Shown in pieces: positions 1-64,000 of a DNA stretch of 64,000 nucleotides. The position numbers and the translations under genes are program-made. How positions within the stretch are numbered: position 1 is the first letter of the stretch; each line of letters begins with the position of its first letter. Origin of the DNA: Chrysosporum bergii ANA360D. Lineage in GTDB: Bacteria > Cyanobacteriota > Cyanobacteriia > Cyanobacteriales > Nostocaceae. Location: the NCBI RefSeq assembly GCF_029891735.1, contig NZ_JANQDH010000013.1:1-64000 (forward strand), given 5' to 3'. The notes under the pieces were generated by a model. The model was not told the DNA's origin, did not search any database, and was given only the letters and a program-made list of their open reading frames with translations.

Positions 1-306
1 TTCCTTTATTTCTCGGTAAACTCGCGTTTCTTGCAGTGTGATTCCCAACATTTCCTCTACCTCCCGTTGGCTCTTATCTTCAAACTTGTACACCATAATT
101 GTTGTTATTAACTCTATTATGGCGCGATTTTCTGGTTGAGAAATTTCCTGCTGACTCCTGGTTAATAAATACCTGGCTTCTTCGGTTGTTTCTTCTTCGT
201 CAATTGTAGTTAACATCATCAAGGCAACCCATACAGGTAATTGGCGAATATCTCCCAGTTCATTCAAATATATCCTATGTACCTGTGGGCTATTAAAGGG
301 ACTTTA
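1..306 (-). pseudogene. C-terminal remnant of an Rpn/DUF2887-like cyanobacterial protein
   Basis: One minus-strand frame is open from about 305 to the window edge. It contains LPVWVALMMLTTIDEEET, then YKFEDKSQREVEEMLGI and QETRVYREIKE. I recognise these as the C-terminal part of the Rpn (recombination-promoting nuclease / putative transposase, DUF2887-like) proteins that are abundant in cyanobacteria. A TAA codon lies immediately upstream in the same frame, at about 303-305. No start codon or N-terminal nuclease part exists, because the next gene begins there. The 3' end runs off the window. The reading is a decayed fragment; assignment to the exact subfamily is less certain. Confidence 0.6.
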
Positions 307-309
307 GCA

Positions 310-579
310 TCATTTTGATTGTTGTACCTCTTCAACTGAATCTAGTCCAGAAATGGCATCACTGGATTGGCTAGGGAAATTTAACTCCTGCATTTCCGGT
401 GATGATTCCATAATTTGATCATTGAAGTAAGAGCCAAGAATCTTGTCATAGTTAGAAGCAACGGCTAAAAATGCACCGCCCAAAACATAGATTGGTAAGG
501 GCAGATGAAACTTTTTTAACCAATCAAACAGTTCTGCCAAAGCAAACAAAACTAAAAAACAAGCCAGCCAAACTCTCAT
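310..579 (-). CDS. Small conserved-type membrane protein, function unknown
   Basis: The 89-residue product starts MRVWLACFLVLFALAELF. It has one N-terminal hydrophobic segment (residues 2-16), a second at about 30-42 (YVLGGAFLAVA), and an acidic, Ser/Glu-rich tail. I chose the ATG at 579 over the upstream TTG at 600 because AGGAG lies 8-9 bases before it. The protein is probably an integral membrane protein with a cytoplasmic tail. I do not recognise a named family. It is a monocistronic gene between the Rpn-like remnant and a methyltransferase gene. Confidence 0.6.
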   Translation of the reverse strand: MRVWLACFLVLFALAELFDWLKKFHLPLPIYVLGGAFLAVASNYDKILGSYFNDQIMESSPEMQELNFPSQSSDAISGLDSVEEVQQSK

Positions 580-721
580 TTTTCCATCTCCTGCGTGCAA
601 GCAAGTCCAGTAATAAAGTAAACAGCCTGCATGATACTTGATCTTTAGAGTAACTACAAACGCCTAGAAAACTGGGTGAGAGAACATACCCACCCAGACA
701 TATAAGTTAAATATAGAAGGT

Positions 722-1786
722 TTAATTTACAGCTGGCTTATGAGCGATAAAATACTTACTAACAAAGTGAACCTGGGTGGAAATGTTTTCAAAACCGGCT
801 GCTTCTAAACGTTGTACCAAATCATCATGGGTGTAATCCCGGTAGTAGGGTTCATGAAAGACTTCTGGGAAAGATTCCATGGTTACAGCTAATTCAGGTG
901 AATCACTCATTTGAATGGAATCACAAATGACAAATACTCCCCCCGGTTTTGTCACTCGGAAACATTGTTCAATCACTTTTTGCCTCACCTGTGCTGGTAA
1001 CTCATGGAAGAGAAACACAGAAGTGACACCATGGAAGTAGTCATTTAAATAAGGTAACTCCTCCGCATTAGCTTGTAACAGTTGGGGTAACTCTCCGGGA
1101 ATCTCTGACAGGTGTTGATTGGCCTTACGCAAATAAGCGGGAGACAAATCCATACCATATAACGATGCTTGAGGTAAAGCACCCCGAATCATTCTTAATG
1201 TCCGTCCAGTACCACAAGCCACATCTAAAATACGCATTTGTCGTGGCGCAACAGAATCAAAAGCTTTTAGCCCTTGCTTGAGAGGTGCAAGAATCCGCCT
1301 CCGCATAGGGTCAGCAGTGCCACTAAAGAGAAGTTCTACCTGCAAATCATATAAATTGGCTGATTCGGCACTCAAATAGCCATTACTTTGATGATGGAAA
1401 TTCTGCACATAATAGCTGGGATAACCATCGGTTTCTATTTGCGGTGAAAATTCTTGATATTTCTTTTTCTCAGACCGTTCCCAGGTTTGAGGTAAGTCCA
1501 GGCATACCAGTGGATAGTAGCGGAAAAAATCTGACCAAGGGTTGTCAAACAGTAAGCTTTGGGGATATATCCCTTTTTCTGCATCCTGCCAGTCTGTTTC
1601 TAGCAGCTGATTCATTTTTTCTCGCAGTTTGAACAAAACTTCGTTAGGAATGGGTTTCCTCTTTTGTCCCAGACTGGGATGAATCAGATTCATCAGCCGT
1701 GAACTTAAGGTTTTGTGAGCCAGACCGAAATAACTTTTGCCTTGTTGAAAGGTTTGATAAGTCAGCTTAGTTAAAGTGTCAGACAT
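722..1786 (-). CDS. Class I SAM-dependent methyltransferase
   Basis: The 354-residue product has a Rossmann-type methyltransferase domain in its C-terminal half. Motif I is ILDVACGTGRTLRMI (glycine-rich loop at residues 189-194), followed by YGMDLSPAYL (motif II acidic residue) and LLQANAEELPYLNDYF. The N-terminal 170 residues are not a recognisable catalytic domain and may bind the substrate. The domain resembles Methyltransf_11/25-type enzymes acting on small molecules, often quinones or lipids. The substrate cannot be read from the sequence. The gene is transcribed alone and convergent to nothing nearby. Confidence 0.8.
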   Translation of the reverse strand: MSDTLTKLTYQTFQQGKSYFGLAHKTLSSRLMNLIHPSLGQKRKPIPNEVLFKLREKMNQLLETDWQDAEKGIYPQSLLFDNPWSDFFRYYPLVCLDLPQTWERSEKKKYQEFSPQIETDGYPSYYVQNFHHQSNGYLSAESANLYDLQVELLFSGTADPMRRRILAPLKQGLKAFDSVAPRQMRILDVACGTGRTLRMIRGALPQASLYGMDLSPAYLRKANQHLSEIPGELPQLLQANAEELPYLNDYFHGVTSVFLFHELPAQVRQKVIEQCFRVTKPGGVFVICDSIQMSDSPELAVTMESFPEVFHEPYYRDYTHDDLVQRLEAAGFENISTQVHFVSKYFIAHKPAVN

Positions 1787-1944
1787 GGAAATCAGTTAGG
1801 GGTTTATTACTTTTATTCAGTATATGTAAAAGATTGTAACGGAAAATTCATCTATCTTAGGAACCTGATATTTGGCAGTTTACTGGGTTCATAGCCCATC
1901 CTCAACTACCAAAATGTAAATTTTTGTAAATAAAATGCAATTCT

Positions 1945-1958
1945 GTAACTTTCACTAC
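1945..1958 (+). promoter_or_regulatory. NtcA-binding site in the gifA promoter, repressing position
   Basis: A perfect GTA-N8-TAC motif (GTAACTTTCACTAC) is centred at 1951.5. A likely -10 box, TATTCT, lies only 10 bases downstream at 1969-1974. NtcA bound here would cover the -35 region and spacer and block RNA polymerase. This is how gifA and gifB are controlled in characterised cyanobacteria: NtcA represses them under nitrogen limitation. The motif and spacing are seen directly; repression is inferred from that knowledge. Confidence 0.75.
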
Positions 1959-2034
1959 AGAATTCTGCTATTCTCATCATAGAAGGCAAAACAAGCCATT
2001 CAACACTCAAGCCACAAACCATCAGGAGAAATAT

Positions 2035-2235
2035 ATGTCTATTCAAGATAGGTCTCGCGCGTTAGCAGTGCGTCAATATCAACAAGTGAAAAACCGTCAA
2101 CAATCAATGCTGATGCGTGCAGCACAGGAACTGGGTCTTCCTGAAGAATTGTCTGAATACTGGAATCCGATTCAAGGCAAAATTGATCCCACCACTCGGT
2201 TACTTTATGAAAGCAGCCACGCTGCAATGAGCTAA
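2035..2235 (+). CDS. gifA: Glutamine synthetase inactivating factor IF7
   Basis: The 66-residue basic protein begins MSIQDRSRALAVRQYQ, continues VKNRQQSMLMRAA, and ends YESSHAAMS, matching the cyanobacterial inactivating factors IF7/IF17. Arginines 8, 21 and 28, reported as essential for binding glutamine synthetase in Synechocystis IF7, are all present. IF7 binds GlnA directly and inactivates it when ammonium is plentiful; it is intrinsically disordered and is degraded when nitrogen becomes scarce. An AGGAG ribosome site lies just before the ATG. The gene is convergent with its target glnA, and a repressing-type NtcA site is at 1945. Confidence 0.85.
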   Translation: MSIQDRSRALAVRQYQQVKNRQQSMLMRAAQELGLPEELSEYWNPIQGKIDPTTRLLYESSHAAMS

Positions 2236-2321
2236 TTTTCACCATTATCAATAAAACGTGAACACCAGGGTTATAGACTTAAGGTCTAGGTTCCTGGCTT
2301 TCAAATGGCTATTAACCCGAT

Positions 2322-2376
2322 TTTTATATCTCACGCAGAGGCGCAGAAGCCCGGAGGGAGAGAGGGAGAGGTGGAA
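2322..2376. repeat. Purine-rich intergenic tract of cyanobacterial dispersed-repeat type
   Basis: The stretch CTCACGCAGAGGCGCAGAAG followed by GGAGGGAGAGAGGGAGAGG resembles the 'acgcagaggcgcaga' tracts scattered in Nostocales intergenic DNA. It lies between the convergent gifA and glnA genes. Only one copy is seen in this window, so the assignment rests on memory of such tracts. Confidence 0.35.
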
Positions 2377-2423
2377 TAAGGATATCAGGTTGTTGTTTAA
2401 ATACATGAAAACTAGTGATAGGT

Positions 2424-2452
2424 AAAAAAAAGCCACCCCCAAGGGTGGCAAA
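2424..2452 (-). terminator. Rho-independent terminator of glnA
   Basis: GCCACCC (2432-2438) pairs perfectly with GGGTGGC (2443-2449) around a short CCAA loop. Read on the minus strand, the stem is followed by a run of eight T (2424-2431). It lies 20 bases past the glnA stop codon and is oriented for glnA. Confidence 0.9.
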
Positions 2453-2472
2453 GATTTACTCACTAGCTCTAA

Positions 2473-3888
2473 TCAGCAATCGTAATAAAGGTAAAACTCA
2501 TAAGGATGAGGACGTAACTGCATCTGTTTAACTTCATTAGCCAGCTTGTAGTCAATCCAGTTCTGGATAAAGTCTTCTGAGAAAACTCCTGTTTCTGTTA
2601 AGAAAGCATGATCCTTTTCTAGTGCTTCCAAGGCCAATTCCAGAGAACCGGGAGTGGAAGGAACTTTCGCTAATTCTTCTGGAGAGAGTTCGTAAATATT
2701 TTTATCCAAGGGTTCGCCGGGATGGATTTTGTTCTTGATACCATCAATTCCTGCACACAGCATGGCAGCAAATGCCAAGTAGGGGTTAGAAGTGGCATCA
2801 GGACACCGGAATTCTAAACGTTTAGCTTTGGGGTTATCACCAGATAAAGGAATCCGCACTGAAGCAGAACGATTACCTTGAGAGTAGGCCAAGTTGACTG
2901 GTGCTTCATAACCAGGTACTAGGCGCTTATAAGAGTTAGTTGTGGGGTTGGTAATGGCTAAAAGTGCTGGTGCGTGCTTGAGGATACCACCAATGTAGTA
3001 GAGTCCTAGTTCACTTAAACCAGCATACTTGTCACCTGCAAATAAAGGTTTGCCATCTTTCCAAATGGACTGGTGACAGTGCATACCAGAACCGTTATCG
3101 CCAAAAATCGGCTTGGGCATAAAGGTTACTGTTTTGCCGTATTTCTTGGCCACATTCTTAATGACATATTTATATGTCATTAGCCAATCAGCAGCTTCAA
3201 TTAATTTACCGAAGCGGAAACCTAGTTCGCACTGACCGCCAGTGGCAACTTCGTGATGTTGTTTTTCAATGGGTACGCCGCAATCTCTCATGATCAGCAG
3301 CATTTCTGTACGCATATCTTGGAAGGTGTCTGTTGGCGGTACTGGAAAGTAACCTTCTTTGAATCGGGGTTTGTAACCCAAGTTGGGGCTTTCTTTCCTA
3401 CCGGAATTCCAACGACCCTCTACTGAGTCTACATGATAGTAAGCTTCATGGGCGTTTTGATCAAAGCGAACATCGTCAAAGATGAAAAATTCCGCTTCAG
3501 GTCCTAAAAAAGCTGTGTCACCAATGCCAGTGGAAACTAAGTAGTCGATGGCTTTTTGTCCAATTACACGGGGACAACGGCTGTACCATTCCCCCGTGCG
3601 TGGTTCTTTAATACTACAAATGATACTTAAAGTTGGCTCTTTCATGAAGGGGTCGATCCAAGCTGTATTGGCATCGAGTACCATCATCATGTCTGATTCG
3701 TTGATGCTTTTCCAACCCCGAATGCTGGAACCGTCGAAAGGCACGCCATCCGAGAAGGAACTTTCATCGATTTGGTTATGATACACCGTGAGATGCTGCC
3801 AAGTACCTATTATGTCGATGAATTTCAGATCAATCATCTGAATGTTTTGGTCTTGAATCATTTTCAAGACTTCTTTTGGGGTTGTCAT
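2473..3888 (-). CDS. glnA: Glutamine synthetase, type I
   Basis: The 471-residue enzyme condenses glutamate and ammonium to glutamine, the entry point of nitrogen in the GS-GOGAT cycle; it works as a cytoplasmic dodecamer. Visible GS-I features are the beta-grasp FDGSSIRGW (51-59), metal ligands in [10 protein letters not shown] (E131, E133) and the ATP-binding stretch [14 protein letters not shown] (259-272). The C-terminus is [13 protein letters not shown]. Full length matches the family. Cyanobacterial GlnA is controlled by protein inhibitors rather than only by adenylylation, and the inhibitor gene gifA lies just downstream and convergent. An NtcA-activated promoter lies upstream and a strong terminator downstream. 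Confidence 0.97.
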
Positions 3889-3986
3889 TTTTACTCCTTC
3901 TCTACCAATTTCAAATCAAACCAAAATCTTCCAAAGCATCCTCATCCAGATGATTTGAACTAAGTTGTGCATGACACCATTCAAAT

Positions 3987-3992
3987 ATCATA
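3987..3992 (-). promoter_or_regulatory. -10 box of the NtcA-dependent glnA promoter
   Basis: TATGAT on the minus strand begins 23 bases after the NtcA site at 4016-4029. That is the standard distance for class II NtcA activation. Transcription would start near 3980, giving a leader of about 90 bases. Confidence 0.7.
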
Positions 3993-4015
3993 AATCCTGG
4001 ACATTAGGAAATTTT

Positions 4016-4029
4016 GTAGTGTTTGTTAC
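4016..4029 (-). promoter_or_regulatory. NtcA-binding site activating glnA
   Basis: A perfect GTA-N8-TAC (minus strand GTAACAAACACTAC) is followed 23 bases later by a TATGAT -10 box and no obvious -35 box. This is the canonical NtcA-activated promoter architecture. NtcA is the cyanobacterial global nitrogen regulator, stimulated by 2-oxoglutarate. The rest of the glnA-apcF spacer (3889-4258) is AT-rich and should also hold the divergent apcF promoter. Confidence 0.8.
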
Positions 4030-4258
4030 AGCTTATTCAGATTACAGGTTATATTAACCTTTTCCTGAACATCTATACAAAAGTTAAAGTTAATCTCATT
4101 AGTGGTCAAGTTTGGCATAGAATCCTTTATGAGCAAATAAAGTGTTTTTGTGTCTCATCAGATTTTAAATAAAATAAATGACACAAAAATTTACTGGTGC
4201 GTAAGTGCAACCAAAATTAATATCAAACCATAGATAGCATTGATTGGGAGAAGAAGGA

Positions 4259-4768
4259 ATGCGCGATGCAGTTACAAGCTTGATTAATAACTATGACGTT
4301 GCTGGCAGGTATTTTGACAGGAATGCAATTGACAGCTTAAAGTCTTACTTTGCCAGTGGTACAGCAAGGGTACAAGCCGCGGCAGCGATTAATTCTAATG
4401 CAGCTGCTCTGGTTAAACAAGCTGGTTCTCAGTTATTTGCAGAACAGCCGGAGTTGATTCGTCCGGGCGGTAATGCTTACACCACTCGTCGTTATGCCGC
4501 TTGTCTGCGGGATATGGACTACTACCTACGTTATGCTACCTATGCCATGGTTGCAGGTAATATGAATGTGTTGGATGAACGTGTACTCCAAGGATTGCGG
4601 GAAACTTACAATTCTTTGGGTGTACCCATTGGACCGACGGTTTTTGGTATCCAAATTCTCAAAGGTCTGGTCAAGGAACAAGTGGCTGCTGCTGGTATTG
4701 CTGATACTTCCTTTGTGGATGAGCCTTTTGATTATATGACTCGTGAGTTGAGCGAAAAGGACATTTAG
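4259..4768 (+). CDS. apcF: Allophycocyanin beta-18 subunit
   Basis: The 169-residue product is a phycobiliprotein of the phycobilisome core. It substitutes for ApcB in core trimers that hand energy to the photosystem. It shows YTTRRYAACLRDMDYYLRYA with the chromophore cysteine C82, the methylated-type asparagine N72 in GGNAYTT, and the tail ILKGLVKEQVAA. It is longer at the C-terminus and divergent in the N-terminal half compared with ApcB, which points to ApcF. The ATG at 4259 was chosen over the in-frame TTG at 4244 because the bases between them form the ribosome site (GGGAGAAGAAGG). It is divergent from glnA. Confidence 0.88.
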   Translation: MRDAVTSLINNYDVAGRYFDRNAIDSLKSYFASGTARVQAAAAINSNAAALVKQAGSQLFAEQPELIRPGGNAYTTRRYAACLRDMDYYLRYATYAMVAGNMNVLDERVLQGLRETYNSLGVPIGPTVFGIQILKGLVKEQVAAAGIADTSFVDEPFDYMTRELSEKDI

Positions 4769-4800
4769 TTTCACCACAATTATCTAGTTCAGCTAAGATC

Positions 4801-4847
4801 AAGCGATCGCACATTATTTGTTGAGTGTGTAGCGATCGCTTTTTTTA
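4801..4847 (+). terminator. Terminator of apcF built from two HIP1 octamers
   Basis: AAGCGATCGC (4801-4810) pairs with GCGATCGCTT (4832-4841) to give a 10-bp stem with a loop of about 20 bases. It is followed by a run of T to 4847. Each arm contains a HIP1 octamer GCGATCGC, so the abundant HIP1 site has been used to make the stem. It lies 30 bases after the apcF stop codon. Confidence 0.7.
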
Positions 4848-4896
4848 CACCCAATTATAGTAATAGTCTAGCTTATAGTGAATTTTGCCCAAGTGA

Positions 4897-4925
4897 GGCA
4901 GCGGGCAAGATGCCCGCCCTACAAG
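4897..4925 (+). repeat. Palindromic dispersed repeat, copy 1
   Basis: GCGGGCA (4901-4907) and TGCCCGC (4911-4917) form a 7-bp stem with a 3-base loop, flanked by CAG and CTACAAG. It belongs to the family of six copies in this window with core 'GTAGCGGGCAAGA...GCCCGCACTAC'. Confidence 0.7.
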
Positions 4926-4964
4926 ACGATCATTTACATTTGTATCTCACGTATGTAAAAAATG

Positions 4965-5339
4965 CTATATACTGTTTTTGATACTAACAGAGCATTTCCA
5001 TAGAGAAGCAAAATTACTCAGTAAGCAGGTTATAGCTAGAAATAATAATATATATGTAGGCAACATGACCACACCAATCATCAGCCAAGTATATACATGA
5101 GATATCATCACCACAGCAAAAATACTGGCAATCCCTACACATCTCCATACTTGACTGATGGGGCGACCTAATACAGTGACGATAATAGTCAGGGATGAAG
5201 CGATGATGTTGGCGGGGATGAGAAATGCACAAATAGTAGTGCAATTAGCACGGGAAAACTCAGCTAAAGTGTTGAAATCAAACATTAAATCAAGCATTAA
5301 TTTTTCTTGTAGGTTGATTCTGGGGAAAAATGTCAACAT
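4965..5339 (-). CDS. Small hydrophobic membrane protein, function unknown
   Basis: The 124-residue product is strongly hydrophobic, with about three or four membrane segments: CAFLIPANIIASSLTIIVTVL, VGIASIFAVVMISHVYTWL and MIGVVMLPTYILLFLAITCLL. The composition and the NxLAEFSR start look like a real protein. An internal ATG at 5297 (MLDLMFDFNTLAEFS) may be the true start, because the first 14 residues are not membrane-like and neither ATG has a strong ribosome site. I do not recognise a named family. A perfect inverted repeat lies just upstream at 5359-5380. Confidence 0.55.
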   Translation of the reverse strand: MLTFFPRINLQEKLMLDLMFDFNTLAEFSRANCTTICAFLIPANIIASSLTIIVTVLGRPISQVWRCVGIASIFAVVMISHVYTWLMIGVVMLPTYILLFLAITCLLSNFASLWKCSVSIKNSI

Positions 5340-5358
5340 ATTGTTAGAGATTTCAACT

Positions 5359-5380
5359 TACATTAGCATAAGCTAATGTA
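5359..5380. promoter_or_regulatory. Perfect 9-bp inverted repeat upstream of the membrane protein gene
   Basis: TACATTAGC, a 4-base loop ATAA, then GCTAATGTA form a perfect palindrome 20 bases upstream of the minus-strand ORF start. There is no G+C-rich stem plus T-run on either side, so an operator or a leader hairpin is more likely than a terminator. Confidence 0.4.
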
Positions 5381-5543
5381 TTTACTTTAACTATGTTACA
5401 TAATTTAAACTCCTAGCCAAAATGACTACTAATACCCTTAGTCCATCTTCACAAAGAATTAAGAAATGTTATATGATTAGATGTAGATGGGATAATCATA
5501 AAAAAAACCTATAGTTGTATAAATATTGAAAAAAATATAAAAA

Positions 5544-6497
5544 ATGTGCGATCGCAAATACGCTATTCTGGGAACTGGTGCTTTAGGTGGGTTTTATGGG
5601 GCTAAATTACAAAAGGCTGGTTTAGATGTTCACTTTTTGCTCAAGAGTGATTACCAACACGTGAGCCAATGTGGTTTATTTGTCCAGTCTAAAGACGGTG
5701 ACTTTACCCTTCACCAAGTCAATGCTTATCATAATGTAGAACAGATGCCACAATGTGATGTAGTCATAGTGGCACTCAAGACAACTCAAAATTATTTACT
5801 ACCCAAATTACTACCATTAATAGTTAAACATAGTGGGGTAGTGTTGGTATTGCAAAACGGATTAGGCATAGAAGAAGATATTGCCCAAATAGTTAGCAAT
5901 GTTCACATCATAGGTGGGTTATGTTTTCTCTGTTCCAATAAAGTCGGACCAGGGCATATTCATCATTTAGATTATGGCAAAATCACCCTAGCGGAGTATA
6001 ACCCTGAATATCAACCCCATCTTATTACAGAAAAAATGGAGCAAATTGCCCATGACTTTCAAACTGCTGGTATCCCCATAGAACTAGTCCCAGACTTACT
6101 GCTGGCGCGTTGGCAAAAATTGGTGTGGAACATACCCTACAATGGACTATCTGTCATTCTCAATGCCACAACAGAGGAATTAATGGCAAATGCTGACACC
6201 CGGAGATTAATTGAACAATTGATGAATGAAGTAGCAGCAGGGGCGAAAAGTTCTGGGCGTATTATCCCCCACAGCTTCATTGAAACCATGCTTAATTACA
6301 CAGTCAAAATGAAGCCTTACCGTACCAGCATGAAAATCGACTATGATCAACGCCGTCCCTTAGAAATAGAAGCTATTTTTGCTAGTCCCCTAAAAAAATC
6401 CCAGACAGCGGGTGTAAACTTACCACAAATCAGCTGTCTATATCATCAACTACAGTTTTTAGACCAGAGAAATAGATCCGCACACCCCACCCCCTAA
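5544..6497 (+). CDS. 2-dehydropantoate 2-reductase family (ketopantoate reductase-like)
   Basis: The 317-residue product starts with an NAD(P)-binding loop, AILGTGALGGFYGAKL (GxGxxG at residues 10-15). It contains VALKTTQN, VVLVLQNGLGIEEDI and the C-terminal ARWQKLVWNIPYNGLS. These are features of ApbA/PanE proteins, which reduce 2-dehydropantoate to pantoate for coenzyme A synthesis. Several paralogues of this family act on other 2-ketoacids, and cyanobacteria may carry more than one, so panE itself is not asserted. It is monocistronic. An imperfect inverted repeat (TATGATTA...TAATCATA, 5472-5500) lies upstream. Confidence 0.8.
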   Translation: MCDRKYAILGTGALGGFYGAKLQKAGLDVHFLLKSDYQHVSQCGLFVQSKDGDFTLHQVNAYHNVEQMPQCDVVIVALKTTQNYLLPKLLPLIVKHSGVVLVLQNGLGIEEDIAQIVSNVHIIGGLCFLCSNKVGPGHIHHLDYGKITLAEYNPEYQPHLITEKMEQIAHDFQTAGIPIELVPDLLLARWQKLVWNIPYNGLSVILNATTEELMANADTRRLIEQLMNEVAAGAKSSGRIIPHSFIETMLNYTVKMKPYRTSMKIDYDQRRPLEIEAIFASPLKKSQTAGVNLPQISCLYHQLQFLDQRNRSAHPTP

Positions 6498-6744
6498 TTC
6501 CCTTCCCGCTTGCTCTGATGCGAGACAAAGCGCAGCTTTAAATGTAACAGATTATGGGTTTAGCTGCACAAGAGCTTATAACTTAACAGTAGCAAGGGAG
6601 TAAATATATTCAACTTAATCTAACTAAAAGATTTGTTGCATTACTTAAAAATAATAACAGTATTATATTGCAGTTTGTAAATATATTTTGGGTATTACCA
6701 GATTATTCCTTTAGACTGAATCTCAACGATAAAGTATTGAATCA

Positions 6745-7071
6745 ATGCAAATGCACTCAATCAATTTTATGTGCCACGAATTTGTAGTTGCTGTATCCTT
6801 TTTCGCTTGTATTGCTGGTCTGTTGTTGCTATGGGAGCGCAACCCTTCAAAAGATCATCTAGAAGAAACAGAGAAAATACTGTTTAGAATGAGTTTTTCT
6901 TATTGGCTCGTTTACTGTTTTGCCTTTGGTGTGGAAAAGTTGATTTTCCCAGACTGGGAAACTATACTTATGTCAGTGAAAATCACTACAGCTTTGTCAT
7001 ATTTCTTAACCTTTTCTTGTGTGCTGAGTTTACCATTACATAAAATTTCAGTTCGCCGGGTACAAGAATAG
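6745..7071 (+). CDS. Small membrane protein, function unknown
   Basis: The 108-residue product has three predicted membrane segments: FVVAVSFFACIAGLLLLW, MSFSYWLVYCFAFGVEKLIF and ITTALSYFLTFSCVLSLPL. The linker is charged (ERNPSKDHLEETEK). No family is recognised. The start could be the second Met (MHSINFMC). The preceding 247 bases (6498-6744) show no gene. Confidence 0.5.
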   Translation: MQMHSINFMCHEFVVAVSFFACIAGLLLLWERNPSKDHLEETEKILFRMSFSYWLVYCFAFGVEKLIFPDWETILMSVKITTALSYFLTFSCVLSLPLHKISVRRVQE

Positions 7072-7113
7072 CCTATTTGGTGAAAAATTGATGAATAACT
7101 GAACAATGGACTA

Positions 7114-7434
7114 TTAACTGGCTTTAGTTTTCATAGCCATGGCAATTTTATCTTTAAGTTTATCCTGATCCAAAGTGGTCAGGATAAAAACCTCTTGTAC
7201 TGTCTTACCGTGACGGGCTATAACTTTGTAACCACCCCGAATAGGTACAGATACCCGTAACTGCATTGTGGGACAATGACCTTTAGCCCGCCCAATGACA
7301 CCAGGCGTGACAGTTTGAATCCCATCTTGTTGACAGAGACGTTCTAAAATAGGGATGAGACCAGAGATATGAGTTGAGTGATTCCAGACTAATCTGCCAT
7401 CTTTGCCAGAAGTGTCTTTAGCGGGGTTGCTCAT
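7114..7434 (-). CDS. DUF2103 family metal-binding-type protein
   Basis: The 106-residue product reads GRLVWNHSTHISGLIPILERL and later TVTPGVIGRAKGHCPTMQLRVSVP. This matches the small cyanobacterial DUF2103 family, annotated as predicted metal-binding because of its conserved His/Cys residues. It lies 8 bases downstream of clpS on the same strand, so the two are probably co-transcribed. The link suggests a role near protein quality control, but no function is established. Confidence 0.75.
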   Translation of the reverse strand: MSNPAKDTSGKDGRLVWNHSTHISGLIPILERLCQQDGIQTVTPGVIGRAKGHCPTMQLRVSVPIRGGYKVIARHGKTVQEVFILTTLDQDKLKDKIAMAMKTKAS

Positions 7435-7442
7435 AAGGGTAA

Positions 7443-7769
7443 TTAAGCAGCTTCTAAAGGAGCCATTGTCAAACCAGCTCGACGCAGCTGTTGATGATAC
7501 AATTCAGCCATTTCTTGGGGACCGACCCAGACAATGGCTTGTCCTTCATAGTGTACTTGATTAGTCAAGTCCCAGGCAAGATCACCGGTCATTCCGGGAA
7601 TATACTTCATTAAACACTCAGACACGTGTTGAAAAGTGTTGAAGTCATCATTTAAAACAATGACTTTGTAATTGGGGTAAGGCTTGCGGGTAACTTGATT
7701 AGACAGTCCGGGGGCTACAGAGGGGGCTGTACTTGTTCCGTAAACAGCTGCTGAAAGTCTTGTAACCAT
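7443..7769 (-). CDS. clpS: ATP-dependent Clp protease adaptor ClpS
   Basis: The 108-residue adaptor delivers N-degron substrates to the ClpC/ClpP-type protease. Core motifs are YKVIVLNDDFNTFQHVSECLMK (pocket residues N and D of LNDD) and AIVWVGPQEMAELYHQQLRRAGL. The N-terminal 30 residues are a flexible extension that may enter the AAA+ chaperone. I chose the ATG at 7769; a TTG at 7784 is possible but less likely. Cyanobacteria usually carry two ClpS paralogues, and I cannot tell which this is. Operon with the DUF2103 gene. Confidence 0.88.
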   Translation of the reverse strand: MVTRLSAAVYGTSTAPSVAPGLSNQVTRKPYPNYKVIVLNDDFNTFQHVSECLMKYIPGMTGDLAWDLTNQVHYEGQAIVWVGPQEMAELYHQQLRRAGLTMAPLEAA

Positions 7770-7883
7770 AAAACAGTTAGTCAAGAAAATTTTACAAAAC
7801 TACATTTATTGATAACTAGTTTAGTCCATATCTGTCAAGTCAACCGCAAATCCGCTCAATCTAAAATCTAAAATTGTTTCTCC

Positions 7884-9929
7884 CTAACGCCAACTATCCC
7901 AGCTTTGGTTAAACATCGAAGTATTAGGAAAAGCTGTGGGGTTATTATTTTTCTCCAACAGACCTTGAAGAGTTGATAATTTTGGTTCTGGCTGGGGTAA
8001 ATCATCTACTAACTCGTAAGGTACAACATGATTTTTTAAAGCAAAAGCCGCAGTAGTTCCCGCAGCAGCACCAGCAGACCACTCAAATGAGTGTACCCGA
8101 TAGGCAGCAGCAGCAATGTGACTGGTGGCTATACTTTTACCTGCTATGAGTAAATTGTCGATTTTCTGGGGAATCATCGCTCTCAAAGGAATTTGAAAGG
8201 GATAAGCCTCACCAGCACCCCGCCTTTCTCCCGGAAGCTCTCTATTACCAGGTACTTCTGGGGGGCTTTTCTCCATACAAGGATGAATATCTAAGGCATA
8301 GTGACCAATACCTACAGAATCTGGAAAAATAGTAGAACGAGTCCGGGGTATTACCGCTTCCGGTGATTTTTTACCCATAATTACAGATCCTGCTTTCCAG
8401 CTGGCCAAGGTTGCTTGTAGTCTCCGGTACGCTTCTGCTGTAAGTATCTGGCGGTAGTATTTATCTTTGTAGTTGCGGCGAGAAATATCAGTTTCCCAAA
8501 TGGTAAACCCCCCCGGCTGTCCCCAACTGGGACGGCCAATAATGCGCCGCCCTTCCCGGATATATGGATATTTCGATAAACCATGCACTGTCCCCATAGG
8601 GGAATTTAACCCGGACATCAAGCGGTTATTTTTTTGTTGTTGTTTAACACCCTCACCTAGTTGGGAATCTGTAGTACCTGCTACTAACCAGTAATAGTAA
8701 GCCAGTGCATTTTCCTCACCTTTGCGGAGAGTTTCTGTCCGCAGTCCCCCCATCCAGCCCCCTGGTTGTAACTGTCCAGTGGCTTGCAACTGTTGGCGAG
8801 TATAAACTAAGTTATCTTCGCCGGTTCCAGGACGATAGTCATTACCCCAAGTCCAATTTTGCATGGAAATGTCCCCCGGTGTGGGAGCAGAAAATTTAAT
8901 CCCACCTGAAATAGCAGGTTTTCCTGTTTGCGGACTCCAAATGCGGCGATAGGTAAAAACTAAATCAAAGTTTGCCAGTCGTGGTAGTTCATAACTAAAA
9001 TATGGAGCATACTGTGAATAAAATAAGGGCATTTTCTGGGGTTGTGGTTCATTGGTAGCCTCCATGGCAAAGGTGTAAGTAAAACCCTGGGTGCAGTAAG
9101 GATAATTTTCACTGCTAGCGGCAGAAGGTTCTAAGTGGAAAAGAGGATCAATACCCAAGCGGTAGGGAACATCGGCTAGGGCGACAATTTCCCCAGTTTC
9201 GCTGGTATCTACAACATACCATTGCGGAAAATTGCCTTTACTGTTTTGGGGAACTAAGCGAATAATATTTTTAGTAAACCAAGATGAATTTTGGTAACTA
9301 TAGGCATCTTCAATAATTTGAGATAAAGTGAAGGTGTTATGAGGTGGTGTGCCTGGGGCTGGTTGATGTTGAATAGCGATCGCCCCACTAATTAACTCTC
9401 CACTCCCCTGTTTGGTTGATGGTATAATCTCTAAATCCTTAATTACTGTATTGGGGAACCATTCTAACTTGCCTTTACCTTTTTTTTCAGCATCTTCTAG
9501 CATTTCAGTGAGAATGGTGTGACCATCACCAGGCAGAAAGCAAGACTCACTCACCCAGCAATCCCCAGGGTTAAGTTTACCATACTTGCGTTCAATACGA
9601 TTTCGCAATTCTAAATAGCCGCGAGGATAAAATTGCCGACGGCGCTGGGTGGGACGTTCATCTAATGCAGATGTCCCCTGAGAAGAAATTTGTCCTCCCA
9701 ACCAATCAGTTATTTCTGTGAGACAAACTTTCCGTCCTGCTAATAACCCCTCATAAGCCGTAGCTACCCCAGACAGTCCCCCACCCACAACTAAAATTTC
9801 ACAATTAACAGTTTTGTCTAACTTTCTTGGCGATGCAGCAACAATACCAGAATAAAGCCCAATCAAGTTAGATAAGCTGATCACCACCAGTGAAACCAGG
9901 CTGCTTGCTAGTTTGTGTCTACCCTTCAT
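7884..9929 (-). CDS. Secreted or membrane-anchored FAD-dependent oxidoreductase
   Basis: The 681-residue product has an N-terminal hydrophobic segment (LVSLVVISLSNLIGLYSGIVAA), likely a signal peptide or anchor. It is followed by the FAD-binding fold CEILVVGGGLSGVATAYEGL and the HLGGQ-type stretch TDWLGGQISSQG. The C-terminal part DNLLIAGKSIATSHIAA and EWSAGAAAGTTAAFAL is the second FAD-contacting region of the FAD_oxidored (PF12831) group. The substrate is unknown. A HIP1 site lies inside the gene. The gene is divergent from the coiled-coil/TPR gene at 10043. Confidence 0.78.
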   Translation of the reverse strand: MKGRHKLASSLVSLVVISLSNLIGLYSGIVAASPRKLDKTVNCEILVVGGGLSGVATAYEGLLAGRKVCLTEITDWLGGQISSQGTSALDERPTQRRRQFYPRGYLELRNRIERKYGKLNPGDCWVSESCFLPGDGHTILTEMLEDAEKKGKGKLEWFPNTVIKDLEIIPSTKQGSGELISGAIAIQHQPAPGTPPHNTFTLSQIIEDAYSYQNSSWFTKNIIRLVPQNSKGNFPQWYVVDTSETGEIVALADVPYRLGIDPLFHLEPSAASSENYPYCTQGFTYTFAMEATNEPQPQKMPLFYSQYAPYFSYELPRLANFDLVFTYRRIWSPQTGKPAISGGIKFSAPTPGDISMQNWTWGNDYRPGTGEDNLVYTRQQLQATGQLQPGGWMGGLRTETLRKGEENALAYYYWLVAGTTDSQLGEGVKQQQKNNRLMSGLNSPMGTVHGLSKYPYIREGRRIIGRPSWGQPGGFTIWETDISRRNYKDKYYRQILTAEAYRRLQATLASWKAGSVIMGKKSPEAVIPRTRSTIFPDSVGIGHYALDIHPCMEKSPPEVPGNRELPGERRGAGEAYPFQIPLRAMIPQKIDNLLIAGKSIATSHIAAAAYRVHSFEWSAGAAAGTTAAFALKNHVVPYELVDDLPQPEPKLSTLQGLLEKNNNPTAFPNTSMFNQSWDSWR

Positions 9930-10042
9930 TATTCAAAAACCCTTTTACTCCTATCAAATTCATTCGGTCATAATTAATTTCTGGTATAGATTGGAGATAA
10001 GCAGCCCACTGCAAAAACTGACCCAAGAATCAGGATGGTTCT

Positions 10043-12190
10043 ATGAAGCGCAAAAAACAACTTATTCTCACCAACCTATTGAAAAGCGCCATTGTCTTTT
10101 CACCTTTGTTACTGTCTGTTAGTATTGCTAGTGGAGAAATCAAACCATCCGTTTCTCCAGAGGCACGCCCTGCTAAAATCATATCTCATCAAGGGGAATA
10201 CTTGGCTCAGTTGCCGCCTCAACAGCCCACGCCAGACACCGCCCCAGCTGAAGCTGAACCGCCTGTTAATAGTACAAGTGTATTATTTAATGTGTGGTTA
10301 GTGATCTTGAGTTTGTTTCCTGTAGCTGTGATAGCTTTATTTTGGCTGTTGCGAAGAGTTGCCATTCGTGAAATAGTTCACAGAGCTATGGCAGAGTTAC
10401 AGGGTGTGGAAAATCTACAAAATCAACTCACCATTGTCAAGCAAGATGCCGAAAATCTAATTCAAGAATCTAAAAAAACCAATGGTCAATTAGAAAAACA
10501 AGTTTTTACGCTGCAACAAAATATACAAAAGGAGCAAGAAAAATTAGCTAAATTAACATCAGAATTGTTACAATCAAGGGATGCTATCTTAGCGGAGTTA
10601 GAAACAAAAATTAAAAACATTCAAGCAAATCTAGAGTCAGAATTTGTAGCACAACTATCTCAATTACAACTGCAAGCCGAACAAACAAGAGATAGAACAA
10701 TTGAGAAATTAGCAAGTTTAGAATCTCAATTAAACCATAAACTAGATGAGTTGCAGTTAAAAGCTACACAACAAAAAAATCTAACTTTAGAAGAATTGCA
10801 AAAATCTAGAGATGAATTTATTGTCCAGCTTTCTGGGTTAGCGTCGGAAACTCAGGAAGATAAAGATAAAACTATAGGAATTTTGAGACAATTACACATA
10901 GATGCTGAACAAGAAAAGCAAGAAATTATAGAAAAAATTAAAGAATTAGCAAAACTATTTCAATCATCCACCTCTGAGTTACATTCTGGAAATCAGCAAG
11001 AACAAGAGAGAGTTTTGGCTAGTTTAGCCAGTATAAAAGTAAATGCTGAACAAGAAAAAGCTAGAACTATGCAAGTTTTAGCAGAGTTAGCTGATTTATT
11101 AAAATCTCAAATAGCTGAATTACAATCAGAGGCACAACAAGAAAAAGATACCTTGGTAGAAAGTTTAACTAAATTGCAGTCAGAATTTGCATCTCAACTA
11201 TCAGCATTACGGGTAGATGCCCAAAATCAGAAGGAGTTAATCATTGCCAATTTAGAAAAATCAGGTTCCGAGTTTGCTGATCAGTTCTCGCAATTACAAT
11301 TCCATGCTCAACAACAAAAGCTATTCATTCTAGAAAAACTAGAAAAATTAGAAACAGATTTTGTATCTCAACTTTCTGAATTGCAGTTAGACGCTCAACA
11401 ACGCAAAGATGTAATATTACAAGAATTAGCCAAAACTGAACCGCCTCTTGTGACTGAAAAGGCAGAAGTTACCCAACCCCAGCCCCAAGTCCAAGAATTA
11501 GTTAATGATGATCTGCAAACAGCAGATGAGTTATTTGCTCAAAGAAAATATCCAGAAGCCATGGCAATTTATAATCAGGTAGTCAAAACTAAACCTGATA
11601 ATCCTATTAGTTGGTTAAAACGGGGTTTAACTCTAGGAAGATTACAACGCTACCAAGATGCAATAGCATCCTATGAACGCGCTATTGAAATTCAACCCGA
11701 TTATCATCAAGCTTGGTGCGATCGCGGTGTGGCTTTTGGTAAACTAGGACAACATCAACAAGCTTTTGCTTCTTTTGACAAAGCCACTCAAGTCAAGAGT
11801 GATGACCCAGTTGCTTGGTTAAATCGTGGTCTTTCTTTGATAGAGTTGGAAAGATATGAAGATGCCATCGCTAGTTTTGACCAAGCCATCAAAATCAATC
11901 CCAACTCCGCCAAAGTCTGGGATAAACGCGGTTATACTTTGGTAAGATTAGGAGAAGATGATGCAGCGATCGCTAGTTTTGACAAAGCATTAGCCATCAA
12001 CCCTGATTATGCCAGCGCTTATTACAACAAAGCCGCCTGTTATGCTTTGCAAAGAAAACTAAAATTAGCTTTAGCAAATCTGCAAAAAGCAGTAGAACTC
12101 AATGTCACATATAAAGAGGATGCAGCATTTGACATTGATTTTGATGAAATCGCCGATGATAAAAGTTTTAGAGAAATCATTTCTCAATAA
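10043..12190 (+). CDS. Membrane-anchored coiled-coil and TPR-repeat protein
   Basis: The 715-residue product has an N-terminal signal-like segment (residues 8-35) and a membrane helix at about 80-102 (LVILSLFPVAVIALFWLL). A long coiled coil follows at about 110-465. Within it, a unit of roughly 38 residues recurs, built on 'F..QLS.LQ..AQQ.K..IL..L.K'. The C-terminal 220 residues are five TPR units, for example AMAIYNQVVKTKPDNPISW and AIASYERAIEIQPDYHQAW. The likely role is a scaffold presenting TPRs on a rigid stalk. The function is not known. Confidence 0.75.
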   Translation: MKRKKQLILTNLLKSAIVFSPLLLSVSIASGEIKPSVSPEARPAKIISHQGEYLAQLPPQQPTPDTAPAEAEPPVNSTSVLFNVWLVILSLFPVAVIALFWLLRRVAIREIVHRAMAELQGVENLQNQLTIVKQDAENLIQESKKTNGQLEKQVFTLQQNIQKEQEKLAKLTSELLQSRDAILAELETKIKNIQANLESEFVAQLSQLQLQAEQTRDRTIEKLASLESQLNHKLDELQLKATQQKNLTLEELQKSRDEFIVQLSGLASETQEDKDKTIGILRQLHIDAEQEKQEIIEKIKELAKLFQSSTSELHSGNQQEQERVLASLASIKVNAEQEKARTMQVLAELADLLKSQIAELQSEAQQEKDTLVESLTKLQSEFASQLSALRVDAQNQKELIIANLEKSGSEFADQFSQLQFHAQQQKLFILEKLEKLETDFVSQLSELQLDAQQRKDVILQELAKTEPPLVTEKAEVTQPQPQVQELVNDDLQTADELFAQRKYPEAMAIYNQVVKTKPDNPISWLKRGLTLGRLQRYQDAIASYERAIEIQPDYHQAWCDRGVAFGKLGQHQQAFASFDKATQVKSDDPVAWLNRGLSLIELERYEDAIASFDQAIKINPNSAKVWDKRGYTLVRLGEDDAAIASFDKALAINPDYASAYYNKAACYALQRKLKLALANLQKAVELNVTYKEDAAFDIDFDEIADDKSFREIISQ

Positions 12191-12251
12191 AACCATCACA
12201 CCATTTATCTCTTCTCTTCTCAGTGTTAGAGGGTGTTTTATACAAAAGATA

Positions 12252-12278
12252 CAGTAGCGGGCAAGATACCCGCACTAC
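12252..12278 (+). repeat. Palindromic dispersed repeat, copy 2
   Basis: GTAGCGGGCAAGATACCCGC followed by ACTAC. This short form has the arms GCGGG(C/T) and (A)CCCGC only. It lies 30 bases from the truncated end of the adenine methylase pseudogene. Confidence 0.7.
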
Positions 12279-12305
12279 AATATTTTTATGATTTATGGTA
12301 ACGAA

Positions 12306-12527
12306 TCACAGACCCACAGACAAATAAATCATCAACACAAATAACTGGCGGTTTAAGTCATTAATCCAGATTTTGAGACGGGGAAATTTTTGCTTTAGGT
12401 AAATAAATACAGAACCCCCACCCACAAAAGGTTCTCGAAACTCCCTCAAGCTATCTGGTAACTGTGCCGCTATGTGCTTAATAGCTCTTGATTTACCACC
12501 AGGGTAACGTAATGGACTTTTGATCAT
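12306..12527 (-). pseudogene. Truncated D12-class adenine-specific DNA methylase (Dam-like)
   Basis: The first 60 codons read as the N-terminus of a D12-class N6-adenine methylase: SPLRYPGGKSRAI (motif X), REFREPFVGGGSVFIYL (motif I) and KIWINDLN. The sequence then loses similarity and stops at residue 73. The target-recognition domain and the DPPY catalytic motif are missing; complete proteins of this family have about 260-300 residues. The break is close to a dispersed repeat copy (12252-12278). The remnant keeps its start codon. It probably represents a lost orphan or restriction-associated methylase. Confidence 0.8.
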
Positions 12528-12661
12528 TTTCCGTATTTACTCTTATTTAAATTCAATAACTATCGTGTATATTGTAATTATGTGTATCCAAACTGCATTT
12601 TCTGTTTATATACAGATGATACAGAGCTTTCCCGACTCAATACCATTAGCATAGGTGAAAA

Positions 12662-15600
12662 ATGCGTATTTCCATCAGAATCGAAACTGAAACTCAATGG
12701 TTGAGAGATTTATTTGGTTTGTCTGACCAAGCCGTCCTCAAGCTATCTTTGTCATCTTCACAAAATAGCCAAGAGGTATCAATCCCCTTCGCTGGGATTG
12801 AGGAAATAGAATTTGATGCTTTAGGTGATAGCGAAGTTGTTTTCGAGACAGATATTCCCGATAATTTTGGTGATATTCATCAAGTTTCCATAGATTGGGA
12901 TTCTCTATTTCATCCCGAAAATGAGAGTATAAAAAGGATTTACATCAAAGAGTTGGTAGACGCAGGGAAAAACTACGACACAGGAAATATACAGCACACA
13001 GAGAGTAACGTTATTCCCATTACATCTACCACCCAAGGGGCTAATGACTACATAGATGGGATTTATTTTAATGTTTGGCGTAAATCAAACACAGCCAATC
13101 AAACAAGCGTAGGAACTTTTTCAGGTAACTTCGATACTTCAGGGACATTTAACCCCGATGGAAAAACCTACGTTTTAATTCATGGTTGGGTAAATAGTGG
13201 TGGTAATCCAGATAACGGATTTCTACCCAGTGAACCCGGAATGCAAATGCTGACAAAATATTTGCTGGGAAATATAGAGTCACAAGATAACGTTATTTGG
13301 GTGGATTGGAGTAACTATAGTGGTTACGAATTAGAACGAGGTACATTAACAAGATCCTTAAATTATCCCGAAGCCAGTCAAAGTTTAGCGAGAAATTCAC
13401 AAATAATCAAAGGATATTTAGAAACTTTGGGCTTTAATAATCAAGAAGCGCTAAATAAATTGACTATTATGGGGTTTAGTCTAGGCGCTCAAACTGCTGG
13501 TTTAACAGGAAAACTATATAAAAAAGATAGTCTTGATGTTGAAGAAGTTTATCTTTTTGATCCAGCAGGTCCTATTTTCGAGCAGGCTTATGCCGAATTT
13601 AACCAAGCCGACCCAGAAAACTACCAGCCCTTTTATGCCGATGCAGGAAAGAATGTTTACGCTTTTCACTCATCGAAAGACACAGGCTATGATTTCCCCA
13701 TAGGCGATCAAGACATTTATATAAACGCATACGAGTATAATAACCCTACTGTATTTCTCAACCCCCAACAACAAAATATTCCTTATGGTGGAGATTTTGT
13801 GTCCGCTGACTTAGAAAACGGGATTCCTTTAACAACATTTGGACTTCTTTATTTCAGAGGCGATGTCAACGACAAACAAGAGCAAGATGCCAAATATGGT
13901 ATTGATTATAACCTATTAGAGATAGCACAATGGCCCGCTAGTGGCCCGTTATTTTATCGACAACCCAGAGATATAGGCCCAGGTCCTGTTACTCCTCAAA
14001 AGGAAGACCAGTATTTAGGTATTGCCACTCCCGACCCTTGGGGATTAGGAGCCCATGGCTACGGACCAGCTTTTTTTGCTAAAGTCCTTGCAGATCAGCC
14101 AGTCATAGATTTAAACACAAATAGTAACACTCCCAACCTCAACGTTACTTGGGATGAAATTAGAAATCCAGATAATTACGTTACCGATAGCGCCACTAAT
14201 TCTCAGGTATGGTTTATCAACGAAGAAACCTTATCTAATGCTTCCACCAACTCAGCCACATACAAAGTAACCACCAAAGTGGCTAATATAGATTGGCGCA
14301 GAAGAGATGGAACAGAGAAAAAAGTCTTTATCACTCTTAAGGGAACTTTGTATGATGGTACGAGTTACTCTAGTGACCCCATCAATCTCCGAGACTTTTA
14401 TTACCCCTTAGATGAAACTCAGACTTCTAACAACCCTTTTGCCAGAGGCGTTGAATCTAATTTCATCATTGAGTCTCAAGACTTTAGTGAGATTAAATCT
14501 GTTGTCATCAATGTTGAAGATGCCAATAGAGATTACCTGCAAATAGACGAGATAGCAGTAGAAAAAGTTTCCAATGTCAATACAGTTCCTTTATTTGAAC
14601 TGAAAAACCTCAGCAGAATAAATGAACAAAGTATTTTTGGCAATACCAGTTTTAGTTCTTATCCCGCAAGTAGAGAGTATGTGAATATTCTTCAGGGAGA
14701 TAATGCCTTTATTGATGGTGTTTGGTTTCATGTATTAGATGAAAATGGAGAAAGAACTCCCATTAGTGATGCAGAACTAGATCCCAATCAACCTACCTAT
14801 TTTATTATTCACGGTTTTACAGCCGGGCGGGGGGATGCTTGGTTTTATGATAATTTACAATATCTCAACAACCAAGATTACAAGCTTGGTAGAAATGACT
14901 GGAAACGTTGGCAAGCTTTTAATTCCACCCAGCATGGTATTGGATTAACAGTTCAAGCTTATAATCCTGATGCTAATGTTGTCATTGTTGACTGGGGTAA
15001 TTTTGACGGTCCATTCGACTCTACCCCCATTTATACTGCTCCTGCTCTTTTTGGCACAGAAAGAACCGCCAATGCCTTGGCAGATTATATACTTACTCAA
15101 GGTTTAAATCCAGAAAATATCACCTTAGTCGGTCATAGTCTGGGTGGTCATGTAGCAGGAAAAACAGGTCAAAGAATTAAACAAGACATAGCCCAAGGAT
15201 TGTATGCAGATAATGTCAGTAGTTTAGGTACTATTATTGGCATGGATACTGCCGGTCCTATCTTTCAATCTTTGCTACCTTCTCAAAGACTAAGTGCGGA
15301 TGATGCTATTAATGTTTACAACCTACACACTTCTGCCAACTTAGGTTATGACGGTCCATTGGCGCAATATGACTTATACATTAATACTTCTTCCCTAAGC
15401 ATCAATCAAACAACATTAGGGGAACTAGTTATATCTGAATCCACATCGGCAGAGTATAATCACTCTGGATTTTCCAAAGGTCCATTAGGAGCTAATGATC
15501 ATAGTTATGCTCAGGCATTAACTGCCCTAATGTTTGCAGAGAGTGTTTCCTCATTCCAAACGCAACCGGGAGAAACTTTTGATGATGTTTTCAATAGAAA

Positions 15601-18600
15601 AGAGCAAGCAGATTTCTTTTTGTTTAATAATAGTGTCTCGGCTAATTTTTACAATGACGCTTGGGGATTCTGGCGAGAACCTTTAGATATAGTACAGGAA
15701 ACCAATTACGAATTTAGCTCAGAGGTTCAGTTTCCCTTGACTATTGAGAATCTTTTTGATAAAAATTTATTCAGCGATGAATACTTCAAATGGAATTTTG
15801 ACACCACCTCTGAGTTTTCCGATAATGCAGGTTTTTGGTACGACAAAAATTATACCGATGAGAGACAAAGCGAACCGATTAATTTAGCTGTTTCTCCAGA
15901 CACAAAATCTTACTACGACCTCAATGATCCACCATTGTTGATAGCTACGACAACAATAGCTGAACTGGCATTAGTATATCCACTCAAAGCCTTTGTGTCT
16001 CTGTACAATCTAGCCAGTAGTGCTTTCAGCGGTCCTTTAACAGGTGGGGAGATTTGGTTTGATCAACGAAATACAGACGGGGAACTCAATTTAACTCTTG
16101 ACCCATGGGAAACACCTACTACCGTTGGCAATGATGGGCAATTTACCTTACAACTCACGGAAGAGCAAAACACTTATCAAGATGTCAGTCGAGGCTTATG
16201 GAACGGTGAAAGTTTCATTAATTTTACTGAGCAAGTAATAGATTTCCGTGATGGTGTAATAGTTGCCACTAGTGGGGACGGCAACGCCATGTTAGACTCA
16301 ATTACTGGTGAAGATTACGGTATTCCTTTCATTGGCTTACCCGGAGGTAATATTTCCATTGTCACAACTCTCAAATATTCACCAGTACTACTTTGGAATG
16401 ACGCTCCTCAAAATATTAATTGGACAGATAATCAACGTTATTATGAAAGGCTCACCCCTGAAGCGTTCAATCAAACATTCTCTAACAAGTGGGCAAATAT
16501 TCCTGACCAATTGCTGGATGATCATTACAACCCATACACAGAATTAGGTCAAGGTAACGCCGATAAAGCTGCCGATGCTCTGACCTATCAATATCAACTT
16601 TTAGCACTAGTTCAAATTACTAAACGTCTGATGACCGCTTTGGAAGTGGATCGAGACAATTGGGGCAGAGAATTATCTGCTAGTCCGGTTGAGTCTGACG
16701 GTTTTCTGGCTATTCGTAGTTTTCATTTTCTCTTCCAAGTAATTTCAGGGAATGCAGACGAATATTACACCCAATTATGGAATGATTCCGGTTATGATTG
16801 GACAAGTTTAGATCCAACCAATGCTCAACAAGTCACCGAAGCTTGGACATATATCCTCAATACTCACGCCACCAAGTTAGGCGAAGAACAATCTTTCTTT
16901 GGAGCAGATGGAAAGCCCCTTAATCCAGGGGAAGTCCAGCAAAAAGTGGAAGCACTACCTCTGGAGTGGATCGCAGAAGCATTTACTCGCGGGCAAAGAC
17001 AACTAGAAGTTATTATCAGGGATGCGGGCGCAAAAGGAACTAACTTAATAATTCCTGCTATTGCCGGCGTAAAACAGAGATTCCTGCAAAATGATTCTCA
17101 AGGTTTACTTTATCAGTTTGTAGATTTGGCCTTGGAAAGTGGTAGTAAAGCAGAATATGATGCCAAAACCGAAGAAATATTTGTACGAAATGACTACTAC
17201 ACCAATTATGTATCTTCAGAACCGGATTCGGCTTTAGGCATAATTTCTCTGACTACTGATAGTGGTGCATCAGTAGAAAACATTGTCCTGGATTCAGCTA
17301 ATGAAGTTGAAAGATATTTTCAGATTGAATTATCTCAACCGGCTCCTGTTTATGGTTTAACTGTGCGTTATGTGTTGGGAGGAGATGCTGTTGAAGGGGA
17401 AGATTATCAGATTGAAGAAACAGGTTATGGTTCTTTCTACATTGCCCCTGGTGAAACCAGTTATCGATTAAATTTAGCAGTTAGGGGTGATGCAATTAAC
17501 GGAGAATCAGATTCAATCCAATTACGTTTACTCAATGCTGATTCCGGTTTTGCTATCAGTGCTGAAAAGAACTTAGCTAGTTATTTAATTTCAGCAGAAC
17601 CACTGGTTTGGGGTGGCATCAGTTTTACTCCCTCCTACTCCGCCATGGGAGATGCTGGAGATAATGTTCTTTCTGTGCCAGATTCGGCGGTAAATCCGGT
17701 TTTTGTGGGAGCAGAAGGTGCTGATGAATTTATTTTCAACCATCAAGTGAAAGGGGTAACTTATTTCCAAGACTTTGATCCCTCCCAAGGGGACAAAATC
17801 TTGGTCAACCAAACAGATTTCCCCGCAGCTGTTCCAGGTGACTTCACAATATACAGTGGAACCCTCTTTTATCAAAACGAACCCCTGGCTTTAGTGGGTA
17901 ATGTAGTGGAAGGAAGTGAACAAGCCTACTCAGCATTAACTCTTAGAGCCAATGTCGAGATCAGGAAATCCATAGTCAGTGGTACTAGGGCAGATGATAC
18001 GCTCACCCTCTCTAGTAGCGAAACTGGATCTATGGTATTTAGTGGCAGTGGTAATGATACCATCGAAGCTAGTCTAGCCACCGCGGTGAAGGTGGAAGCG
18101 GGAGCAGGTGATGATACCATCTTCCTCAGCAGTGATAGTTATGGAAATGGTAACATCGGCGCAGATATGCTTTATGTTGGTTCCCAAGGTGCCGCTAGTG
18201 GTAGTGTATTAAATGGCGGTGCTGGTGAGGATACCCTGATAGTAGTTGAGGGCGGTGATACCAATACTCTCCTTGGTGCAGCTGACAATGATAACTTACA
18301 GGTAGCTGAAGGTAGGGGACAGTTATTGTTTGGCGGTTCCGGTGGGGATGAGTTGCGTTCTAGTGACCAAGGGGGTAACCGTCTCTATGGTGGTTCTGGG
18401 GATGATCAACTCTATAGTACCGTGAGCGATCGCCTGTTTGGTGGTGCTGGTAGTGACAGCCTGTATGCCGGGGTTGGTGGTGATAACTCACTCTGGGGCG
18501 GCGCTGGTGCTGACAATTTCTGGTTAGTAATGGGAGGTTCACTACCGGATAGCCCCAATATGGTTAATGATTTTGCAGTGGGGTCAGACCGCATCGGCAT

Positions 18601-18748
18601 AAGTGGTATTACTGCTAATCAAGTGAGTTTAGTTGCTCAAGGCAACAACACCATGATTAAAGTTGATGGTGGTGACGTAGCTGTATTCACCGGGGTCAAT
18701 CCCAGCCAACTAGACGTTACGAATAGCCAACAGTTTATTTTTGTTTAA
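12662..18748 (+). CDS. Giant RTX exoprotein with two pancreatic-lipase-like domains
   Basis: The 2028-residue product has two lipase-like alpha/beta-hydrolase domains. The first (about 165-480) has YVLIHGW, the nucleophile elbow GFSLGAQ near 270, FDPAGP and GAHGYGP. The second (about 700-970) has YFIIHGF, GHSLGGH near 823, MDTAGP and NDHSYAQ. Each therefore keeps a Ser-Asp-His set in pancreatic-lipase order. A PLAT/LH2-like beta-sandwich (about 532-638) lies between them. Then come about 550 unassigned residues, a Calx-beta-like domain (about 1518-1643) and glycine/aspartate calcium-binding repeats (about 1766-1946). There is no Sec signal peptide. Secretion by a type I exporter is likely from the RTX end. 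The substrate is unknown, perhaps lipid esters. Confidence 0.82.
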   Translation: MRISIRIETETQWLRDLFGLSDQAVLKLSLSSSQNSQEVSIPFAGIEEIEFDALGDSEVVFETDIPDNFGDIHQVSIDWDSLFHPENESIKRIYIKELVDAGKNYDTGNIQHTESNVIPITSTTQGANDYIDGIYFNVWRKSNTANQTSVGTFSGNFDTSGTFNPDGKTYVLIHGWVNSGGNPDNGFLPSEPGMQMLTKYLLGNIESQDNVIWVDWSNYSGYELERGTLTRSLNYPEASQSLARNSQIIKGYLETLGFNNQEALNKLTIMGFSLGAQTAGLTGKLYKKDSLDVEEVYLFDPAGPIFEQAYAEFNQADPENYQPFYADAGKNVYAFHSSKDTGYDFPIGDQDIYINAYEYNNPTVFLNPQQQNIPYGGDFVSADLENGIPLTTFGLLYFRGDVNDKQEQDAKYGIDYNLLEIAQWPASGPLFYRQPRDIGPGPVTPQKEDQYLGIATPDPWGLGAHGYGPAFFAKVLADQPVIDLNTNSNTPNLNVTWDEIRNPDNYVTDSATNSQVWFINEETLSNASTNSATYKVTTKVANIDWRRRDGTEKKVFITLKGTLYDGTSYSSDPINLRDFYYPLDETQTSNNPFARGVESNFIIESQDFSEIKSVVINVEDANRDYLQIDEIAVEKVSNVNTVPLFELKNLSRINEQSIFGNTSFSSYPASREYVNILQGDNAFIDGVWFHVLDENGERTPISDAELDPNQPTYFIIHGFTAGRGDAWFYDNLQYLNNQDYKLGRNDWKRWQAFNSTQHGIGLTVQAYNPDANVVIVDWGNFDGPFDSTPIYTAPALFGTERTANALADYILTQGLNPENITLVGHSLGGHVAGKTGQRIKQDIAQGLYADNVSSLGTIIGMDTAGPIFQSLLPSQRLSADDAINVYNLHTSANLGYDGPLAQYDLYINTSSLSINQTTLGELVISESTSAEYNHSGFSKGPLGANDHSYAQALTALMFAESVSSFQTQPGETFDDVFNRKEQADFFLFNNSVSANFYNDAWGFWREPLDIVQETNYEFSSEVQFPLTIENLFDKNLFSDEYFKWNFDTTSEFSDNAGFWYDKNYTDERQSEPINLAVSPDTKSYYDLNDPPLLIATTTIAELALVYPLKAFVSLYNLASSAFSGPLTGGEIWFDQRNTDGELNLTLDPWETPTTVGNDGQFTLQLTEEQNTYQDVSRGLWNGESFINFTEQVIDFRDGVIVATSGDGNAMLDSITGEDYGIPFIGLPGGNISIVTTLKYSPVLLWNDAPQNINWTDNQRYYERLTPEAFNQTFSNKWANIPDQLLDDHYNPYTELGQGNADKAADALTYQYQLLALVQITKRLMTALEVDRDNWGRELSASPVESDGFLAIRSFHFLFQVISGNADEYYTQLWNDSGYDWTSLDPTNAQQVTEAWTYILNTHATKLGEEQSFFGADGKPLNPGEVQQKVEALPLEWIAEAFTRGQRQLEVIIRDAGAKGTNLIIPAIAGVKQRFLQNDSQGLLYQFVDLALESGSKAEYDAKTEEIFVRNDYYTNYVSSEPDSALGIISLTTDSGASVENIVLDSANEVERYFQIELSQPAPVYGLTVRYVLGGDAVEGEDYQIEETGYGSFYIAPGETSYRLNLAVRGDAINGESDSIQLRLLNADSGFAISAEKNLASYLISAEPLVWGGISFTPSYSAMGDAGDNVLSVPDSAVNPVFVGAEGADEFIFNHQVKGVTYFQDFDPSQGDKILVNQTDFPAAVPGDFTIYSGTLFYQNEPLALVGNVVEGSEQAYSALTLRANVEIRKSIVSGTRADDTLTLSSSETGSMVFSGSGNDTIEASLATAVKVEAGAGDDTIFLSSDSYGNGNIGADMLYVGSQGAASGSVLNGGAGEDTLIVVEGGDTNTLLGAADNDNLQVAEGRGQLLFGGSGGDELRSSDQGGNRLYGGSGDDQLYSTVSDRLFGGAGSDSLYAGVGGDNSLWGGAGADNFWLVMGGSLPDSPNMVNDFAVGSDRIGISGITANQVSLVAQGNNTMIKVDGGDVAVFTGVNPSQLDVTNSQQFIFV

Positions 18749-18761
18749 CCAAACAACCCAA

Positions 18762-18792
18762 CAGGAAGGATGAGTTACTTTCACCCTTCCTG
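18762..18792 (+). terminator. Possible terminator after the lipase-RTX gene
   Basis: CAGGAAGG (18762-18769) pairs with CCTTCCTG (18785-18792). A pyrimidine-rich tract with T runs follows (CTTTCCCCTTTCTTT). It lies 14 bases after the stop codon. Confidence 0.5.
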
Positions 18793-19020
18793 CTTTCCCC
18801 TTTCTTTACACATTAATTACGCGTAATAGGCAAGATTTCCTCATTGTCACACTAAGTAATTATCACTCCTGAAGAATTAATTAGAGAATTAACCAACTCC
18901 TAAACACTTACATTTATTTAGTATTAATAGAGACTAAAACAAATTAGCAGACAAAATTCTGAATTGAAGCTACAGACAGCTAAAATAATAATATATGGTA
19001 TGACTAGCAATATTTATAGT

Positions 19021-20496
19021 ATGACTGCTGCTACGACTGTAAAAACTGAATACGAAGCGATTATTGGTCTAGAAACCCATTGTCAACTCAGTACCAACAC
19101 CAAGATTTTCTCTGATAGCTCTACAGCTTTCGGTGCTGACCCCAACACTAACATTGATCCCGTGTGTATGGGATTACCAGGTGTCCTACCTGTACTGAAT
19201 GAAAAAGTGCTGGAATATGCTGTAAAAACAGGTTTGGCTTTAAACTGCCAAATAGCTAAATACAGCAAATTTGACCGTAAACAGTATTTTTATCCTGATC
19301 TGCCTAAAAATTACCAAATTTCTCAATATGACCTGCCTATTGCTGAACATGGTTGGTTAGAAATCGAATTAGCAGATGCTGAAGGAAACCCAATTCGTAA
19401 ACGCATTGGTGTAACTCGTTTGCACATGGAAGAAGATGCAGGCAAACTGGTACACGCAGGAAGCGATCGCCTCTCCGGTTCCACCTATTCTTTGGTAGAC
19501 TACAACCGGGCAGGTGTGCCATTAGTAGAAATTGTCTCAGAACCTGATCTGCGTTCAGGTCTAGAAGCTGCCGAATATGCCGAAGAATTACGCCGCATTG
19601 TCCGCTATCTCGGTGTAAGTGATGGCAATATGCAAGAAGGTTCCCTACGCTGTGATGTCAATATCTCGGTGCGTCCAGTGGGACGTAAAGAATTTGGCGT
19701 GAAAGTAGAAATCAAAAACATGAACTCGTTTAACGCCATTCAACGGGCTATTGATTACGAAATTGAACGGCAAATTGCCGCCATAGAAGCTGGGGAACCC
19801 ATCATCCAAGAAACTCGCCTCTGGGAAGAGGGCAGTCAACGTACAATTAGTATGCGAACTAAAGAAGGTTCTAGCGATTACCGCTACTTCCCGGAACCAG
19901 ATTTAGCACCCATTGAAGTATCTGCTGAACAATTAGAGCAATGGCGTAGGGAACTTCCGGAACTACCCGCCCAAAAACGTCATCACTATCAAGATGATTT
20001 AGAGCTTTCAGTTTATGATACACGAGTTTTAACGGAAGACCGCACCGTAGCCGATTATTTTGAAAATGCCATTGCAGCCGGCGCAAATGCCAAAGCCGCA
20101 GCTAACTGGATAACTCAAGATATAGCCGCATACCTCAACAAGCAAAAGCTCAGTATTACCGAAATTGCCCTAACTCCTGCCAATTTAGCCGAGGTAATCA
20201 CCCGCATTGAATCTGGTAAAATTAGCAACGCCCAAGCTAAACAAAAATTGCCGGATTTACTAGCCGGGATGTCCCCAGAGAAAGCCTTTGCAGGTCAAGA
20301 GTTAATCACTGATCCTAGTGTACTAGAACCCATTATTGATGAAGCCATCCAGGCCAATCCCAAAGAACTAGAAAAGTACCGTAAAGGGAACACAAAGCTT
20401 TTAGGCTTCTTTGTGGGGCAAGTGTTGAAAAAAACTGACAAACGAGCTGATCCTAAGCTAACCAATGAATTAGTGGAGAAAAAGCTAAATTATTAA
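19021..20496 (+). CDS. gatB: Asp-tRNA(Asn)/Glu-tRNA(Gln) amidotransferase subunit B
   Basis: The 491-residue product is the tRNA-binding and kinase subunit of GatCAB, which converts Glu-tRNA(Gln) and Asp-tRNA(Asn) to the amide forms in organisms lacking GlnRS or AsnRS. It shows YEAIIGLETHCQLSTNTK, the signature LPGVLPVLN, RKQYFYPDLPKNYQISQYD and the C-terminal YqeY-like tail. I chose the ATG at 19021 (MTAATTVKTEY) because the family begins shortly before the YEAIIGLE motif. The open frame extends upstream to a TTG at 18964. Length matches other cyanobacterial GatB. Confidence 0.93.
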   Translation: MTAATTVKTEYEAIIGLETHCQLSTNTKIFSDSSTAFGADPNTNIDPVCMGLPGVLPVLNEKVLEYAVKTGLALNCQIAKYSKFDRKQYFYPDLPKNYQISQYDLPIAEHGWLEIELADAEGNPIRKRIGVTRLHMEEDAGKLVHAGSDRLSGSTYSLVDYNRAGVPLVEIVSEPDLRSGLEAAEYAEELRRIVRYLGVSDGNMQEGSLRCDVNISVRPVGRKEFGVKVEIKNMNSFNAIQRAIDYEIERQIAAIEAGEPIIQETRLWEEGSQRTISMRTKEGSSDYRYFPEPDLAPIEVSAEQLEQWRRELPELPAQKRHHYQDDLELSVYDTRVLTEDRTVADYFENAIAAGANAKAAANWITQDIAAYLNKQKLSITEIALTPANLAEVITRIESGKISNAQAKQKLPDLLAGMSPEKAFAGQELITDPSVLEPIIDEAIQANPKELEKYRKGNTKLLGFFVGQVLKKTDKRADPKLTNELVEKKLNY

Positions 20497-20803
20497 ATGT
20501 TGATCAGTTTTTAACCTAACTCTTCATCATATCTTTACAAAGAATCTCAAAAACAGGTTACACCCCTCACACCTAACGAGGTATTCTATGTATAGTAGAT
20601 GAACCCTAATGATCTGGAGAGTTGCATCAGTGGCTCTCCTTATTTTTTTATCAGAAAATAGCCTGAAAACCCTTGCCAACTGTTCCCTGTTTTAATAATA
20701 AGTAATCAAGCTAACATGATATTAATAAGTGCAAGTGGAGACGAAAATGGTATAAGTTATTATTGATGACCGTCAAAACTTAAACATTGTATCTCAAGCA
20801 TCA
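20497..20803. other. Intergenic region between gatB and the SLH gene
   Basis: It holds the gatB terminator (20616-20648) and about 150 AT-rich bases that should contain the promoter of the beta-helix/SLH gene. No ORF or RNA was recognised. Confidence 0.5.
20616..20648 (+). terminator. Rho-independent terminator downstream of gatB
   Basis: GGAGAG (20616-20621) pairs with CTCTCC (20634-20639) around a 12-base loop, followed by TTATTTTTTTA. It lies 120 bases after the gatB stop codon. Confidence 0.7.
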
Positions 20804-22882
20804 ATGGTGAACTCTGCCCTCCTGACCACAGTTTATGTTAATCCTGTCCTGGGGAATGATAACAATAATGGTTCTCGGTCTAGCCCCTTTAAAAGTCTCA
20901 CCCGCGCCTTAAAAGCGACCAAAACGCCAGTGATTGTCCAGTTGACACCAGGCAACTATAGCACTGCTAACGGTGAAGTATTTCCCATAGTTATTTCTGC
21001 GGGCGTGACAATATTAGGTAACGAAGCTAATAAAGGTGCGGGAATTATTATTTCTGGGAGTGGTAAGTATCAAAGTCCTAGCTTTGGTTTACAAAACATT
21101 ACTATACTTTTAGAAACTAATGCCAATCTTCTAGGTGTGACTATAACTAATCCCGTAGCTAGAGGTACTGGTGTTTGGATAGAGTCAGCAGCAGCCAATT
21201 TAGCTAATAATAGTTTTATTAAATGTGGTCGAGAAGGTATATTTGTCACAGGAAGCGCTAAACCCGCCATTGTGGATAATGTGTTTCAGGAAAACGCCGC
21301 CAGTGGCTTGATGATGGCGCGCTATAGCAAAGGAGAAGTGCTACGGAATGTATTTCACAGTAACTCTTTAGGCATAGCAATTAGTGATTACGCCGCCCCC
21401 CTAATAGCACATAACACAATCTCACATAACCGATCAGCGATCGCTCTTTCTCGCCATGCTAGACCTGTGCTGCGTTATAACCTCATTACTAAGAACACCC
21501 AAGGGGGGATGTTAGTTAACGGTAATGCTATCCCTGACTTAGGTAATAGCCAAGACATAGCAGCCAATACTTTTGAGCATAATAGCCCTTTTGATTTATA
21601 CAACAGTACACCACAGCCCCTAGTTTCAGCAGGTAATCACTTGAATCCTACCCAAGTGAAAGGCAAGGTAGATTTTATAGCCGTCCGGGAAGATAATCCT
21701 CGCAGTATTTCAGGTAGCAGTAATATTTTTTCCGACTTAGGGGGACATTGGTCGGCAGATTTTGTTGAAGCATTAGTAAGTAGAGGGCTAATTAGCGGCT
21801 TTCCTGATGGTACCTTTGCCCCAGATGCGCCCATCAATCGCGCTCAGTATGCAGCCATCATTGCTAAAACTTTTCAACTACCTAAAATAAATCCAAGTAG
21901 TAAATTTACAGATGTCAATCCCCAGTTTTGGGCTGCATCAGCTATTTTAAAAACTGCTGAAATGGGTTTTATCAGTGGTTTTCCTGATGGCACGTTTCGA
22001 CCAGGACAAAATTTGACCAAAGTACAAGCCATAGTATCTATAGTCAATGGCTTGCAACTAACAGGGGGGAATCCCCAAGTATTAAACCTGTACCGCGATC
22101 GCGCTCAAATTCCCACTTATGCGACTAATGCTGTAGCAATTGCTACTCAAGCATTACTAGTAGTTAACTATCCCCAAAGACAACTACTAGAACCACTGCG
22201 AGATATCACTCGCGGTGAAGTAGTAGCATTAATTTATCAAGCCTTGACAGCCACTAGTGAAGAAAAAGCCATCCCCTCACCCTATATTGTCAGCCCCGAT
22301 ATCAATCTACCCGGATTTACCGATATGAGCGGACATTGGGCAGAACCATTTATTCGCGGGTTGGCAAGTCTGAATTTAACCAGTGGTTTTGCTGATGGTA
22401 GCTACCAGCCAGATCAACTCATGAATCGCGCTCAATATGCAGCTTTAATAGCCGTAGCCTTTAACCCAAAACCGAAACGCCCCGCAGTTAATTTTACAGA
22501 CGTATCTCCAGACTTCTGGGCTGCTCAAGCCCTACAAATAGCGAGTAGAGGTGGTTTTATTAGTGGATTCGGCGATGGTACCTTCCGCCCCAATCAAAAT
22601 GTGCAAAGATTACAAGTAATTCTCTCCCTGGTCAGTGGACTAAGCCTGGCAAAAGCTGATCAAAATACAGTACTCACCTATACAGATAGTAATACAATTC
22701 CCGATTATGCTCGTCAAGCAGTGGTAACTGCCACACAACAAAGAATAATTGTCAATTACCCAGACCCCAGAGAACTTGTACCCATGAGAGAAGCAACACG
22801 TGGAGAAGTAGCTGCAATGGTTTATCAAGCATTAGTTGCTATACAGCGAACACCAAGAATTAATTCAACTTATATTATTTAG
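20804..22882 (+). CDS. DUF1565/parallel beta-helix protein with six SLH domains
   Basis: The 692-residue product starts with a DUF1565-type segment (VYVNPVLGNDNNNGSRSSPFKSL, about 8-100). A right-handed beta-helix follows (about 100-290), with repeats such as NNSFIKCGREGIFVTGSAK. The rest is six surface-layer-homology units in two sets of three (about 308-479 and 504-677), e.g. FSDLGGHWSADFVEALV and FTDMSGHWAEPFIRGLA. SLH triplets bind cell-wall polysaccharide, so the beta-helix should be displayed at the envelope. No classic signal peptide is visible at the chosen ATG. It is a paralogue of the gene at 23897. DUF1565 helices may act on or bind polysaccharides. Confidence 0.82.
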   Translation: MVNSALLTTVYVNPVLGNDNNNGSRSSPFKSLTRALKATKTPVIVQLTPGNYSTANGEVFPIVISAGVTILGNEANKGAGIIISGSGKYQSPSFGLQNITILLETNANLLGVTITNPVARGTGVWIESAAANLANNSFIKCGREGIFVTGSAKPAIVDNVFQENAASGLMMARYSKGEVLRNVFHSNSLGIAISDYAAPLIAHNTISHNRSAIALSRHARPVLRYNLITKNTQGGMLVNGNAIPDLGNSQDIAANTFEHNSPFDLYNSTPQPLVSAGNHLNPTQVKGKVDFIAVREDNPRSISGSSNIFSDLGGHWSADFVEALVSRGLISGFPDGTFAPDAPINRAQYAAIIAKTFQLPKINPSSKFTDVNPQFWAASAILKTAEMGFISGFPDGTFRPGQNLTKVQAIVSIVNGLQLTGGNPQVLNLYRDRAQIPTYATNAVAIATQALLVVNYPQRQLLEPLRDITRGEVVALIYQALTATSEEKAIPSPYIVSPDINLPGFTDMSGHWAEPFIRGLASLNLTSGFADGSYQPDQLMNRAQYAALIAVAFNPKPKRPAVNFTDVSPDFWAAQALQIASRGGFISGFGDGTFRPNQNVQRLQVILSLVSGLSLAKADQNTVLTYTDSNTIPDYARQAVVTATQQRIIVNYPDPRELVPMREATRGEVAAMVYQALVAIQRTPRINSTYII

Positions 22883-23025
22883 ACATTCAGCAGGTGAACA
22901 AGTAAAATGAAAAACACTGTTGATTAAATTATAAACTCTTGATAAGTAATCCCATAGCTCAAAACACCATCAGCCATAAGCGAAGGGTAGAGAATTTATA
23001 CCCCTCCCCCCCAGGTGATACTTCC

Positions 23026-23706
23026 ATGTTAACAACACCCCCAGCAACTCCTACTGAATTGGCAGTCGCTCTGTTAAATCACTATAGTTTTGACCTCAGT
23101 GGGTATAGCGCCAGTGAGCTAATTAACCGTTGGCAAACTCAATACCCCGTCAACTGGCTACATTTGGCAGTGGTGGAGGCACTATATCAAGGTCGCTATA
23201 AAGCCATATCAGTGCAGCAAATCCTCACATTTTGGCAGCGTCGAGGCCAAGCTATTTATCATTTCAACATGGAATTTGAACGCCTGATTTGTAGCAAATT
23301 TCCCGAAAGCCTAACTCAACTAACAACACCAGTTCTACCCCCTCTCAAGCAACAAATTAAAAACGAATCAGCATCTATTCAACAACCAGTTACACCCAAT
23401 CCCTTACTGAGTCAGGTAGGCAATAATGATTACAAACAAACTCAAACCGCAACCATACAATCAATCAATCAAGAAAAAGAGAAACCAGTAGAAGGTTTTA
23501 GCACTACTACCCCCGCCACTCAGTCCAGGCTGAACACACAAAATTCTATTCCAACAAACTCTCCATTACAAAAACCTGACCAGCAGACAAAAATACTACC
23601 ACCATCTACCAATCATCCCCCCATTGGGCAATTTACCCCAGCCATCAGCAATCGCGTTGATTCCTTTACATCAAAACTTAAAGCTATATCTGATGACAAG
23701 GGATAA
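23026..23706 (+). CDS. Conserved-type protein with low-complexity tail, function unknown
   Basis: The 226-residue product has a folded-looking N-terminal part of about 100 residues (LAVALLNHYSFDLSGYSA, WLHLAVVEALYQGRYKAIS, ILTFWQRRGQAIYHFNMEFE). A Gln/Thr/Pro/Ser-rich tail follows. The start at 23026 is preferred because AGGTG precedes it at 23013 and the upstream codons are not protein-like. No named family is recognised. The position between two beta-helix paralogues may be incidental. Confidence 0.6.
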   Translation: MLTTPPATPTELAVALLNHYSFDLSGYSASELINRWQTQYPVNWLHLAVVEALYQGRYKAISVQQILTFWQRRGQAIYHFNMEFERLICSKFPESLTQLTTPVLPPLKQQIKNESASIQQPVTPNPLLSQVGNNDYKQTQTATIQSINQEKEKPVEGFSTTTPATQSRLNTQNSIPTNSPLQKPDQQTKILPPSTNHPPIGQFTPAISNRVDSFTSKLKAISDDKG

Positions 23707-23797
23707 GTACCTATGCCCAAGTACAATTCAATACTCATATTCAATTCCTAAATCTTGCCTTGGACATATTTAAAACTAATATTCACTCAATTAGCTA

Positions 23798-23848
23798 CAG
23801 TAGCGGGCAAGACTTGTACTGATCTTAGCCATAGTATGCCCGCACTAT
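23798..23848 (+). repeat. Palindromic dispersed repeat, copy 3 (with internal segment)
   Basis: It starts CAGTAGCGGGCAAGACTTGT and ends TATGCCCGCACTA. Between the arms lies a segment (ACTGATCTTAGCCATAG) clearly related to the longer insert of copy 4 at 30190-30261. It lies between two convergent genes. Confidence 0.75.
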
Positions 23849-23896
23849 AAGTTTCATATCATTTATATTTGTTACCGCACTCTTGTTGACAAAAGG

Positions 23897-25435
23897 CTAT
23901 AACTGTTCAATTGTACTATTTAAACCATTGCTATTAAGCAAAAGTCGGATTTGATCGGCATTATGGCGATCGCTAAACACTCCCACTTGCATAACTCTAC
24001 GACCCCTGCTGATAGTAGGAAATGCCTCTGGTATCAAGTTTTTCACCATGTCTCGTTCCCTATTAGTTGCCGTATTCACCACTACCCGGTAACGTACGCC
24101 CGGTTGAACTCTATTGTCTGGAGTTATATTAGAAAAGCCAGTATTGCCATTGGGAAGTGGAATTGGTGGTAAAGGTGATTCACCAAAGGGCGGTTCTGGT
24201 GATGTAATGGCTAATGGGTTGGGAAATTGTGACTGGGGAGCAACAAATTCCACAACATTGGGATCAACCTTCACATAATTTATCTGTGACTGATTAGCAG
24301 CAGACAAAGTAATTTCCTCACGCTTTGGGATTTCCCGGACCATAGCATTTGCTACAGTGCTTGGTTGAGGATTTATAGCCATAGGTGCTGTTTGAGCGTT
24401 GAAATCCACCTTCCCTGCAATGCGATTTCCTAACAACTTATTACCAGCAGCAGGAACGATCTCCTCAGTAGCACTAGCATTAATGTCATAGCGCATATTA
24501 TTGCGAAATTCGTTACCCCCTGGTTCAGCAACAGTACCCAAGTTTGGTATTGATTGGGCAATGGCTACTAAACCATCCTCTCTACTACCTTGTATTAAAT
24601 TATTTCGTAAAATCGGCCTGGCATTGGCTTGTACTATCACCCCAGAGCGATTGTACTGAATTTGATTACCAACGATTACAGGAGCAGCATTTTGGGTAAT
24701 ATTAATCCCAAATCCCGTTTGCTGAAAAACATTTTCTTGTACTTGAGGCTGAGAATTACCGCCAATGGTCATCCCATTCGCCCCATTACGGTAAAAATAA
24801 TTGTTGCTAATTGTCGGCGCACTGTTACCAGTCAGAGAAATTCCATCTTGAGTACTGCCAGTAAATGTGTTATCAGTAATGACCGTATCACTTGATTCCA
24901 TCCACAACCCATAACCACGAGTATTAGGATTAGTCACCGTTACCCCCCTTAACTCAGCTTGGTCAGCGCCGATAATTGCCACATTTTGACCGCCAAAGCT
25001 GCGACTGAGAAATTCACCACCGCCCTGAATAATAATCCCCCGTCCTTTGTTGCGAGTATCCCCTTGAATAGCAACACCAGGTTTGAGTTTGAGGGGGAAA
25101 ACTTCCCCCGTCTCAGCAGTATAAGTACCTGGGGAGAGCATAATCACTGTATTGGCAGAAGCCACCCGCAAAGCTTGAGTAATCGTTTGCAAAGGAGCGC
25201 TTTCACTACCATTACCCAAAGTGTTATTGCCCACAGTTGGGTTAACAAATAACACCTTAACTTGAGGACTGGTACTTTCCCTCTGGGATATGCGAGTAGG
25301 GACAGATGGCATTTGAGCCAAAACCCTCCCAGGGCTGATACACAGTAAGCTGATACCAGTTAATCCCAAGCTCAAACTGAAAGACAAGATCAGAGATAAT
25401 CTTTGGGTTTGTGTGGAATGATATTCAAAATACAT
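23897..25435 (-). CDS. Secreted DUF1565/beta-helix protein with SPOR-like C-terminus
   Basis: The 512-residue product has an N-terminal signal peptide (LILSFSLSLGLTGISLLCISPGRVLAQ). A DUF1565 segment follows (VLFVNPTVGNNTLGNGSESAP, about 58-150), then a parallel beta-helix (about 150-335) with NSAPTISNNYFYRNGANGM and similar repeats. A Pro-rich linker leads to a C-terminal segment YRVVVNTATNRERDMVKNL...RRVMQVGVFSDRHNADQIR that reads like a SPOR domain, which binds denuded peptidoglycan. It is a paralogue of the SLH-bearing gene at 20804 but uses a different cell-wall anchor. Confidence 0.78.
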   Translation of the reverse strand: MYFEYHSTQTQRLSLILSFSLSLGLTGISLLCISPGRVLAQMPSVPTRISQRESTSPQVKVLFVNPTVGNNTLGNGSESAPLQTITQALRVASANTVIMLSPGTYTAETGEVFPLKLKPGVAIQGDTRNKGRGIIIQGGGEFLSRSFGGQNVAIIGADQAELRGVTVTNPNTRGYGLWMESSDTVITDNTFTGSTQDGISLTGNSAPTISNNYFYRNGANGMTIGGNSQPQVQENVFQQTGFGINITQNAAPVIVGNQIQYNRSGVIVQANARPILRNNLIQGSREDGLVAIAQSIPNLGTVAEPGGNEFRNNMRYDINASATEEIVPAAGNKLLGNRIAGKVDFNAQTAPMAINPQPSTVANAMVREIPKREEITLSAANQSQINYVKVDPNVVEFVAPQSQFPNPLAITSPEPPFGESPLPPIPLPNGNTGFSNITPDNRVQPGVRYRVVVNTATNRERDMVKNLIPEAFPTISRGRRVMQVGVFSDRHNADQIRLLLNSNGLNSTIEQL

Positions 25436-25763
25436 AATCTACTCACTCAACTTTAGATAAGTCCTAACAATAAATGTTTTATACTCTGATACACTAGGAT
25501 GTCGATAAGTTCCCATCCGTCATGACTCTGTTTACCTTTTCCCTACCACCACGAGTAATTTTAGTCATCAAAGGGGATTCCCATATTTAACTTAATATTA
25601 AGCAATTAACCGGAGAAAAAAACACATCTTGTTGGCTGAGAAGGTTAAGATGTATTATTGAGTCGTCACTATATTTTTGTCAGCTGTGTATTAGAGTAAA
25701 TATGTATCAATAAATGCAAAAATCCCCAGACCTGCTATATTAACTAAGAAATTTGTCATCAAA
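25436..25763. other. Intergenic region upstream of thiE
   Basis: This AT-rich spacer lies between divergent genes. It holds a hairpin ACATCTT(25624-25630)...AAGATGT(25647-25653) whose loop includes GGCTGAGA. No TPP riboswitch can be built around it. No ORF was recognised. Confidence 0.4.
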
Positions 25764-26882
25764 ATGTCTAAAAGTATTGATACTACCTCACTTAATGAAA
25801 TTAGTAATAGGGTTGTTGTCATGGTCGAGCCACACAGCCAAAAAGCACAAACACAACAGGTTGTTTACCGCATTTTAGATGCCAATTTAGACCGAGCTAG
25901 GGAAGGACTGCGAATCATTGAAGAATGGTGTCGCTTTGGATTAAATAATGGTCAATTGGTCGGGGAATGTAAGTATTTACGTCAAGATTTGGCTCAATGG
26001 CATACTGCGGAACTACGGGCGGCGCGAGATACACCAGGAGACCCGGGTACTGAATTGAGCCATCCCCAGGAAGAACAACGCTCTAACATGAAGGCGCTAT
26101 TACAAGCAAATTTTTCCCGCATCCAAGAAGCAATGCGGGTGCTGGAAGAATACGGCAAGCTTTATCATCCCAACATGGGTAAGGCTTTTAAGCAGATGCG
26201 CTATCGTGTTTATACCCTAGAAACTAGTTTAATGGGCTACCAACGCCATCAACTCCTGTGGCGATCGCAGTTATATCTAGTGACCTCTCCTGCGGAAACT
26301 TTGTTAAAAACTGTTGAAGCTGCTCTCAAAGGTGGATTAACTCTAGTGCAGTACCGTGATAAAACTGCTGATGATATTGTGCGTGTCGAACAAGCGATCA
26401 AATTACGGCGGCTCTGTCACTCCTACGGTGCTTTGTTTATTATTAATGACAGGGTGGATCTAGCTTTGGCTGTCGATGCCGATGGGGTACATTTGGGACA
26501 ACAAGATATGCCCATTACCATGGCCAGAGAATTACTCGGCCACCAGCGTTTAATCGGCAAATCAACCACCAATGCCGAAGAGATGCAAAAGGCAATTGCT
26601 GACGGTGCAGACTATATTGGTGTTGGCCCAGTTTATGAAACTCCCACCAAAGCAGACAAACCAGCAGCAGGCTTACAATATGTCAGCTATGCAGCTAAAA
26701 ATAGCTCCATTCCCTGGTTTGCTATCGGTGGTATAGATGCGAGTAATATCAATGATGTGATTGAAGCCGGAGCAGAACGTGTAGCAGTAGTAAGAGCCAT
26801 CATTCAAGCAGAACAACCTACCTTAATAACACAATATTTTCTCTCCCAACTTCATCGCATCAAAACCATAGCCAATTCATAA
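25764..26882 (+). CDS. thiE: Thiamine-phosphate synthase, cyanobacterial long form
   Basis: The 372-residue enzyme joins HMP-pyrophosphate and thiazole-phosphate to thiamine monophosphate. The TIM-barrel ThiE domain begins near residue 170 (LYLVTSPAETLLKTVEAAL). It contains TLVQYRDKTADD, FIINDRVDLALAVDADGVHLGQ, IGVGPVYETPTK and the phosphate loop AIGGIDASNI. The N-terminal 160 residues (ILDANLDRAREGLRIIEEW) are the extension seen in cyanobacterial ThiE, function unclear. An internal ATG at 25821 (MVEPHSQK) is an alternative start. thiS follows after 25 bases, so the two are an operon. Confidence 0.92.
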   Translation: MSKSIDTTSLNEISNRVVVMVEPHSQKAQTQQVVYRILDANLDRAREGLRIIEEWCRFGLNNGQLVGECKYLRQDLAQWHTAELRAARDTPGDPGTELSHPQEEQRSNMKALLQANFSRIQEAMRVLEEYGKLYHPNMGKAFKQMRYRVYTLETSLMGYQRHQLLWRSQLYLVTSPAETLLKTVEAALKGGLTLVQYRDKTADDIVRVEQAIKLRRLCHSYGALFIINDRVDLALAVDADGVHLGQQDMPITMARELLGHQRLIGKSTTNAEEMQKAIADGADYIGVGPVYETPTKADKPAAGLQYVSYAAKNSSIPWFAIGGIDASNINDVIEAGAERVAVVRAIIQAEQPTLITQYFLSQLHRIKTIANS

Positions 26883-26907
26883 CTGAGCATTAACACTTAC
26901 CTTAAAA

Positions 26908-27120
26908 ATGTCTAATCAAATTACCCTCCACGTCAACGGGGAAACTCGTACTTGCTCGCCCCAAACTCCTTTACCAGATTTACTCCAACAGTTAGGCTTT
27001 AATCCCCGTTTAGTAGCCGTAGAATATAACGGTGAAATTTTACATCGTCAATTTTGGTTACAAACACAACTACAGCCAGGCGATCGCTTGGAAGTAGTCA
27101 CCATTGTTGGCGGTGGTTAA
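26908..27120 (+). CDS. thiS: Sulfur carrier protein ThiS
   Basis: The 70-residue ubiquitin-fold protein ends VTIVGGG. The C-terminal Gly-Gly becomes a thiocarboxylate that donates sulfur to the thiazole ring. Other matching features are the start ITLHVNGE and the segment LVAVEYNGEILHRQFW. The family usually ends in a two-glycine tail; here there are three. It is co-transcribed with thiE. Its stop codon overlaps the end of the convergent glycosyltransferase gene by 4 bases. Confidence 0.93.
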   Translation: MSNQITLHVNGETRTCSPQTPLPDLLQQLGFNPRLVAVEYNGEILHRQFWLQTQLQPGDRLEVVTIVGGG

Positions 27121-28349
27121 TTCAACAAACCATTAGGAACAGCTTCACCAAGGTACAGCGAACGGTGAAGAGTTTTGCGTCCGGCTAATTCTTTACCTTT
27201 GCGTCCAAATTTTTCCCGTAACTGCTGGTCATGACACAAACGTTTGAAAGCTTGAAAAACATCATATCCAGATTGGGGATTCACCAAAAGACCATTTTCT
27301 TCATGACGAACTATATCAATCACAGAACCAAAACGAGAAGCAATCACAGGTTTACCAAAATAGCCAGCTTCTAAGTAGACAACTTCAAAACCCTGGATAT
27401 AGTTTTGAGGAGCTAACAAAGTGAGCATAGCGAATATATCACAGGCTGCATAATAGCCGGCTAATTCACCCCCAGTTACATATCCGGTAAAGTGTACCCG
27501 CTTATCTACCCGCAAGCGCTGGGCTAAATTTTTTAATGCCGATTCACACGGACCATGACCACAAACTATATAATGAACATCAATTCCATTTGTTAACAGT
27601 AGTGGTAAATTTTCAATCACGCGATCAAAGCTTTTCTCCTTAACTAGACTCCCTACCGAAAGAATCACTATTGCTGTTTCTGGAATATTGTAACCTGCCC
27701 GCATTCGTTGACGTAAATCATCAAAATTACCTTGATTTTTGTCTACACCAAACTTTTCTGGTCTAACCACAGGTTGAATGACATGAGTAGGAGTTTTTAG
27801 GCGGAAACTCTTGCGGAGGAAATCTTCAGTAATGTAACTATTGCAAACAATTCCTTCAGCCCGTGTTAAAGTCAGTTTCAGGAGCGATCGCCATACAGGA
27901 TTGTGAACAGTAGCCACAATATCACTACCATGCACATACATAAAAAAGCGTATGGGTAGAATATAGCTTAATAGCAACAGCGCCGGAAACTCATAGCCAT
28001 GTCCCCATTCAATATAACGGTAGTGATAACGAAAATACAGTTTAATAGCCAACACAAAAGAGCAAACCAAATCAATAACAGGCTGCAAAAAACCACCCAC
28101 CAAATCACCAAACCAACATCGAGAATTTGTCCAGCGATACACAGGAAAATCCTGCCCTTGGTCAAATACTTCATCCCCAGAACAACCAGCAGCCAAAACA
28201 ACTACCCGATCCGGATCTTGAAGACAACGATTATAGAGATATTCTCCAATTACTGCCTGATTAGGTAGAAACAGATGGGATATTACTAGAATGTCAGGAG
28301 ATGCCGTTTTATTTCTAATTTTTGTTGGCAGTTGTGAGATATTTTCCAT
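27117..28349 (-). CDS. Glycosyltransferase family 4
   Basis: The 410-residue protein shows a GT-B fold. The N-terminal half contains DILVISHLFLPNQAVIGEYLY and YVHGSDIVATVHNPVW. The C-terminal donor-binding half contains ILSVGSLVKEKSFDRVIE, VHYIVCGHGPCESAL and the EVVYLEAGYFGKPVIAS acidic motif. It likely transfers a sugar from a nucleotide donor to a polysaccharide or lipid acceptor, which cannot be identified. It stands alone and is convergent with thiS. Confidence 0.82.
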   Translation of the reverse strand: MENISQLPTKIRNKTASPDILVISHLFLPNQAVIGEYLYNRCLQDPDRVVVLAAGCSGDEVFDQGQDFPVYRWTNSRCWFGDLVGGFLQPVIDLVCSFVLAIKLYFRYHYRYIEWGHGYEFPALLLLSYILPIRFFMYVHGSDIVATVHNPVWRSLLKLTLTRAEGIVCNSYITEDFLRKSFRLKTPTHVIQPVVRPEKFGVDKNQGNFDDLRQRMRAGYNIPETAIVILSVGSLVKEKSFDRVIENLPLLLTNGIDVHYIVCGHGPCESALKNLAQRLRVDKRVHFTGYVTGGELAGYYAACDIFAMLTLLAPQNYIQGFEVVYLEAGYFGKPVIASRFGSVIDIVRHEENGLLVNPQSGYDVFQAFKRLCHDQQLREKFGRKGKELAGRKTLHRSLYLGEAVPNGLLN

Positions 28350-29173
28350 GCTAATTTTGGTCAGTTTAACTCAAATAGTTGTGCAAGTGTAAATAAGTGT
28401 AAATACTGTAATTCAGGTAGCAGTTGACCTCTAATAATTTAACTAACTTTCTTCTCCTCAATTCTAACTTAAATATCTGCTACAATAGAAACAAACCTCC
28501 ACACTTGAGATTAATTTAGTGTATTTTTAATCCTTCTGTATCTAATTAGCTAACACCTATCCTAGACAAACCAGGGATTTGCACATTTATTCCCAGAAAT
28601 TTTTACAACCCACAACTAATAGACATACCCTGGGGATATTTGTATACCTGATTACAAAAAAACATAATTCCCCATCTTTGAACTAATACATTACAGATAT
28701 CTCTACAACACTTTATAACATTAAGGATAGGGAGTTGTTGATTATTTGTGTGAAGTCTTTGTAAATTATATTTGTGGTTGATAAATTCCCCTAAGTTAAT
28801 GATTTCCATCAAACCATGACGATATCATGAATAGAAATTGATCAAACTTGTTGATTTCAATACAATATCCTGAATAACCGTTAATGTAGTGCCAAAATGC
28901 CAAACAATAACCACTGGAATAGGCAAGGCTTTAGAATAACTTTATAAAATTAAATAAAAATTTACCTACAATATCAGCTTAACTCAGCGGTGGGTATCCC
29001 TTATGTACGGTTATCTGCCACGGAAACCCCCTCTCAGCTTGCTGTGTCAATAAGATAAGAAGCGTTAAATTAGAGATGTCGGTAGGAATATAAAAACCAG
29101 AAATATTTTGGCAGTAGGATAAACCGTTAGACCTAAAACCCTTATCACACCCGCAACAATTAGCGGTGATCAA
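28350..29173. other. Long intergenic region with no supported gene
   Basis: Just over 800 bases of AT-rich DNA. Two small minus-strand frames (28603-28812 and 28979-29173) lack protein-like composition. The part 28975-29173 is less AT-rich and contains GTGGGTATCCCTTATGTACG and a tiny plus-strand reading frame, ATGTCGGTAGGAATATAA at 29074. It could be the transcribed leader of the DUF1517 gene. Confidence 0.4.
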
Positions 29174-30172
29174 ATGTCAAAACTAGTACAAATTTTCAAC
29201 GTCATTATGGTTAACAAACTACAAAGAACCCTCAAACCGGTGTTACAAATTTTCTTTGTTTGCAGCCTGGTGTTAGCTTTAGCACTGAGTCATGCTGATG
29301 GAGCGTTAGCGGCTCGCAGCGGTGGTCGCATCGGTGGAGGCTCATTTAGAGCGCCTTTTAGCCGCAGCTATACACCCCGCACCTATGCCCCTCCCGGTGG
29401 GGGATACTATCCTGGTGGTGGCTTCGGTTTTCCTTTCTTGATTCCCTTCTGGGGTATAGGAGGAGGATTTGGCGGACTATTCACCATTTTAATCTTCTTG
29501 GCTATTGCTAACTTTCTAGTTCAAACCTTCCGTCGTGTTACCAGTGGTGAAGGCGAAGAAATAACTAACAGCAGCAACCCCCCTGTTTGTGTAACTCGTT
29601 TACAAGTCGGTTTATTAGCCCAAGCCCGTGGGTTGCAAACCGAACTTAACCAAATTGCCGAATCTGCTGATACTAATTCCCCAGAAGGACGAGCAGAAAT
29701 TTTGCAAGAAGCCAGTTTAGCTTTACTCCGTCATCCAGAATACTGGGTGTATGCAGGAGGTGCTACAGAGCAAGTTAAATTAACTTCAGCTGAAAGTCAG
29801 TTTAACCGTTGGTCATTGGCAGAACGCAGCAAATTTAGTGAAGAAACCCTCTCCAATGTCAACAACCAGTTAAAGTCAGCCTTAAACAAAGATGCTCTAC
29901 CTGCTGCTAACCAACTGGAGAACCCATCCCGTCTCATCAGTGCAGGACCAGGAGAATATTTAATTGTCACCTTATTAGCTGCCACATTAGGCAAATTTGC
30001 CATCCCAGACATCAACAGTTCTGATGATTTGCGTCAAGCATTGCGGCGCATTGGTGCAATTCCCAGTGATCAACTTTTAGCCATTGAAGTACTTTGGACT
30101 CCCCAAGCTGAAGGCGATACCCTCACATCTGATGATGTGTTAGCCAAATACCCTGATTTAAAATTAGTGTAA
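29174..30172 (+). CDS. DUF1517 family membrane protein
   Basis: The 332-residue product has a signal-like segment (LQIFFVCSLVLALALSHADGALA), a glycine/tyrosine-rich region (RSGGRIGGGSFRAPF...PPGGGYYPGGGFGFPF) and one strong membrane helix (LFTILIFLAIANFLVQTF). The soluble C-terminal DUF1517 domain follows (VCVTRLQVGLLAQARGLQTEL, ILQEASLALLRHPEYWVYAG). The family occurs in cyanobacteria and chloroplasts, probably in thylakoid or envelope membranes, with no firm function. An ATG at 29207 is an alternative start. The repeat copy 4 follows directly downstream. Confidence 0.82.
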   Translation: MSKLVQIFNVIMVNKLQRTLKPVLQIFFVCSLVLALALSHADGALAARSGGRIGGGSFRAPFSRSYTPRTYAPPGGGYYPGGGFGFPFLIPFWGIGGGFGGLFTILIFLAIANFLVQTFRRVTSGEGEEITNSSNPPVCVTRLQVGLLAQARGLQTELNQIAESADTNSPEGRAEILQEASLALLRHPEYWVYAGGATEQVKLTSAESQFNRWSLAERSKFSEETLSNVNNQLKSALNKDALPAANQLENPSRLISAGPGEYLIVTLLAATLGKFAIPDINSSDDLRQALRRIGAIPSDQLLAIEVLWTPQAEGDTLTSDDVLAKYPDLKLV

Positions 30173-30189
30173 AAAATCGGTGTAAAAAT

Positions 30190-30261
30190 GTAGTGCGGGC
30201 ATACTATTGTTACGCGACGCAAGCTATGGACTACGCTCAGTACAAGTCTTGCCCGCTACTG
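30190..30261 (-). repeat. Palindromic dispersed repeat, copy 4 (longest form)
   Basis: Read on the minus strand it begins CAGTAGCGGGCAAGACTTGT and ends TATGCCCGCACTAC. A 35-40-base insert (ACTGAGCGTAGTCCATAGC and more) lies between the arms. The insert is a longer version of that in copy 3. It sits between the DUF1517 gene and the first ATPase-nuclease module. Confidence 0.75.
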
Positions 30262-30314
30262 TACTTCACTTAAGTCAAATTCCCTGTAATTAACTAAGAG
30301 TATTGGAGTAAGTC

Positions 30315-31454
30315 ATGCTCAAGCAACTAATCCTAGAAAATTGGAAAAGTTTCCGTTATGCAGAACTTCCTCTTGATCCGTTAACTGTTCTGATTGGTAC
30401 TAATGCCAGTGGCAAATCTAATGTAGTTGAAGCTTTAGAATTTTTGCAAAGGATAGCCCAAGGAGAAAATATTGAAACTGCTTTAGCGGGAAATAAGACA
30501 CTTTCTTCTCTGCGAGGTGGTGTAGAGTGGGCTGCACGTAAACCAGAAAATGAATTTACATTAAAGGTGCTAGTGGCGGGTGAGGATGAAACAACAGATC
30601 ACTTATATGTTATTCAAATCCAAACAATTCCTAAAATTAGAATTATGCAAGAATCTATTGAATATATTGATGAAAAGTGTCACCCACACTCAGTATTATT
30701 TTGTAACGGTATTTATCATAGCTCAGTTTCTAGTTTAGATTGGCATATTCCACATCTAAAGACAATTTTCATCCTCAATCCCATACCTTCTAAAATGCGT
30801 GATTACTCAAGGCTTTCTGATAGGCTAGAAAGCGACGCTGCCAATATAGCCGGTGTCTTAGCAGCATTACCTGAGCAGGAAAAGACAGAAGTAGAATCAA
30901 CACTATCTAACTACATCAAAGATTTACCAGAAGGCGATATTAAAAAAGTTTGGGCAGAAAAAGTTGGTAGATTAGGCATAGATGCCATGCTTTATTGTGA
31001 AGAAGAGTGGAAAACTGGAGAAATCACAGAAATTGATGCTAGAAGTATGTCAGATGGAACTCTACGTTTTCTCGCCATTATCACAGCACTACTCACTCGT
31101 CCAAAAGGTAGTCAAATTGTAATTGAAGAAATAGATAATGGTTTACATCCTTCCCGGGCAAAATTGCTGGTAAAAATACTCAGAGAAATTGGCAGCAAAA
31201 GAAATATTGATATTTTAATTACTACCCATAACCCAGCGTTACTTGATGCTTTTGGTCCTGAGATAGTCCCTTTTGTAGTTGTCGCTCATCGGGACTCAAA
31301 AACAGGAGAAAGTAAACTTAGTATCTTAGAAGATATTGAGAATCTTCCTCTTTTACTCGCATCAGGTACTTTGGGTAAACTAGCAACCAAAGGAGCAATT
31401 GAAAAAAGCCTTGCTGATCATAATAAAACCACATATGAAAATCCTGATTATTGA
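30315..31454 (+). CDS. OLD/ABC-like AAA ATPase of module 1
   Basis: The 379-residue ATPase starts LKQLILENWKSFRYAELPLD, typical of OLD/RecF-type AAA_21 proteins. Walker A is GTNASGKSN (28-36). The signature-like segment is MSDGTLRFLAII, Walker B is IVIEEIDNGLHPS, and the switch histidine is in ILITTHNPALLDAF. There is no fused TOPRIM nuclease. Instead the gene overlaps by 20 bases with a separate PIN-like gene, so the two are translationally coupled. Such ATPases commonly sense phage or DNA damage and license a partner effector. The anti-phage role is inference. AGGTATTGGAGTAAGTC-like ribosome signals precede the ATG. Confidence 0.82.
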   Translation: MLKQLILENWKSFRYAELPLDPLTVLIGTNASGKSNVVEALEFLQRIAQGENIETALAGNKTLSSLRGGVEWAARKPENEFTLKVLVAGEDETTDHLYVIQIQTIPKIRIMQESIEYIDEKCHPHSVLFCNGIYHSSVSSLDWHIPHLKTIFILNPIPSKMRDYSRLSDRLESDAANIAGVLAALPEQEKTEVESTLSNYIKDLPEGDIKKVWAEKVGRLGIDAMLYCEEEWKTGEITEIDARSMSDGTLRFLAIITALLTRPKGSQIVIEEIDNGLHPSRAKLLVKILREIGSKRNIDILITTHNPALLDAFGPEIVPFVVVAHRDSKTGESKLSILEDIENLPLLLASGTLGKLATKGAIEKSLADHNKTTYENPDY

Positions 31455-31953
31455 TACATCAATACTTTGCGCCTATTTAAATGTTCCGGGTAAAGAAACT
31501 TGCGGTAGTGATTCTGACAAATGGGATAAAAGGAGAGTTGAAGAATGTTTAAAATTAGAAGAGAGCAAAGGCACAAAGTTTATACTGCCATTAGCCACAA
31601 TTATAGAAACTGGTAATCATATTGCCCAAGCTAATTGTCAAAGATATGAAATTGCTCAGGCTTTTGCCGAAATATTAGTGAAAGTGGCAGATGGAGTTAT
31701 ACCTTGGGAAATTTTTACAACTCAAGTAGATGAACTTTGGAATTCAGAACAGCTGAAAAAGTTAGCCTCTGAATGGCCTACTTTAGCATCCGCTAAGATT
31801 TCTATTGGAGATGCAACAATTAAAACTGTAGCTGATTATTATTCTAAAGCCAGCACCAGATTTGAAGTAGAAATTTTCACTGGTGATGAGGGATTGAAGG
31901 CTTATCAACCACCCCCACCACAAACACCCACACGCCGCAGCAGTCGCAGATAA
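31435..31953 (+). CDS. PIN-domain-like putative nuclease of module 1
   Basis: The 172-residue product begins MKILIIDTSILCAYLN, the first acidic motif of PIN nucleases (D7). It continues with PLATIIETGNH (E58), ISIGDATI (D126) and FTGDEGL (D151/E152). The order and spacing of these four acidic positions fit a PIN RNase fold. A Pro/Arg-rich tail ends the protein. The ATG at 31435 lies inside the 3' end of the ATPase gene. PIN domains cut RNA in many toxin-antitoxin systems; pairing with an OLD-like ATPase suggests an ATP-gated effector. Its stop codon is inside one copy of a 31-bp direct repeat. Confidence 0.68.
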   Translation: MKILIIDTSILCAYLNVPGKETCGSDSDKWDKRRVEECLKLEESKGTKFILPLATIIETGNHIAQANCQRYEIAQAFAEILVKVADGVIPWEIFTTQVDELWNSEQLKKLASEWPTLASAKISIGDATIKTVADYYSKASTRFEVEIFTGDEGLKAYQPPPPQTPTRRSSRR

Positions 31954-31978
31954 GATAACAAAACTTTGAGCGATCGCC
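31948..31978 (+). repeat. 31-bp direct repeat, left copy
   Basis: It is identical over 31 bases to 33811-33841, starting AGATAAGATAACAAAACTTT and ending with a HIP1 octamer plus C. It begins in the last codons of the PIN-like gene, whose TAA stop lies within it. Confidence 0.95.
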
Positions 31979-32066
31979 TGTGCCAGTTGCGTAAGCCCTA
32001 TGTCAATGTTATAATATTTTTAATAACTGATGGTGAAACTAAATAACAGGCAAACTGGAGAATCAA

Positions 32067-33248
32067 GTGGAAGGCAAGATATGTATCCGGAAACTACGAT
32101 TAACAAATTTACTCTCCTATGGACATGAGGGCGAAGAAATTGAATTACAACCCCTCAATGTTTTAATTGGCGCTAACACTTCTGGTAAGTCCAATTTAAT
32201 TGAAGCTTTGGGCATTTTACGGGCTACACCCACAGATTTACCCGCACCATTTCGTCAAGGTGGGGGAGTAAGTGAGTTTTTATGGAAGGGTAGCCAGGAA
32301 AAATCAATAGCTACAATTGACGCTACTATCGACTACCCCCAAAGAACCCAAAACATACACTATAAGATTAGCTTGACAGAAGTTGGTCAAAAACTAGAGT
32401 TAGTGGATGAAGCTGTAGAAAATGAACAACCGTTTCCAGACGAGAATGATGTCTATTTTTACTATCGTTACCAATCTGGCCGCCCAGTTTTAAATAATAT
32501 ATCGAAAGAAAAACGCTATCTCAAACGAGAGGAATTAATTCCGGGGCAATCAGTATTATCTCAAAGAAAAGACCCAGATTTATATCCAGAACTCTCTTAT
32601 ATCAGCAATATTTTTTCTAACATCAGTTTATATCGTCATTGGCAAATGGGACGGTATTCACAACCAAGAAATGCTCAAAAAACTGATTTACCCGAACATC
32701 CTTTACTAGAAGATGCCAGCAATATAGGTTTAGTCTTAAATAACTTACAACATCAAATAGGTAATAAAAAAATTCTGGATAGTTTAAAAGAATTTTATGC
32801 CACAGCCGAAGAAATGAGTGTGAGAATATATGGCGGTACAGTACAGATATTTATTCGTGAACAGGGATTTATTCAACCAATTCCTGCAAACCGTTTATCT
32901 GATGGTACACTGCGTTATTTATTCTTAATGGCTTTATTACTAGACCCAACTCCACCGCCAGTTATTTGTCTGGAAGAACCAGAAATTGGTTTACATCCAG
33001 ATATTTTACCGACGATAGCAGAAATGTTGATTGCAGCATCAGAAAGAACACAATTAATAGTCACAACTCATTCTGATGCTTTAGTTTCTGGTTTGAGTGA
33101 ATATCCAGAATCAGTAATAGTGTGTGAACGAGACAACAAAGGTTCTCACCTCCGCCGCCTTGAACCTAATCAACTAAGAGATTGGCTAAAAAATTATACT
33201 CTAGGCGACCTATGGCGCATGGGTGAAATTGGGGGAAACCGATGGTAA
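32067..33248 (+). CDS. OLD/ABC-like AAA ATPase of module 2
   Basis: The 393-residue ATPase reads CIRKLRLTNLLSYGHEGEE, with Walker A GANTSGKSN (35-43), signature-like LSDGTLRYLFLM, Walker B VICLEEPEIGLHPD and switch histidine LIVTTHSDALVSGL. It is a distant relative of the ATPase at 30315, clearly diverged in sequence and partner. The start is GTG, preceded by GGAG seven bases upstream. The 3' end overlaps the TOPRIM-like gene by 7 bases, so the two are coupled. Known comparators are the ATPase halves of PARIS, Septu and RloAB/AbiL-type systems, from established knowledge. Confidence 0.82.
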   Translation: MEGKICIRKLRLTNLLSYGHEGEEIELQPLNVLIGANTSGKSNLIEALGILRATPTDLPAPFRQGGGVSEFLWKGSQEKSIATIDATIDYPQRTQNIHYKISLTEVGQKLELVDEAVENEQPFPDENDVYFYYRYQSGRPVLNNISKEKRYLKREELIPGQSVLSQRKDPDLYPELSYISNIFSNISLYRHWQMGRYSQPRNAQKTDLPEHPLLEDASNIGLVLNNLQHQIGNKKILDSLKEFYATAEEMSVRIYGGTVQIFIREQGFIQPIPANRLSDGTLRYLFLMALLLDPTPPPVICLEEPEIGLHPDILPTIAEMLIAASERTQLIVTTHSDALVSGLSEYPESVIVCERDNKGSHLRRLEPNQLRDWLKNYTLGDLWRMGEIGGNRW

Positions 33249-33832
33249 AAATTCGGTTGTATATAGAGGGTGGTGGTGACGGTAAAGAGACAAAAGCTAA
33301 AATGAGGAAAGGATTTAGGGAACTTTTGAAACAATTTGAATTGGATATTACCATGTGTGGTCCTCGTAATTGGGCTTTCCGTGATTTTAAAACTGCTTTA
33401 AAATCTCACCCAAATGATTTGAATATTTTGCTGGTTGACGCAGAAGTACCTGTAACCAATGATTCACCTTGGCAACATCTGAAGTTGAGGGATGACTGGG
33501 ACAGACCCCCAGGAGTTGATGAGGATCAATGCCATTTGATGGTGCAATTAATGGAAGCTTGGTTGATTGCTGATGTTGAAGCGCTAAAACAATATTATGG
33601 TCAGAATTTTCTAGAAAACGCCATTCCTAAAACTTCAAATGTAGAGACTATTGACAAACCACGTATAGAAAAAAGTTTACAAAGGGCTACGCGCCGCACT
33701 ACCAAGGGTGAGTATGAAAAAATTAAACACGCCTCTAAGCTTTTGGCAATGCTAGACGTAGCTAAGGTTCGTCAGGCTTCGCCATCCTGCGATCGCTTAT
33801 TCACAACCTTAGATAAGATAACAAAACTTTGA
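33242..33832 (+). CDS. DUF4276-type TOPRIM-like protein of module 2
   Basis: The 196-residue product starts [20 protein letters not shown], the glutamate motif of TOPRIM-like DUF4276 proteins (E9). It continues with ILLVDAEVP (D66, E68, in place of the usual DxD) and [16 protein letters not shown]-terminal basic segment ([20 protein letters not shown]) could bind nucleic acid. The last codons (DKITKL and stop) are encoded by the right copy of the 31-bp repeat. A TOPRIM-like nuclease or decoy licensed by the adjacent ATPase is the natural reading. The exact family name is less certain than the TOPRIM resemblance. Confidence 0.68.
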
Positions 33833-33841
33833 GCGATCGCC
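33811..33841 (+). repeat. 31-bp direct repeat, right copy
   Basis: It is identical to 31948-31978. Here it is read in a different frame as the last codons of the DUF4276-type gene and runs into the leader of mutS. Confidence 0.95.
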
Positions 33842-33906
33842 CCATAAGCTGCACATCAGGTTATCATCAGGTATTGTGGAATCTCCGTGCATTACCCTTA
33901 GCATCT

Positions 33907-36489
33907 ATGACTGCTTCTCATTCTGAAACCCAACCAACGGAAACTAATCACACTGCTGCACCTCTGGTCGATACTAAATTGATAGACCGCAGCAAGCTGA
34001 GTAAAATGTACCAGCATTATGTGGAAGTAAAGGATAAATACCCTCATGCTTTGCTGTTATATCGGGTAGGAGATTTTTTTGAAACTTTTTTCCAAGACGC
34101 TGTAACTGTATCCAGAGAACTAGAACTCGTACTCACCAGTAAACACGGTGGCGACATTGGTCGCGTAGCCATGACTGGCGTACCCCACCACGCCTGGGAA
34201 CGCTACACTACCCAACTGGTAGAAAAAGGCTATGCGGTGGTAATTTGCGACCAAGTGGAAGACGCATCAGAGGCCGTGGGTTTGGTCAAGCGGGAAGTAA
34301 CCCGTATCCTCACACCGGGAACTCTACTGGAAGAGGGAATGTTGAAATCTAGTCGTAATAATTACTTAGCAGCAGTGGTAATTGCCGTCAATCATTGGGG
34401 TTTAGCTCATGCAGATATATCTACAGGCGAATTCCTCACCACTCAAGGCAGTGATTTGGAACACCTCACCCAAGAGTTAATGCGCTTGCAACCTTCGGAA
34501 GTGGTGGTTCCTACTAACGCCCCTGATTTGGGTGGCTTGCTGCGTCCCGGCGAAACTTCCCCTCATCTTCCCCCATGTTTACCACCATCATTTTGCTATA
34601 GCTTGCGATCGCAAGTTCCCTTTTCCCAAGGTGAAGCTAGATCCAAATTATTGCAGAAATTTAAGCTACGTTCCTTAGAAGGAATCGGTTGTGATCATCT
34701 TCCTTTGGCTGTGCGGGCTGCTGGTGGTTTGCTAGAATATGTGGAAGATATGCAAAAAGTCAACCCCGTCACCCTGCAAAGGTTACGTACTTATATTATT
34801 ACTGACTACTTAATCGTTGATAATCAAACTCGCCGTAACCTAGAAATTACGCAAACAGTCCGGGATGGTACATTTCACGGGTCTTTGTTGTGGTCATTGG
34901 ATAAAAGCACCACAGCCATGGGAGGGCGAGCGTTGCGACGGTGGTTATTGCAACCATTACTGGAAATTAGAGGTATTCGGGCGCGTCAAGATACCATCCA
35001 AGAATTAATGGAAAATACCCCCCTGCGCCAGGATTTGCGGCAATTATTACGGCAAATATACGATTTGGAGCGGCTAACGGGAAGGGCTGGTTCGGGAACG
35101 GCTAACGCTAGAGATTTAGTGGCTTTGGCAGATTCCCTCTCACGCTTACCCCAATTATCTCAGCTGGTGACCGATGCGCGATCGCTGTTTCTCAAAGCTT
35201 TGCAAAAAGTCCCCCCATCCCTGGGAGAATTAGCGGAAAAATTACACGCCCATCTGGTAGAGTCACCCCCCACACATATCAAAGAAGGGGGCTTAATTCG
35301 TCCAGGGATCAGTACCATATTAGATGAGAGAAAAGCCACGGTAGAATCAGACCAACAATGGATTGCTAATTTAGAAGTAGAAGAACGGGAAAAAACAGAA
35401 ATTTCTACATTAAAAGTAGGATTTAATAAAACCTTTGGTTACTATATTAGTATTCCCCGGGCTAAAGCTGACCAAGCCCCCAGTAATTACATCCGCAAGC
35501 AAACTCTAACCAACGAGGAACGCTATATCACCCCAGAATTAAAAGAACGGGAAGCCCGCATTCTCAGCGCACGGGATGATTTAAGTGAGTTGGAATATCA
35601 GATTTTTGTAGAGTTGCGCCAGGAAGTGGGAGAACAAGCGGAAGTAATTCGTGGTATTTCCCGCGCTGTCGCCGCAGCAGATGTATTGTGTGGTTTAGCT
35701 GAATTAGCTGTACAGCAGGGCTACTGTCGTCCTGAGATGGTTGAAGGAAGAGAAATCACCATTATAGATGGTCGTCATCCGGTGGTAGAACAGTCTTTAC
35801 CCACAGGGTTTTTTGTCCCCAATTCTACCCAGTTGGGAAGAGAGAACACCAGCCCAGAAACAGAAGAAGAAAAACCTGATTTAATCATTCTCACTGGACC
35901 AAATGCCAGTGGTAAAAGTTGTTACTTACGTCAGGTGGGATTAATTCAGTTAATGGCGCAAATTGGGAGTTTTGTCCCCGCCAAGTTTGCCAAACTGGGG
36001 GTATGCGATCGCATTTTTACCCGCGTGGGTGCTGTGGATGACTTGGCCACAGGTCAATCTACCTTTATGGTAGAAATGAACGAAACCGCAAATATTCTGA
36101 ATCATGCCACCGAGCGATCGCTGGTATTATTAGATGAAATTGGCCGGGGAACAGCCACTTTTGATGGTCTTTCCATCGCTTGGGCGGTAGCAGAATATAT
36201 AGCTGTGGAGATTAGGGCGCGGACAATTTTTGCCACCCACTATCATGAATTAAATCAACTAGCTAATATTCTCCCCAATGTGGCCAATTACCAAGTTACT
36301 GTCAAAGAGTTACCCGACAAAATTGTTTTTCTCCACCAAGTCCAGTCCGGGGGGGCTGATAAATCCTATGGTATTGAAGCAGGACGTTTAGCCGGTTTAC
36401 CAGATGTAGTCATTCAACGCGCAAAACAAGTGATGGAACAAATAGAAAAGCATAGTAAAATCGCCCTGGGTTTGCAAAATATGGATTAA
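33907..36489 (+). CDS. mutS: DNA mismatch repair ATPase MutS
   Basis: The 860-residue product binds mismatches. It shows [19 protein letters not shown] (mismatch-binding F-x-E motif), the connector and lever regions, and the C-terminal ATPase: Walker [17 protein letters not shown], Walker [17 protein letters not shown] and the dimerisation tail. I chose the ATG at 33907 ([12 protein letters not shown]); the open frame starts further up at a TTG in the 31-bp repeat. Many cyanobacterial MutS lack a MutL/MutH-type downstream pathway of E. coli design. Position immediately after the two ATPase modules is probably coincidental, or reflects a permissive site for insertion. Confidence 0.95.
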
Positions 36490-36517
36490 TCCATTCAGGA
36501 ATTTTCAAACACAGCAG

Positions 36518-36585
36518 ATAGCGGGTAAACTAAGTAAAAATGTAAATGATCAAACTTTTGTACTGCGGGTATCCTACCCGCTACC
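36518..36585 (-). repeat. Palindromic dispersed repeat, copy 5 (degenerate)
   Basis: ACTGCGGGTATCCTACCCGC plus TAC at 36562-36584 is the short palindrome. A half-arm, ATAGCGGGTAAAC, lies 40 bases upstream. Arms have drifted from GCGGGC to GCGGGT. It lies between the convergent mutS and TPR genes. Confidence 0.6.
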
Positions 36586-36637
36586 ATACCTATTTATCAG
36601 AGTGTCATCCCATCACATACCGCGATCGCCCACAGCA

Positions 36638-37906
36638 CTAGGGAAAATAACCCCCCTCTAAATCATCAATTACTTTTTGTATATACCACTCCTCCGTTTT
36701 CCCTGGATTATGTTCTTGCTTTTGGATAATTAATCTTTCCGCGATTTCCCAATGTCCCCCCACTATCCGCAAAAGTCGCTTACGCAGTAAATCATAGTTT
36801 TCCTGTGTTGAATTATGACTAAATACACGTATATTCTTCAAATTCTCTAATACTTGAAAGTAATTTTCCCAATCTTCCTGTTTACAAAAAATACTCACCG
36901 CTTGTTGATAATCTGCAACAGCTTTGTACATCTCCTCCATGCAATTGTAGACAATACCACGATTGTAGTAAGCTTGCCCATTATCCGGATTAATTAGCAC
37001 AGCGTGGCTATAATCTTGAATGGCACGACTATAATTACCAGATTGCCGATAGGCGTTACCCCTAGCAACATATCCTAAAGCTTCATGGGGCAGCATTTTT
37101 ATCACTTGGTCGAAATCAGCGATCGCTCCTTGATTATCCCCCAAAGCTAAACGGGCTTTACCTCGATTGCGATAAACCACCGCATCTTGAAAATTTAATT
37201 GGATTGCTCGATTAAAATCCGCGATAGCCTCTTGATATTTTCCCATTTTACAGTTGATTACCCCACGACAACAATAAGCTTGGGCATCTTGGGGGTCAGC
37301 TTGTAACACCCAACTAACATCAGCCATAGCCCCGCGGGTGTTTCCTACTTCCGCTTTTTCCAATAATTGTTTTAGATATGCGCTTGTAGATAATATCGGA
37401 CTACTCCTAGAACTAGCCAACTGCGCCAATGATTTTTTGGCTGGTTGTAGCTCTTTAATTTTTTCCATACACAGACGACAATTTTCTGTATCCTTTTCTG
37501 CTAAATATAATTCAGCCGCCTTTTTAAAATTAGCGATCGCATCTTCAATCAATCCTTGTTTTCGCCTTACTACTCCCTGCAAATCATAAGCAGGCGCATA
37601 ATTACAGTTGAGGCGAATAGCCTTTTCCACATCATCCGCAGCCCCCGGTAAATTTTTTAGCTCCACCCTAGCCAACCCCCGACAATAATAGGCCTCCATA
37701 CTTTCAGGATTCAACTTCAAAGCTTCTGTATAATCAGAAATAGCTTGATAAATAATACCTAAATGATAATAAGCCAAACCCCGGCGCAAAAAAGCATCCG
37801 CAAAATCCGGATTGTCGTGTAAACAATCGCTAAATTCCTGAACAGCACCTGTATAGTCCTTTTCCTGAGCCTTTTTCAATCCCCGCTCATAAAATTTATC
37901 ACTCAT
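36638..37906 (-). CDS. TPR-repeat protein
   Basis: The 422-residue product consists of two blocks of tetratricopeptide repeats (about 1-150 and 175-345), such as FADAFLRRGLAYYHLGIIYQA and AQAYCCRGVINCKMGKYQEA. A helical C-terminal domain follows (LRKRLLRIVGGHWEIAERLI, QKVIDDLEGGYFP). TPRs make helical scaffolds for protein interaction. There is no signal peptide, so it is probably cytoplasmic. Partner unknown. Confidence 0.75.
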   Translation of the reverse strand: MSDKFYERGLKKAQEKDYTGAVQEFSDCLHDNPDFADAFLRRGLAYYHLGIIYQAISDYTEALKLNPESMEAYYCRGLARVELKNLPGAADDVEKAIRLNCNYAPAYDLQGVVRRKQGLIEDAIANFKKAAELYLAEKDTENCRLCMEKIKELQPAKKSLAQLASSRSSPILSTSAYLKQLLEKAEVGNTRGAMADVSWVLQADPQDAQAYCCRGVINCKMGKYQEAIADFNRAIQLNFQDAVVYRNRGKARLALGDNQGAIADFDQVIKMLPHEALGYVARGNAYRQSGNYSRAIQDYSHAVLINPDNGQAYYNRGIVYNCMEEMYKAVADYQQAVSIFCKQEDWENYFQVLENLKNIRVFSHNSTQENYDLLRKRLLRIVGGHWEIAERLIIQKQEHNPGKTEEWYIQKVIDDLEGGYFP

Positions 37907-37964
37907 AGTTACTACCCATTACCCGCTTTTTCTCTGTGTTGTCGAGTATCTCTGTAGTTCATTA

Positions 37965-37988
37965 TAACTGGACTTTAGACTAAAAGAG
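37965..37988 (+). repeat. Solo insertion-sequence end (terminal inverted repeat)
   Basis: Twenty-four bases beginning TAACTGGACTTTAGACTAAA are identical to the left end of the IS relic at 44244. The inverted form is at 44602-44622. No transposase sequence adjoins this copy. It lies at the left edge of the dynamin cluster. Confidence 0.85.
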
Positions 37989-38169
37989 TATGCTCAAGGT
38001 GGAAAAGGAGGTCATCCTGTCACCCCTGGATACGGATACAGTACCATAGCGTGGATACCAGAAACAGATTCACCAAAGTATAAATATGTTGACATAGTAG
38101 TACGGCAATTGTATTGTATTATATGGTATGATTTTAAAAATCCTACAATTAACCAGTTCATATTCTAAC
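37989..38169 (+). pseudogene. Orphan coding fragment abutting the solo IS end
   Basis: The frame following the IS end reads AQGGKGGHPVTPGYGYSTIA, then WIPETDSPKYKYVDIVVRQL, before drifting into AT-rich codons and a stop. The composition is protein-like but has no start codon of its own; a stop lies just upstream of the IS end. I do not recognise the family. It looks like the 3' piece of a gene cut by the insertion. Confidence 0.4.
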
Positions 38170-38210
38170 TTAACAAAAATCTAACTCAAGGTTAATTAAC
38201 GGTTAAAAGT

Positions 38211-40310
38211 ATGACACCAGCAAATGAACATTTCAGCAAAATTGATCAACATATTCAATTTTTAGAGAAAATATTGCAAAAGCCGAGTATTACTAACTCT
38301 GCTAGACAGGAATTATCTCAACAGCTACAAAAGATTAAAAAACGTCGTGCTGATCATAATTTATATTTAGCAGTAATTGGTGAATTTTCCAGTGGTAAAA
38401 GTACCTTTATTAATGCTTTACTTAGGGATGATTTACTGAAAACTTCTGCATTAGTAGCTACAGCAATAGATACGAAAATTAGTTATGGAACGAGTTTTAA
38501 AGTTCAGGCTTTATTTAAACATACAAGACCAAAACAGTTTATCAAAAAACCTATAGAACCATCTAAAAAAACTAATCCAAAAATAAAAATTGCTTGGTTT
38601 CCCAGTTTGATAATTTGGATACCTTTAATGATTTGGTTATCTAGCATATCTGCTGTTTTTCTAGGTTTATTATTACTACCAATAATTATAGTTATTACAA
38701 CAGGTATTAATCAATCATTAAAAAATAAACCTACTACTAGAAAGCTACCAGTTACTAGTAAAATGGTTACTTCCAATGAAGTTATAGAAATGGGAATTTC
38801 ACCCCATCAATTTGTACATATGGTAACATCAGAAGAAGAACTTTCTAGAGCTTTAGATAATGTTAAAATTTACCATCCAGCGAATTTTCTTAAAAGTGGA
38901 ATTGTGATTATAGATACTCCTGGAACTAATGCAGAAAATGAAGAACATGGTAAAATAACCAAAAAAGTGATAGAAACCGAAGCTGATGCTGCTGTAATTA
39001 TTATACCTGCGGGACAACCTCTTTCAACTACATTAATTAGCTTTCTATCTGGACCAATTTATCAATATATTCATCGTTGTGTCTTTGTGATTAGTAAAAT
39101 GGATACTATTCGACAAAAAGAGCAGGGGAGATTAATTAAAAATATTGAAAAAAGGCTGATGGAAAATTTACAAATAGACAATTTCTTAATGATAGAATCT
39201 GCACCACAAGTAGTGTTAGATATGTTAAACCCACAAGAGGAAATTGACGATAAACAGAAACCTTGGCATGATAAATTTGTGGATTTAGAAACAAGATTGT
39301 ATGAATATATGATCAGTTGTAGAGAAATTGCTATTGCAGAAAGTGTGAGTAGATTACTAACACAAGTTTTTCGTCAATCAGAGTATCATTTGCAAAGTCA
39401 ACAAGAACAGTATAGAAGAAAACAAGAAGCAATTGAACGTGAAGTTATTAGAGATTTACCATCATTTACATCAGAACAATATGGAGAATGTGCGAGTATG
39501 ATTGAAAATGCTACTAATGTGGCCAAATCTAAAGTAGAAAAAATCCTGAGTGATTGTCAAGAGAATATGGAATCACAAATTAGAGGAATGATTTTTGCTA
39601 CAGAAAATAAGGATGAGCTAAAAAATCTCCTAGAAAATCGAATTTCACCAGTTTTTAACAATGCTCGTTCTACTCTGGATACAAGTTTAAGTAGTGCTAC
39701 TAGAGAATTAAATACTTCTTTTAATCAAGTTAAAAAACATTTTGATCAGAAATTTTCCCAAGAGTATAGTAAATTAAAAGCATTGTCCAGCAATTCTAAT
39801 TTAACGACAATACAAGCTATACAGGACAATATGCAAATTAGCACTTCCAGTGTGATGTCTGTAGCTTCGGAAATTGGTAAAGAAGCAGGAGATCAATCAG
39901 GTAGAAATGTAGGAGTAGGAGCAGGAGCAGCACTGGGAACATTAATTTTACCAGGTGTGGGAACAGTTGTTGGTGCTGTATTAGGAGGTATTTTTGGTAG
40001 CTTATTCGGTCCATCATTAAGTGAACTAAAAAATCGTTCTTGGAATGAACTACAACCCAAGATTAATGATTATTTTAGAGCCGCAAAAACAACTGTGGAA
40101 CAATCTTTAATCACCTATTCTCAACAAATGAAAAATCAGTTGAATAGTCATATTGATACCTATGTTGTTACCTATCAGACAATTGTTAATAATATGCAAC
40201 AAGAGCAAAGGGAGGAAAAAGAACGTTTGTATAGACTACAGCAAGATATTCAAGCTGATTTATTAGAAATTAGTACGAGAATTAAATCTCTGGAAATACC
40301 TAATATCTAA
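38211..40310 (+). CDS. Dynamin-like GTPase 1, with membrane hairpin inside the GTPase domain
   Basis: The 699-residue product has a GTPase domain with G1 GEFSSGKST (57-65), G3 IIDTPGTNAE (near 233) and G4 FVISKMD (near 295). Unusually, two membrane helices (about 129-166, SLIIWIPLMIWLSSISAVFL and LLLPIIIVITTG) lie between G1 and G3. A long helical stalk follows, then a Gly-rich hydrophobic paddle (about 568-600, GVGAGAALGTLILPGVGTVV) and a coiled C-terminus. Bacterial dynamins bind and remodel membranes. It is first of three adjacent dynamins and precedes the next by 56 bases. The codons are A/T-rich and the cluster has no HIP1 site. Confidence 0.82.
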   Translation: MTPANEHFSKIDQHIQFLEKILQKPSITNSARQELSQQLQKIKKRRADHNLYLAVIGEFSSGKSTFINALLRDDLLKTSALVATAIDTKISYGTSFKVQALFKHTRPKQFIKKPIEPSKKTNPKIKIAWFPSLIIWIPLMIWLSSISAVFLGLLLLPIIIVITTGINQSLKNKPTTRKLPVTSKMVTSNEVIEMGISPHQFVHMVTSEEELSRALDNVKIYHPANFLKSGIVIIDTPGTNAENEEHGKITKKVIETEADAAVIIIPAGQPLSTTLISFLSGPIYQYIHRCVFVISKMDTIRQKEQGRLIKNIEKRLMENLQIDNFLMIESAPQVVLDMLNPQEEIDDKQKPWHDKFVDLETRLYEYMISCREIAIAESVSRLLTQVFRQSEYHLQSQQEQYRRKQEAIEREVIRDLPSFTSEQYGECASMIENATNVAKSKVEKILSDCQENMESQIRGMIFATENKDELKNLLENRISPVFNNARSTLDTSLSSATRELNTSFNQVKKHFDQKFSQEYSKLKALSSNSNLTTIQAIQDNMQISTSSVMSVASEIGKEAGDQSGRNVGVGAGAALGTLILPGVGTVVGAVLGGIFGSLFGPSLSELKNRSWNELQPKINDYFRAAKTTVEQSLITYSQQMKNQLNSHIDTYVVTYQTIVNNMQQEQREEKERLYRLQQDIQADLLEISTRIKSLEIPNI

Positions 40311-40366
40311 TTTGTCACCCAAATGTTGTTAATAAAAAATGTGAGAAAACAATCGAGAGAATAATT

Positions 40367-42220
40367 ATGATAGATGATATCTTAGGCAATTTTCAACACT
40401 GGTTTATGGATGATTTAAACTCAGAATTCTCAGAAATGGACACAAAATTACAACCAGAAATAGAAATTAAAATACCTAGTGATTTAACTAATAAATTATC
40501 TCACTGGTTTAACCAATGTTCTGAACTTGCTCACTCTTTATCAAAAGAAAATCAAGAATTAGGAGAACATATTGTAACTGGACTATCAACTATTGATAAA
40601 AGACGACTTTTACCAGGATTTAGACTAGCATTTGTGGGAGAATTTAGTAGAGGAAAAAGTTATTTAATTAACCGCTTATTAAATAGAAATATTGTACCGG
40701 AAGGTGCATTACCTACTACAGCTACACTCACTTCTATTGTGGCAGGTTTAGAGGAAAAAATGGAAATAAGAACAGGAGGAAAAATAGAAATTCGCTCCTT
40801 AGAAGAAACATCATGGCAAGATTTATTAGCAACGGATGAAGCAGGATCAGATCAAGAAATTTTTGCAGGTGTAAGAATTAGTTTAAATCATGAATGGTTG
40901 CGTTTTTTAGATATAGAAATTATTGATACTCCCGGAGCAGGAGATTTAAGTGAAAGACGAGCAAATCTAGTTTCTGATATATTAAATCAATGTGATGCGG
41001 CGGTTTTATTGGTTAGTGCTACATCACCATTTAGCATGACAGAAGCAGCTTTTTTAGAACAGGAAGTGATTGGTCGTCATGTTCCGCGTATAATGGTAAC
41101 TATCTCTAAATTGGATCTCATTAATGCTAATGAAAGAGGAAAATTAATAGACAATATTACTCATAAAATTCAGCAAATTTCCCCACATATTCCTGTAATT
41201 TCCACATATCCTATTGATGATAATTTACAATCAGAAAATGACTGTTTAACAGCTATTATTACTGAAATAGAATCATTAGTAAATCAAGGAGAACGTCGTA
41301 TTTGGAGAAGTCGTCAAGTATCACAACAATTGATAGACTGGTTAAATCAGTTAATAGAAATATCTCAAGATATGATTTCTAGCATACATCTAAATATAGA
41401 AGAAAAGAAACAATATTTACGTCAAGCCAGAAATGATATAGATAGAGCAAATATTACCTGGGATAACTTACAATTAGAATTAGAACAAAGGAGGTTACAA
41501 AGGAATAAACAAATATATCAAACTTTAACCGCAAACAAAGAAGAAATGTTAGAGAACCTTCAATTTGAATTACAAAGGACTCCCGATTTAAAACTTTGGT
41601 GGGAACGTGATTTACCATTTCGCTTAAGAAGGGAATTAACCATTTTAAGTCGTAAATCTGAAAGTTTCTTATTGAAATTTTTAGGACAAGATGTAGAATG
41701 GTTACAAAATGAAGTAGCCAGAATTTTTAATACTCATCTCAAGCAACAAGTTTTTACACCATTAGAAAATACAGGAGTGGAATTTCAACTGGAAGATCAA
41801 AATATTACAGATTTACAAAAATACCGTTTATTTACTAGAATTGGTAGCACTGCGGCCATGATTGTAGGTTCAATTTTAGGGGGACCAATTGGTATGGCTG
41901 CTAGTACAGGAGTTTTACTTTTTTTGAAACAATATCTCAGTCAAGAATTAGAAACACAAAGAGAGCTTTTATCAGAGGAATTAAACCGCGTAGTTGATAT
42001 TTCTATTGATGAATATTCTCAACAAATTTCCCAACGGTTACGTCAACTTTATCAAAGGATTATAGATGATATGGAAACAGAGCAAGCTACTTGGAAATCT
42101 GCTAAAAAAGCCGCTTTGAATGTGGATTTATTTAGTAATACCGATGAACATAATTTGCAAGAGATAATCCAAAAATCTTTGATTTTACAACAACAAATAA
42201 CTGCTGCATTGTCAATATAA
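40367..42220 (+). CDS. Dynamin-like GTPase 2
   Basis: The 617-residue product has G1 GEFSRGKSY (91-99), a switch-I-like GALPTTATLT, G3 EIIDTPGAGDLS and G4 VTISKLDLI. The helical stalk contains a long coiled segment (RQARNDIDRANITWDNLQLE). A hydrophobic paddle lies near 490-520 (GSTAAMIVGSILGGPIGMAA). This is the standard GTPase-stalk-paddle order of bacterial dynamin-like proteins. It lies 56 bases after GTPase 1 and 40 before GTPase 3, so all three are likely one transcript and may form hetero-oligomers. Confidence 0.82.
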   Translation: MIDDILGNFQHWFMDDLNSEFSEMDTKLQPEIEIKIPSDLTNKLSHWFNQCSELAHSLSKENQELGEHIVTGLSTIDKRRLLPGFRLAFVGEFSRGKSYLINRLLNRNIVPEGALPTTATLTSIVAGLEEKMEIRTGGKIEIRSLEETSWQDLLATDEAGSDQEIFAGVRISLNHEWLRFLDIEIIDTPGAGDLSERRANLVSDILNQCDAAVLLVSATSPFSMTEAAFLEQEVIGRHVPRIMVTISKLDLINANERGKLIDNITHKIQQISPHIPVISTYPIDDNLQSENDCLTAIITEIESLVNQGERRIWRSRQVSQQLIDWLNQLIEISQDMISSIHLNIEEKKQYLRQARNDIDRANITWDNLQLELEQRRLQRNKQIYQTLTANKEEMLENLQFELQRTPDLKLWWERDLPFRLRRELTILSRKSESFLLKFLGQDVEWLQNEVARIFNTHLKQQVFTPLENTGVEFQLEDQNITDLQKYRLFTRIGSTAAMIVGSILGGPIGMAASTGVLLFLKQYLSQELETQRELLSEELNRVVDISIDEYSQQISQRLRQLYQRIIDDMETEQATWKSAKKAALNVDLFSNTDEHNLQEIIQKSLILQQQITAALSI

Positions 42221-42260
42221 GTCAATAGAAACTAGTCATAATTCATGCGAGGATAAAAAG

Positions 42261-44246
42261 ATGTCACAGTTAAATAATGATCGAGAAAAATTTGAAGAAA
42301 AAATCAAGACTCTTGTAAGATTAATTGAAAAGCAAATAAAAATTGCTAACTTCCTTAATAAACCTGATCAAATAGCTAATCTCAAAAATTTACTGAACAT
42401 TGTACAATCTACTAGCTTTAAAGTGATGGTATTGGGGGAATTTAAACGCGGTAAAAGTACCTTTATCAATGCTTTATTAGGTGAAGAAATTTTACCAGCT
42501 TTTGCTACTCCATGCACTGCAATTATTAACGAAGTTAAATGGGGAGAAAAACCACGTGCTATACTCCATTTTAATCAAGTAGATGGTCAAGAAAGAGAAG
42601 AACCGAAGGAGATACCAGTAGATGAAATTGAAGAATATGTAGTGATTAAAGAGGATGTAGATCAAAGTCAAGCAATTAATGAAAGTCCTTATGAAAAGCT
42701 AGAAATTTTCTGGCCTCTGAAACTGTGTGAAGATAGGATAGAAATTATTGATTCTCCAGGTTTAAATGAACATAAAACTCGTCAGCAAGTAACAGAAAGT
42801 TATTTAGTTACTGTTGATGCTATTATTTTAGTTTTATCTTGTGAACAATTATTTTCTAAATCTGAGCAAGAAGTAGTTGATAATAAACTCCTTCCCATGG
42901 GACATGAAGATATTTTCTTTGTTTGCAATCGCATTAATTTGATTCGCAGAAATGAAGTAGACACAGTTAAAGATTCTGCTCTTAGGAAATTATCTTCACG
43001 TACCAGACTAGGACCAGAACGTATTTTCTTTATTGACGCATTAGGCGCATTAGATGGTAAACTAGGTCATAATAATGAAGCATTACAAAAATCAGGTGTT
43101 CCTCAATTAGAAATTGCACTCCAGAAGTTTTTAACCAATGAAAGAGGTCGAGTTAAAATTCTTCGTCCTGCTCAGGAATTGAGAAATGCAATTAACGAAG
43201 TAAGAAAAACTATACCTGAACAAATAGCTATGTTAAAAACCGATGTTTCGGAATTAGAAAAACGTTATGCTGCTGCTCAAGAAACATTAAAAATTTTGGA
43301 AGATAAACGTCGCAGTATTGTACAAAAGTTAGCAAATTCCATTGAGGATACAAAAGAGCTAGTCAGTTATAAAACCAAAGATTTTTGTCGAGACTTAGTT
43401 CCAAAAATTAAAACCATTGCTCAGGAATATCAATTACAAACTGAGATTAAGTTCTTCTCTTTAGATCATAAATCAATGATAGAAACTGCTGTTAAAGAAG
43501 TTGTCAGTTATTTAGAAAGTCAGTCAGAAAAAGAATTTTATAATTGGCAAACTTCTGAACTTGAGCCATTATTAGCAAGAAGAATGGACAATATGAAAAC
43601 TTCCTTAGATAGTGAAGCTAAAGAATTTATTGATAGAGTAGATAATCTGCGTTTAGAACTTTCTGGAGTGTCTATTTCTAAAGTAGAAGTTTCCAAAGGA
43701 GATGTAGGAGTGAGAGATGTTTCAGCCGTAGAAAGGATTTTTTCCGCAGCAGGTGGTTTTTTAATTGGTGGTCTTGGTGCTGCTACAATTGGAGCTACTT
43801 TTGGCTATCAAGAAATGTTAACAAGTTTAATACCACAACTGATAATTGGTGTTATAGGTTATATATTTTTAGGATTTAATCCTATTACTTTAATACCCAT
43901 GCTTGCAGCTGCTTTAATTCAGGGTAAATTAATGGAAGGTGGACTTGCTAACAGAATTAAAGAGGAAGTAGGTAAGAAATTTTCAGAACAATTAAATCAA
44001 TCCACAGTGGATATAGTGGATAAAGTTAGTAAAGCGGTTAGTGTAGAACTGAATAAGGTTAAAAATCTCGTAGATAAAGGTTTAGAAGCTGAAATTCAGA
44101 ACATTAGACAACAGGTTAAGAATGTTTTAGATGATAAAGAAAAAGGGCAAGCAGAAGTTGATAAAAAGCTGAAACAATTGGATGATTTAACTCAATATGT
44201 TAATAAAATTGATGGAGAACTTTATGATTTAATTTCTCAGGTTTAA
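42261..44246 (+). CDS. Dynamin-like GTPase 3
   Basis: The 661-residue product has G1 GEFKRGKST (59-67), switch-I-like ATPCTAIINEV, G3 EIIDSPGLNEH and a G4-position segment VCNRINLI. There asparagine replaces the usual aspartate of NKxD. Its two-helix membrane segment near 495-555 (FLIGGLGAATIGATFG, LIIGVIGYIFLGFNP) is longer than in the other two. A coiled coil of Lys/Asp/Val repeats ends the protein. The TAA stop codon is the first three bases of the IS end at 44244, so the natural C-terminus may have been trimmed by the insertion. Confidence 0.82.
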   Translation: MSQLNNDREKFEEKIKTLVRLIEKQIKIANFLNKPDQIANLKNLLNIVQSTSFKVMVLGEFKRGKSTFINALLGEEILPAFATPCTAIINEVKWGEKPRAILHFNQVDGQEREEPKEIPVDEIEEYVVIKEDVDQSQAINESPYEKLEIFWPLKLCEDRIEIIDSPGLNEHKTRQQVTESYLVTVDAIILVLSCEQLFSKSEQEVVDNKLLPMGHEDIFFVCNRINLIRRNEVDTVKDSALRKLSSRTRLGPERIFFIDALGALDGKLGHNNEALQKSGVPQLEIALQKFLTNERGRVKILRPAQELRNAINEVRKTIPEQIAMLKTDVSELEKRYAAAQETLKILEDKRRSIVQKLANSIEDTKELVSYKTKDFCRDLVPKIKTIAQEYQLQTEIKFFSLDHKSMIETAVKEVVSYLESQSEKEFYNWQTSELEPLLARRMDNMKTSLDSEAKEFIDRVDNLRLELSGVSISKVEVSKGDVGVRDVSAVERIFSAAGGFLIGGLGAATIGATFGYQEMLTSLIPQLIIGVIGYIFLGFNPITLIPMLAAALIQGKLMEGGLANRIKEEVGKKFSEQLNQSTVDIVDKVSKAVSVELNKVKNLVDKGLEAEIQNIRQQVKNVLDDKEKGQAEVDKKLKQLDDLTQYVNKIDGELYDLISQV

Positions 44247-44622
44247 CTGGACTTTAGACTAAAAGAGAGCGATCGTTAGATAAAGGGACTGCAAAAAAAT
44301 CAAGGGATGCCTGTAAGAACAGACACCCCCATAGCGGAAAATGAAAGAAGCACAACCAACGTTCATCTACCGCTATGGATGTTTTTACACAACTGAAAGA
44401 ATTTCGTCAAGCAGCATATCAATGTTTATGTCGGGCAAAGGACGCAACTAAGAAATGACGGATGCAATATTGCTGACACGCAAAGCCTACAGTCTGGGAG
44501 ATTTATCGCTGTTTCCAGTATTCAGGCGAAAGTGGTCAAGTCTTTTTTTTAATTTTTTACTTTGCTTTTTTTCAACTCAGCTTCCCTGAGTCATTTTGTG
44601 TTTTTAGTCTAAAGTCCAGTTA
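44244..44622 (+). mobile_element. Internally deleted IS relic with perfect 21-bp terminal inverted repeats
   Basis: The ends (TAACTGGACTTTAGACTAAA... and its reverse complement at 44602-44622) match perfectly over 21 bases. Inside, from 44376, is MDVFTQLKEFRQAAYQCLCR; after a one-base frameshift, MTDAILLTRKAYSLGDLSLF and PVFRRKWSS. I recognise this as the N-terminus of a cyanobacterial transposase (IS4/IS701-like from memory). The rest of the transposase is missing. It is about 379 bases long, so it is a MITE-like derivative that could be moved only by a full copy elsewhere. Confidence 0.85.
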
Positions 44623-44698
44623 TAAAAAAAATTAAATAATTTAAACGTGGGAAAAGAGTAAAGTAAAGCTTAAATAAAAAAAACGAGCAAATACAATA

Positions 44699-45436
44699 AT
44701 GAACTACGAATTAATCACAAACTGGCTTTACCGCTATCCAACCCTATATTCAGGAATACTACTCAAGCGTTACAAGCGCTTTTTTGTTGACGTTCAACTT
44801 GACTCCGGCGAAATAGTCACAGCCCATTGTCCCAACACAGGTCCAATGACGGGAGTATCCACCATTGGTAGTGCTGTAAAGCTTTCCAAAAGTGACAATC
44901 CCCATCGGAAATTGGCCTACACCTTAGAATTGATACAGGTAGATGATAACCAGCCCATCTGGGTAGGAGTCAATACCATTTTACCCAATCGCATAGTCAA
45001 AATAGCCTTAGCAAAATACTTATTCCCTGAATTGAGAAACTATAGCGAAATAAAGACAGAAGTAGTTTATGGACAGCAAAAAAGTCGAGTAGATTTTTTC
45101 TTAACAGGTAGCAACGGGGAAAGTCCCATTTATTTAGAAGTAAAAAATACCACTTGGTCACAGGGAACCTTAGCAATATTTCCCGACACAGAAACCACCA
45201 GAGGACAAAAGCATTTACAGGAATTAACAGCATTATTACCCCAAACTCGTGCGGTGATGTTGTACTTTATCAACAGAGGTGATTGTACAGAGTTTGCCCC
45301 AGGTGATACCACAGACCCTACATATGGTAAGCTGTTACGAGAAGCCATCGCTGCGGGTTTAGAAGTATTACCCTGCCGTTTTCACGTATCACCAGAAGGC
45401 ATACGCTACCTAGGTTTAGCAAAACTAAGAATTTAA
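44699..45436 (+). CDS. sfsA: SfsA family protein (sugar fermentation stimulation / DNA-RNA nuclease type)
   Basis: The 245-residue product contains TAHCPNTGPMTG, KSRVDFFLTGSNGE, IYLEVKNTTW and ALFPDT-like AIFPDTETTRGQKHLQEL. It is full length for SfsA. The D...ExK pattern (VDFFL, LEVKNT) is the PD-(D/E)XK nuclease-like core, and family members bind DNA. The biological role is uncertain. It lies just right of the IS relic and is convergent with the sugar kinase gene. Confidence 0.92.
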   Translation: MNYELITNWLYRYPTLYSGILLKRYKRFFVDVQLDSGEIVTAHCPNTGPMTGVSTIGSAVKLSKSDNPHRKLAYTLELIQVDDNQPIWVGVNTILPNRIVKIALAKYLFPELRNYSEIKTEVVYGQQKSRVDFFLTGSNGESPIYLEVKNTTWSQGTLAIFPDTETTRGQKHLQELTALLPQTRAVMLYFINRGDCTEFAPGDTTDPTYGKLLREAIAAGLEVLPCRFHVSPEGIRYLGLAKLRI

Positions 45437-45492
45437 ACCGCCTAGTAGCATATTCGGTAGTTTTAGGAAAGTATGATAACCACTTTCCAGCC

Positions 45493-45523
45493 GGGAGTAT
45501 CAGCCCATTGTCGCTGATATCCC
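45493..45523. terminator. Possible bidirectional terminator hairpin between sfsA and the kinase
   Basis: GGGAGTATCAGC pairs with GCTGATATCCC (45513-45523) around an 8-base loop. It sits between two convergent genes. No T tract follows on either strand, so confidence is limited. Confidence 0.35.
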
Positions 45524-45538
45524 AACTAAGTTTACTAC

Positions 45539-46519
45539 TTACTCAACTTCAGGAGAAGCCAGAAAAGCGTCAACCTCAGCCCCGGTGGGTTGAGAAGCGA
45601 TCGCCCCTGGTTTAATAGTAGTCAAAGCCCCAACTGCATTAGCATAAGCAACAATACTTTTAGCTACTTCTGCATCTTGTAAACTTTTAATACCATATTG
45701 ACAAAGCCGGTGGATAAATCCTGCCAAAAAACTATCCCCCGCTCCTGTTGTATCCACAACATTCACCCGATAAGAAGGTAAATGACCTTCGTTTTCACCC
45801 AAACAATAGGCGCAACCATTTTCCCCATCCGTCACCAGCACCCCTTCAATAGAGTTGAGACGGTAAGTAATTGCCCCTGGATCTGTGGTATTAAATAGCC
45901 ATTCTGCCTCTTCCTTGGACAGTTTCAGGAAATCAACTTGCTTGAATATTTCCGAGATTTTTTGCCGAGCAACATTTGCATCTTGCCAAAAAACAGGACG
46001 CCAGTTAACATCCAAAATAATCTTCAGGTCATATAATTCTGCCAGTTTTAAAGCTTGATGAACTGCCTGCTCGCTTTCAGGATAAGCTAACTCTAAGGTT
46101 CCCAAAACTAAAAAGTCCGCTTCAGCAAACAACGCTTCCGGTAATTGTTGTGCTTGTAAGCGTGTATCGGCAAATTCAGAACTATCATACTCACCAAATC
46201 CCGCAAAATTGCGATCGCCTGCCAAATCGCGCAAAACATAAACTTGCCTAGTTGGTGCGGTAGAATAGCGTTGCACCCCTGTTGTATCCACACCAACTTC
46301 TGTTAACAGCTTCACTAATTGATTCCCAGGCTCATCTTCACCAACAGCCCCAATGAAACCTGCGGAAGTTCCCAGTTTTACCAAAGCACAAGCCACATTA
46401 GCCGGCGCACCCCCTGGGTAAGGAGTCCAGGACTTCACTTCCTCTAACTTTAGCCCCAATTGATCAGCTAAACAATCGAACAAAATTTCACCAAGGCACA
46501 AAACACGAGGATTGCTCAT
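45539..46519 (-). CDS. PfkB-family carbohydrate kinase, fructokinase-like
   Basis: The 326-residue product phosphorylates a sugar with ATP. It shows the signature YPGGAPANVACALVKLG (34-50), FIGAVGEDEPGNQL, and the second signature VVDTTGAGDSFLAGF with catalytic D262. Overall length and GGAPANVA fit bacterial fructokinases, but the PfkB family is broad and the substrate is inferred. It is monocistronic. Confidence 0.85.
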   Translation of the reverse strand: MSNPRVLCLGEILFDCLADQLGLKLEEVKSWTPYPGGAPANVACALVKLGTSAGFIGAVGEDEPGNQLVKLLTEVGVDTTGVQRYSTAPTRQVYVLRDLAGDRNFAGFGEYDSSEFADTRLQAQQLPEALFAEADFLVLGTLELAYPESEQAVHQALKLAELYDLKIILDVNWRPVFWQDANVARQKISEIFKQVDFLKLSKEEAEWLFNTTDPGAITYRLNSIEGVLVTDGENGCAYCLGENEGHLPSYRVNVVDTTGAGDSFLAGFIHRLCQYGIKSLQDAEVAKSIVAYANAVGALTTIKPGAIASQPTGAEVDAFLASPEVE

Positions 46520-46868
46520 TTAATTTCCGAATCTGGGGTTTGCGATTTTGATTTAGTAATTACAGTATAAAATATACATCAATCTCAACTCATTTGTCGT
46601 CAGTTATAAATCAACAAAATAGCAATTTTTGCCACTACCATACCTAATATATCCTCCTGGCTTTGAGTTTTTATGTATGTAATTTTACGTTTTTATTGAA
46701 TACATATTGTTAAAAATGACAAACAACAACCAAATATTACCACCAAAGCAAATCTAAAGAAAATATGGTCAATGTCATTAATGCCGTAACTTTAAACCCT
46801 ACCAACAAAAGAATCTTCTAGAATGAAAAGAAGATGAGTACATATACCAAGGGAGGATAGGAAAAGTG
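46520..46868. other. Intergenic region upstream of pedR
   Basis: An AT-rich divergent spacer of 349 bases, expected to hold both promoters. Just before pedR, GGGAGGATAGGAAAAG is a strong ribosome site. No ORF or RNA was recognised. Confidence 0.45.
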
Positions 46869-47132
46869 ATGACTAGTGCCGAGTTTCAGACCCCTGTCAG
46901 TCTGTCAGAAAGAGAATTGCAAATTATCGAATTAGTGGCCGCTGGCTTAACTAACCAAGATATTGCCGTTAAACTGGAGATTAGCAAACGCACAGTTGAC
47001 AACCATATCAGCAATATTCTCACCAAAACGCAAACTGAAAACCGAGTGGCTCTCGTGCGTTGGGCTTTGCAGTGGGGTAAAATTTGCTTAGATGAAGTTA
47101 ATTGCTGTCTTTTACCCATCAAGAGCGAGTAG
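46869..47132 (+). CDS. pedR: PedR-like small LuxR-type transcription regulator
   Basis: The 87-residue product is almost only a LuxR-type helix-turn-helix: LSERELQIIELVAAGLTNQD, then IAVKLEISKRTVDNHISNIL. The tail is VRWALQWGKICLDEVNCCLL. It has no receiver domain. Synechocystis PedR (Ssl0564) has the same architecture and a C-terminal cysteine that is reduced by thioredoxin to shift gene expression with photosynthetic electron transport. The cysteines in ICLDEVNCC are present here. The ATG at 46869 is preferred over the GTG three bases before. Confidence 0.7.
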   Translation: MTSAEFQTPVSLSERELQIIELVAAGLTNQDIAVKLEISKRTVDNHISNILTKTQTENRVALVRWALQWGKICLDEVNCCLLPIKSE

Positions 47133-47263
47133 TTCATTTGTAAATATTTGTTATCAGGTGAATCTCTGGCGTAAATTGTTATCAATATCAATAATATCCT
47201 GCCCCAAGGTTACATTTAATGGTAAATCAATCTTCCTCCATCAGCTAGGAAAGCAGTCTTTTT

Positions 47264-47875
47264 ATGAATACTTCAGCTTCTGATTTTTTCAACTTTGACT
47301 TTACTGCACCCCAACCAACACAAGACGCTGATTTACTCAAACAGCTATCATTCATACCCGGCTTAAAAGAAATAATCCTGCTGCGACAAGTTCACGCCCT
47401 AGAACACGCCACTGTTTGGGTGCTGAGTGAAGTCGCAGGAGAACCAGCAAAAATACAGCTAGATAACGAACTCCTAGGCGGTTTGTCCACAGAACAGGGA
47501 TTTTATATATATGGGGAAGTGAATATTAGTGATTTGCGTCGGGCAGTGACAGTAGGTTTAAATCGTCTCATCAATGGAGAATGGGATTTAGCTGTACATC
47601 CCCGATGTGGTACAAATACATCAGTGGCTATGCTGTTAACCTTGGGACTAGCTGTCGGCGTAAATATGTTATTACCATTCCGACCAATTGAGCAATTAAT
47701 TGGTTTAGGACTAGCGGCCACCACAGCAGCAGAACTCGCACCCGATTTAGGTCAGATAGCACAGCGCTACCTCACCACCGCCATTCCCTTTAACTTAGTA
47801 ATTGAAAATATTACACTTACCCGCGACCTTTGGGGAAGAAAGGGACATTTCGTCAAAATCACATGGCAAGATTGA
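47264..47875 (+). CDS. DUF6391-type cyanobacterial membrane protein
   Basis: The 203-residue product contains LRQVHALEHATVWVL, then LAVHPRCGTNTSVAMLL. A hydrophobic segment (MLLTLGLAVGVNMLLPF) and a short C-terminal domain (NITLTRDLWGRKGHFVKIT) follow. The His-rich HALEHATV and HPRCGTN motifs are the conserved marks of this cyanobacterial family. Its function is unknown. It lies 27 bases upstream of a glycosyltransferase gene, probably one transcript. Confidence 0.6.
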   Translation: MNTSASDFFNFDFTAPQPTQDADLLKQLSFIPGLKEIILLRQVHALEHATVWVLSEVAGEPAKIQLDNELLGGLSTEQGFYIYGEVNISDLRRAVTVGLNRLINGEWDLAVHPRCGTNTSVAMLLTLGLAVGVNMLLPFRPIEQLIGLGLAATTAAELAPDLGQIAQRYLTTAIPFNLVIENITLTRDLWGRKGHFVKITWQD

Positions 47876-47902
47876 GCAAGTTTAAACCACCAAAATACTT
47901 TC

Positions 47903-48895
47903 ATGAGAAAGCTTTACTTTTTAGTTCCCGGTACATACGGCACATTTGCCTGCGGTGGACTGTGGGCAGAATTAAAAACAGTCAAACTCGCACAGCAACT
48001 CTGTAGTGCTGATGTAGTCACCTATCGCCAAAGAGAACCAGATCAGCTGTTTATCAATGATGTGCTGACAGAAAAAAATTTAGATGCGGCAATTTTTGTG
48101 ATTAGCTGGGGATATGATGTACCTCAACTAGCTGCCAAGCTGAAGCAATATCACGTTATCTACCATGCCCATAGTGCTGGTTATAAATTTAACCTACCTG
48201 CCAGTATTCCCATTATCACGGTCAGCCGGAACACAATGGCGTATTGGGGGCAAAAATCACCTAATTCTCTGATTTATTATTTGCCCAATCAAATCAGTCA
48301 GGAATTTAAAAATTTACATCTAGAACGCAATATTGATGTTTTAGTCCAGTCCCGAAAATCTTCTCAGTATTTACTCCAAGAATTAATCCCAGCTTTGCAG
48401 CAACAATGTCATGTAAAATTAGTTGATTCTTATGTAGAAGATTTACCCGGGCTATTTAATCAGGCGAAAATTTATCTATATGACTCAGCTGAATATTGGG
48501 CGCAACAACAAGTCAGCGAAGGTTTTGGGCTACAACCAATAGAGGCTCTGGCTTGTGGTTGTCAGGTATTTTCTAGTGTTAACGGTGGACTGTCAGATTA
48601 TTTAGATCCTGGGTTTAACTGCTATAAAATCGCTGGATACTCGAAAGAGTATGACCTGCAACGGGTGATTAAGTCATTGAAACACTCACAAACTACCGCA
48701 TTACCGGCAGAATTTTTGTCCGAGTATCGCACTGAAAATATTATCCAACGACTGGAAGTTATTTTAGAGGAATTAAACGAATTTTTTACTCATAAAATCA
48801 ACTTTTCTGCGAATATTCAGGATTTGTCCCCCGCTCGTTTGGCAAAACTACGCATTCAAAGCATATACAGGAAAATTAGACAGAAATACTTTTAA
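47903..48895 (+). CDS. Glycosyltransferase, GT-B fold
   Basis: The 330-residue product starts YFLVPGTYGTFACGGLWAEL. It contains VIYHAHSAGYKFNLP and the donor-site motif VSEGFGLQPIEALACGCQVF, with the two glutamates spaced by seven residues (E..E) typical of GT4-type retaining enzymes. It is shorter than most GT4 members. The acceptor is unknown. Nearby DUF6391 is the only likely operon partner. Confidence 0.72.
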   Translation: MRKLYFLVPGTYGTFACGGLWAELKTVKLAQQLCSADVVTYRQREPDQLFINDVLTEKNLDAAIFVISWGYDVPQLAAKLKQYHVIYHAHSAGYKFNLPASIPIITVSRNTMAYWGQKSPNSLIYYLPNQISQEFKNLHLERNIDVLVQSRKSSQYLLQELIPALQQQCHVKLVDSYVEDLPGLFNQAKIYLYDSAEYWAQQQVSEGFGLQPIEALACGCQVFSSVNGGLSDYLDPGFNCYKIAGYSKEYDLQRVIKSLKHSQTTALPAEFLSEYRTENIIQRLEVILEELNEFFTHKINFSANIQDLSPARLAKLRIQSIYRKIRQKYF

Positions 48896-49056
48896 GAATT
48901 ATTGCTGAGAATATGATGGAAATTTTAGCCATCATCTCCAACGGGATCAAATGCCCGTTACTAAAAGTGTAACCAGCATAAATTTAGGTTCCAGTAGGTG
49001 CCATAGTAAACAATCGAAACCAATATCTAAAAACATTGGGGATAAGAGGTGGCAAA

Positions 49057-49191
49057 ATGAACCGACAGAAATTAAGTGGTGTGGAAACACAATTTCTACA
49101 AAGACGTTATGGTGTCAGCCTGGGAAGACGTTACGTTTTAGCAGCAGCTAGTGTTGTTTTATTCAGTGTGTTAGGCTGTTCTCAGGACTGA
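49057..49191 (+). pseudogene. Truncated lipoprotein signal-peptide fragment
   Basis: Forty-four codons read MNRQKLSGVETQFLQRRYGV, then RRYVLAAASVVLFSVLGCSQD and stop. The RR motif, hydrophobic core and LGC lipobox look like the N-terminus of a lipoprotein, perhaps a transporter's substrate-binding protein. The coding region ends four residues after the lipid-binding cysteine, where a TnpB fragment begins. Confidence 0.6.
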
Positions 49192-49196
49192 GATAC

Positions 49197-49316
49197 TATG
49201 GAGAAAAAGTTGTAAGCCCTAGCTACTCAAAACATGACCGCAAGATTCGTAAGTGGCAGCGAAAATTAGCGCGTCAACAAAAAGACTCAAAAAGAAGAAA
49301 CAAGACTCTCATAAGG
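49197..49316 (+). pseudogene. Fragment of an IS200/IS605-type TnpB protein
   Basis: The frame YGEKVVSPSYSKHDRKIRKW, then QRKLARQQKDSKRRNKTLI is the segment of TnpB (OrfB) that links the N-terminal part to the RuvC domain; family members read 'LQRKLSRRQKGSKNR'. Only 40 codons survive. It directly follows the lipoprotein fragment and runs into the end of the transporter gene at 49309. Confidence 0.72.
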
Positions 49317-50445
49317 CATTTTGGGCTTCAGCTGTTGCTGGTTTCTCTGTCACAACGATGGTTGGTTTTTCTTCTCCTTCACCATTTAAACGTTGAGGAC
49401 GCAAAGCTGTTAAAGCTGTCTTGATAATTACAGCACTGGGGACTGCTACGATTACCCCTAACAGCCCACCAACTCTCGCTCCTGTGAGGACGGAAATTAA
49501 TACCCACACTGGGTTTAAGCCAGTAAAACTACCTAAAATACGCGGTGCAATTAAGTTTTCTAAAATTTGTTGCACAATCACGGCGGCGATGACTACCCTA
49601 ACGCCCATAGAGAAATCTTGTAGTGCCACTAAGGAGGTGGTCAGCGCTATGCCCACCGAACCACCAAAGGGAACCAAGGCCATAATGCCAATAGTTAAGC
49701 CAAACAACACACCAAATGGAACTTTCAGCCATAGAAACGTAGGAATTAGGGCTGATGCCATACAGGTAGATAAAATTAGTTGGGTAATGAAAAAGTTTTG
49801 AAAACTCAACCGTACTGTTTTCGAGAAAGCTTCCCGAAATCCCCCAGGTAGCCATTCTACCAAACTCTGCCACAGTTCACCCCCATGCTGCAAAAGATAG
49901 AACGTCAAAACCATTGTCAAGAGAAAATCCAGTAGGCTAGTAAATGTCACTACTGCTAGGTTTAACACTTGTCCGGCGATTTCCTGCAGCTGTCCCTTGA
50001 CGCGATCATTAATTTGGACTAAAAGAGCATCAAGGTTAATCGGTAAGTTCAGAGTTTCTGCTGTCTCATTTAAGATTATTAATTGAGAACGTCCAGAGTC
50101 AATTAACTCTGGCAATCGTGCTACTAACTGCTGGGCCTGGGTCAGGGCTAAGGGAAACAAGGTGACACCCAAGGCCAATAGTACCGACAAAGCTAACAAA
50201 AACACTAAAACAGCAACTTGTTCTCGTCTCGCACCTTGACGTTCCATCCAACTCACAGGATAGTTGAGCAGAAATGCTAATACCGAGGCTCCAGCTAAAA
50301 TAGCTATCAGGGAATGGAAATAATGAAAAATCGCCGAAATAGCCCAACCATTAAGAACTAAAAGTGGGGCAAATAGGGCGATCGCCCCAATTCTGGCTAT
50401 GGGTGTAAATGTTTGCCACCATTTGAGTAGCTTGCGTGTCTGCAT
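49309..50445 (-). CDS. AI-2E family transporter
   Basis: The 378-residue product has about eight membrane helices: IALFAPLLVLNGWAISAIF, ILAGASVLAFLLNYPVSWM, VLVFLLALSVLLALGV at the start and LIAPRILGSFTGLNPVWVL, ISVLTGARVGGLLGVIVAVP near the end. This last region is the family signature (PF01594). A soluble segment of helices lies between helices 3 and 4. Members export small molecules or exchange Na+/H+; substrate not known here. Its 3' end overlaps the TnpB fragment. Confidence 0.85.
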   Translation of the reverse strand: MQTRKLLKWWQTFTPIARIGAIALFAPLLVLNGWAISAIFHYFHSLIAILAGASVLAFLLNYPVSWMERQGARREQVAVLVFLLALSVLLALGVTLFPLALTQAQQLVARLPELIDSGRSQLIILNETAETLNLPINLDALLVQINDRVKGQLQEIAGQVLNLAVVTFTSLLDFLLTMVLTFYLLQHGGELWQSLVEWLPGGFREAFSKTVRLSFQNFFITQLILSTCMASALIPTFLWLKVPFGVLFGLTIGIMALVPFGGSVGIALTTSLVALQDFSMGVRVVIAAVIVQQILENLIAPRILGSFTGLNPVWVLISVLTGARVGGLLGVIVAVPSAVIIKTALTALRPQRLNGEGEEKPTIVVTEKPATAEAQNAL

Positions 50446-50795
50446 TTTTTCTTGGATTACTCCAATATTTCTTTGATTTAAAAAGCTATTCCTCTAGTTT
50501 CCATGAATCTTTTACCTACTTCTAGGGTAAAACTAAAACTAAGAAGTAGAACCGCTAAGATTCAATTGTTAAGGCAAATCAAATAACCGTTAGGTTCCTG
50601 GCTCTTTATCCAGATTGATTACCCTGACCTATTGAAAATATGATAGCACTGAATGCCACCAAGGGTTAAAAGCCTCAGTTTGCTTTTCTCCAGGACTTAA
50701 AAGACGTTCAAATCCTATTTCTTTCTGAAAACGTTTTCATGACCTTGATTATGTCTAACTACACATATTTTTAGTTTAGGATTAAACACGCCCCT
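50446..50795. other. Intergenic region, no gene recognised
   Basis: 350 bases between the divergent transporter and membrane-protein genes. No ORF, RNA or repeat was recognised; it should hold both promoters. Confidence 0.45.
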
Positions 50796-51188
50796 ATGGA
50801 AAATCTTGAACCAATCAACAATTCCCAGTACACTCAAGACACGGACACATCTAAAAAACAGTTCTTTTGGTATTTCATTCCGGTCATGGGTTTTTTTCTA
50901 TCCTTGTGGACTCTCTATCGCCACCGGGGAAGTCGGGAACAACTAACCATGAGTCGTCTGTCTATTACTTTGGCACTTACTTGGCTGTTGGGGTATCTTT
51001 TGTTGTTAACTGGCTCTGTAACTTCAGAGTTTTTCACGTTGCGAATGTTAATCCTCAATAGCTTTTGGACATCTGGCTACTTTTTAGTGAGTTTCTGGCT
51101 TATTATTCGCGTCATTCAGGGTAAATCTCACCGTTTATCAGGGTTCAGCCGTCTTGCCGAAGACGTGTTAGGCCAGTATTTGTCTTAA
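50796..51188 (+). CDS. Small membrane protein, function unknown
   Basis: The 130-residue product has three membrane segments: FFWYFIPVMGFFLSLWTLY, LSITLALTWLLGYLLLLTG and SFWTSGYFLVSFWLIIRVI. The N-terminus is soluble and Gln/Thr-rich. No named family is recognised. It lies 350 bases upstream of the LCP gene on the same strand. Confidence 0.6.
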   Translation: MENLEPINNSQYTQDTDTSKKQFFWYFIPVMGFFLSLWTLYRHRGSREQLTMSRLSITLALTWLLGYLLLLTGSVTSEFFTLRMLILNSFWTSGYFLVSFWLIIRVIQGKSHRLSGFSRLAEDVLGQYLS

Positions 51189-51542
51189 TTTCTAGAAATC
51201 GGCTAATTTCAGTGTTATTACGGTTGCTGATCAACTAGCAGATGATTTCCCATAAGACAAATTATTGTCATAGTCGTAATTTATCTCCGGATGTACCACA
51301 AAAAAGCAGAAATTCTGCTATAAGTGTTGTGGTTGTGACAACAGTAGTAAGTCAGCATAGTCAATAAAAAGTTAACTTGTATGCGGCCTTTCCTAAACAC
51401 AGTGCGATACAAAGATGAATAATATAAATCTTGTAGTGCAGGCGTCTTGCCGGCTATTGTACCTATTTAGGTAAAACTAGCTATAAGTTAATTTACTTGC
51501 ATACTAATTAGTCGAATTAGTCGAAAAATTATTCTCATCAGT
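51189..51542. other. Intergenic region upstream of the LCP gene
   Basis: It contains dispersed-repeat copy 6 (51433-51460) and AT-rich sequence. No ORF was recognised. Confidence 0.4.
51433..51460 (-). repeat. Palindromic dispersed repeat, copy 6 (degenerate)
   Basis: On the minus strand it reads AATAGCCGGCAAGACGCCTG plus CACTAC. It keeps the CAAGA loop and CACTAC end of the family but the arms have mutated. Confidence 0.6.
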
Positions 51543-52985
51543 GTGGGGGAGTCCGTGGCCAGTCAAAGAACTTCAGCAAAAGAAAACCAGTTAGCAAAAG
51601 CCCTGAAATGGAAAAACCAAGATGCTCAAAGACCTAAGTCTGGACGTTGGCTGTTGTTCTGGCTGGGTATGAGTGGTATTGCAATGGTATCAGCAACAGC
51701 AGGAGCGCTGTTAGCGGTCTCTCTGACCAGTACGCCATTACAACAAGCACAGTTGAGTCCCCAAGAAAAAGCGGTTTTTGATGGCGATCGCATCTCCGGT
51801 GGTGGGTTACGATTCTCAGAATTAACTCGCCCTGTTAATCTCTTGGTAATGGGAATGAGCGTACTTCCCTCTGACATTAATAATGCTCCCTCAGAATTGC
51901 AAAATCTAGGCTATCAACCACAGGTAAACTCTTTTGATGGGTTAGCCGATGTGATGATCTTGATCAAATTTGATCCGGAAACAAAAAAAATAGCCATGCT
52001 GTCCATTCCCAGGGACACCCGCACAGAAGTAGTTGGCTATGGAGTGAAAAAACTTAATGCTGCTAATGTTGATGGCGGGCCAGCCTTAACTGCTCAAAGT
52101 GTCAGTAATCTTTTGGGCGATGTACCCATTGATCGCTATGTCCGCATTAACGTTCTTGGTGTTGGTAAACTGGTTGATGCTTTGGGCGGGGTGACAGTAC
52201 ACGTTCCCAAAGATTTAAAATACCGGGATGACTCCCAACACTTGTATATTAACTTAAAAGCAGGTAAACAACATCTCAACGGCGATCAGGCTTTGCAACT
52301 ATTACGCTTTCGTAATGATGAACTCGGAGATATCGGCCGGGTCCAACGCCAACAAATGGTGATCCGGTCCTTGATAGACCAAACTCTTAACCCTATAACA
52401 CTGGCTCAATTACCTAAAATTCTCAACGTAGTTAAAGAAAATCTGGATACCAATTTAACAATTGAAGAATTGTTAGCTTTGGTAGGTTTTAGCGTGCGAA
52501 CCAACCGCTCCAATATGCATATGTTCATGTTACCAGGTCGCTTTAGCCAACAAGAAGAATACAATGCTAGTTATTGGATACCAGATCAAACTGCTATTGA
52601 ACGCATGATGTCTCAACACTTTGGCTTAGGATTAATCAGTGATATCCAACAGGTAAGCACTCGCCGTTTGCGAATATATATTCAAGATAGCACCGGCAGC
52701 GATCGCTCTGAACTAACTTCTATAACCGAAACTTTACAAGCGTCTGGATATCGCCACGTCAGAATATATACACCGTGGCATGAACCTTTAGATGTGACTA
52801 ACATTATCGCCCAGCAGGGAGATGGTGAAAATGCAGAGTTAATTCGCTCTTTATTGGGATTTGGGGAAGTGCGAGTGGAAAGCACCGGCGTTCTTAATTC
52901 TGATATTACTATCCAGTTGGGTAAAGATTGGTTACAACAAAAACTTCTCTTTCAATCCACAAAGTCAAATTTCTTTGCTCGCTAA
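51543..52985 (+). CDS. LytR-CpsA-Psr (LCP) family protein
   Basis: The 480-residue product has one N-terminal membrane helix (LLFWLGMSGIAMVSATAGAL). The LCP domain follows at about 95-330: PVNLLVMGMSV, DGLADVMILIKFDP, IAMLSIPRDTRTEV, DGGPALTAQSVSNLLG and RFRNDELGDIGRVQRQQMV, with its catalytic arginines. A C-terminal LytR_C-type domain (RRLRIYIQDSTGSDR) ends it. LCP enzymes attach polymers to peptidoglycan outside the membrane; in heterocystous cyanobacteria one (ConR) affects septum formation. Start GTG at 51543, or GTG at 51555 with GGGGAG before it. Confidence 0.88.
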   Translation: MGESVASQRTSAKENQLAKALKWKNQDAQRPKSGRWLLFWLGMSGIAMVSATAGALLAVSLTSTPLQQAQLSPQEKAVFDGDRISGGGLRFSELTRPVNLLVMGMSVLPSDINNAPSELQNLGYQPQVNSFDGLADVMILIKFDPETKKIAMLSIPRDTRTEVVGYGVKKLNAANVDGGPALTAQSVSNLLGDVPIDRYVRINVLGVGKLVDALGGVTVHVPKDLKYRDDSQHLYINLKAGKQHLNGDQALQLLRFRNDELGDIGRVQRQQMVIRSLIDQTLNPITLAQLPKILNVVKENLDTNLTIEELLALVGFSVRTNRSNMHMFMLPGRFSQQEEYNASYWIPDQTAIERMMSQHFGLGLISDIQQVSTRRLRIYIQDSTGSDRSELTSITETLQASGYRHVRIYTPWHEPLDVTNIIAQQGDGENAELIRSLLGFGEVRVESTGVLNSDITIQLGKDWLQQKLLFQSTKSNFFAR

Positions 52986-53010
52986 AAAAAACCCCTACGG
53001 GGGTTTTTCT
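52986..53010 (+). terminator. Rho-independent terminator of the LCP gene
   Basis: AAAAACCCC (to 52995) pairs with GGGGTTTTT (52999 on) around a loop of 3-4 bases, immediately after the stop codon. Confidence 0.85.
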
Positions 53011-53056
53011 TCTGTTTCTCCACAATAATCTGATCACTAGATTCGCAGAACTATAC

Positions 53057-54595
53057 ATGGACTGGATTACACTACTGCGATCGCTGCAAGCTGATTTTAT
53101 TAACAGGTTAAGATCAAGTTTTTTACTTCATTGTGAAATAGAAAGTCAACATAGTGAATTAACCATTATCTCCGGAGCAAGATTAAAAACATTACGAGAA
53201 TTTTGCTGGCTGATGGCTGAAAAATATAAACGCACTTCGCCAGTTCGTGATGTTTTTATTAACAATCTCAAAGGTAAACTAGGCGAAGAAGTTGTTAAAG
53301 AGCGTTTAGGTGATTTAATTACAGAAGTCGATTATGAAAAACGATTTGGCGGTGATGGTCATGTTGATTTTACTTTAACTTCCGACCCCACAATTGGTAT
53401 TGAGGTCAAATCTCGTCATGGTACTATTGATCAAGTGAGATGGTCAGTAAGTTCTCAAGAAGTCGCTAAAAATGCAGTGGTGGTGTGCATTTTAATTCAA
53501 GAAGAAGTTAACGAAGCACAACCAAAGTACCACCTTTTTTTAGCTGGTTTTTTGCCTACACAAATGATCAAGTTAAGAACTGGTAGAATATCCTTTGGTA
53601 TACATCAACTATTATATGGAGGTGGTTTGTGCTGCTATCTAGAACAGTTACAAAAATCAACTAATTCTCAAAACCCCCAATTATCACATTCAGATAAAAT
53701 TGACTATGGAGAAGTATTTTATATTCAACTAGGTGATGAATGTTTTGAGAAACATGATTATCAAGGGGCAATTACTAACTATAATCAAGCTTTGCAAATA
53801 AAAAAAGATATTGATATTTATTATAAATATGCTTTAAGTTCCTATAATTTAGGAGATTATCAAGCAGCTATCGTCAACTTTTCTCAAGCACTACAGTTAA
53901 ATTTTCATCATGCTAAAACATATCATTACAGAGGTTTAGCCCATTACCAACTGGGAAATTATCCAGAAGCAATAGACGATTATACCCAAGCAATCAGAAT
54001 TAATCCTCATCTTGCCATTGCTTATAAAAATCGTGCTGAAGTTCGCGCTGACATCGGAGATCATCAGGGAGCAATAGAGGATTACACTCAAGCAATCAAA
54101 ATTAATCCTGATTATGCCCATACTTACAAAAATCAGGCAATGGCACGTTATTTTATAGAATATCACCAAGGGTTTTCCCAAGCCCTCAAGGTTAACCCCC
54201 AGGATGCTCTTGCTTACAAAAACCGTGGTGATGCTCGTACTGATTTAGAAGATTATCAAGGCGCAATTGCAGACTATACCCAGGCTATACAGATTAATCC
54301 TGATTACGTAGATGCTTATTATAACCGTGGTAATGCTCATTATGATCTCGAGGATTACCAAGGAGCAATAGAAGATTACACCCGAACCATCAAGATTAAT
54401 CCCCAATATGCCCACGCCTATTATAATCGTGGTAATGTTTATGCTCAACTAGGAGATACACAGCCCGCCATTGACGATTTTCGTCAAGCAGCAGATATTT
54501 ATCGTCGATCCGGTAAACTAGAAGCACTTAAAGATGCTCGAGCCAGAGTGGCAGATTTAGAAATCGCCGAATCATTAGATATTTTGAATTTTTAA
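53057..54595 (+). CDS. PD-(D/E)XK-like nuclease domain fused to TPR repeats
   Basis: The 512-residue product carries, near residues 70-120, the segment GKLGEEVVKERLGD (E77/E78), GHVDFTLT (D104) and GIEVKSRHG (E116-x-K118). These match the E...D...ExK active site of PD-(D/E)XK nucleases. From about residue 230 it has eight TPR units, such as AIDDYTQAIRINPHLAIAY; one is contracted (EYHQGFSQALKVNP lacks about five residues). The ATG at 53057 was chosen because the upstream frame overlaps the LCP gene and its terminator. Nuclease activity is inferred; a DNA-binding or restriction-like role is possible. Confidence 0.72.
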   Translation: MDWITLLRSLQADFINRLRSSFLLHCEIESQHSELTIISGARLKTLREFCWLMAEKYKRTSPVRDVFINNLKGKLGEEVVKERLGDLITEVDYEKRFGGDGHVDFTLTSDPTIGIEVKSRHGTIDQVRWSVSSQEVAKNAVVVCILIQEEVNEAQPKYHLFLAGFLPTQMIKLRTGRISFGIHQLLYGGGLCCYLEQLQKSTNSQNPQLSHSDKIDYGEVFYIQLGDECFEKHDYQGAITNYNQALQIKKDIDIYYKYALSSYNLGDYQAAIVNFSQALQLNFHHAKTYHYRGLAHYQLGNYPEAIDDYTQAIRINPHLAIAYKNRAEVRADIGDHQGAIEDYTQAIKINPDYAHTYKNQAMARYFIEYHQGFSQALKVNPQDALAYKNRGDARTDLEDYQGAIADYTQAIQINPDYVDAYYNRGNAHYDLEDYQGAIEDYTRTIKINPQYAHAYYNRGNVYAQLGDTQPAIDDFRQAADIYRRSGKLEALKDARARVADLEIAESLDILNF

Positions 54596-54662
54596 TGGTG
54601 CATAAGTAAGGATATATATTTAAAATCTAACACAAACAAAATTACTGTTTTTTGCTGAATCT

Positions 54663-55478
54663 ATGAAGTCTTATTTAGCCGCAGCTGTTCAAATGACCAG
54701 TGTATCCGATATCCAGAAAAACCTAGCACAGGCGGAAGAACTAATTGATCTAGCTGTGCGTCAGGGCGCTGCATTGATTGGTTTACCAGAAAACTTTTCT
54801 TTTATGGGAGAAGAAAAAGACAAACTGGCACAAGCAGAAGAAATCTACCATGAAACCGCAAAATTTCTCAAAAACATGGCCCAGCGCTTTCAAGTTACCA
54901 TCTTGGGGGGCAGTTTCCCAGTTCCTGTAGAAAAAACAGGCAAAGTTTATAACACTACCATCCTCATTGACCCCACTGGTGAAGAACTCTCCCGTTACCA
55001 TAAAGTACACTTATTTGATGTTAACGTCCCCGACGGTAACACCTATCGAGAATCTAGCACCGTTGTGGCTGGTCAACAACTCCCCTCTGTGTATTCTTCA
55101 CCGCAACTGGGTAATATAGGCCTGTCTGTCTGCTATGATGTCCGCTTTCCTGAATTATATCGACATTTGTCAGACCAGGGAGCCGAGGTCATGTTTGTAC
55201 CTGCTGCCTTTACCGCCTTCACAGGTAAAGACCACTGGCAAGTATTATTACAAGCACGAGCCATTGAAAATACAGCCTACATCATCGCACCTGCTCAAAC
55301 TGGCAATAACTACCACCGTCGCTACACCCACGGACACGCCATGATTGTAGACCCTTGGGGCGTGATTTTAGCAGATGCCGGTGAACAGCCGGGAATTGCC
55401 ATAGCAGAAATCAAACCCTCGCGTTTAGAACAAGTCCGCCGTCAAATGCCCTCTCTTCAACACCGGGTGTTTAATTAA
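54663..55478 (+). CDS. Carbon-nitrogen hydrolase, Nit1-like (deaminated glutathione amidase type)
   Basis: The 271-residue nitrilase-superfamily enzyme keeps the catalytic triad: E43 in GLPENFSF, K115 in YHKVHLFDV and C158 in SVCYDVRFPELYR. YHKVHLFDV followed by NVPDG is typical of the Nit1/Nit2 group, whose members hydrolyse amides such as deaminated glutathione or 2-oxoglutaramate. Which amide is used here is inference. It stands alone. Confidence 0.88.
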   Translation: MKSYLAAAVQMTSVSDIQKNLAQAEELIDLAVRQGAALIGLPENFSFMGEEKDKLAQAEEIYHETAKFLKNMAQRFQVTILGGSFPVPVEKTGKVYNTTILIDPTGEELSRYHKVHLFDVNVPDGNTYRESSTVVAGQQLPSVYSSPQLGNIGLSVCYDVRFPELYRHLSDQGAEVMFVPAAFTAFTGKDHWQVLLQARAIENTAYIIAPAQTGNNYHRRYTHGHAMIVDPWGVILADAGEQPGIAIAEIKPSRLEQVRRQMPSLQHRVFN

Positions 55479-55935
55479 GCAACTTGATCAAAATTACCGA
55501 ACATACACAGCTGACTAATACAGGGACAAAACCCTGAATGGTAAATGTAAAAGGCGATGGCAAACCTGACAAAATTTAGCGATCGCCCTTTACAAATGCA
55601 AGTTAAAAGTTTACATTTTCTTATGGATAGCCTTTGAGGCAATCCTGGGTAAGTTGAGCAAGGCGGATAGTTTTAAATATTCGCTTAAATATTCATTAAT
55701 TGTTTCATAAAGACTTCTCAAGTTTTGCGTATTTTTACGTAAATACTCCGGCCGGAATCCACTCAAATATGTGTGGCAAACTTCACACCCATCCCTGACT
55801 AATCAGTAATGTAGTCCCATGTCCCACATGGCACAACCAAGAAGTGATTTAGTCAGCAGTGAAACTACTGAGGCTTGCCATGTCTAGTAAGCAAGAAGCC
55901 ATGTTTTCAGCACTTTTGATTTTTCTTAACCTACT
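55479..55935. other. Intergenic region upstream of the phosphatase-like RTX gene
   Basis: 457 bases. It contains one HIP1 octamer, a small inverted repeat CCATGT-CC-ACATGG (55818-55832) and a single CTTAACCTA just before the start codon at 55936. No ORF was recognised. It probably holds the promoter of the two-gene RTX unit. Confidence 0.45.
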
Positions 55936-58900
55936 ATGTCTACAATCAAACTGAATCTGCTTGGAAGCTACGCAACTAACATCTCTGGTAAAAGCGCTGC
56001 CGAGATTGCCGCTTATGATCCAACCACAAAACGCTTATTTGTCGTTAATGCCCACGCTCCCGCAGTAGACGTGCTAGATATTAGCGATGCGAGTAATCCC
56101 ACCAAACTATTTGAGATTGATCCGTCTGATTATGGGGACGGGGCTAACAGTGTAGCAGTATCTAACGGCATCGTCGCCATAGCCATTGAAAGTGATCCTA
56201 AGACAGACCCCGGCAAAGTCGTATTCTTCAACACAGACGGCGAATTCCTCAAGGAGGTCAACGTAGGTTCCCTCCCCGATATGCTAGTATTCACCCCTGA
56301 TGGCACTAAGGTACTAGTAGCCAACGAAGGAGAACCCAACGGGGACTACACCATCGATCCAGAAGGTTCCATCAGTATTATTGATATATCTGGGGGCATA
56401 GAAAACCTCAGCCAAGCCAATGTCGCCACCGTTGACTTCACCGCTTTTGATAACCAAAGCCAAGAACTAATTGATAGCGGAGTCCGCATATTTGGACCAA
56501 ACGCCACCGTAGCTCAAGACCTAGAACCAGAATACATAGCAGTCTCCGGTGATTCTAGCACCGCCTACGTAGCCCTCCAGGAAAACAACGCCATAGCAGT
56601 AGTAGATATTACTAATAGCATCGTCACAAATATATTACCCCTCGGCTATAAAGATCATAGTGTCAATTCCCTAGATGCTAGCGATCGCGACGACTCCATC
56701 AACATCACCAACTACGCCAATTTATATGGCATCTACCAACCAGATGCCATCGCCGCTTACGAAACTAACGGTCAAACCTACATTGTCACCAGTAATGAAG
56801 GTGATGCCAGAGACTATGACGGTTTTAAAGAAGAAGCCCGCGTTAAAGACCTAATACTTGACCGGGATGCTTTCCCCAATGCCCGTGACCTCCAACGGGA
56901 TCAAAACCTCGGTCGCCTCACCATCACCACCACCAAAGGTATTAGCAACAACAAATTTTTTAAATCCCAACTTTCAGGAGATCAAGAAACAACTCCTGTA
57001 ACTACCGAGGCCACAGGTACAGCCGTCCTTAAACTCAACGACGATGCCACCGCCCTCAGCTATGAAGCTCGTGTCACAGGTCTAGATTTTGGATCCATCC
57101 TTGGCTTGGATGCTCAAACCCCTGACACTGCTGATGATGTCACAGGTTTACACATCCACACAGCACCCGCAGGACAAAACGGCCCTGTGGTATTCAACAT
57201 TTTATCCAACCCCGACTCAAACTTTACCATCAACGAAGATGGTTCCACAACCCTCACAGGTATTTGGGATGATATTGCAAATTTTGCCACAGACCTAGGT
57301 AATGCCGAAACCAACCAAGAAGTAGACTTGTATTTTAACGTCCACACAGTAGCCAACCCTAGTGGTGAAATTCGCGGACAACTGACCTCCACCCCAGCTT
57401 ACAATGAGCTATACGCCTTTGGCGGACGTTCTTTTAGTATTTGGGATACCCAAGGCAACCTGGTCTATGACAGTGGCGCAGAGTTTGAGCAGAAAATCAG
57501 CCAACTCTTCCCTAATGATTTTGATGATACTCGCAGTGACAACAAGGGACCAGAACCAGAAGGAGTAACTATTGGTGAAGTTAATGACCGTACCTATGCC
57601 TTTATTACTCTTGAACGCACAGGTGGGGTCATGACCTATGACATCACTAACCCTGCTGAAGCTTTCTTTGTGGACTACGTTAATAATCGTGATACCGACA
57701 TTAGTCCAGAAGGTGTGCTTTTTATCCCCCCAGATAGCCCCAACCAAAACCCCCTGGTAGCAGTAGCCAATGAAGTCAGTGGAACCACTTCTTTATTTGA
57801 AGTTACAACCGTACCTTACACCCTGCAATTGTTCCACTTTGCTGACCAAGAAGCTGGTATTCCTGCTTTTGATGATGCCCCCCGCTTTTCTGCTGTACTC
57901 AATGCCCTGAAAGCACAGGACATTGATAACGACGGAGTGCCAGGCTCACCAAATACTCTAATTCTCTCTTCTGGGGATGCCTATATTCCAGGGCTGTTCT
58001 TCAGTGCATCAGAAACCCCTTATGGTGCCCTTGGTCGGGGAGATATTCTCATTCAAAACGCCTTGGGAGTACAAGCCATAGCCTTTGGTAATCATGAATT
58101 TGACCTTGGTACACAAGTCATTAAAAACTTAATTGCATCTGATGAAGCGGCTAGTTATCCCGGCACAGCCTTCCCTTACTTAAGTTCTAACCTGGACTTT
58201 AGTACTGATAGTAACCTGGCTGACCTGGTAGTAGACGACGACCAAGCCTCCTTACCCAACAGCATCGCCGCCAGCGTATTCATTGACGTTAATGGAGAAA
58301 AAATCGGAGTAGTGGGTGCTACCACCCCCACCCTGCGTGTGATATCCAGTCCTGGGAATGTGACAGTTAACCCCAGTCCTTTTAATGGTAATCCCACCCC
58401 TGAACAGCTAGACGCTTTAGCTGGGGAAATTCAAGCTGATGTGGATGCTCTGCTAACTGCTAATCCTGATTTAAATAAAGTAGTACTGCTGGCTCATATG
58501 CAGCAGTTATTCATTGAGCAGGAGTTGGCGACCCGTCTGCGTCATGTTGATATTATCGTCGCCGGAGGTTCCAATACACGTCTGTTGGATAACAATGACC
58601 GACTCCGGTCCGGGGATAGCAACCAAGGTACTTATCCTACTTTCAAAACTGATGCCGACGGAAAACCAGTAGCTGTGGTGAATACTGATGGTAACTACAA
58701 GTATGTGGGGCGGTTAGTTGTTGATTTTGATGCCAATGGGGTGATTATCCCCGATAGCTATGACCCAGATATTAGTGGAGCTTATGCTACTGATGCTCAG
58801 GGTGTAGCAGACTTAGGGGCAGAAAATCTGGTTAATCCAGAAGTTCAAGCAGTTGTGGATAGTCTGCGGGAGATAGTTGTTCAGCAGGAAAGCAACGTTT

Positions 58901-60516
58901 TTGGCATTAGTACAGTGTATCTCAACGGCGATCGCTCCAGTGTGCGCCGACAAGAAACCAACCTAGGGAACCTCACAGCTGATGCTAACCTAGCCATAGC
59001 CAAACAAACCGACCCAGAAGTAGTGATTTCCCTCAAAAACGGAGGGGGTATTCGCAATAGCATCGGTAGAGTAGTAGTCCCCACAGGTAGCACGGGTAAT
59101 GTTGAAAGACTACCCAATGAAGCCGTCGTAGATAGTGATGGTGATGTTGTCAAACCCACCGGGGGAATCTCAGAAAACGACATCGCCAACGCCCTAAGTT
59201 TTAACAATGGCTTAACTTTAATCACTGTCACCGCCACAAAACTTTTAGCCTTAGTAGAACACGCTGTTGCTTCTACCACAGTAGCGGATACTACTACCCC
59301 AGGGGCTTTTCCCCAAATTGCAGGTTTCTCCTTTAGCTTTGACCCCCGTGAAGAACCGGGTAACCGTGTCCTGTCTTTAGCCATTGAAGACGAAAACGGC
59401 AGAGATTTGGATGTGCTGGTTCGAGATGGGGAAATTGTCGGCGACCCTAACCGCAGTTTCCGTATGGTCACCCTCAACTATCTAGCCGGCGGTGGTGACG
59501 GCTATCCATTCCCCACAGGAGAAACCGCTAACCGAGTAGACTTAGCACAACCTGAAGAAGCTACTCGCACTGGGGAAGCGAATTTTGTTCCCGATGGTAC
59601 AGAGCAAGATGCTTTGGCTGAGTATTTATTTGATAACTTCCTCATCACACCTTTTGGTGCAGCCGACACCACAAGAGACTTAGACTCACGCATCCAAAAC
59701 CTGGCTTTCCAAGAAGATACTGTGATTTCCCCCCCCAGAATTCTCAGCGGTAGTGCTGGTGATGATAACCAAACCCTAACTAGTGCAGATACAGGTTTGA
59801 CCGTCTTCACAGGAAATGGTGATGACCAAATAGAAGCCAGTGAAACTGCTATGGTAGAAATACACGCAGGGGATGGCAATGATACAGTTTTTATAAGTAG
59901 CCAAACTTACGTAAATGGCGGTGCTGGAGATGACATGATCTTCATTGGGACTACAAGTCCTAGTGGTAACAGTTTGGCAAATGGAGGCACTGACAGAGAT
60001 ACCCTCATCATTATCGAAGCAAGCGAATCTAACATCCTCTTGGGAGGGGCTGACGATGATGAACTGGAAGTTGCCCAAGGAAGAGATCAGCTGCTGTTTG
60101 GTGGTTCTGATCGCGACTTCCTGCGCTCCAGTGCAGAGGGGCATAATCGCCTCTACGCTGGTTCTGGGGATGATGTTTTGTATTCGCAAATAAGCGATCG
60201 CCTCTTTGGTGGAGATGGTAACGACCAGCTTTACGCAGGAGAAGGTGGTGATAATCAACTCTGGGGTGGAACAGGTGAAGATGAATTTTGGTTAGTAGTG
60301 GGTGGTTCCTTACCCAATGCTCTCAATGTGGTTAAAGATTTTCAAGTAGGAACTGACCGCATTCGTATGGGTAGTATTACTGCTGACCAAGTAAGTTTGG
60401 TCAATCAGAACAATCACACCTTAATTCAGGTTGACAGTAGTGATGTGGCTTTATTAGAGATGGTAAACCCCACTCAACTTGACGTGAATAACCCCGGTCA
60501 ATTCCTCTTTGCTTAA
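55936..60516 (+). CDS. RTX exoprotein: choice-of-anchor I domain with CHRD insert plus 5'-nucleotidase-like phosphatase
   Basis: The 1526-residue product begins with a beta-propeller-like 'choice-of-anchor I' domain (about 1-620), e.g. LPDMLVFTPDGTKVLVANEGEPNGDY. It is interrupted by a CHRD domain (about 339-483, VTGLHIHTAPAGQNGPVVF). A calcineurin-like/5'-nucleotidase part (about 630-1240) has GNHEFDLG near 718 and LAHMQQ near 853. The usual DxH is FADQE and the usual GHxH is GGSNT, so several metal ligands are replaced. RTX calcium repeats (about 1270-1445) and a C-terminal module shared with the lipase gene end it. Secreted, likely phosphate-scavenging or surface; catalysis uncertain. Confidence 0.82.
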   Translation: MSTIKLNLLGSYATNISGKSAAEIAAYDPTTKRLFVVNAHAPAVDVLDISDASNPTKLFEIDPSDYGDGANSVAVSNGIVAIAIESDPKTDPGKVVFFNTDGEFLKEVNVGSLPDMLVFTPDGTKVLVANEGEPNGDYTIDPEGSISIIDISGGIENLSQANVATVDFTAFDNQSQELIDSGVRIFGPNATVAQDLEPEYIAVSGDSSTAYVALQENNAIAVVDITNSIVTNILPLGYKDHSVNSLDASDRDDSINITNYANLYGIYQPDAIAAYETNGQTYIVTSNEGDARDYDGFKEEARVKDLILDRDAFPNARDLQRDQNLGRLTITTTKGISNNKFFKSQLSGDQETTPVTTEATGTAVLKLNDDATALSYEARVTGLDFGSILGLDAQTPDTADDVTGLHIHTAPAGQNGPVVFNILSNPDSNFTINEDGSTTLTGIWDDIANFATDLGNAETNQEVDLYFNVHTVANPSGEIRGQLTSTPAYNELYAFGGRSFSIWDTQGNLVYDSGAEFEQKISQLFPNDFDDTRSDNKGPEPEGVTIGEVNDRTYAFITLERTGGVMTYDITNPAEAFFVDYVNNRDTDISPEGVLFIPPDSPNQNPLVAVANEVSGTTSLFEVTTVPYTLQLFHFADQEAGIPAFDDAPRFSAVLNALKAQDIDNDGVPGSPNTLILSSGDAYIPGLFFSASETPYGALGRGDILIQNALGVQAIAFGNHEFDLGTQVIKNLIASDEAASYPGTAFPYLSSNLDFSTDSNLADLVVDDDQASLPNSIAASVFIDVNGEKIGVVGATTPTLRVISSPGNVTVNPSPFNGNPTPEQLDALAGEIQADVDALLTANPDLNKVVLLAHMQQLFIEQELATRLRHVDIIVAGGSNTRLLDNNDRLRSGDSNQGTYPTFKTDADGKPVAVVNTDGNYKYVGRLVVDFDANGVIIPDSYDPDISGAYATDAQGVADLGAENLVNPEVQAVVDSLREIVVQQESNVFGISTVYLNGDRSSVRRQETNLGNLTADANLAIAKQTDPEVVISLKNGGGIRNSIGRVVVPTGSTGNVERLPNEAVVDSDGDVVKPTGGISENDIANALSFNNGLTLITVTATKLLALVEHAVASTTVADTTTPGAFPQIAGFSFSFDPREEPGNRVLSLAIEDENGRDLDVLVRDGEIVGDPNRSFRMVTLNYLAGGGDGYPFPTGETANRVDLAQPEEATRTGEANFVPDGTEQDALAEYLFDNFLITPFGAADTTRDLDSRIQNLAFQEDTVISPPRILSGSAGDDNQTLTSADTGLTVFTGNGDDQIEASETAMVEIHAGDGNDTVFISSQTYVNGGAGDDMIFIGTTSPSGNSLANGGTDRDTLIIIEASESNILLGGADDDELEVAQGRDQLLFGGSDRDFLRSSAEGHNRLYAGSGDDVLYSQISDRLFGGDGNDQLYAGEGGDNQLWGGTGEDEFWLVVGGSLPNALNVVKDFQVGTDRIRMGSITADQVSLVNQNNHTLIQVDSSDVALLEMVNPTQLDVNNPGQFLFA

Positions 60517-60529
60517 ATCTGAGATACTT

Positions 60530-60554
60530 ATCCCCATTTCTGTGGAATGGGGAT
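60530..60554. promoter_or_regulatory. Intercistronic hairpin between two RTX genes
   Basis: ATCCCCATT (60530-60538) pairs perfectly with AATGGGGAT (60546-60554) around TCTGTGG. No T tract follows, so it may act as an attenuator or mRNA-stability element rather than a full terminator. The next gene starts 27 bases later. Confidence 0.55.
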
Positions 60555-60581
60555 GAATAAATATAATCCTCAACAGAAATC

Positions 60582-63239
60582 ATGAGTACACAATTAGACC
60601 AACAAAACCCCCAAATACTAAACCTCAATACTTTCACCATTGACCCCATCACCGACGCTGCTATGGTCAATGCAGCAGCCACAGCTATTGACCTGACCAT
60701 CACAGGAACGGGAGAACCCGGAGCTACTGTGACTTTAACCCTAGCTAATCAAAACACAAACAGCACCACAGTTAGAGAAGATAATACTTGGTCTGTCAAC
60801 ATACCTCTAGAAAACATCCCTTTTCTCGCACAGGGAGAACAAACCCTCACAGCCACCCAAGTGGATCAAGTAGCTAACTCCACGGAAACTACACAAACCA
60901 TAGTCAACCCGTCAGCATTGAGGAGAGTATTTGGCACTGATACCGCAGATGAAATAACTGCCACTGATACCGGGGAAGACTTACAGATATTTGCACTGGG
61001 AGGGGATGATATTCTTGATGCCAATACCATACCCAACCAAGTATTTTTATATGCCGGTCCGGGTAATGACAGGTTGATTGGTAATGATGACCATACCCTA
61101 TACGGCGGAGAAGGTAATGATGAATTACTCGGTATAGGTACTGTAGGAGACAACAAATTATATGGAGAAGTCGGCGACGATAGTTTAATCATTGTTGAAG
61201 GTAGTAACAATGAACTCTACGGCGGAGAAGGTAATGACAGGCTGATCATTGCCGGTGGAGAAGGATTTAATACCCTCCACGGCGGCGATGGGCAAGATTT
61301 TATTGATGTCTCTAACGGCACTGGCAATAATCAACTACTAGGAATGGGTGGTAATGATACCTTAATAGCCGGGACTACCACTGATGAATTATTGGGTGGT
61401 GAAGGAGATGATGACCTGTTTGCCACTCAGGGGGGTATACTGACTGGGGGCAAAGGTTCTGATAGTTTTTACCTTGCCAATGCTTCTATTCCTGGGGTAG
61501 CAGCAGAAATTAAAGATTTTCAACCAGGGAGCGATCGCCTAATTATAGCCGGTTTACCCAACCTCACCGGATTAAAAGCCATATCCCAGGGTTCAGACAC
61601 ATTGCTCTCTGGATTATTACCTAACCAAGAATTTCCCCTAGCCCAACTTTTGGGTATCCAACCCTCGGCTTTAGTGGGGGGTGATAATGTTTTTTCTCAG
61701 CTAGATGATTTACTAAGTCCCGTAAATATCGAGATAGTAGAACCGGAACCGGAACCGGAACCAGAACCAGAACCAGAACCAGAACCGGAACCGGAACCAA
61801 CACAACCAACACAACCAACACAACCAGAACCAAACCCTGTACAAGTAATTCCCGGTAACTTTGAAATCAGCGATATCAATACAATTGATATCCGCAACAA
61901 TCCTACTCTGTTAGAGAAGTTAACCGAGGATATTCCAGATGTTCAGTTAGATGTACCGTTATTGTCATTCACCATAGCCCCTGGCGCTGACTCTAACTCA
62001 GAAATCTTTGCTGGAAAAATTCAACGGGTAGAACTGAATCTTGAGGAAAGACCCTCAGACCTACCAGACTACAACGTTATTGTTAAGCTGATTAACAATG
62101 ACTTTGTACTATTTGACTTTAATCCTGATACTGGCTTGGGTGCTGTATTGCGAGACCGGAATGGTAATGGTCGTTATGATGGGGCGACGCTGTTTTTAAA
62201 GGATAATGCGCTGGGGGATGTAGATCCAACTGTGGGAGTTATCCGTGACCCCGCTGGTGCTGCTGTGATGGCGGTTAATCAAAATAACCCGCGCACGGTG
62301 ACGATTACTGATGGTGAAGGCGATCGCTTGACAGCTATCTATGGTACTACTTTTAATTTCTCTGTCCAAGGTTCAAGATCCGCTTCTCAAATACTCGAAG
62401 CTGTGTTTGCAGACGGTACAACTCAAACAATTCTCACCACATTAGGTAATGCTTCTGGTATACCTGTCAATGTTGACTCTCTTCTAGCTAATCTCCAGTC
62501 ACCCCTGGGGACAAAAAACAGCGATGGTAGAAAAGTAAGTTTTCAACTGCGGGAAGTTGGTAGTAATGCTATTACTGAGTTAACTATTAACAATGTAACT
62601 CCCACTAGCTTTAATCTATCGGGGAATAATTTTAACATATCAGCAGAGATAGTATCAGGGGTTGGTGTTGAACTCCACACCCAAAAAATTCAAATAAATG
62701 GTGAAGGCTTAGAAGCTATTAGCTTGAGAGATTTAACTCCTACTTCTTCTGCAAACACTATGACTATTGCCGTTGAAGCTCAACTCTACCGGGAGGCATC
62801 TTTTAACAATATGGTGGGTTTTTACCTAGCAGAAAGAACTACAGGGGCGGTTGTTGATCCCCTCACCGGTATTACTGTGGCTGGTTTTGGTAATAGTCGA
62901 GAATACCTCAGTGCAGTGCGTAATCACTCAGTGCTAACCGGTAGTGTTGACAATAACCAATCTGGAGGGTTTGCTAATGAAGGTAAATTGGAAATGCTCG
63001 CCAGCATTGATTTATCTGCTCATGTTCTATTACCGTTCTTGGTGGTAAATGGCAATATGAATTCAGTTAGCTCTGATTTTAGTAATCTGTATGTGGCTGG
63101 TATGAGCAGTAATTCTGACCGTACCAAGCATATACAATTCCTGGGTAATAACATCTTTGGTTTTGAGGATAAACGCGGGGGTGGTGACCAAGACTTTGAT
63201 GACATTATTGTTGAGGTGACAAAACTAACCTTGTTGTAA
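60582..63239 (+). CDS. RTX exoprotein with Ig-like N-terminus, EP/TQP linker and DUF4114 end
   Basis: The 885-residue product begins with a bacterial Ig-like domain (about 20-110, LTITGTGEPGATVTLTLANQ). RTX-type Gly/Asp repeats follow (about 115-305, LYGGEGNDELLG) and an incomplete copy of the shared RTX C-terminal module (ILTGGKGSDSFYL, DFQPGSDRL). A repetitive linker (385-416) and a beta-rich region with NGNGRYDG lead to a C-terminal DUF4114 domain (FGFEDKRGGGDQDFDDIIVEV). There is no Sec signal. It probably shares type I export with the preceding phosphatase-like gene, 65 bases upstream. Confidence 0.82.
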   Translation: MSTQLDQQNPQILNLNTFTIDPITDAAMVNAAATAIDLTITGTGEPGATVTLTLANQNTNSTTVREDNTWSVNIPLENIPFLAQGEQTLTATQVDQVANSTETTQTIVNPSALRRVFGTDTADEITATDTGEDLQIFALGGDDILDANTIPNQVFLYAGPGNDRLIGNDDHTLYGGEGNDELLGIGTVGDNKLYGEVGDDSLIIVEGSNNELYGGEGNDRLIIAGGEGFNTLHGGDGQDFIDVSNGTGNNQLLGMGGNDTLIAGTTTDELLGGEGDDDLFATQGGILTGGKGSDSFYLANASIPGVAAEIKDFQPGSDRLIIAGLPNLTGLKAISQGSDTLLSGLLPNQEFPLAQLLGIQPSALVGGDNVFSQLDDLLSPVNIEIVEPEPEPEPEPEPEPEPEPEPTQPTQPTQPEPNPVQVIPGNFEISDINTIDIRNNPTLLEKLTEDIPDVQLDVPLLSFTIAPGADSNSEIFAGKIQRVELNLEERPSDLPDYNVIVKLINNDFVLFDFNPDTGLGAVLRDRNGNGRYDGATLFLKDNALGDVDPTVGVIRDPAGAAVMAVNQNNPRTVTITDGEGDRLTAIYGTTFNFSVQGSRSASQILEAVFADGTTQTILTTLGNASGIPVNVDSLLANLQSPLGTKNSDGRKVSFQLREVGSNAITELTINNVTPTSFNLSGNNFNISAEIVSGVGVELHTQKIQINGEGLEAISLRDLTPTSSANTMTIAVEAQLYREASFNNMVGFYLAERTTGAVVDPLTGITVAGFGNSREYLSAVRNHSVLTGSVDNNQSGGFANEGKLEMLASIDLSAHVLLPFLVVNGNMNSVSSDFSNLYVAGMSSNSDRTKHIQFLGNNIFGFEDKRGGGDQDFDDIIVEVTKLTLL
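61740..61832 (+). repeat. In-frame hexamer/nonamer tandem repeat in the RTX linker
   Basis: Ten GAACCR units encode (Glu-Pro)10, then three ACACAACCA units encode (Thr-Gln-Pro)3, then one more Glu-Pro. Both unit lengths are multiples of three, so slippage changes linker length without breaking the frame. Confidence 0.9.
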
Positions 63240-63428
63240 AGTAACTAAGCTATTTTGCTGCTTAATCCAACTCAATTGAGCTTAAATTTATCCCCGTTTA
63301 CTCTGGATTTTCCCCTACCTGAGCTATTTTTACAGAGCCAGTTTAACCCAAATCACTCTAATATTTCTTGATCCCAACCTAACAGGATGTTTAACAACTT
63401 TTAGGTCGGGAAACCTAACACCACTGAT

Positions 63429-64000
63429 TTAGTCTAAGGTCCAGTCATTAGCGCCATTGAGTTTGATAAAGCTATCAAAGGAATACCATGCTAAGACGTA
63501 CCAAGGAATTAACTCTAGTTGCCAACCTTTCACTAAAATTTGTCGCACTGCTAATAAACTCAGCCCTAGAGGAAACAAAAAGCGCAAGTCAACTTCTCCA
63601 CTGGTGGCTTGTTCAAATTTTTTATTAAAGTTAACCACTGCTCCCTTGACTTTTTTTGCTGCTTCTGATTTAGTTGCTGTGATGTCAGTAAAACTCACCC
63701 CTATTTCTAGCAGTGTACTCAATATATTTTCTAGGGTTGCTTGTCTTCCATCATGGTTGACGACAACACTACCGGAGTTAACATTGATGCGGACTTCCCG
63801 GATGTTAGGTTGTGCTTTGAGGATGTTGACAATGCGTTGCATTTCTCTGAGATGGCGATGGCGTGGAGAAATTCTCAGCCGTAGTCTTTGGGGAGTGTTA
63901 CTGATGATTTGAGTAGGTAGGGGTTTGAGTGTGGTTTTGAAGGTTGCTTGTTGTAAAAGTTTGGCTATGTTGGTTGGGTTACCATGACTATTGGTTAACA
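63429..64000 (-). CDS. HMA-domain membrane protein, 5' end beyond the window
   Basis: The frame is open to the window edge, so the N-terminus is missing. Visible residues include RLRLRISPRHRHLREMQRIV, NILKAQPNIREVRINVNSGS, a heavy-metal-associated (HMA2-like) fold lacking the CxxC copper motif. A helical segment KKVKGAVVNFNKKFEQATSG and a hydrophobic end (DLRFLFPLGLSLLAVRQIL, LELIPWYVLAWYSFDSFIKL) follow. Proteins of this type in cyanobacteria resemble the N-terminal part of metal ATPases. No partner is visible. Confidence 0.75.
   Translation of the reverse strand, partial: LTNSHGNPTNIAKLLQQATFKTTLKPLPTQIISNTPQRLRLRISPRHRHLREMQRIVNILKAQPNIREVRINVNSGSVVVNHDGRQATLENILSTLLEIGVSFTDITATKSEAAKKVKGAVVNFNKKFEQATSGEVDLRFLFPLGLSLLAVRQILVKGWQLELIPWYVLAWYSFDSFIKLNGANDWTLD

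Follow-up and report, generated by a model that had tools for sequence, protein, structure and literature searches.

We found that a gene in the window, the 64,000-nucleotide stretch of Chrysosporum bergii ANA360D DNA analyzed here, encodes a protein in which a predicted PD-(D/E)XK nuclease domain (N-domain) is followed by eight TPRs. Our best explanation is that this protein is a sensor-effector, a repeat-gated, metal-dependent nuclease, and we give that whole statement a probability of roughly 0.6. The readings weighed against it below overlap with it, and our estimates do not sum to one. The gene has the following features.

53057 to 54595, + strand: whole gene, 512 aa, ATG start (ORF translation; homologue similarity starts there)
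53057 to 53674, + strand: predicted N-terminal PD-(D/E)XK nuclease domain, residues 1 to 206 (AlphaFold model, structure matches, homologues)
53285 to 53287, + strand: E77, acidic residue in the first core helix (100/100 rows; 41/41 intact rows)
53366 to 53368, + strand: D104, putative metal-binding aspartate (100/100 rows; 40/41 intact rows, one N)
53402 to 53410, + strand: E116-V117-K118, (E/Q)xK motif in strand 114-121 (position 116, E in 97, Q in 2, A in 1; K118 in 100/100)
53675 to 53710, + strand: variable linker, residues 207 to 218 (length differs among orthologues)
53711 to 54511, + strand: eight TPRs, residues 219 to 485 (Pfam; repeat register; helices in the full-length model)
54116 to 54205, + strand: short fifth TPR, residues 354 to 383, 30 aa (spacing of 64 in 82/99 orthologue loci; low confidence at 358-376 in the full-length model)
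54512 to 54592, + strand: C-terminal helix and conserved tail ...LEIAESLDILNF (tail variants among orthologues; helix 488-509 in the full-length model)
52987 to 53008, + strand: terminator-like hairpin following the upstream LCP gene (1 found versus 1.0 expected in shuffles, and so weak)

The reading frame is mechanically open from a TTG at 52928 in the ORF reading of the window. Sequence comparison showed that similarity to homologues begins only at the ATG at 53057 (MDW...), and thus 512 aa is the correct length. An earlier note on this DNA, made from the sequence, had read a nuclease-like N-terminal domain fused to TPRs here. We found that the ORF is real and that this architecture holds, with the N-domain at about residues 1 to 206 and the repeats at 219 to 485. 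By Pfam, the upstream neighbor is an LCP-family gene and the downstream neighbor a CN-hydrolase gene. The hairpin would, weakly, place the gene in its own transcription unit. An operon with these neighbors was rejected, since relatives of the CN-hydrolase occur in only 3/99 orthologue loci and relatives of the LCP gene in only 5/99. No conserved gene order was found around the orthologue, and the commonest neighbor family occurs in 17/99 loci. Elsewhere in the window, a 1526-aa protein (55936 to 60516, + strand) has a choice-of-anchor I region by NCBIfam, with weaker 5'-nucleotidase-like and RTX-like calcium-binding matches.

The N-domain had no accepted match in Pfam, NCBIfam, or PADLOC (residues 1 to 221) or in PHROGs (residues 1 to 212). 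Pfam returned FAD_SOX alone (E, 0.12, below its cutoff) and PADLOC TmtA alone (E, 0.051); NCBIfam returned nothing at an E of ≤1 and PHROGs nothing at 0.1. In particular, the Pfam search of residues 1 to 221 gave no match to DUF4365/DREN (PF14280) at an E of ≤1 and none to Mrr_cat (PF04471), and a profile search gave no PF14280 match in the window's genome. Profile-profile comparison was likewise not significant for DUF4365 (hhalign probability, 2.5; E, 0.018) or Mrr_cat (probability, 1.9; E, 0.026), so we rejected homology to either by sequence; both alignments line up the D and (E/Q)xK columns with those of the N-domain. Homology to a PDB chain by sequence was also rejected, as the profile search returned no nuclease and its best match was eL30 (E, 0.076). 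A stand-alone paralogue (L066) gave weak matches to RRG7 (E, 0.041) and to an unknown PHROG (E, 0.0074), which we do not use as support. Among the literature titles searched, a set that lacked the key survey of the PD-(D/E)XK superfamily by Steczkiewicz et al. (2012), none describes the family. It may have been listed before, since the accessible part of PMC7159879 presents an REase clade as not reported until then, and the family could overlap with it. Thus, the fold and the TPRs are of known kinds, and the N-domain family is unnamed in the libraries searched.

In contrast to the sequence searches, structure comparison returned nuclease folds, whose absence would have counted against the earlier note. 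An AlphaFold model of residues 1 to 212, built on a 25-row alignment, had a pLDDT of 88.9 and a pTM of 0.86. This confident model has the elements of the PD-(D/E)XK core in order, with helix 63-87, strands 88-90, 105-107, and 114-121, helix 133-138, and strand 141-147. The catalytic positions fall at the right elements: E77 lies in helix 63-87, D104 immediately precedes strand 105-107, and positions 116 and 118 belong to strand 114-121. VIA-align matched the model to 305 chains with a Z of at least 2, six of them with a Z of at least 8. In the best 50 of the 305, the titles are those of nucleases or nuclease complexes except for 1rzn (penicillin-binding protein-related factor A), which we take to be RecU, and the matches listed presumably all share the PD-(D/E)XK fold. 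The Z scores were 9.3 for I-Ssp6803I, 8.2 for NhoI, 7.7 for the SPARDA nuclease, 7.5 for Eco15I, 7.5 for Hjc, 7.4 for D212, 7.1 for DpnI, and 6.1 for PvuII. Foldseek gave probabilities of 1.00 for Hjc (2wcw) and 0.87 for SPARDA. Its top rows, HincII and EcoRV, superpose poorly (root mean square deviation, about 14 to 17 Å), and we do not rely on HincII, which had the best E values (from 2.3e-4) but a deviation near 15 Å. Only 2 of the 335 Foldseek matches reached an E of ≤0.001, and the last row among the matches listed is a non-nuclease with a probability of 0.09. In a model of the full-length protein, pLDDT was below 50 over most of residues 1 to 216 and the N-domain was unfolded, likely because the alignment used there contained orthologues only. 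We regard a PD-(D/E)XK fold of residues 1 to 206 as highly probable.

The E...D...ExK pattern that had been noticed in the N-terminal 120 residues corresponds to E77, D104, E116, and K118. A loose form of this motif arises in 697 of 2,000 shuffles of residues 1 to 221, and the motif by itself is weak evidence; its weight comes from residue conservation and the predicted fold. We aligned the window protein with 99 orthologue loci, which were drawn from two overlapping collections and include some contigs apparently twice (e.g., L078/L099 and L080/L132), so that the counts are not of independent species. E77, D104, and K118 were invariant in all 100 rows, and position 116 was E or Q in 99, the exception being an A in L088. 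Mean identity over the 99 loci was 83% in the N-domain versus 61% in the repeat region. We also examined 41 diverse rows with an intact catalytic set, a class that also took in L064, with N at 104, and L088, with A at 116. Among these, position 116 was Q in 23, E in 17, and A in 1, and 15 of 215 columns were invariant, E77 and K118 included. The conservation of the D and E-x-K residues is therefore borne out, with the qualification that diverse rows often have Q116 and that 10 divergent rows lack the set. With this conservation and the fold model against it, a chance motif in an unrelated TPR protein is barely credible, even at the shuffle frequency above. Judging from these residues, the N-domain is likely to have nuclease activity.

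The 10 divergent rows bear on a different reading, in which the main work of the domain is to bind nucleic acid or a partner, with catalysis playing a minor part or none. In a tree of 51 rows, the catalytic set was kept in 41 and lost in 10. One loss event fits the tree, with the lost rows on long branches and weak support (65/89). The letters read at the site in divergent rows vary with the alignment used (A-EM or AGEM for L071). These rows keep 86% of 13 other invariant residues versus 30% of E77, D104, and K118. The 30% is partly so by definition, since lacking the set is what defined these rows, which amount to about five independent lineages. Noncatalytic positions conserved in the domain include Q11, F14, R17, E34, and Y187. 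Our best reading is that they form a pseudonuclease branch, and their retained residues suggest that the domain is still constrained without its active site and seems to have a function that does not need one. In addition, open frames of 588 to 631 aa with a family match occur, by eye, in 36 of the 43 family genomes sampled, and the three members of this size class that we examined (L072, L073, and L093, with L073 assigned by its likeness to L072) are WD40 fusions that lack the catalytic set. A mere scaffold, however, would not need the residues that are invariant in the window protein's own clade, and we regard a scaffold role for the window protein as improbable. The window's genome (3.9 Mb, 120 contigs, 98.5% complete) gave a single family match, the catalytic orthologue; G103, G170, G177, and G178 also gave one match each. 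The single match in the window's genome argues against an obligate pair of catalytic and pseudonuclease proteins.

Next to the N-domain, we found eight TPRs, as the earlier note had counted. A register search placed starts at residues 219, 252, 286, 320, 354, 384, 418, and 452, that at 354 being read from the sequence; an extra start at 459 is spurious, only seven residues after 452. Pfam TPR_1 matched seven stretches (E, 1.4e-58) as tandem 34-residue repeats. One repeat was said to have lost about five residues; the fifth is indeed short, but by four (30 versus 34). The resulting spacing of 64 (34 plus 30) recurs in 82 of the 99 orthologue loci, with 63 in five others (L081, L100, L101, L102, and L128) and the remaining 12 otherwise shaped. 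Because the spacing recurs, the short repeat is not damage to the window gene; it is ancestral and common to most orthologues. In the full-length model, pLDDT falls below 50 at 358-376 between well-predicted repeats, and a superhelix kinked at repeat five is plausible.

Paralogues carry the N-domain with other partners. In some, it is followed by TPRs in varying number; in others, by TPRs and one to three GUN4 stretches (L056 to L058 and L061) or by WD40 repeats (L072, L073, L093, L071, L215, and L204, with L073 again by likeness). As read, L067 has TPRs and WD40 after the N-domain, with WD40 among the Pfam matches listed. L064 and L065 have pentapeptide repeats ahead of the N-domain, and L066, if read from its first start codon, consists of the N-domain alone. 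Two further paralogue loci stood out. In a TPR and GUN4 paralogue (L207:3345-5615; GUN4 assigned from its resemblance to L056), an in-frame stop near residue 150 splits the protein inside the nuclease domain. At L206:3581-4952 (G176:C6:200580-201951), a DUF4365 nuclease fragment covering profile positions 3 to 90 immediately precedes a TPR paralogue on the same strand.

We propose that in the window protein, E77, D104, E116, and K118 of residues 1 to 206 would bind Mg2+ and cut a nucleic acid backbone, as the conserved residues suggest. The eight-TPR solenoid with its irregular fifth repeat may bind a partner protein, and this binding would recruit or assemble the nuclease and so switch it on. 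The paralogues, which keep the nuclease and exchange the sensor (TPR plus GUN4, WD40, or pentapeptide), would put one effector on different signals. That the TPR array senses a protein signal, as the earlier note had raised, is favored by this swapping. If the repeat-gated reading is true, most sampled family genomes carry a regulated nuclease that is unnamed in the libraries searched and that belongs to a protein family in which one effector bears pigment-linked (GUN4), TPR, and WD40 sensors. Related genomes conserve copies of the domain that have the active site and copies that lack it, and this would then be a natural experiment that makes a noncatalytic function of a PD-(D/E)XK domain testable.

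We examined how widely the gene is distributed. The N-domain had a match in 216 of 217 family genomes; 198 of the 217 had, counted by eye, a match of orthologue grade (E < 1e-95), and G096 had two. In the phylum sample, 57 of 386 genomes had a member, all within the same order. Named genomes with close homologues come from Nostoc, Anabaena, Nodularia, Dolichospermum, and similar genera, which makes the window's genome Nostocaceae-like. In relatives assembled into few contigs, the gene lies on megabase contigs (e.g., G103:C1, 5.46 Mb) and is thus chromosomal there. A link to nitrogen fixation was rejected: by nifH profile, 11/14 genomes without an orthologue-grade match and 10/14 with one passed the cutoff (28 chosen genomes, 21 positive), and several nifH misses are split genes. 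The window's genome is itself such a case outside the window, with nifH divided into two same-strand parts separated by about 8.6 kb (G000:C2:19071-28552; profile positions 1 to 154 and 137 to 274), as if a DNA element interrupts it; similar splits occur in several relatives.

The main rival to a repeat-gated nuclease is a housekeeping enzyme of genome maintenance or RNA processing, constitutive and untriggered, whose TPRs dock a constant partner such as a repair or replication complex. It is consistent with the near-core orthologue, the conserved eight-repeat plan and C-terminal tail, the Holliday junction resolvases among the structure matches, and our finding neither phage or viral copies nor a clear defense context. 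Against it, most of the sampled phylum genomes have no match, no orthologue-grade match was found in 19 of the 217 family genomes, including near-complete ones (e.g., G034), and the sensors are swapped among paralogues. We consider this rival a real possibility, if not a probable one. In our best explanation, too, the near-core window gene probably has a housekeeping or stress role rather than belonging to an acquired defense island.

We also looked for a defense context. In the whole protein, PADLOC found TPR models only (E, 1.4e-4 and 0.093). We then took up to three ORFs of at least 130 aa per side at 18 loci per group and searched PADLOC at an E of ≤1e-10. The 96 orthologue neighbors matched 39 PADLOC families; in the best 25 listed, mad3 occurred in 3/96, HEAT-ARM_XIII in 2/96, and the others in 1/96, all without a background rate. 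The 91 paralogue neighbors matched 77 families; in the best 25 listed, mad3 occurred in 8/91, AriA in 7/91, and the PD-T4-6, MkoA, LmuB, mad6, and PDC-S03 models in 2/91 each, again without a background rate. Pfam matches among the 91 included AAA_21 (7), ABC_tran (6), and Uma2 (4). We take the neighbor PADLOC models to be mostly generic ATPase- or kinase-like ones, and for that reason we do not count these matches as support for defense. The defense-island idea was set aside, as the few and mostly generic matches near the orthologues give no clear defense context; the paralogue count is higher. A mobilizable plasmid of Calothrix brevissima (AP018213.1) carries, near KAP P-loop and NACHT genes, a WD40 paralogue with an intact catalytic motif that is annotated as a DnaJ-domain protein (L204:8001-16047).

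These observations bear on whether the protein could be an anti-phage or cell suicide effector, as in SPARDA. The higher paralogue count and the Calothrix plasmid point that way, as does the structural similarity of the N-domain to DREN. So do the GUN4, TPR, and beta-propeller parts that the accessible part of PMC7159879 places, with its new REase clade, in NTP-dependent conflict systems. However, the neighbor models are mostly generic, the N-domain had no match in the phage records or viral contigs searched and a distant member in three plasmid records, and a near-core distribution is unusual for such systems. We therefore consider an anti-phage role unlikely for the window protein.

A broader picture is a long shot. 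It supposes a cyanobacterial assembly-gated module with catalytic and dead versions, in which TPR, WD40, tetrapyrrole-binding GUN4, or pentapeptide sensors would nucleate oligomers. Catalytic copies would cut, pseudonuclease copies would join or cap the assembly and set its threshold, and the whole could act as a near-core cell fate or stress switch in multicellular cyanobacteria.

Finally, we compared the window protein with known systems. It shares with the conflict systems of PMC7159879 the same pool of sensor modules and effectors of the REase fold; unlike it, those systems, in the part of that source available, are NTP dependent and have characteristic gene neighborhoods, and no conserved neighborhood was seen around the orthologues of the window gene. 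The archaeal Holliday junction resolvases Hjc (PDB 1gef and 2wcw) resemble the N-domain in fold (Z, 7.5 and 6.9), but they are small stand-alone chains and gave no sequence match to it in the PDB profile search. The BisI-family or Mrr-like PD-QXK enzymes NhoI and Eco15I share the motif Q of the N-domain paralogues, and QXK marks a PD-QXK or Mrr-like subgroup known from other enzymes in the accessible text of PMC11347163. They differ in that, by the same text, they read modified DNA, and the Mrr_cat profile was not significant for the N-domain. The best structure match, the homing endonuclease I-Ssp6803I (PDB 2ost), aligns with residues 64 to 204 over 120 residues at 2.7 Å. It has a PD-(D/E)XK fold by the title of Zhao et al. 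2007, as cited in PMC12205087, but it differs as a tetrameric homing enzyme without repeats, with 11% identity to the N-domain.

The DREN (DUF4365) domain of the SPARDA short Argonaute (PDB 9qcc and 9jt2; Z, 7.7 and 6.0) offers a parallel for the proposed switch. The DREN structures among the matches listed scored below the tool's Z mark of 8 (7.7, 6.8, 6.3, 6.0, and 5.7), and DREN is joined to APAZ, whereas the window N-domain is joined to repeats and has no Pfam DUF4365 match and a weak profile match. The accessible part of PMC12205087 gives D41, Q60, and K62 as the catalytic residues of DREN, on a PD-(D/E)XK fold resembling I-Ssp6803I. They come in the same order as D104, (E/Q)116, and K118 of the N-domain, and their D...QxK form is that of its paralogues. 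The same part describes DREN alone as monomeric with undetectable activity and as active once filament formation yields a tetramer. By analogy, assembly could be the switch that turns on the proposed repeat-gated nuclease of the window.
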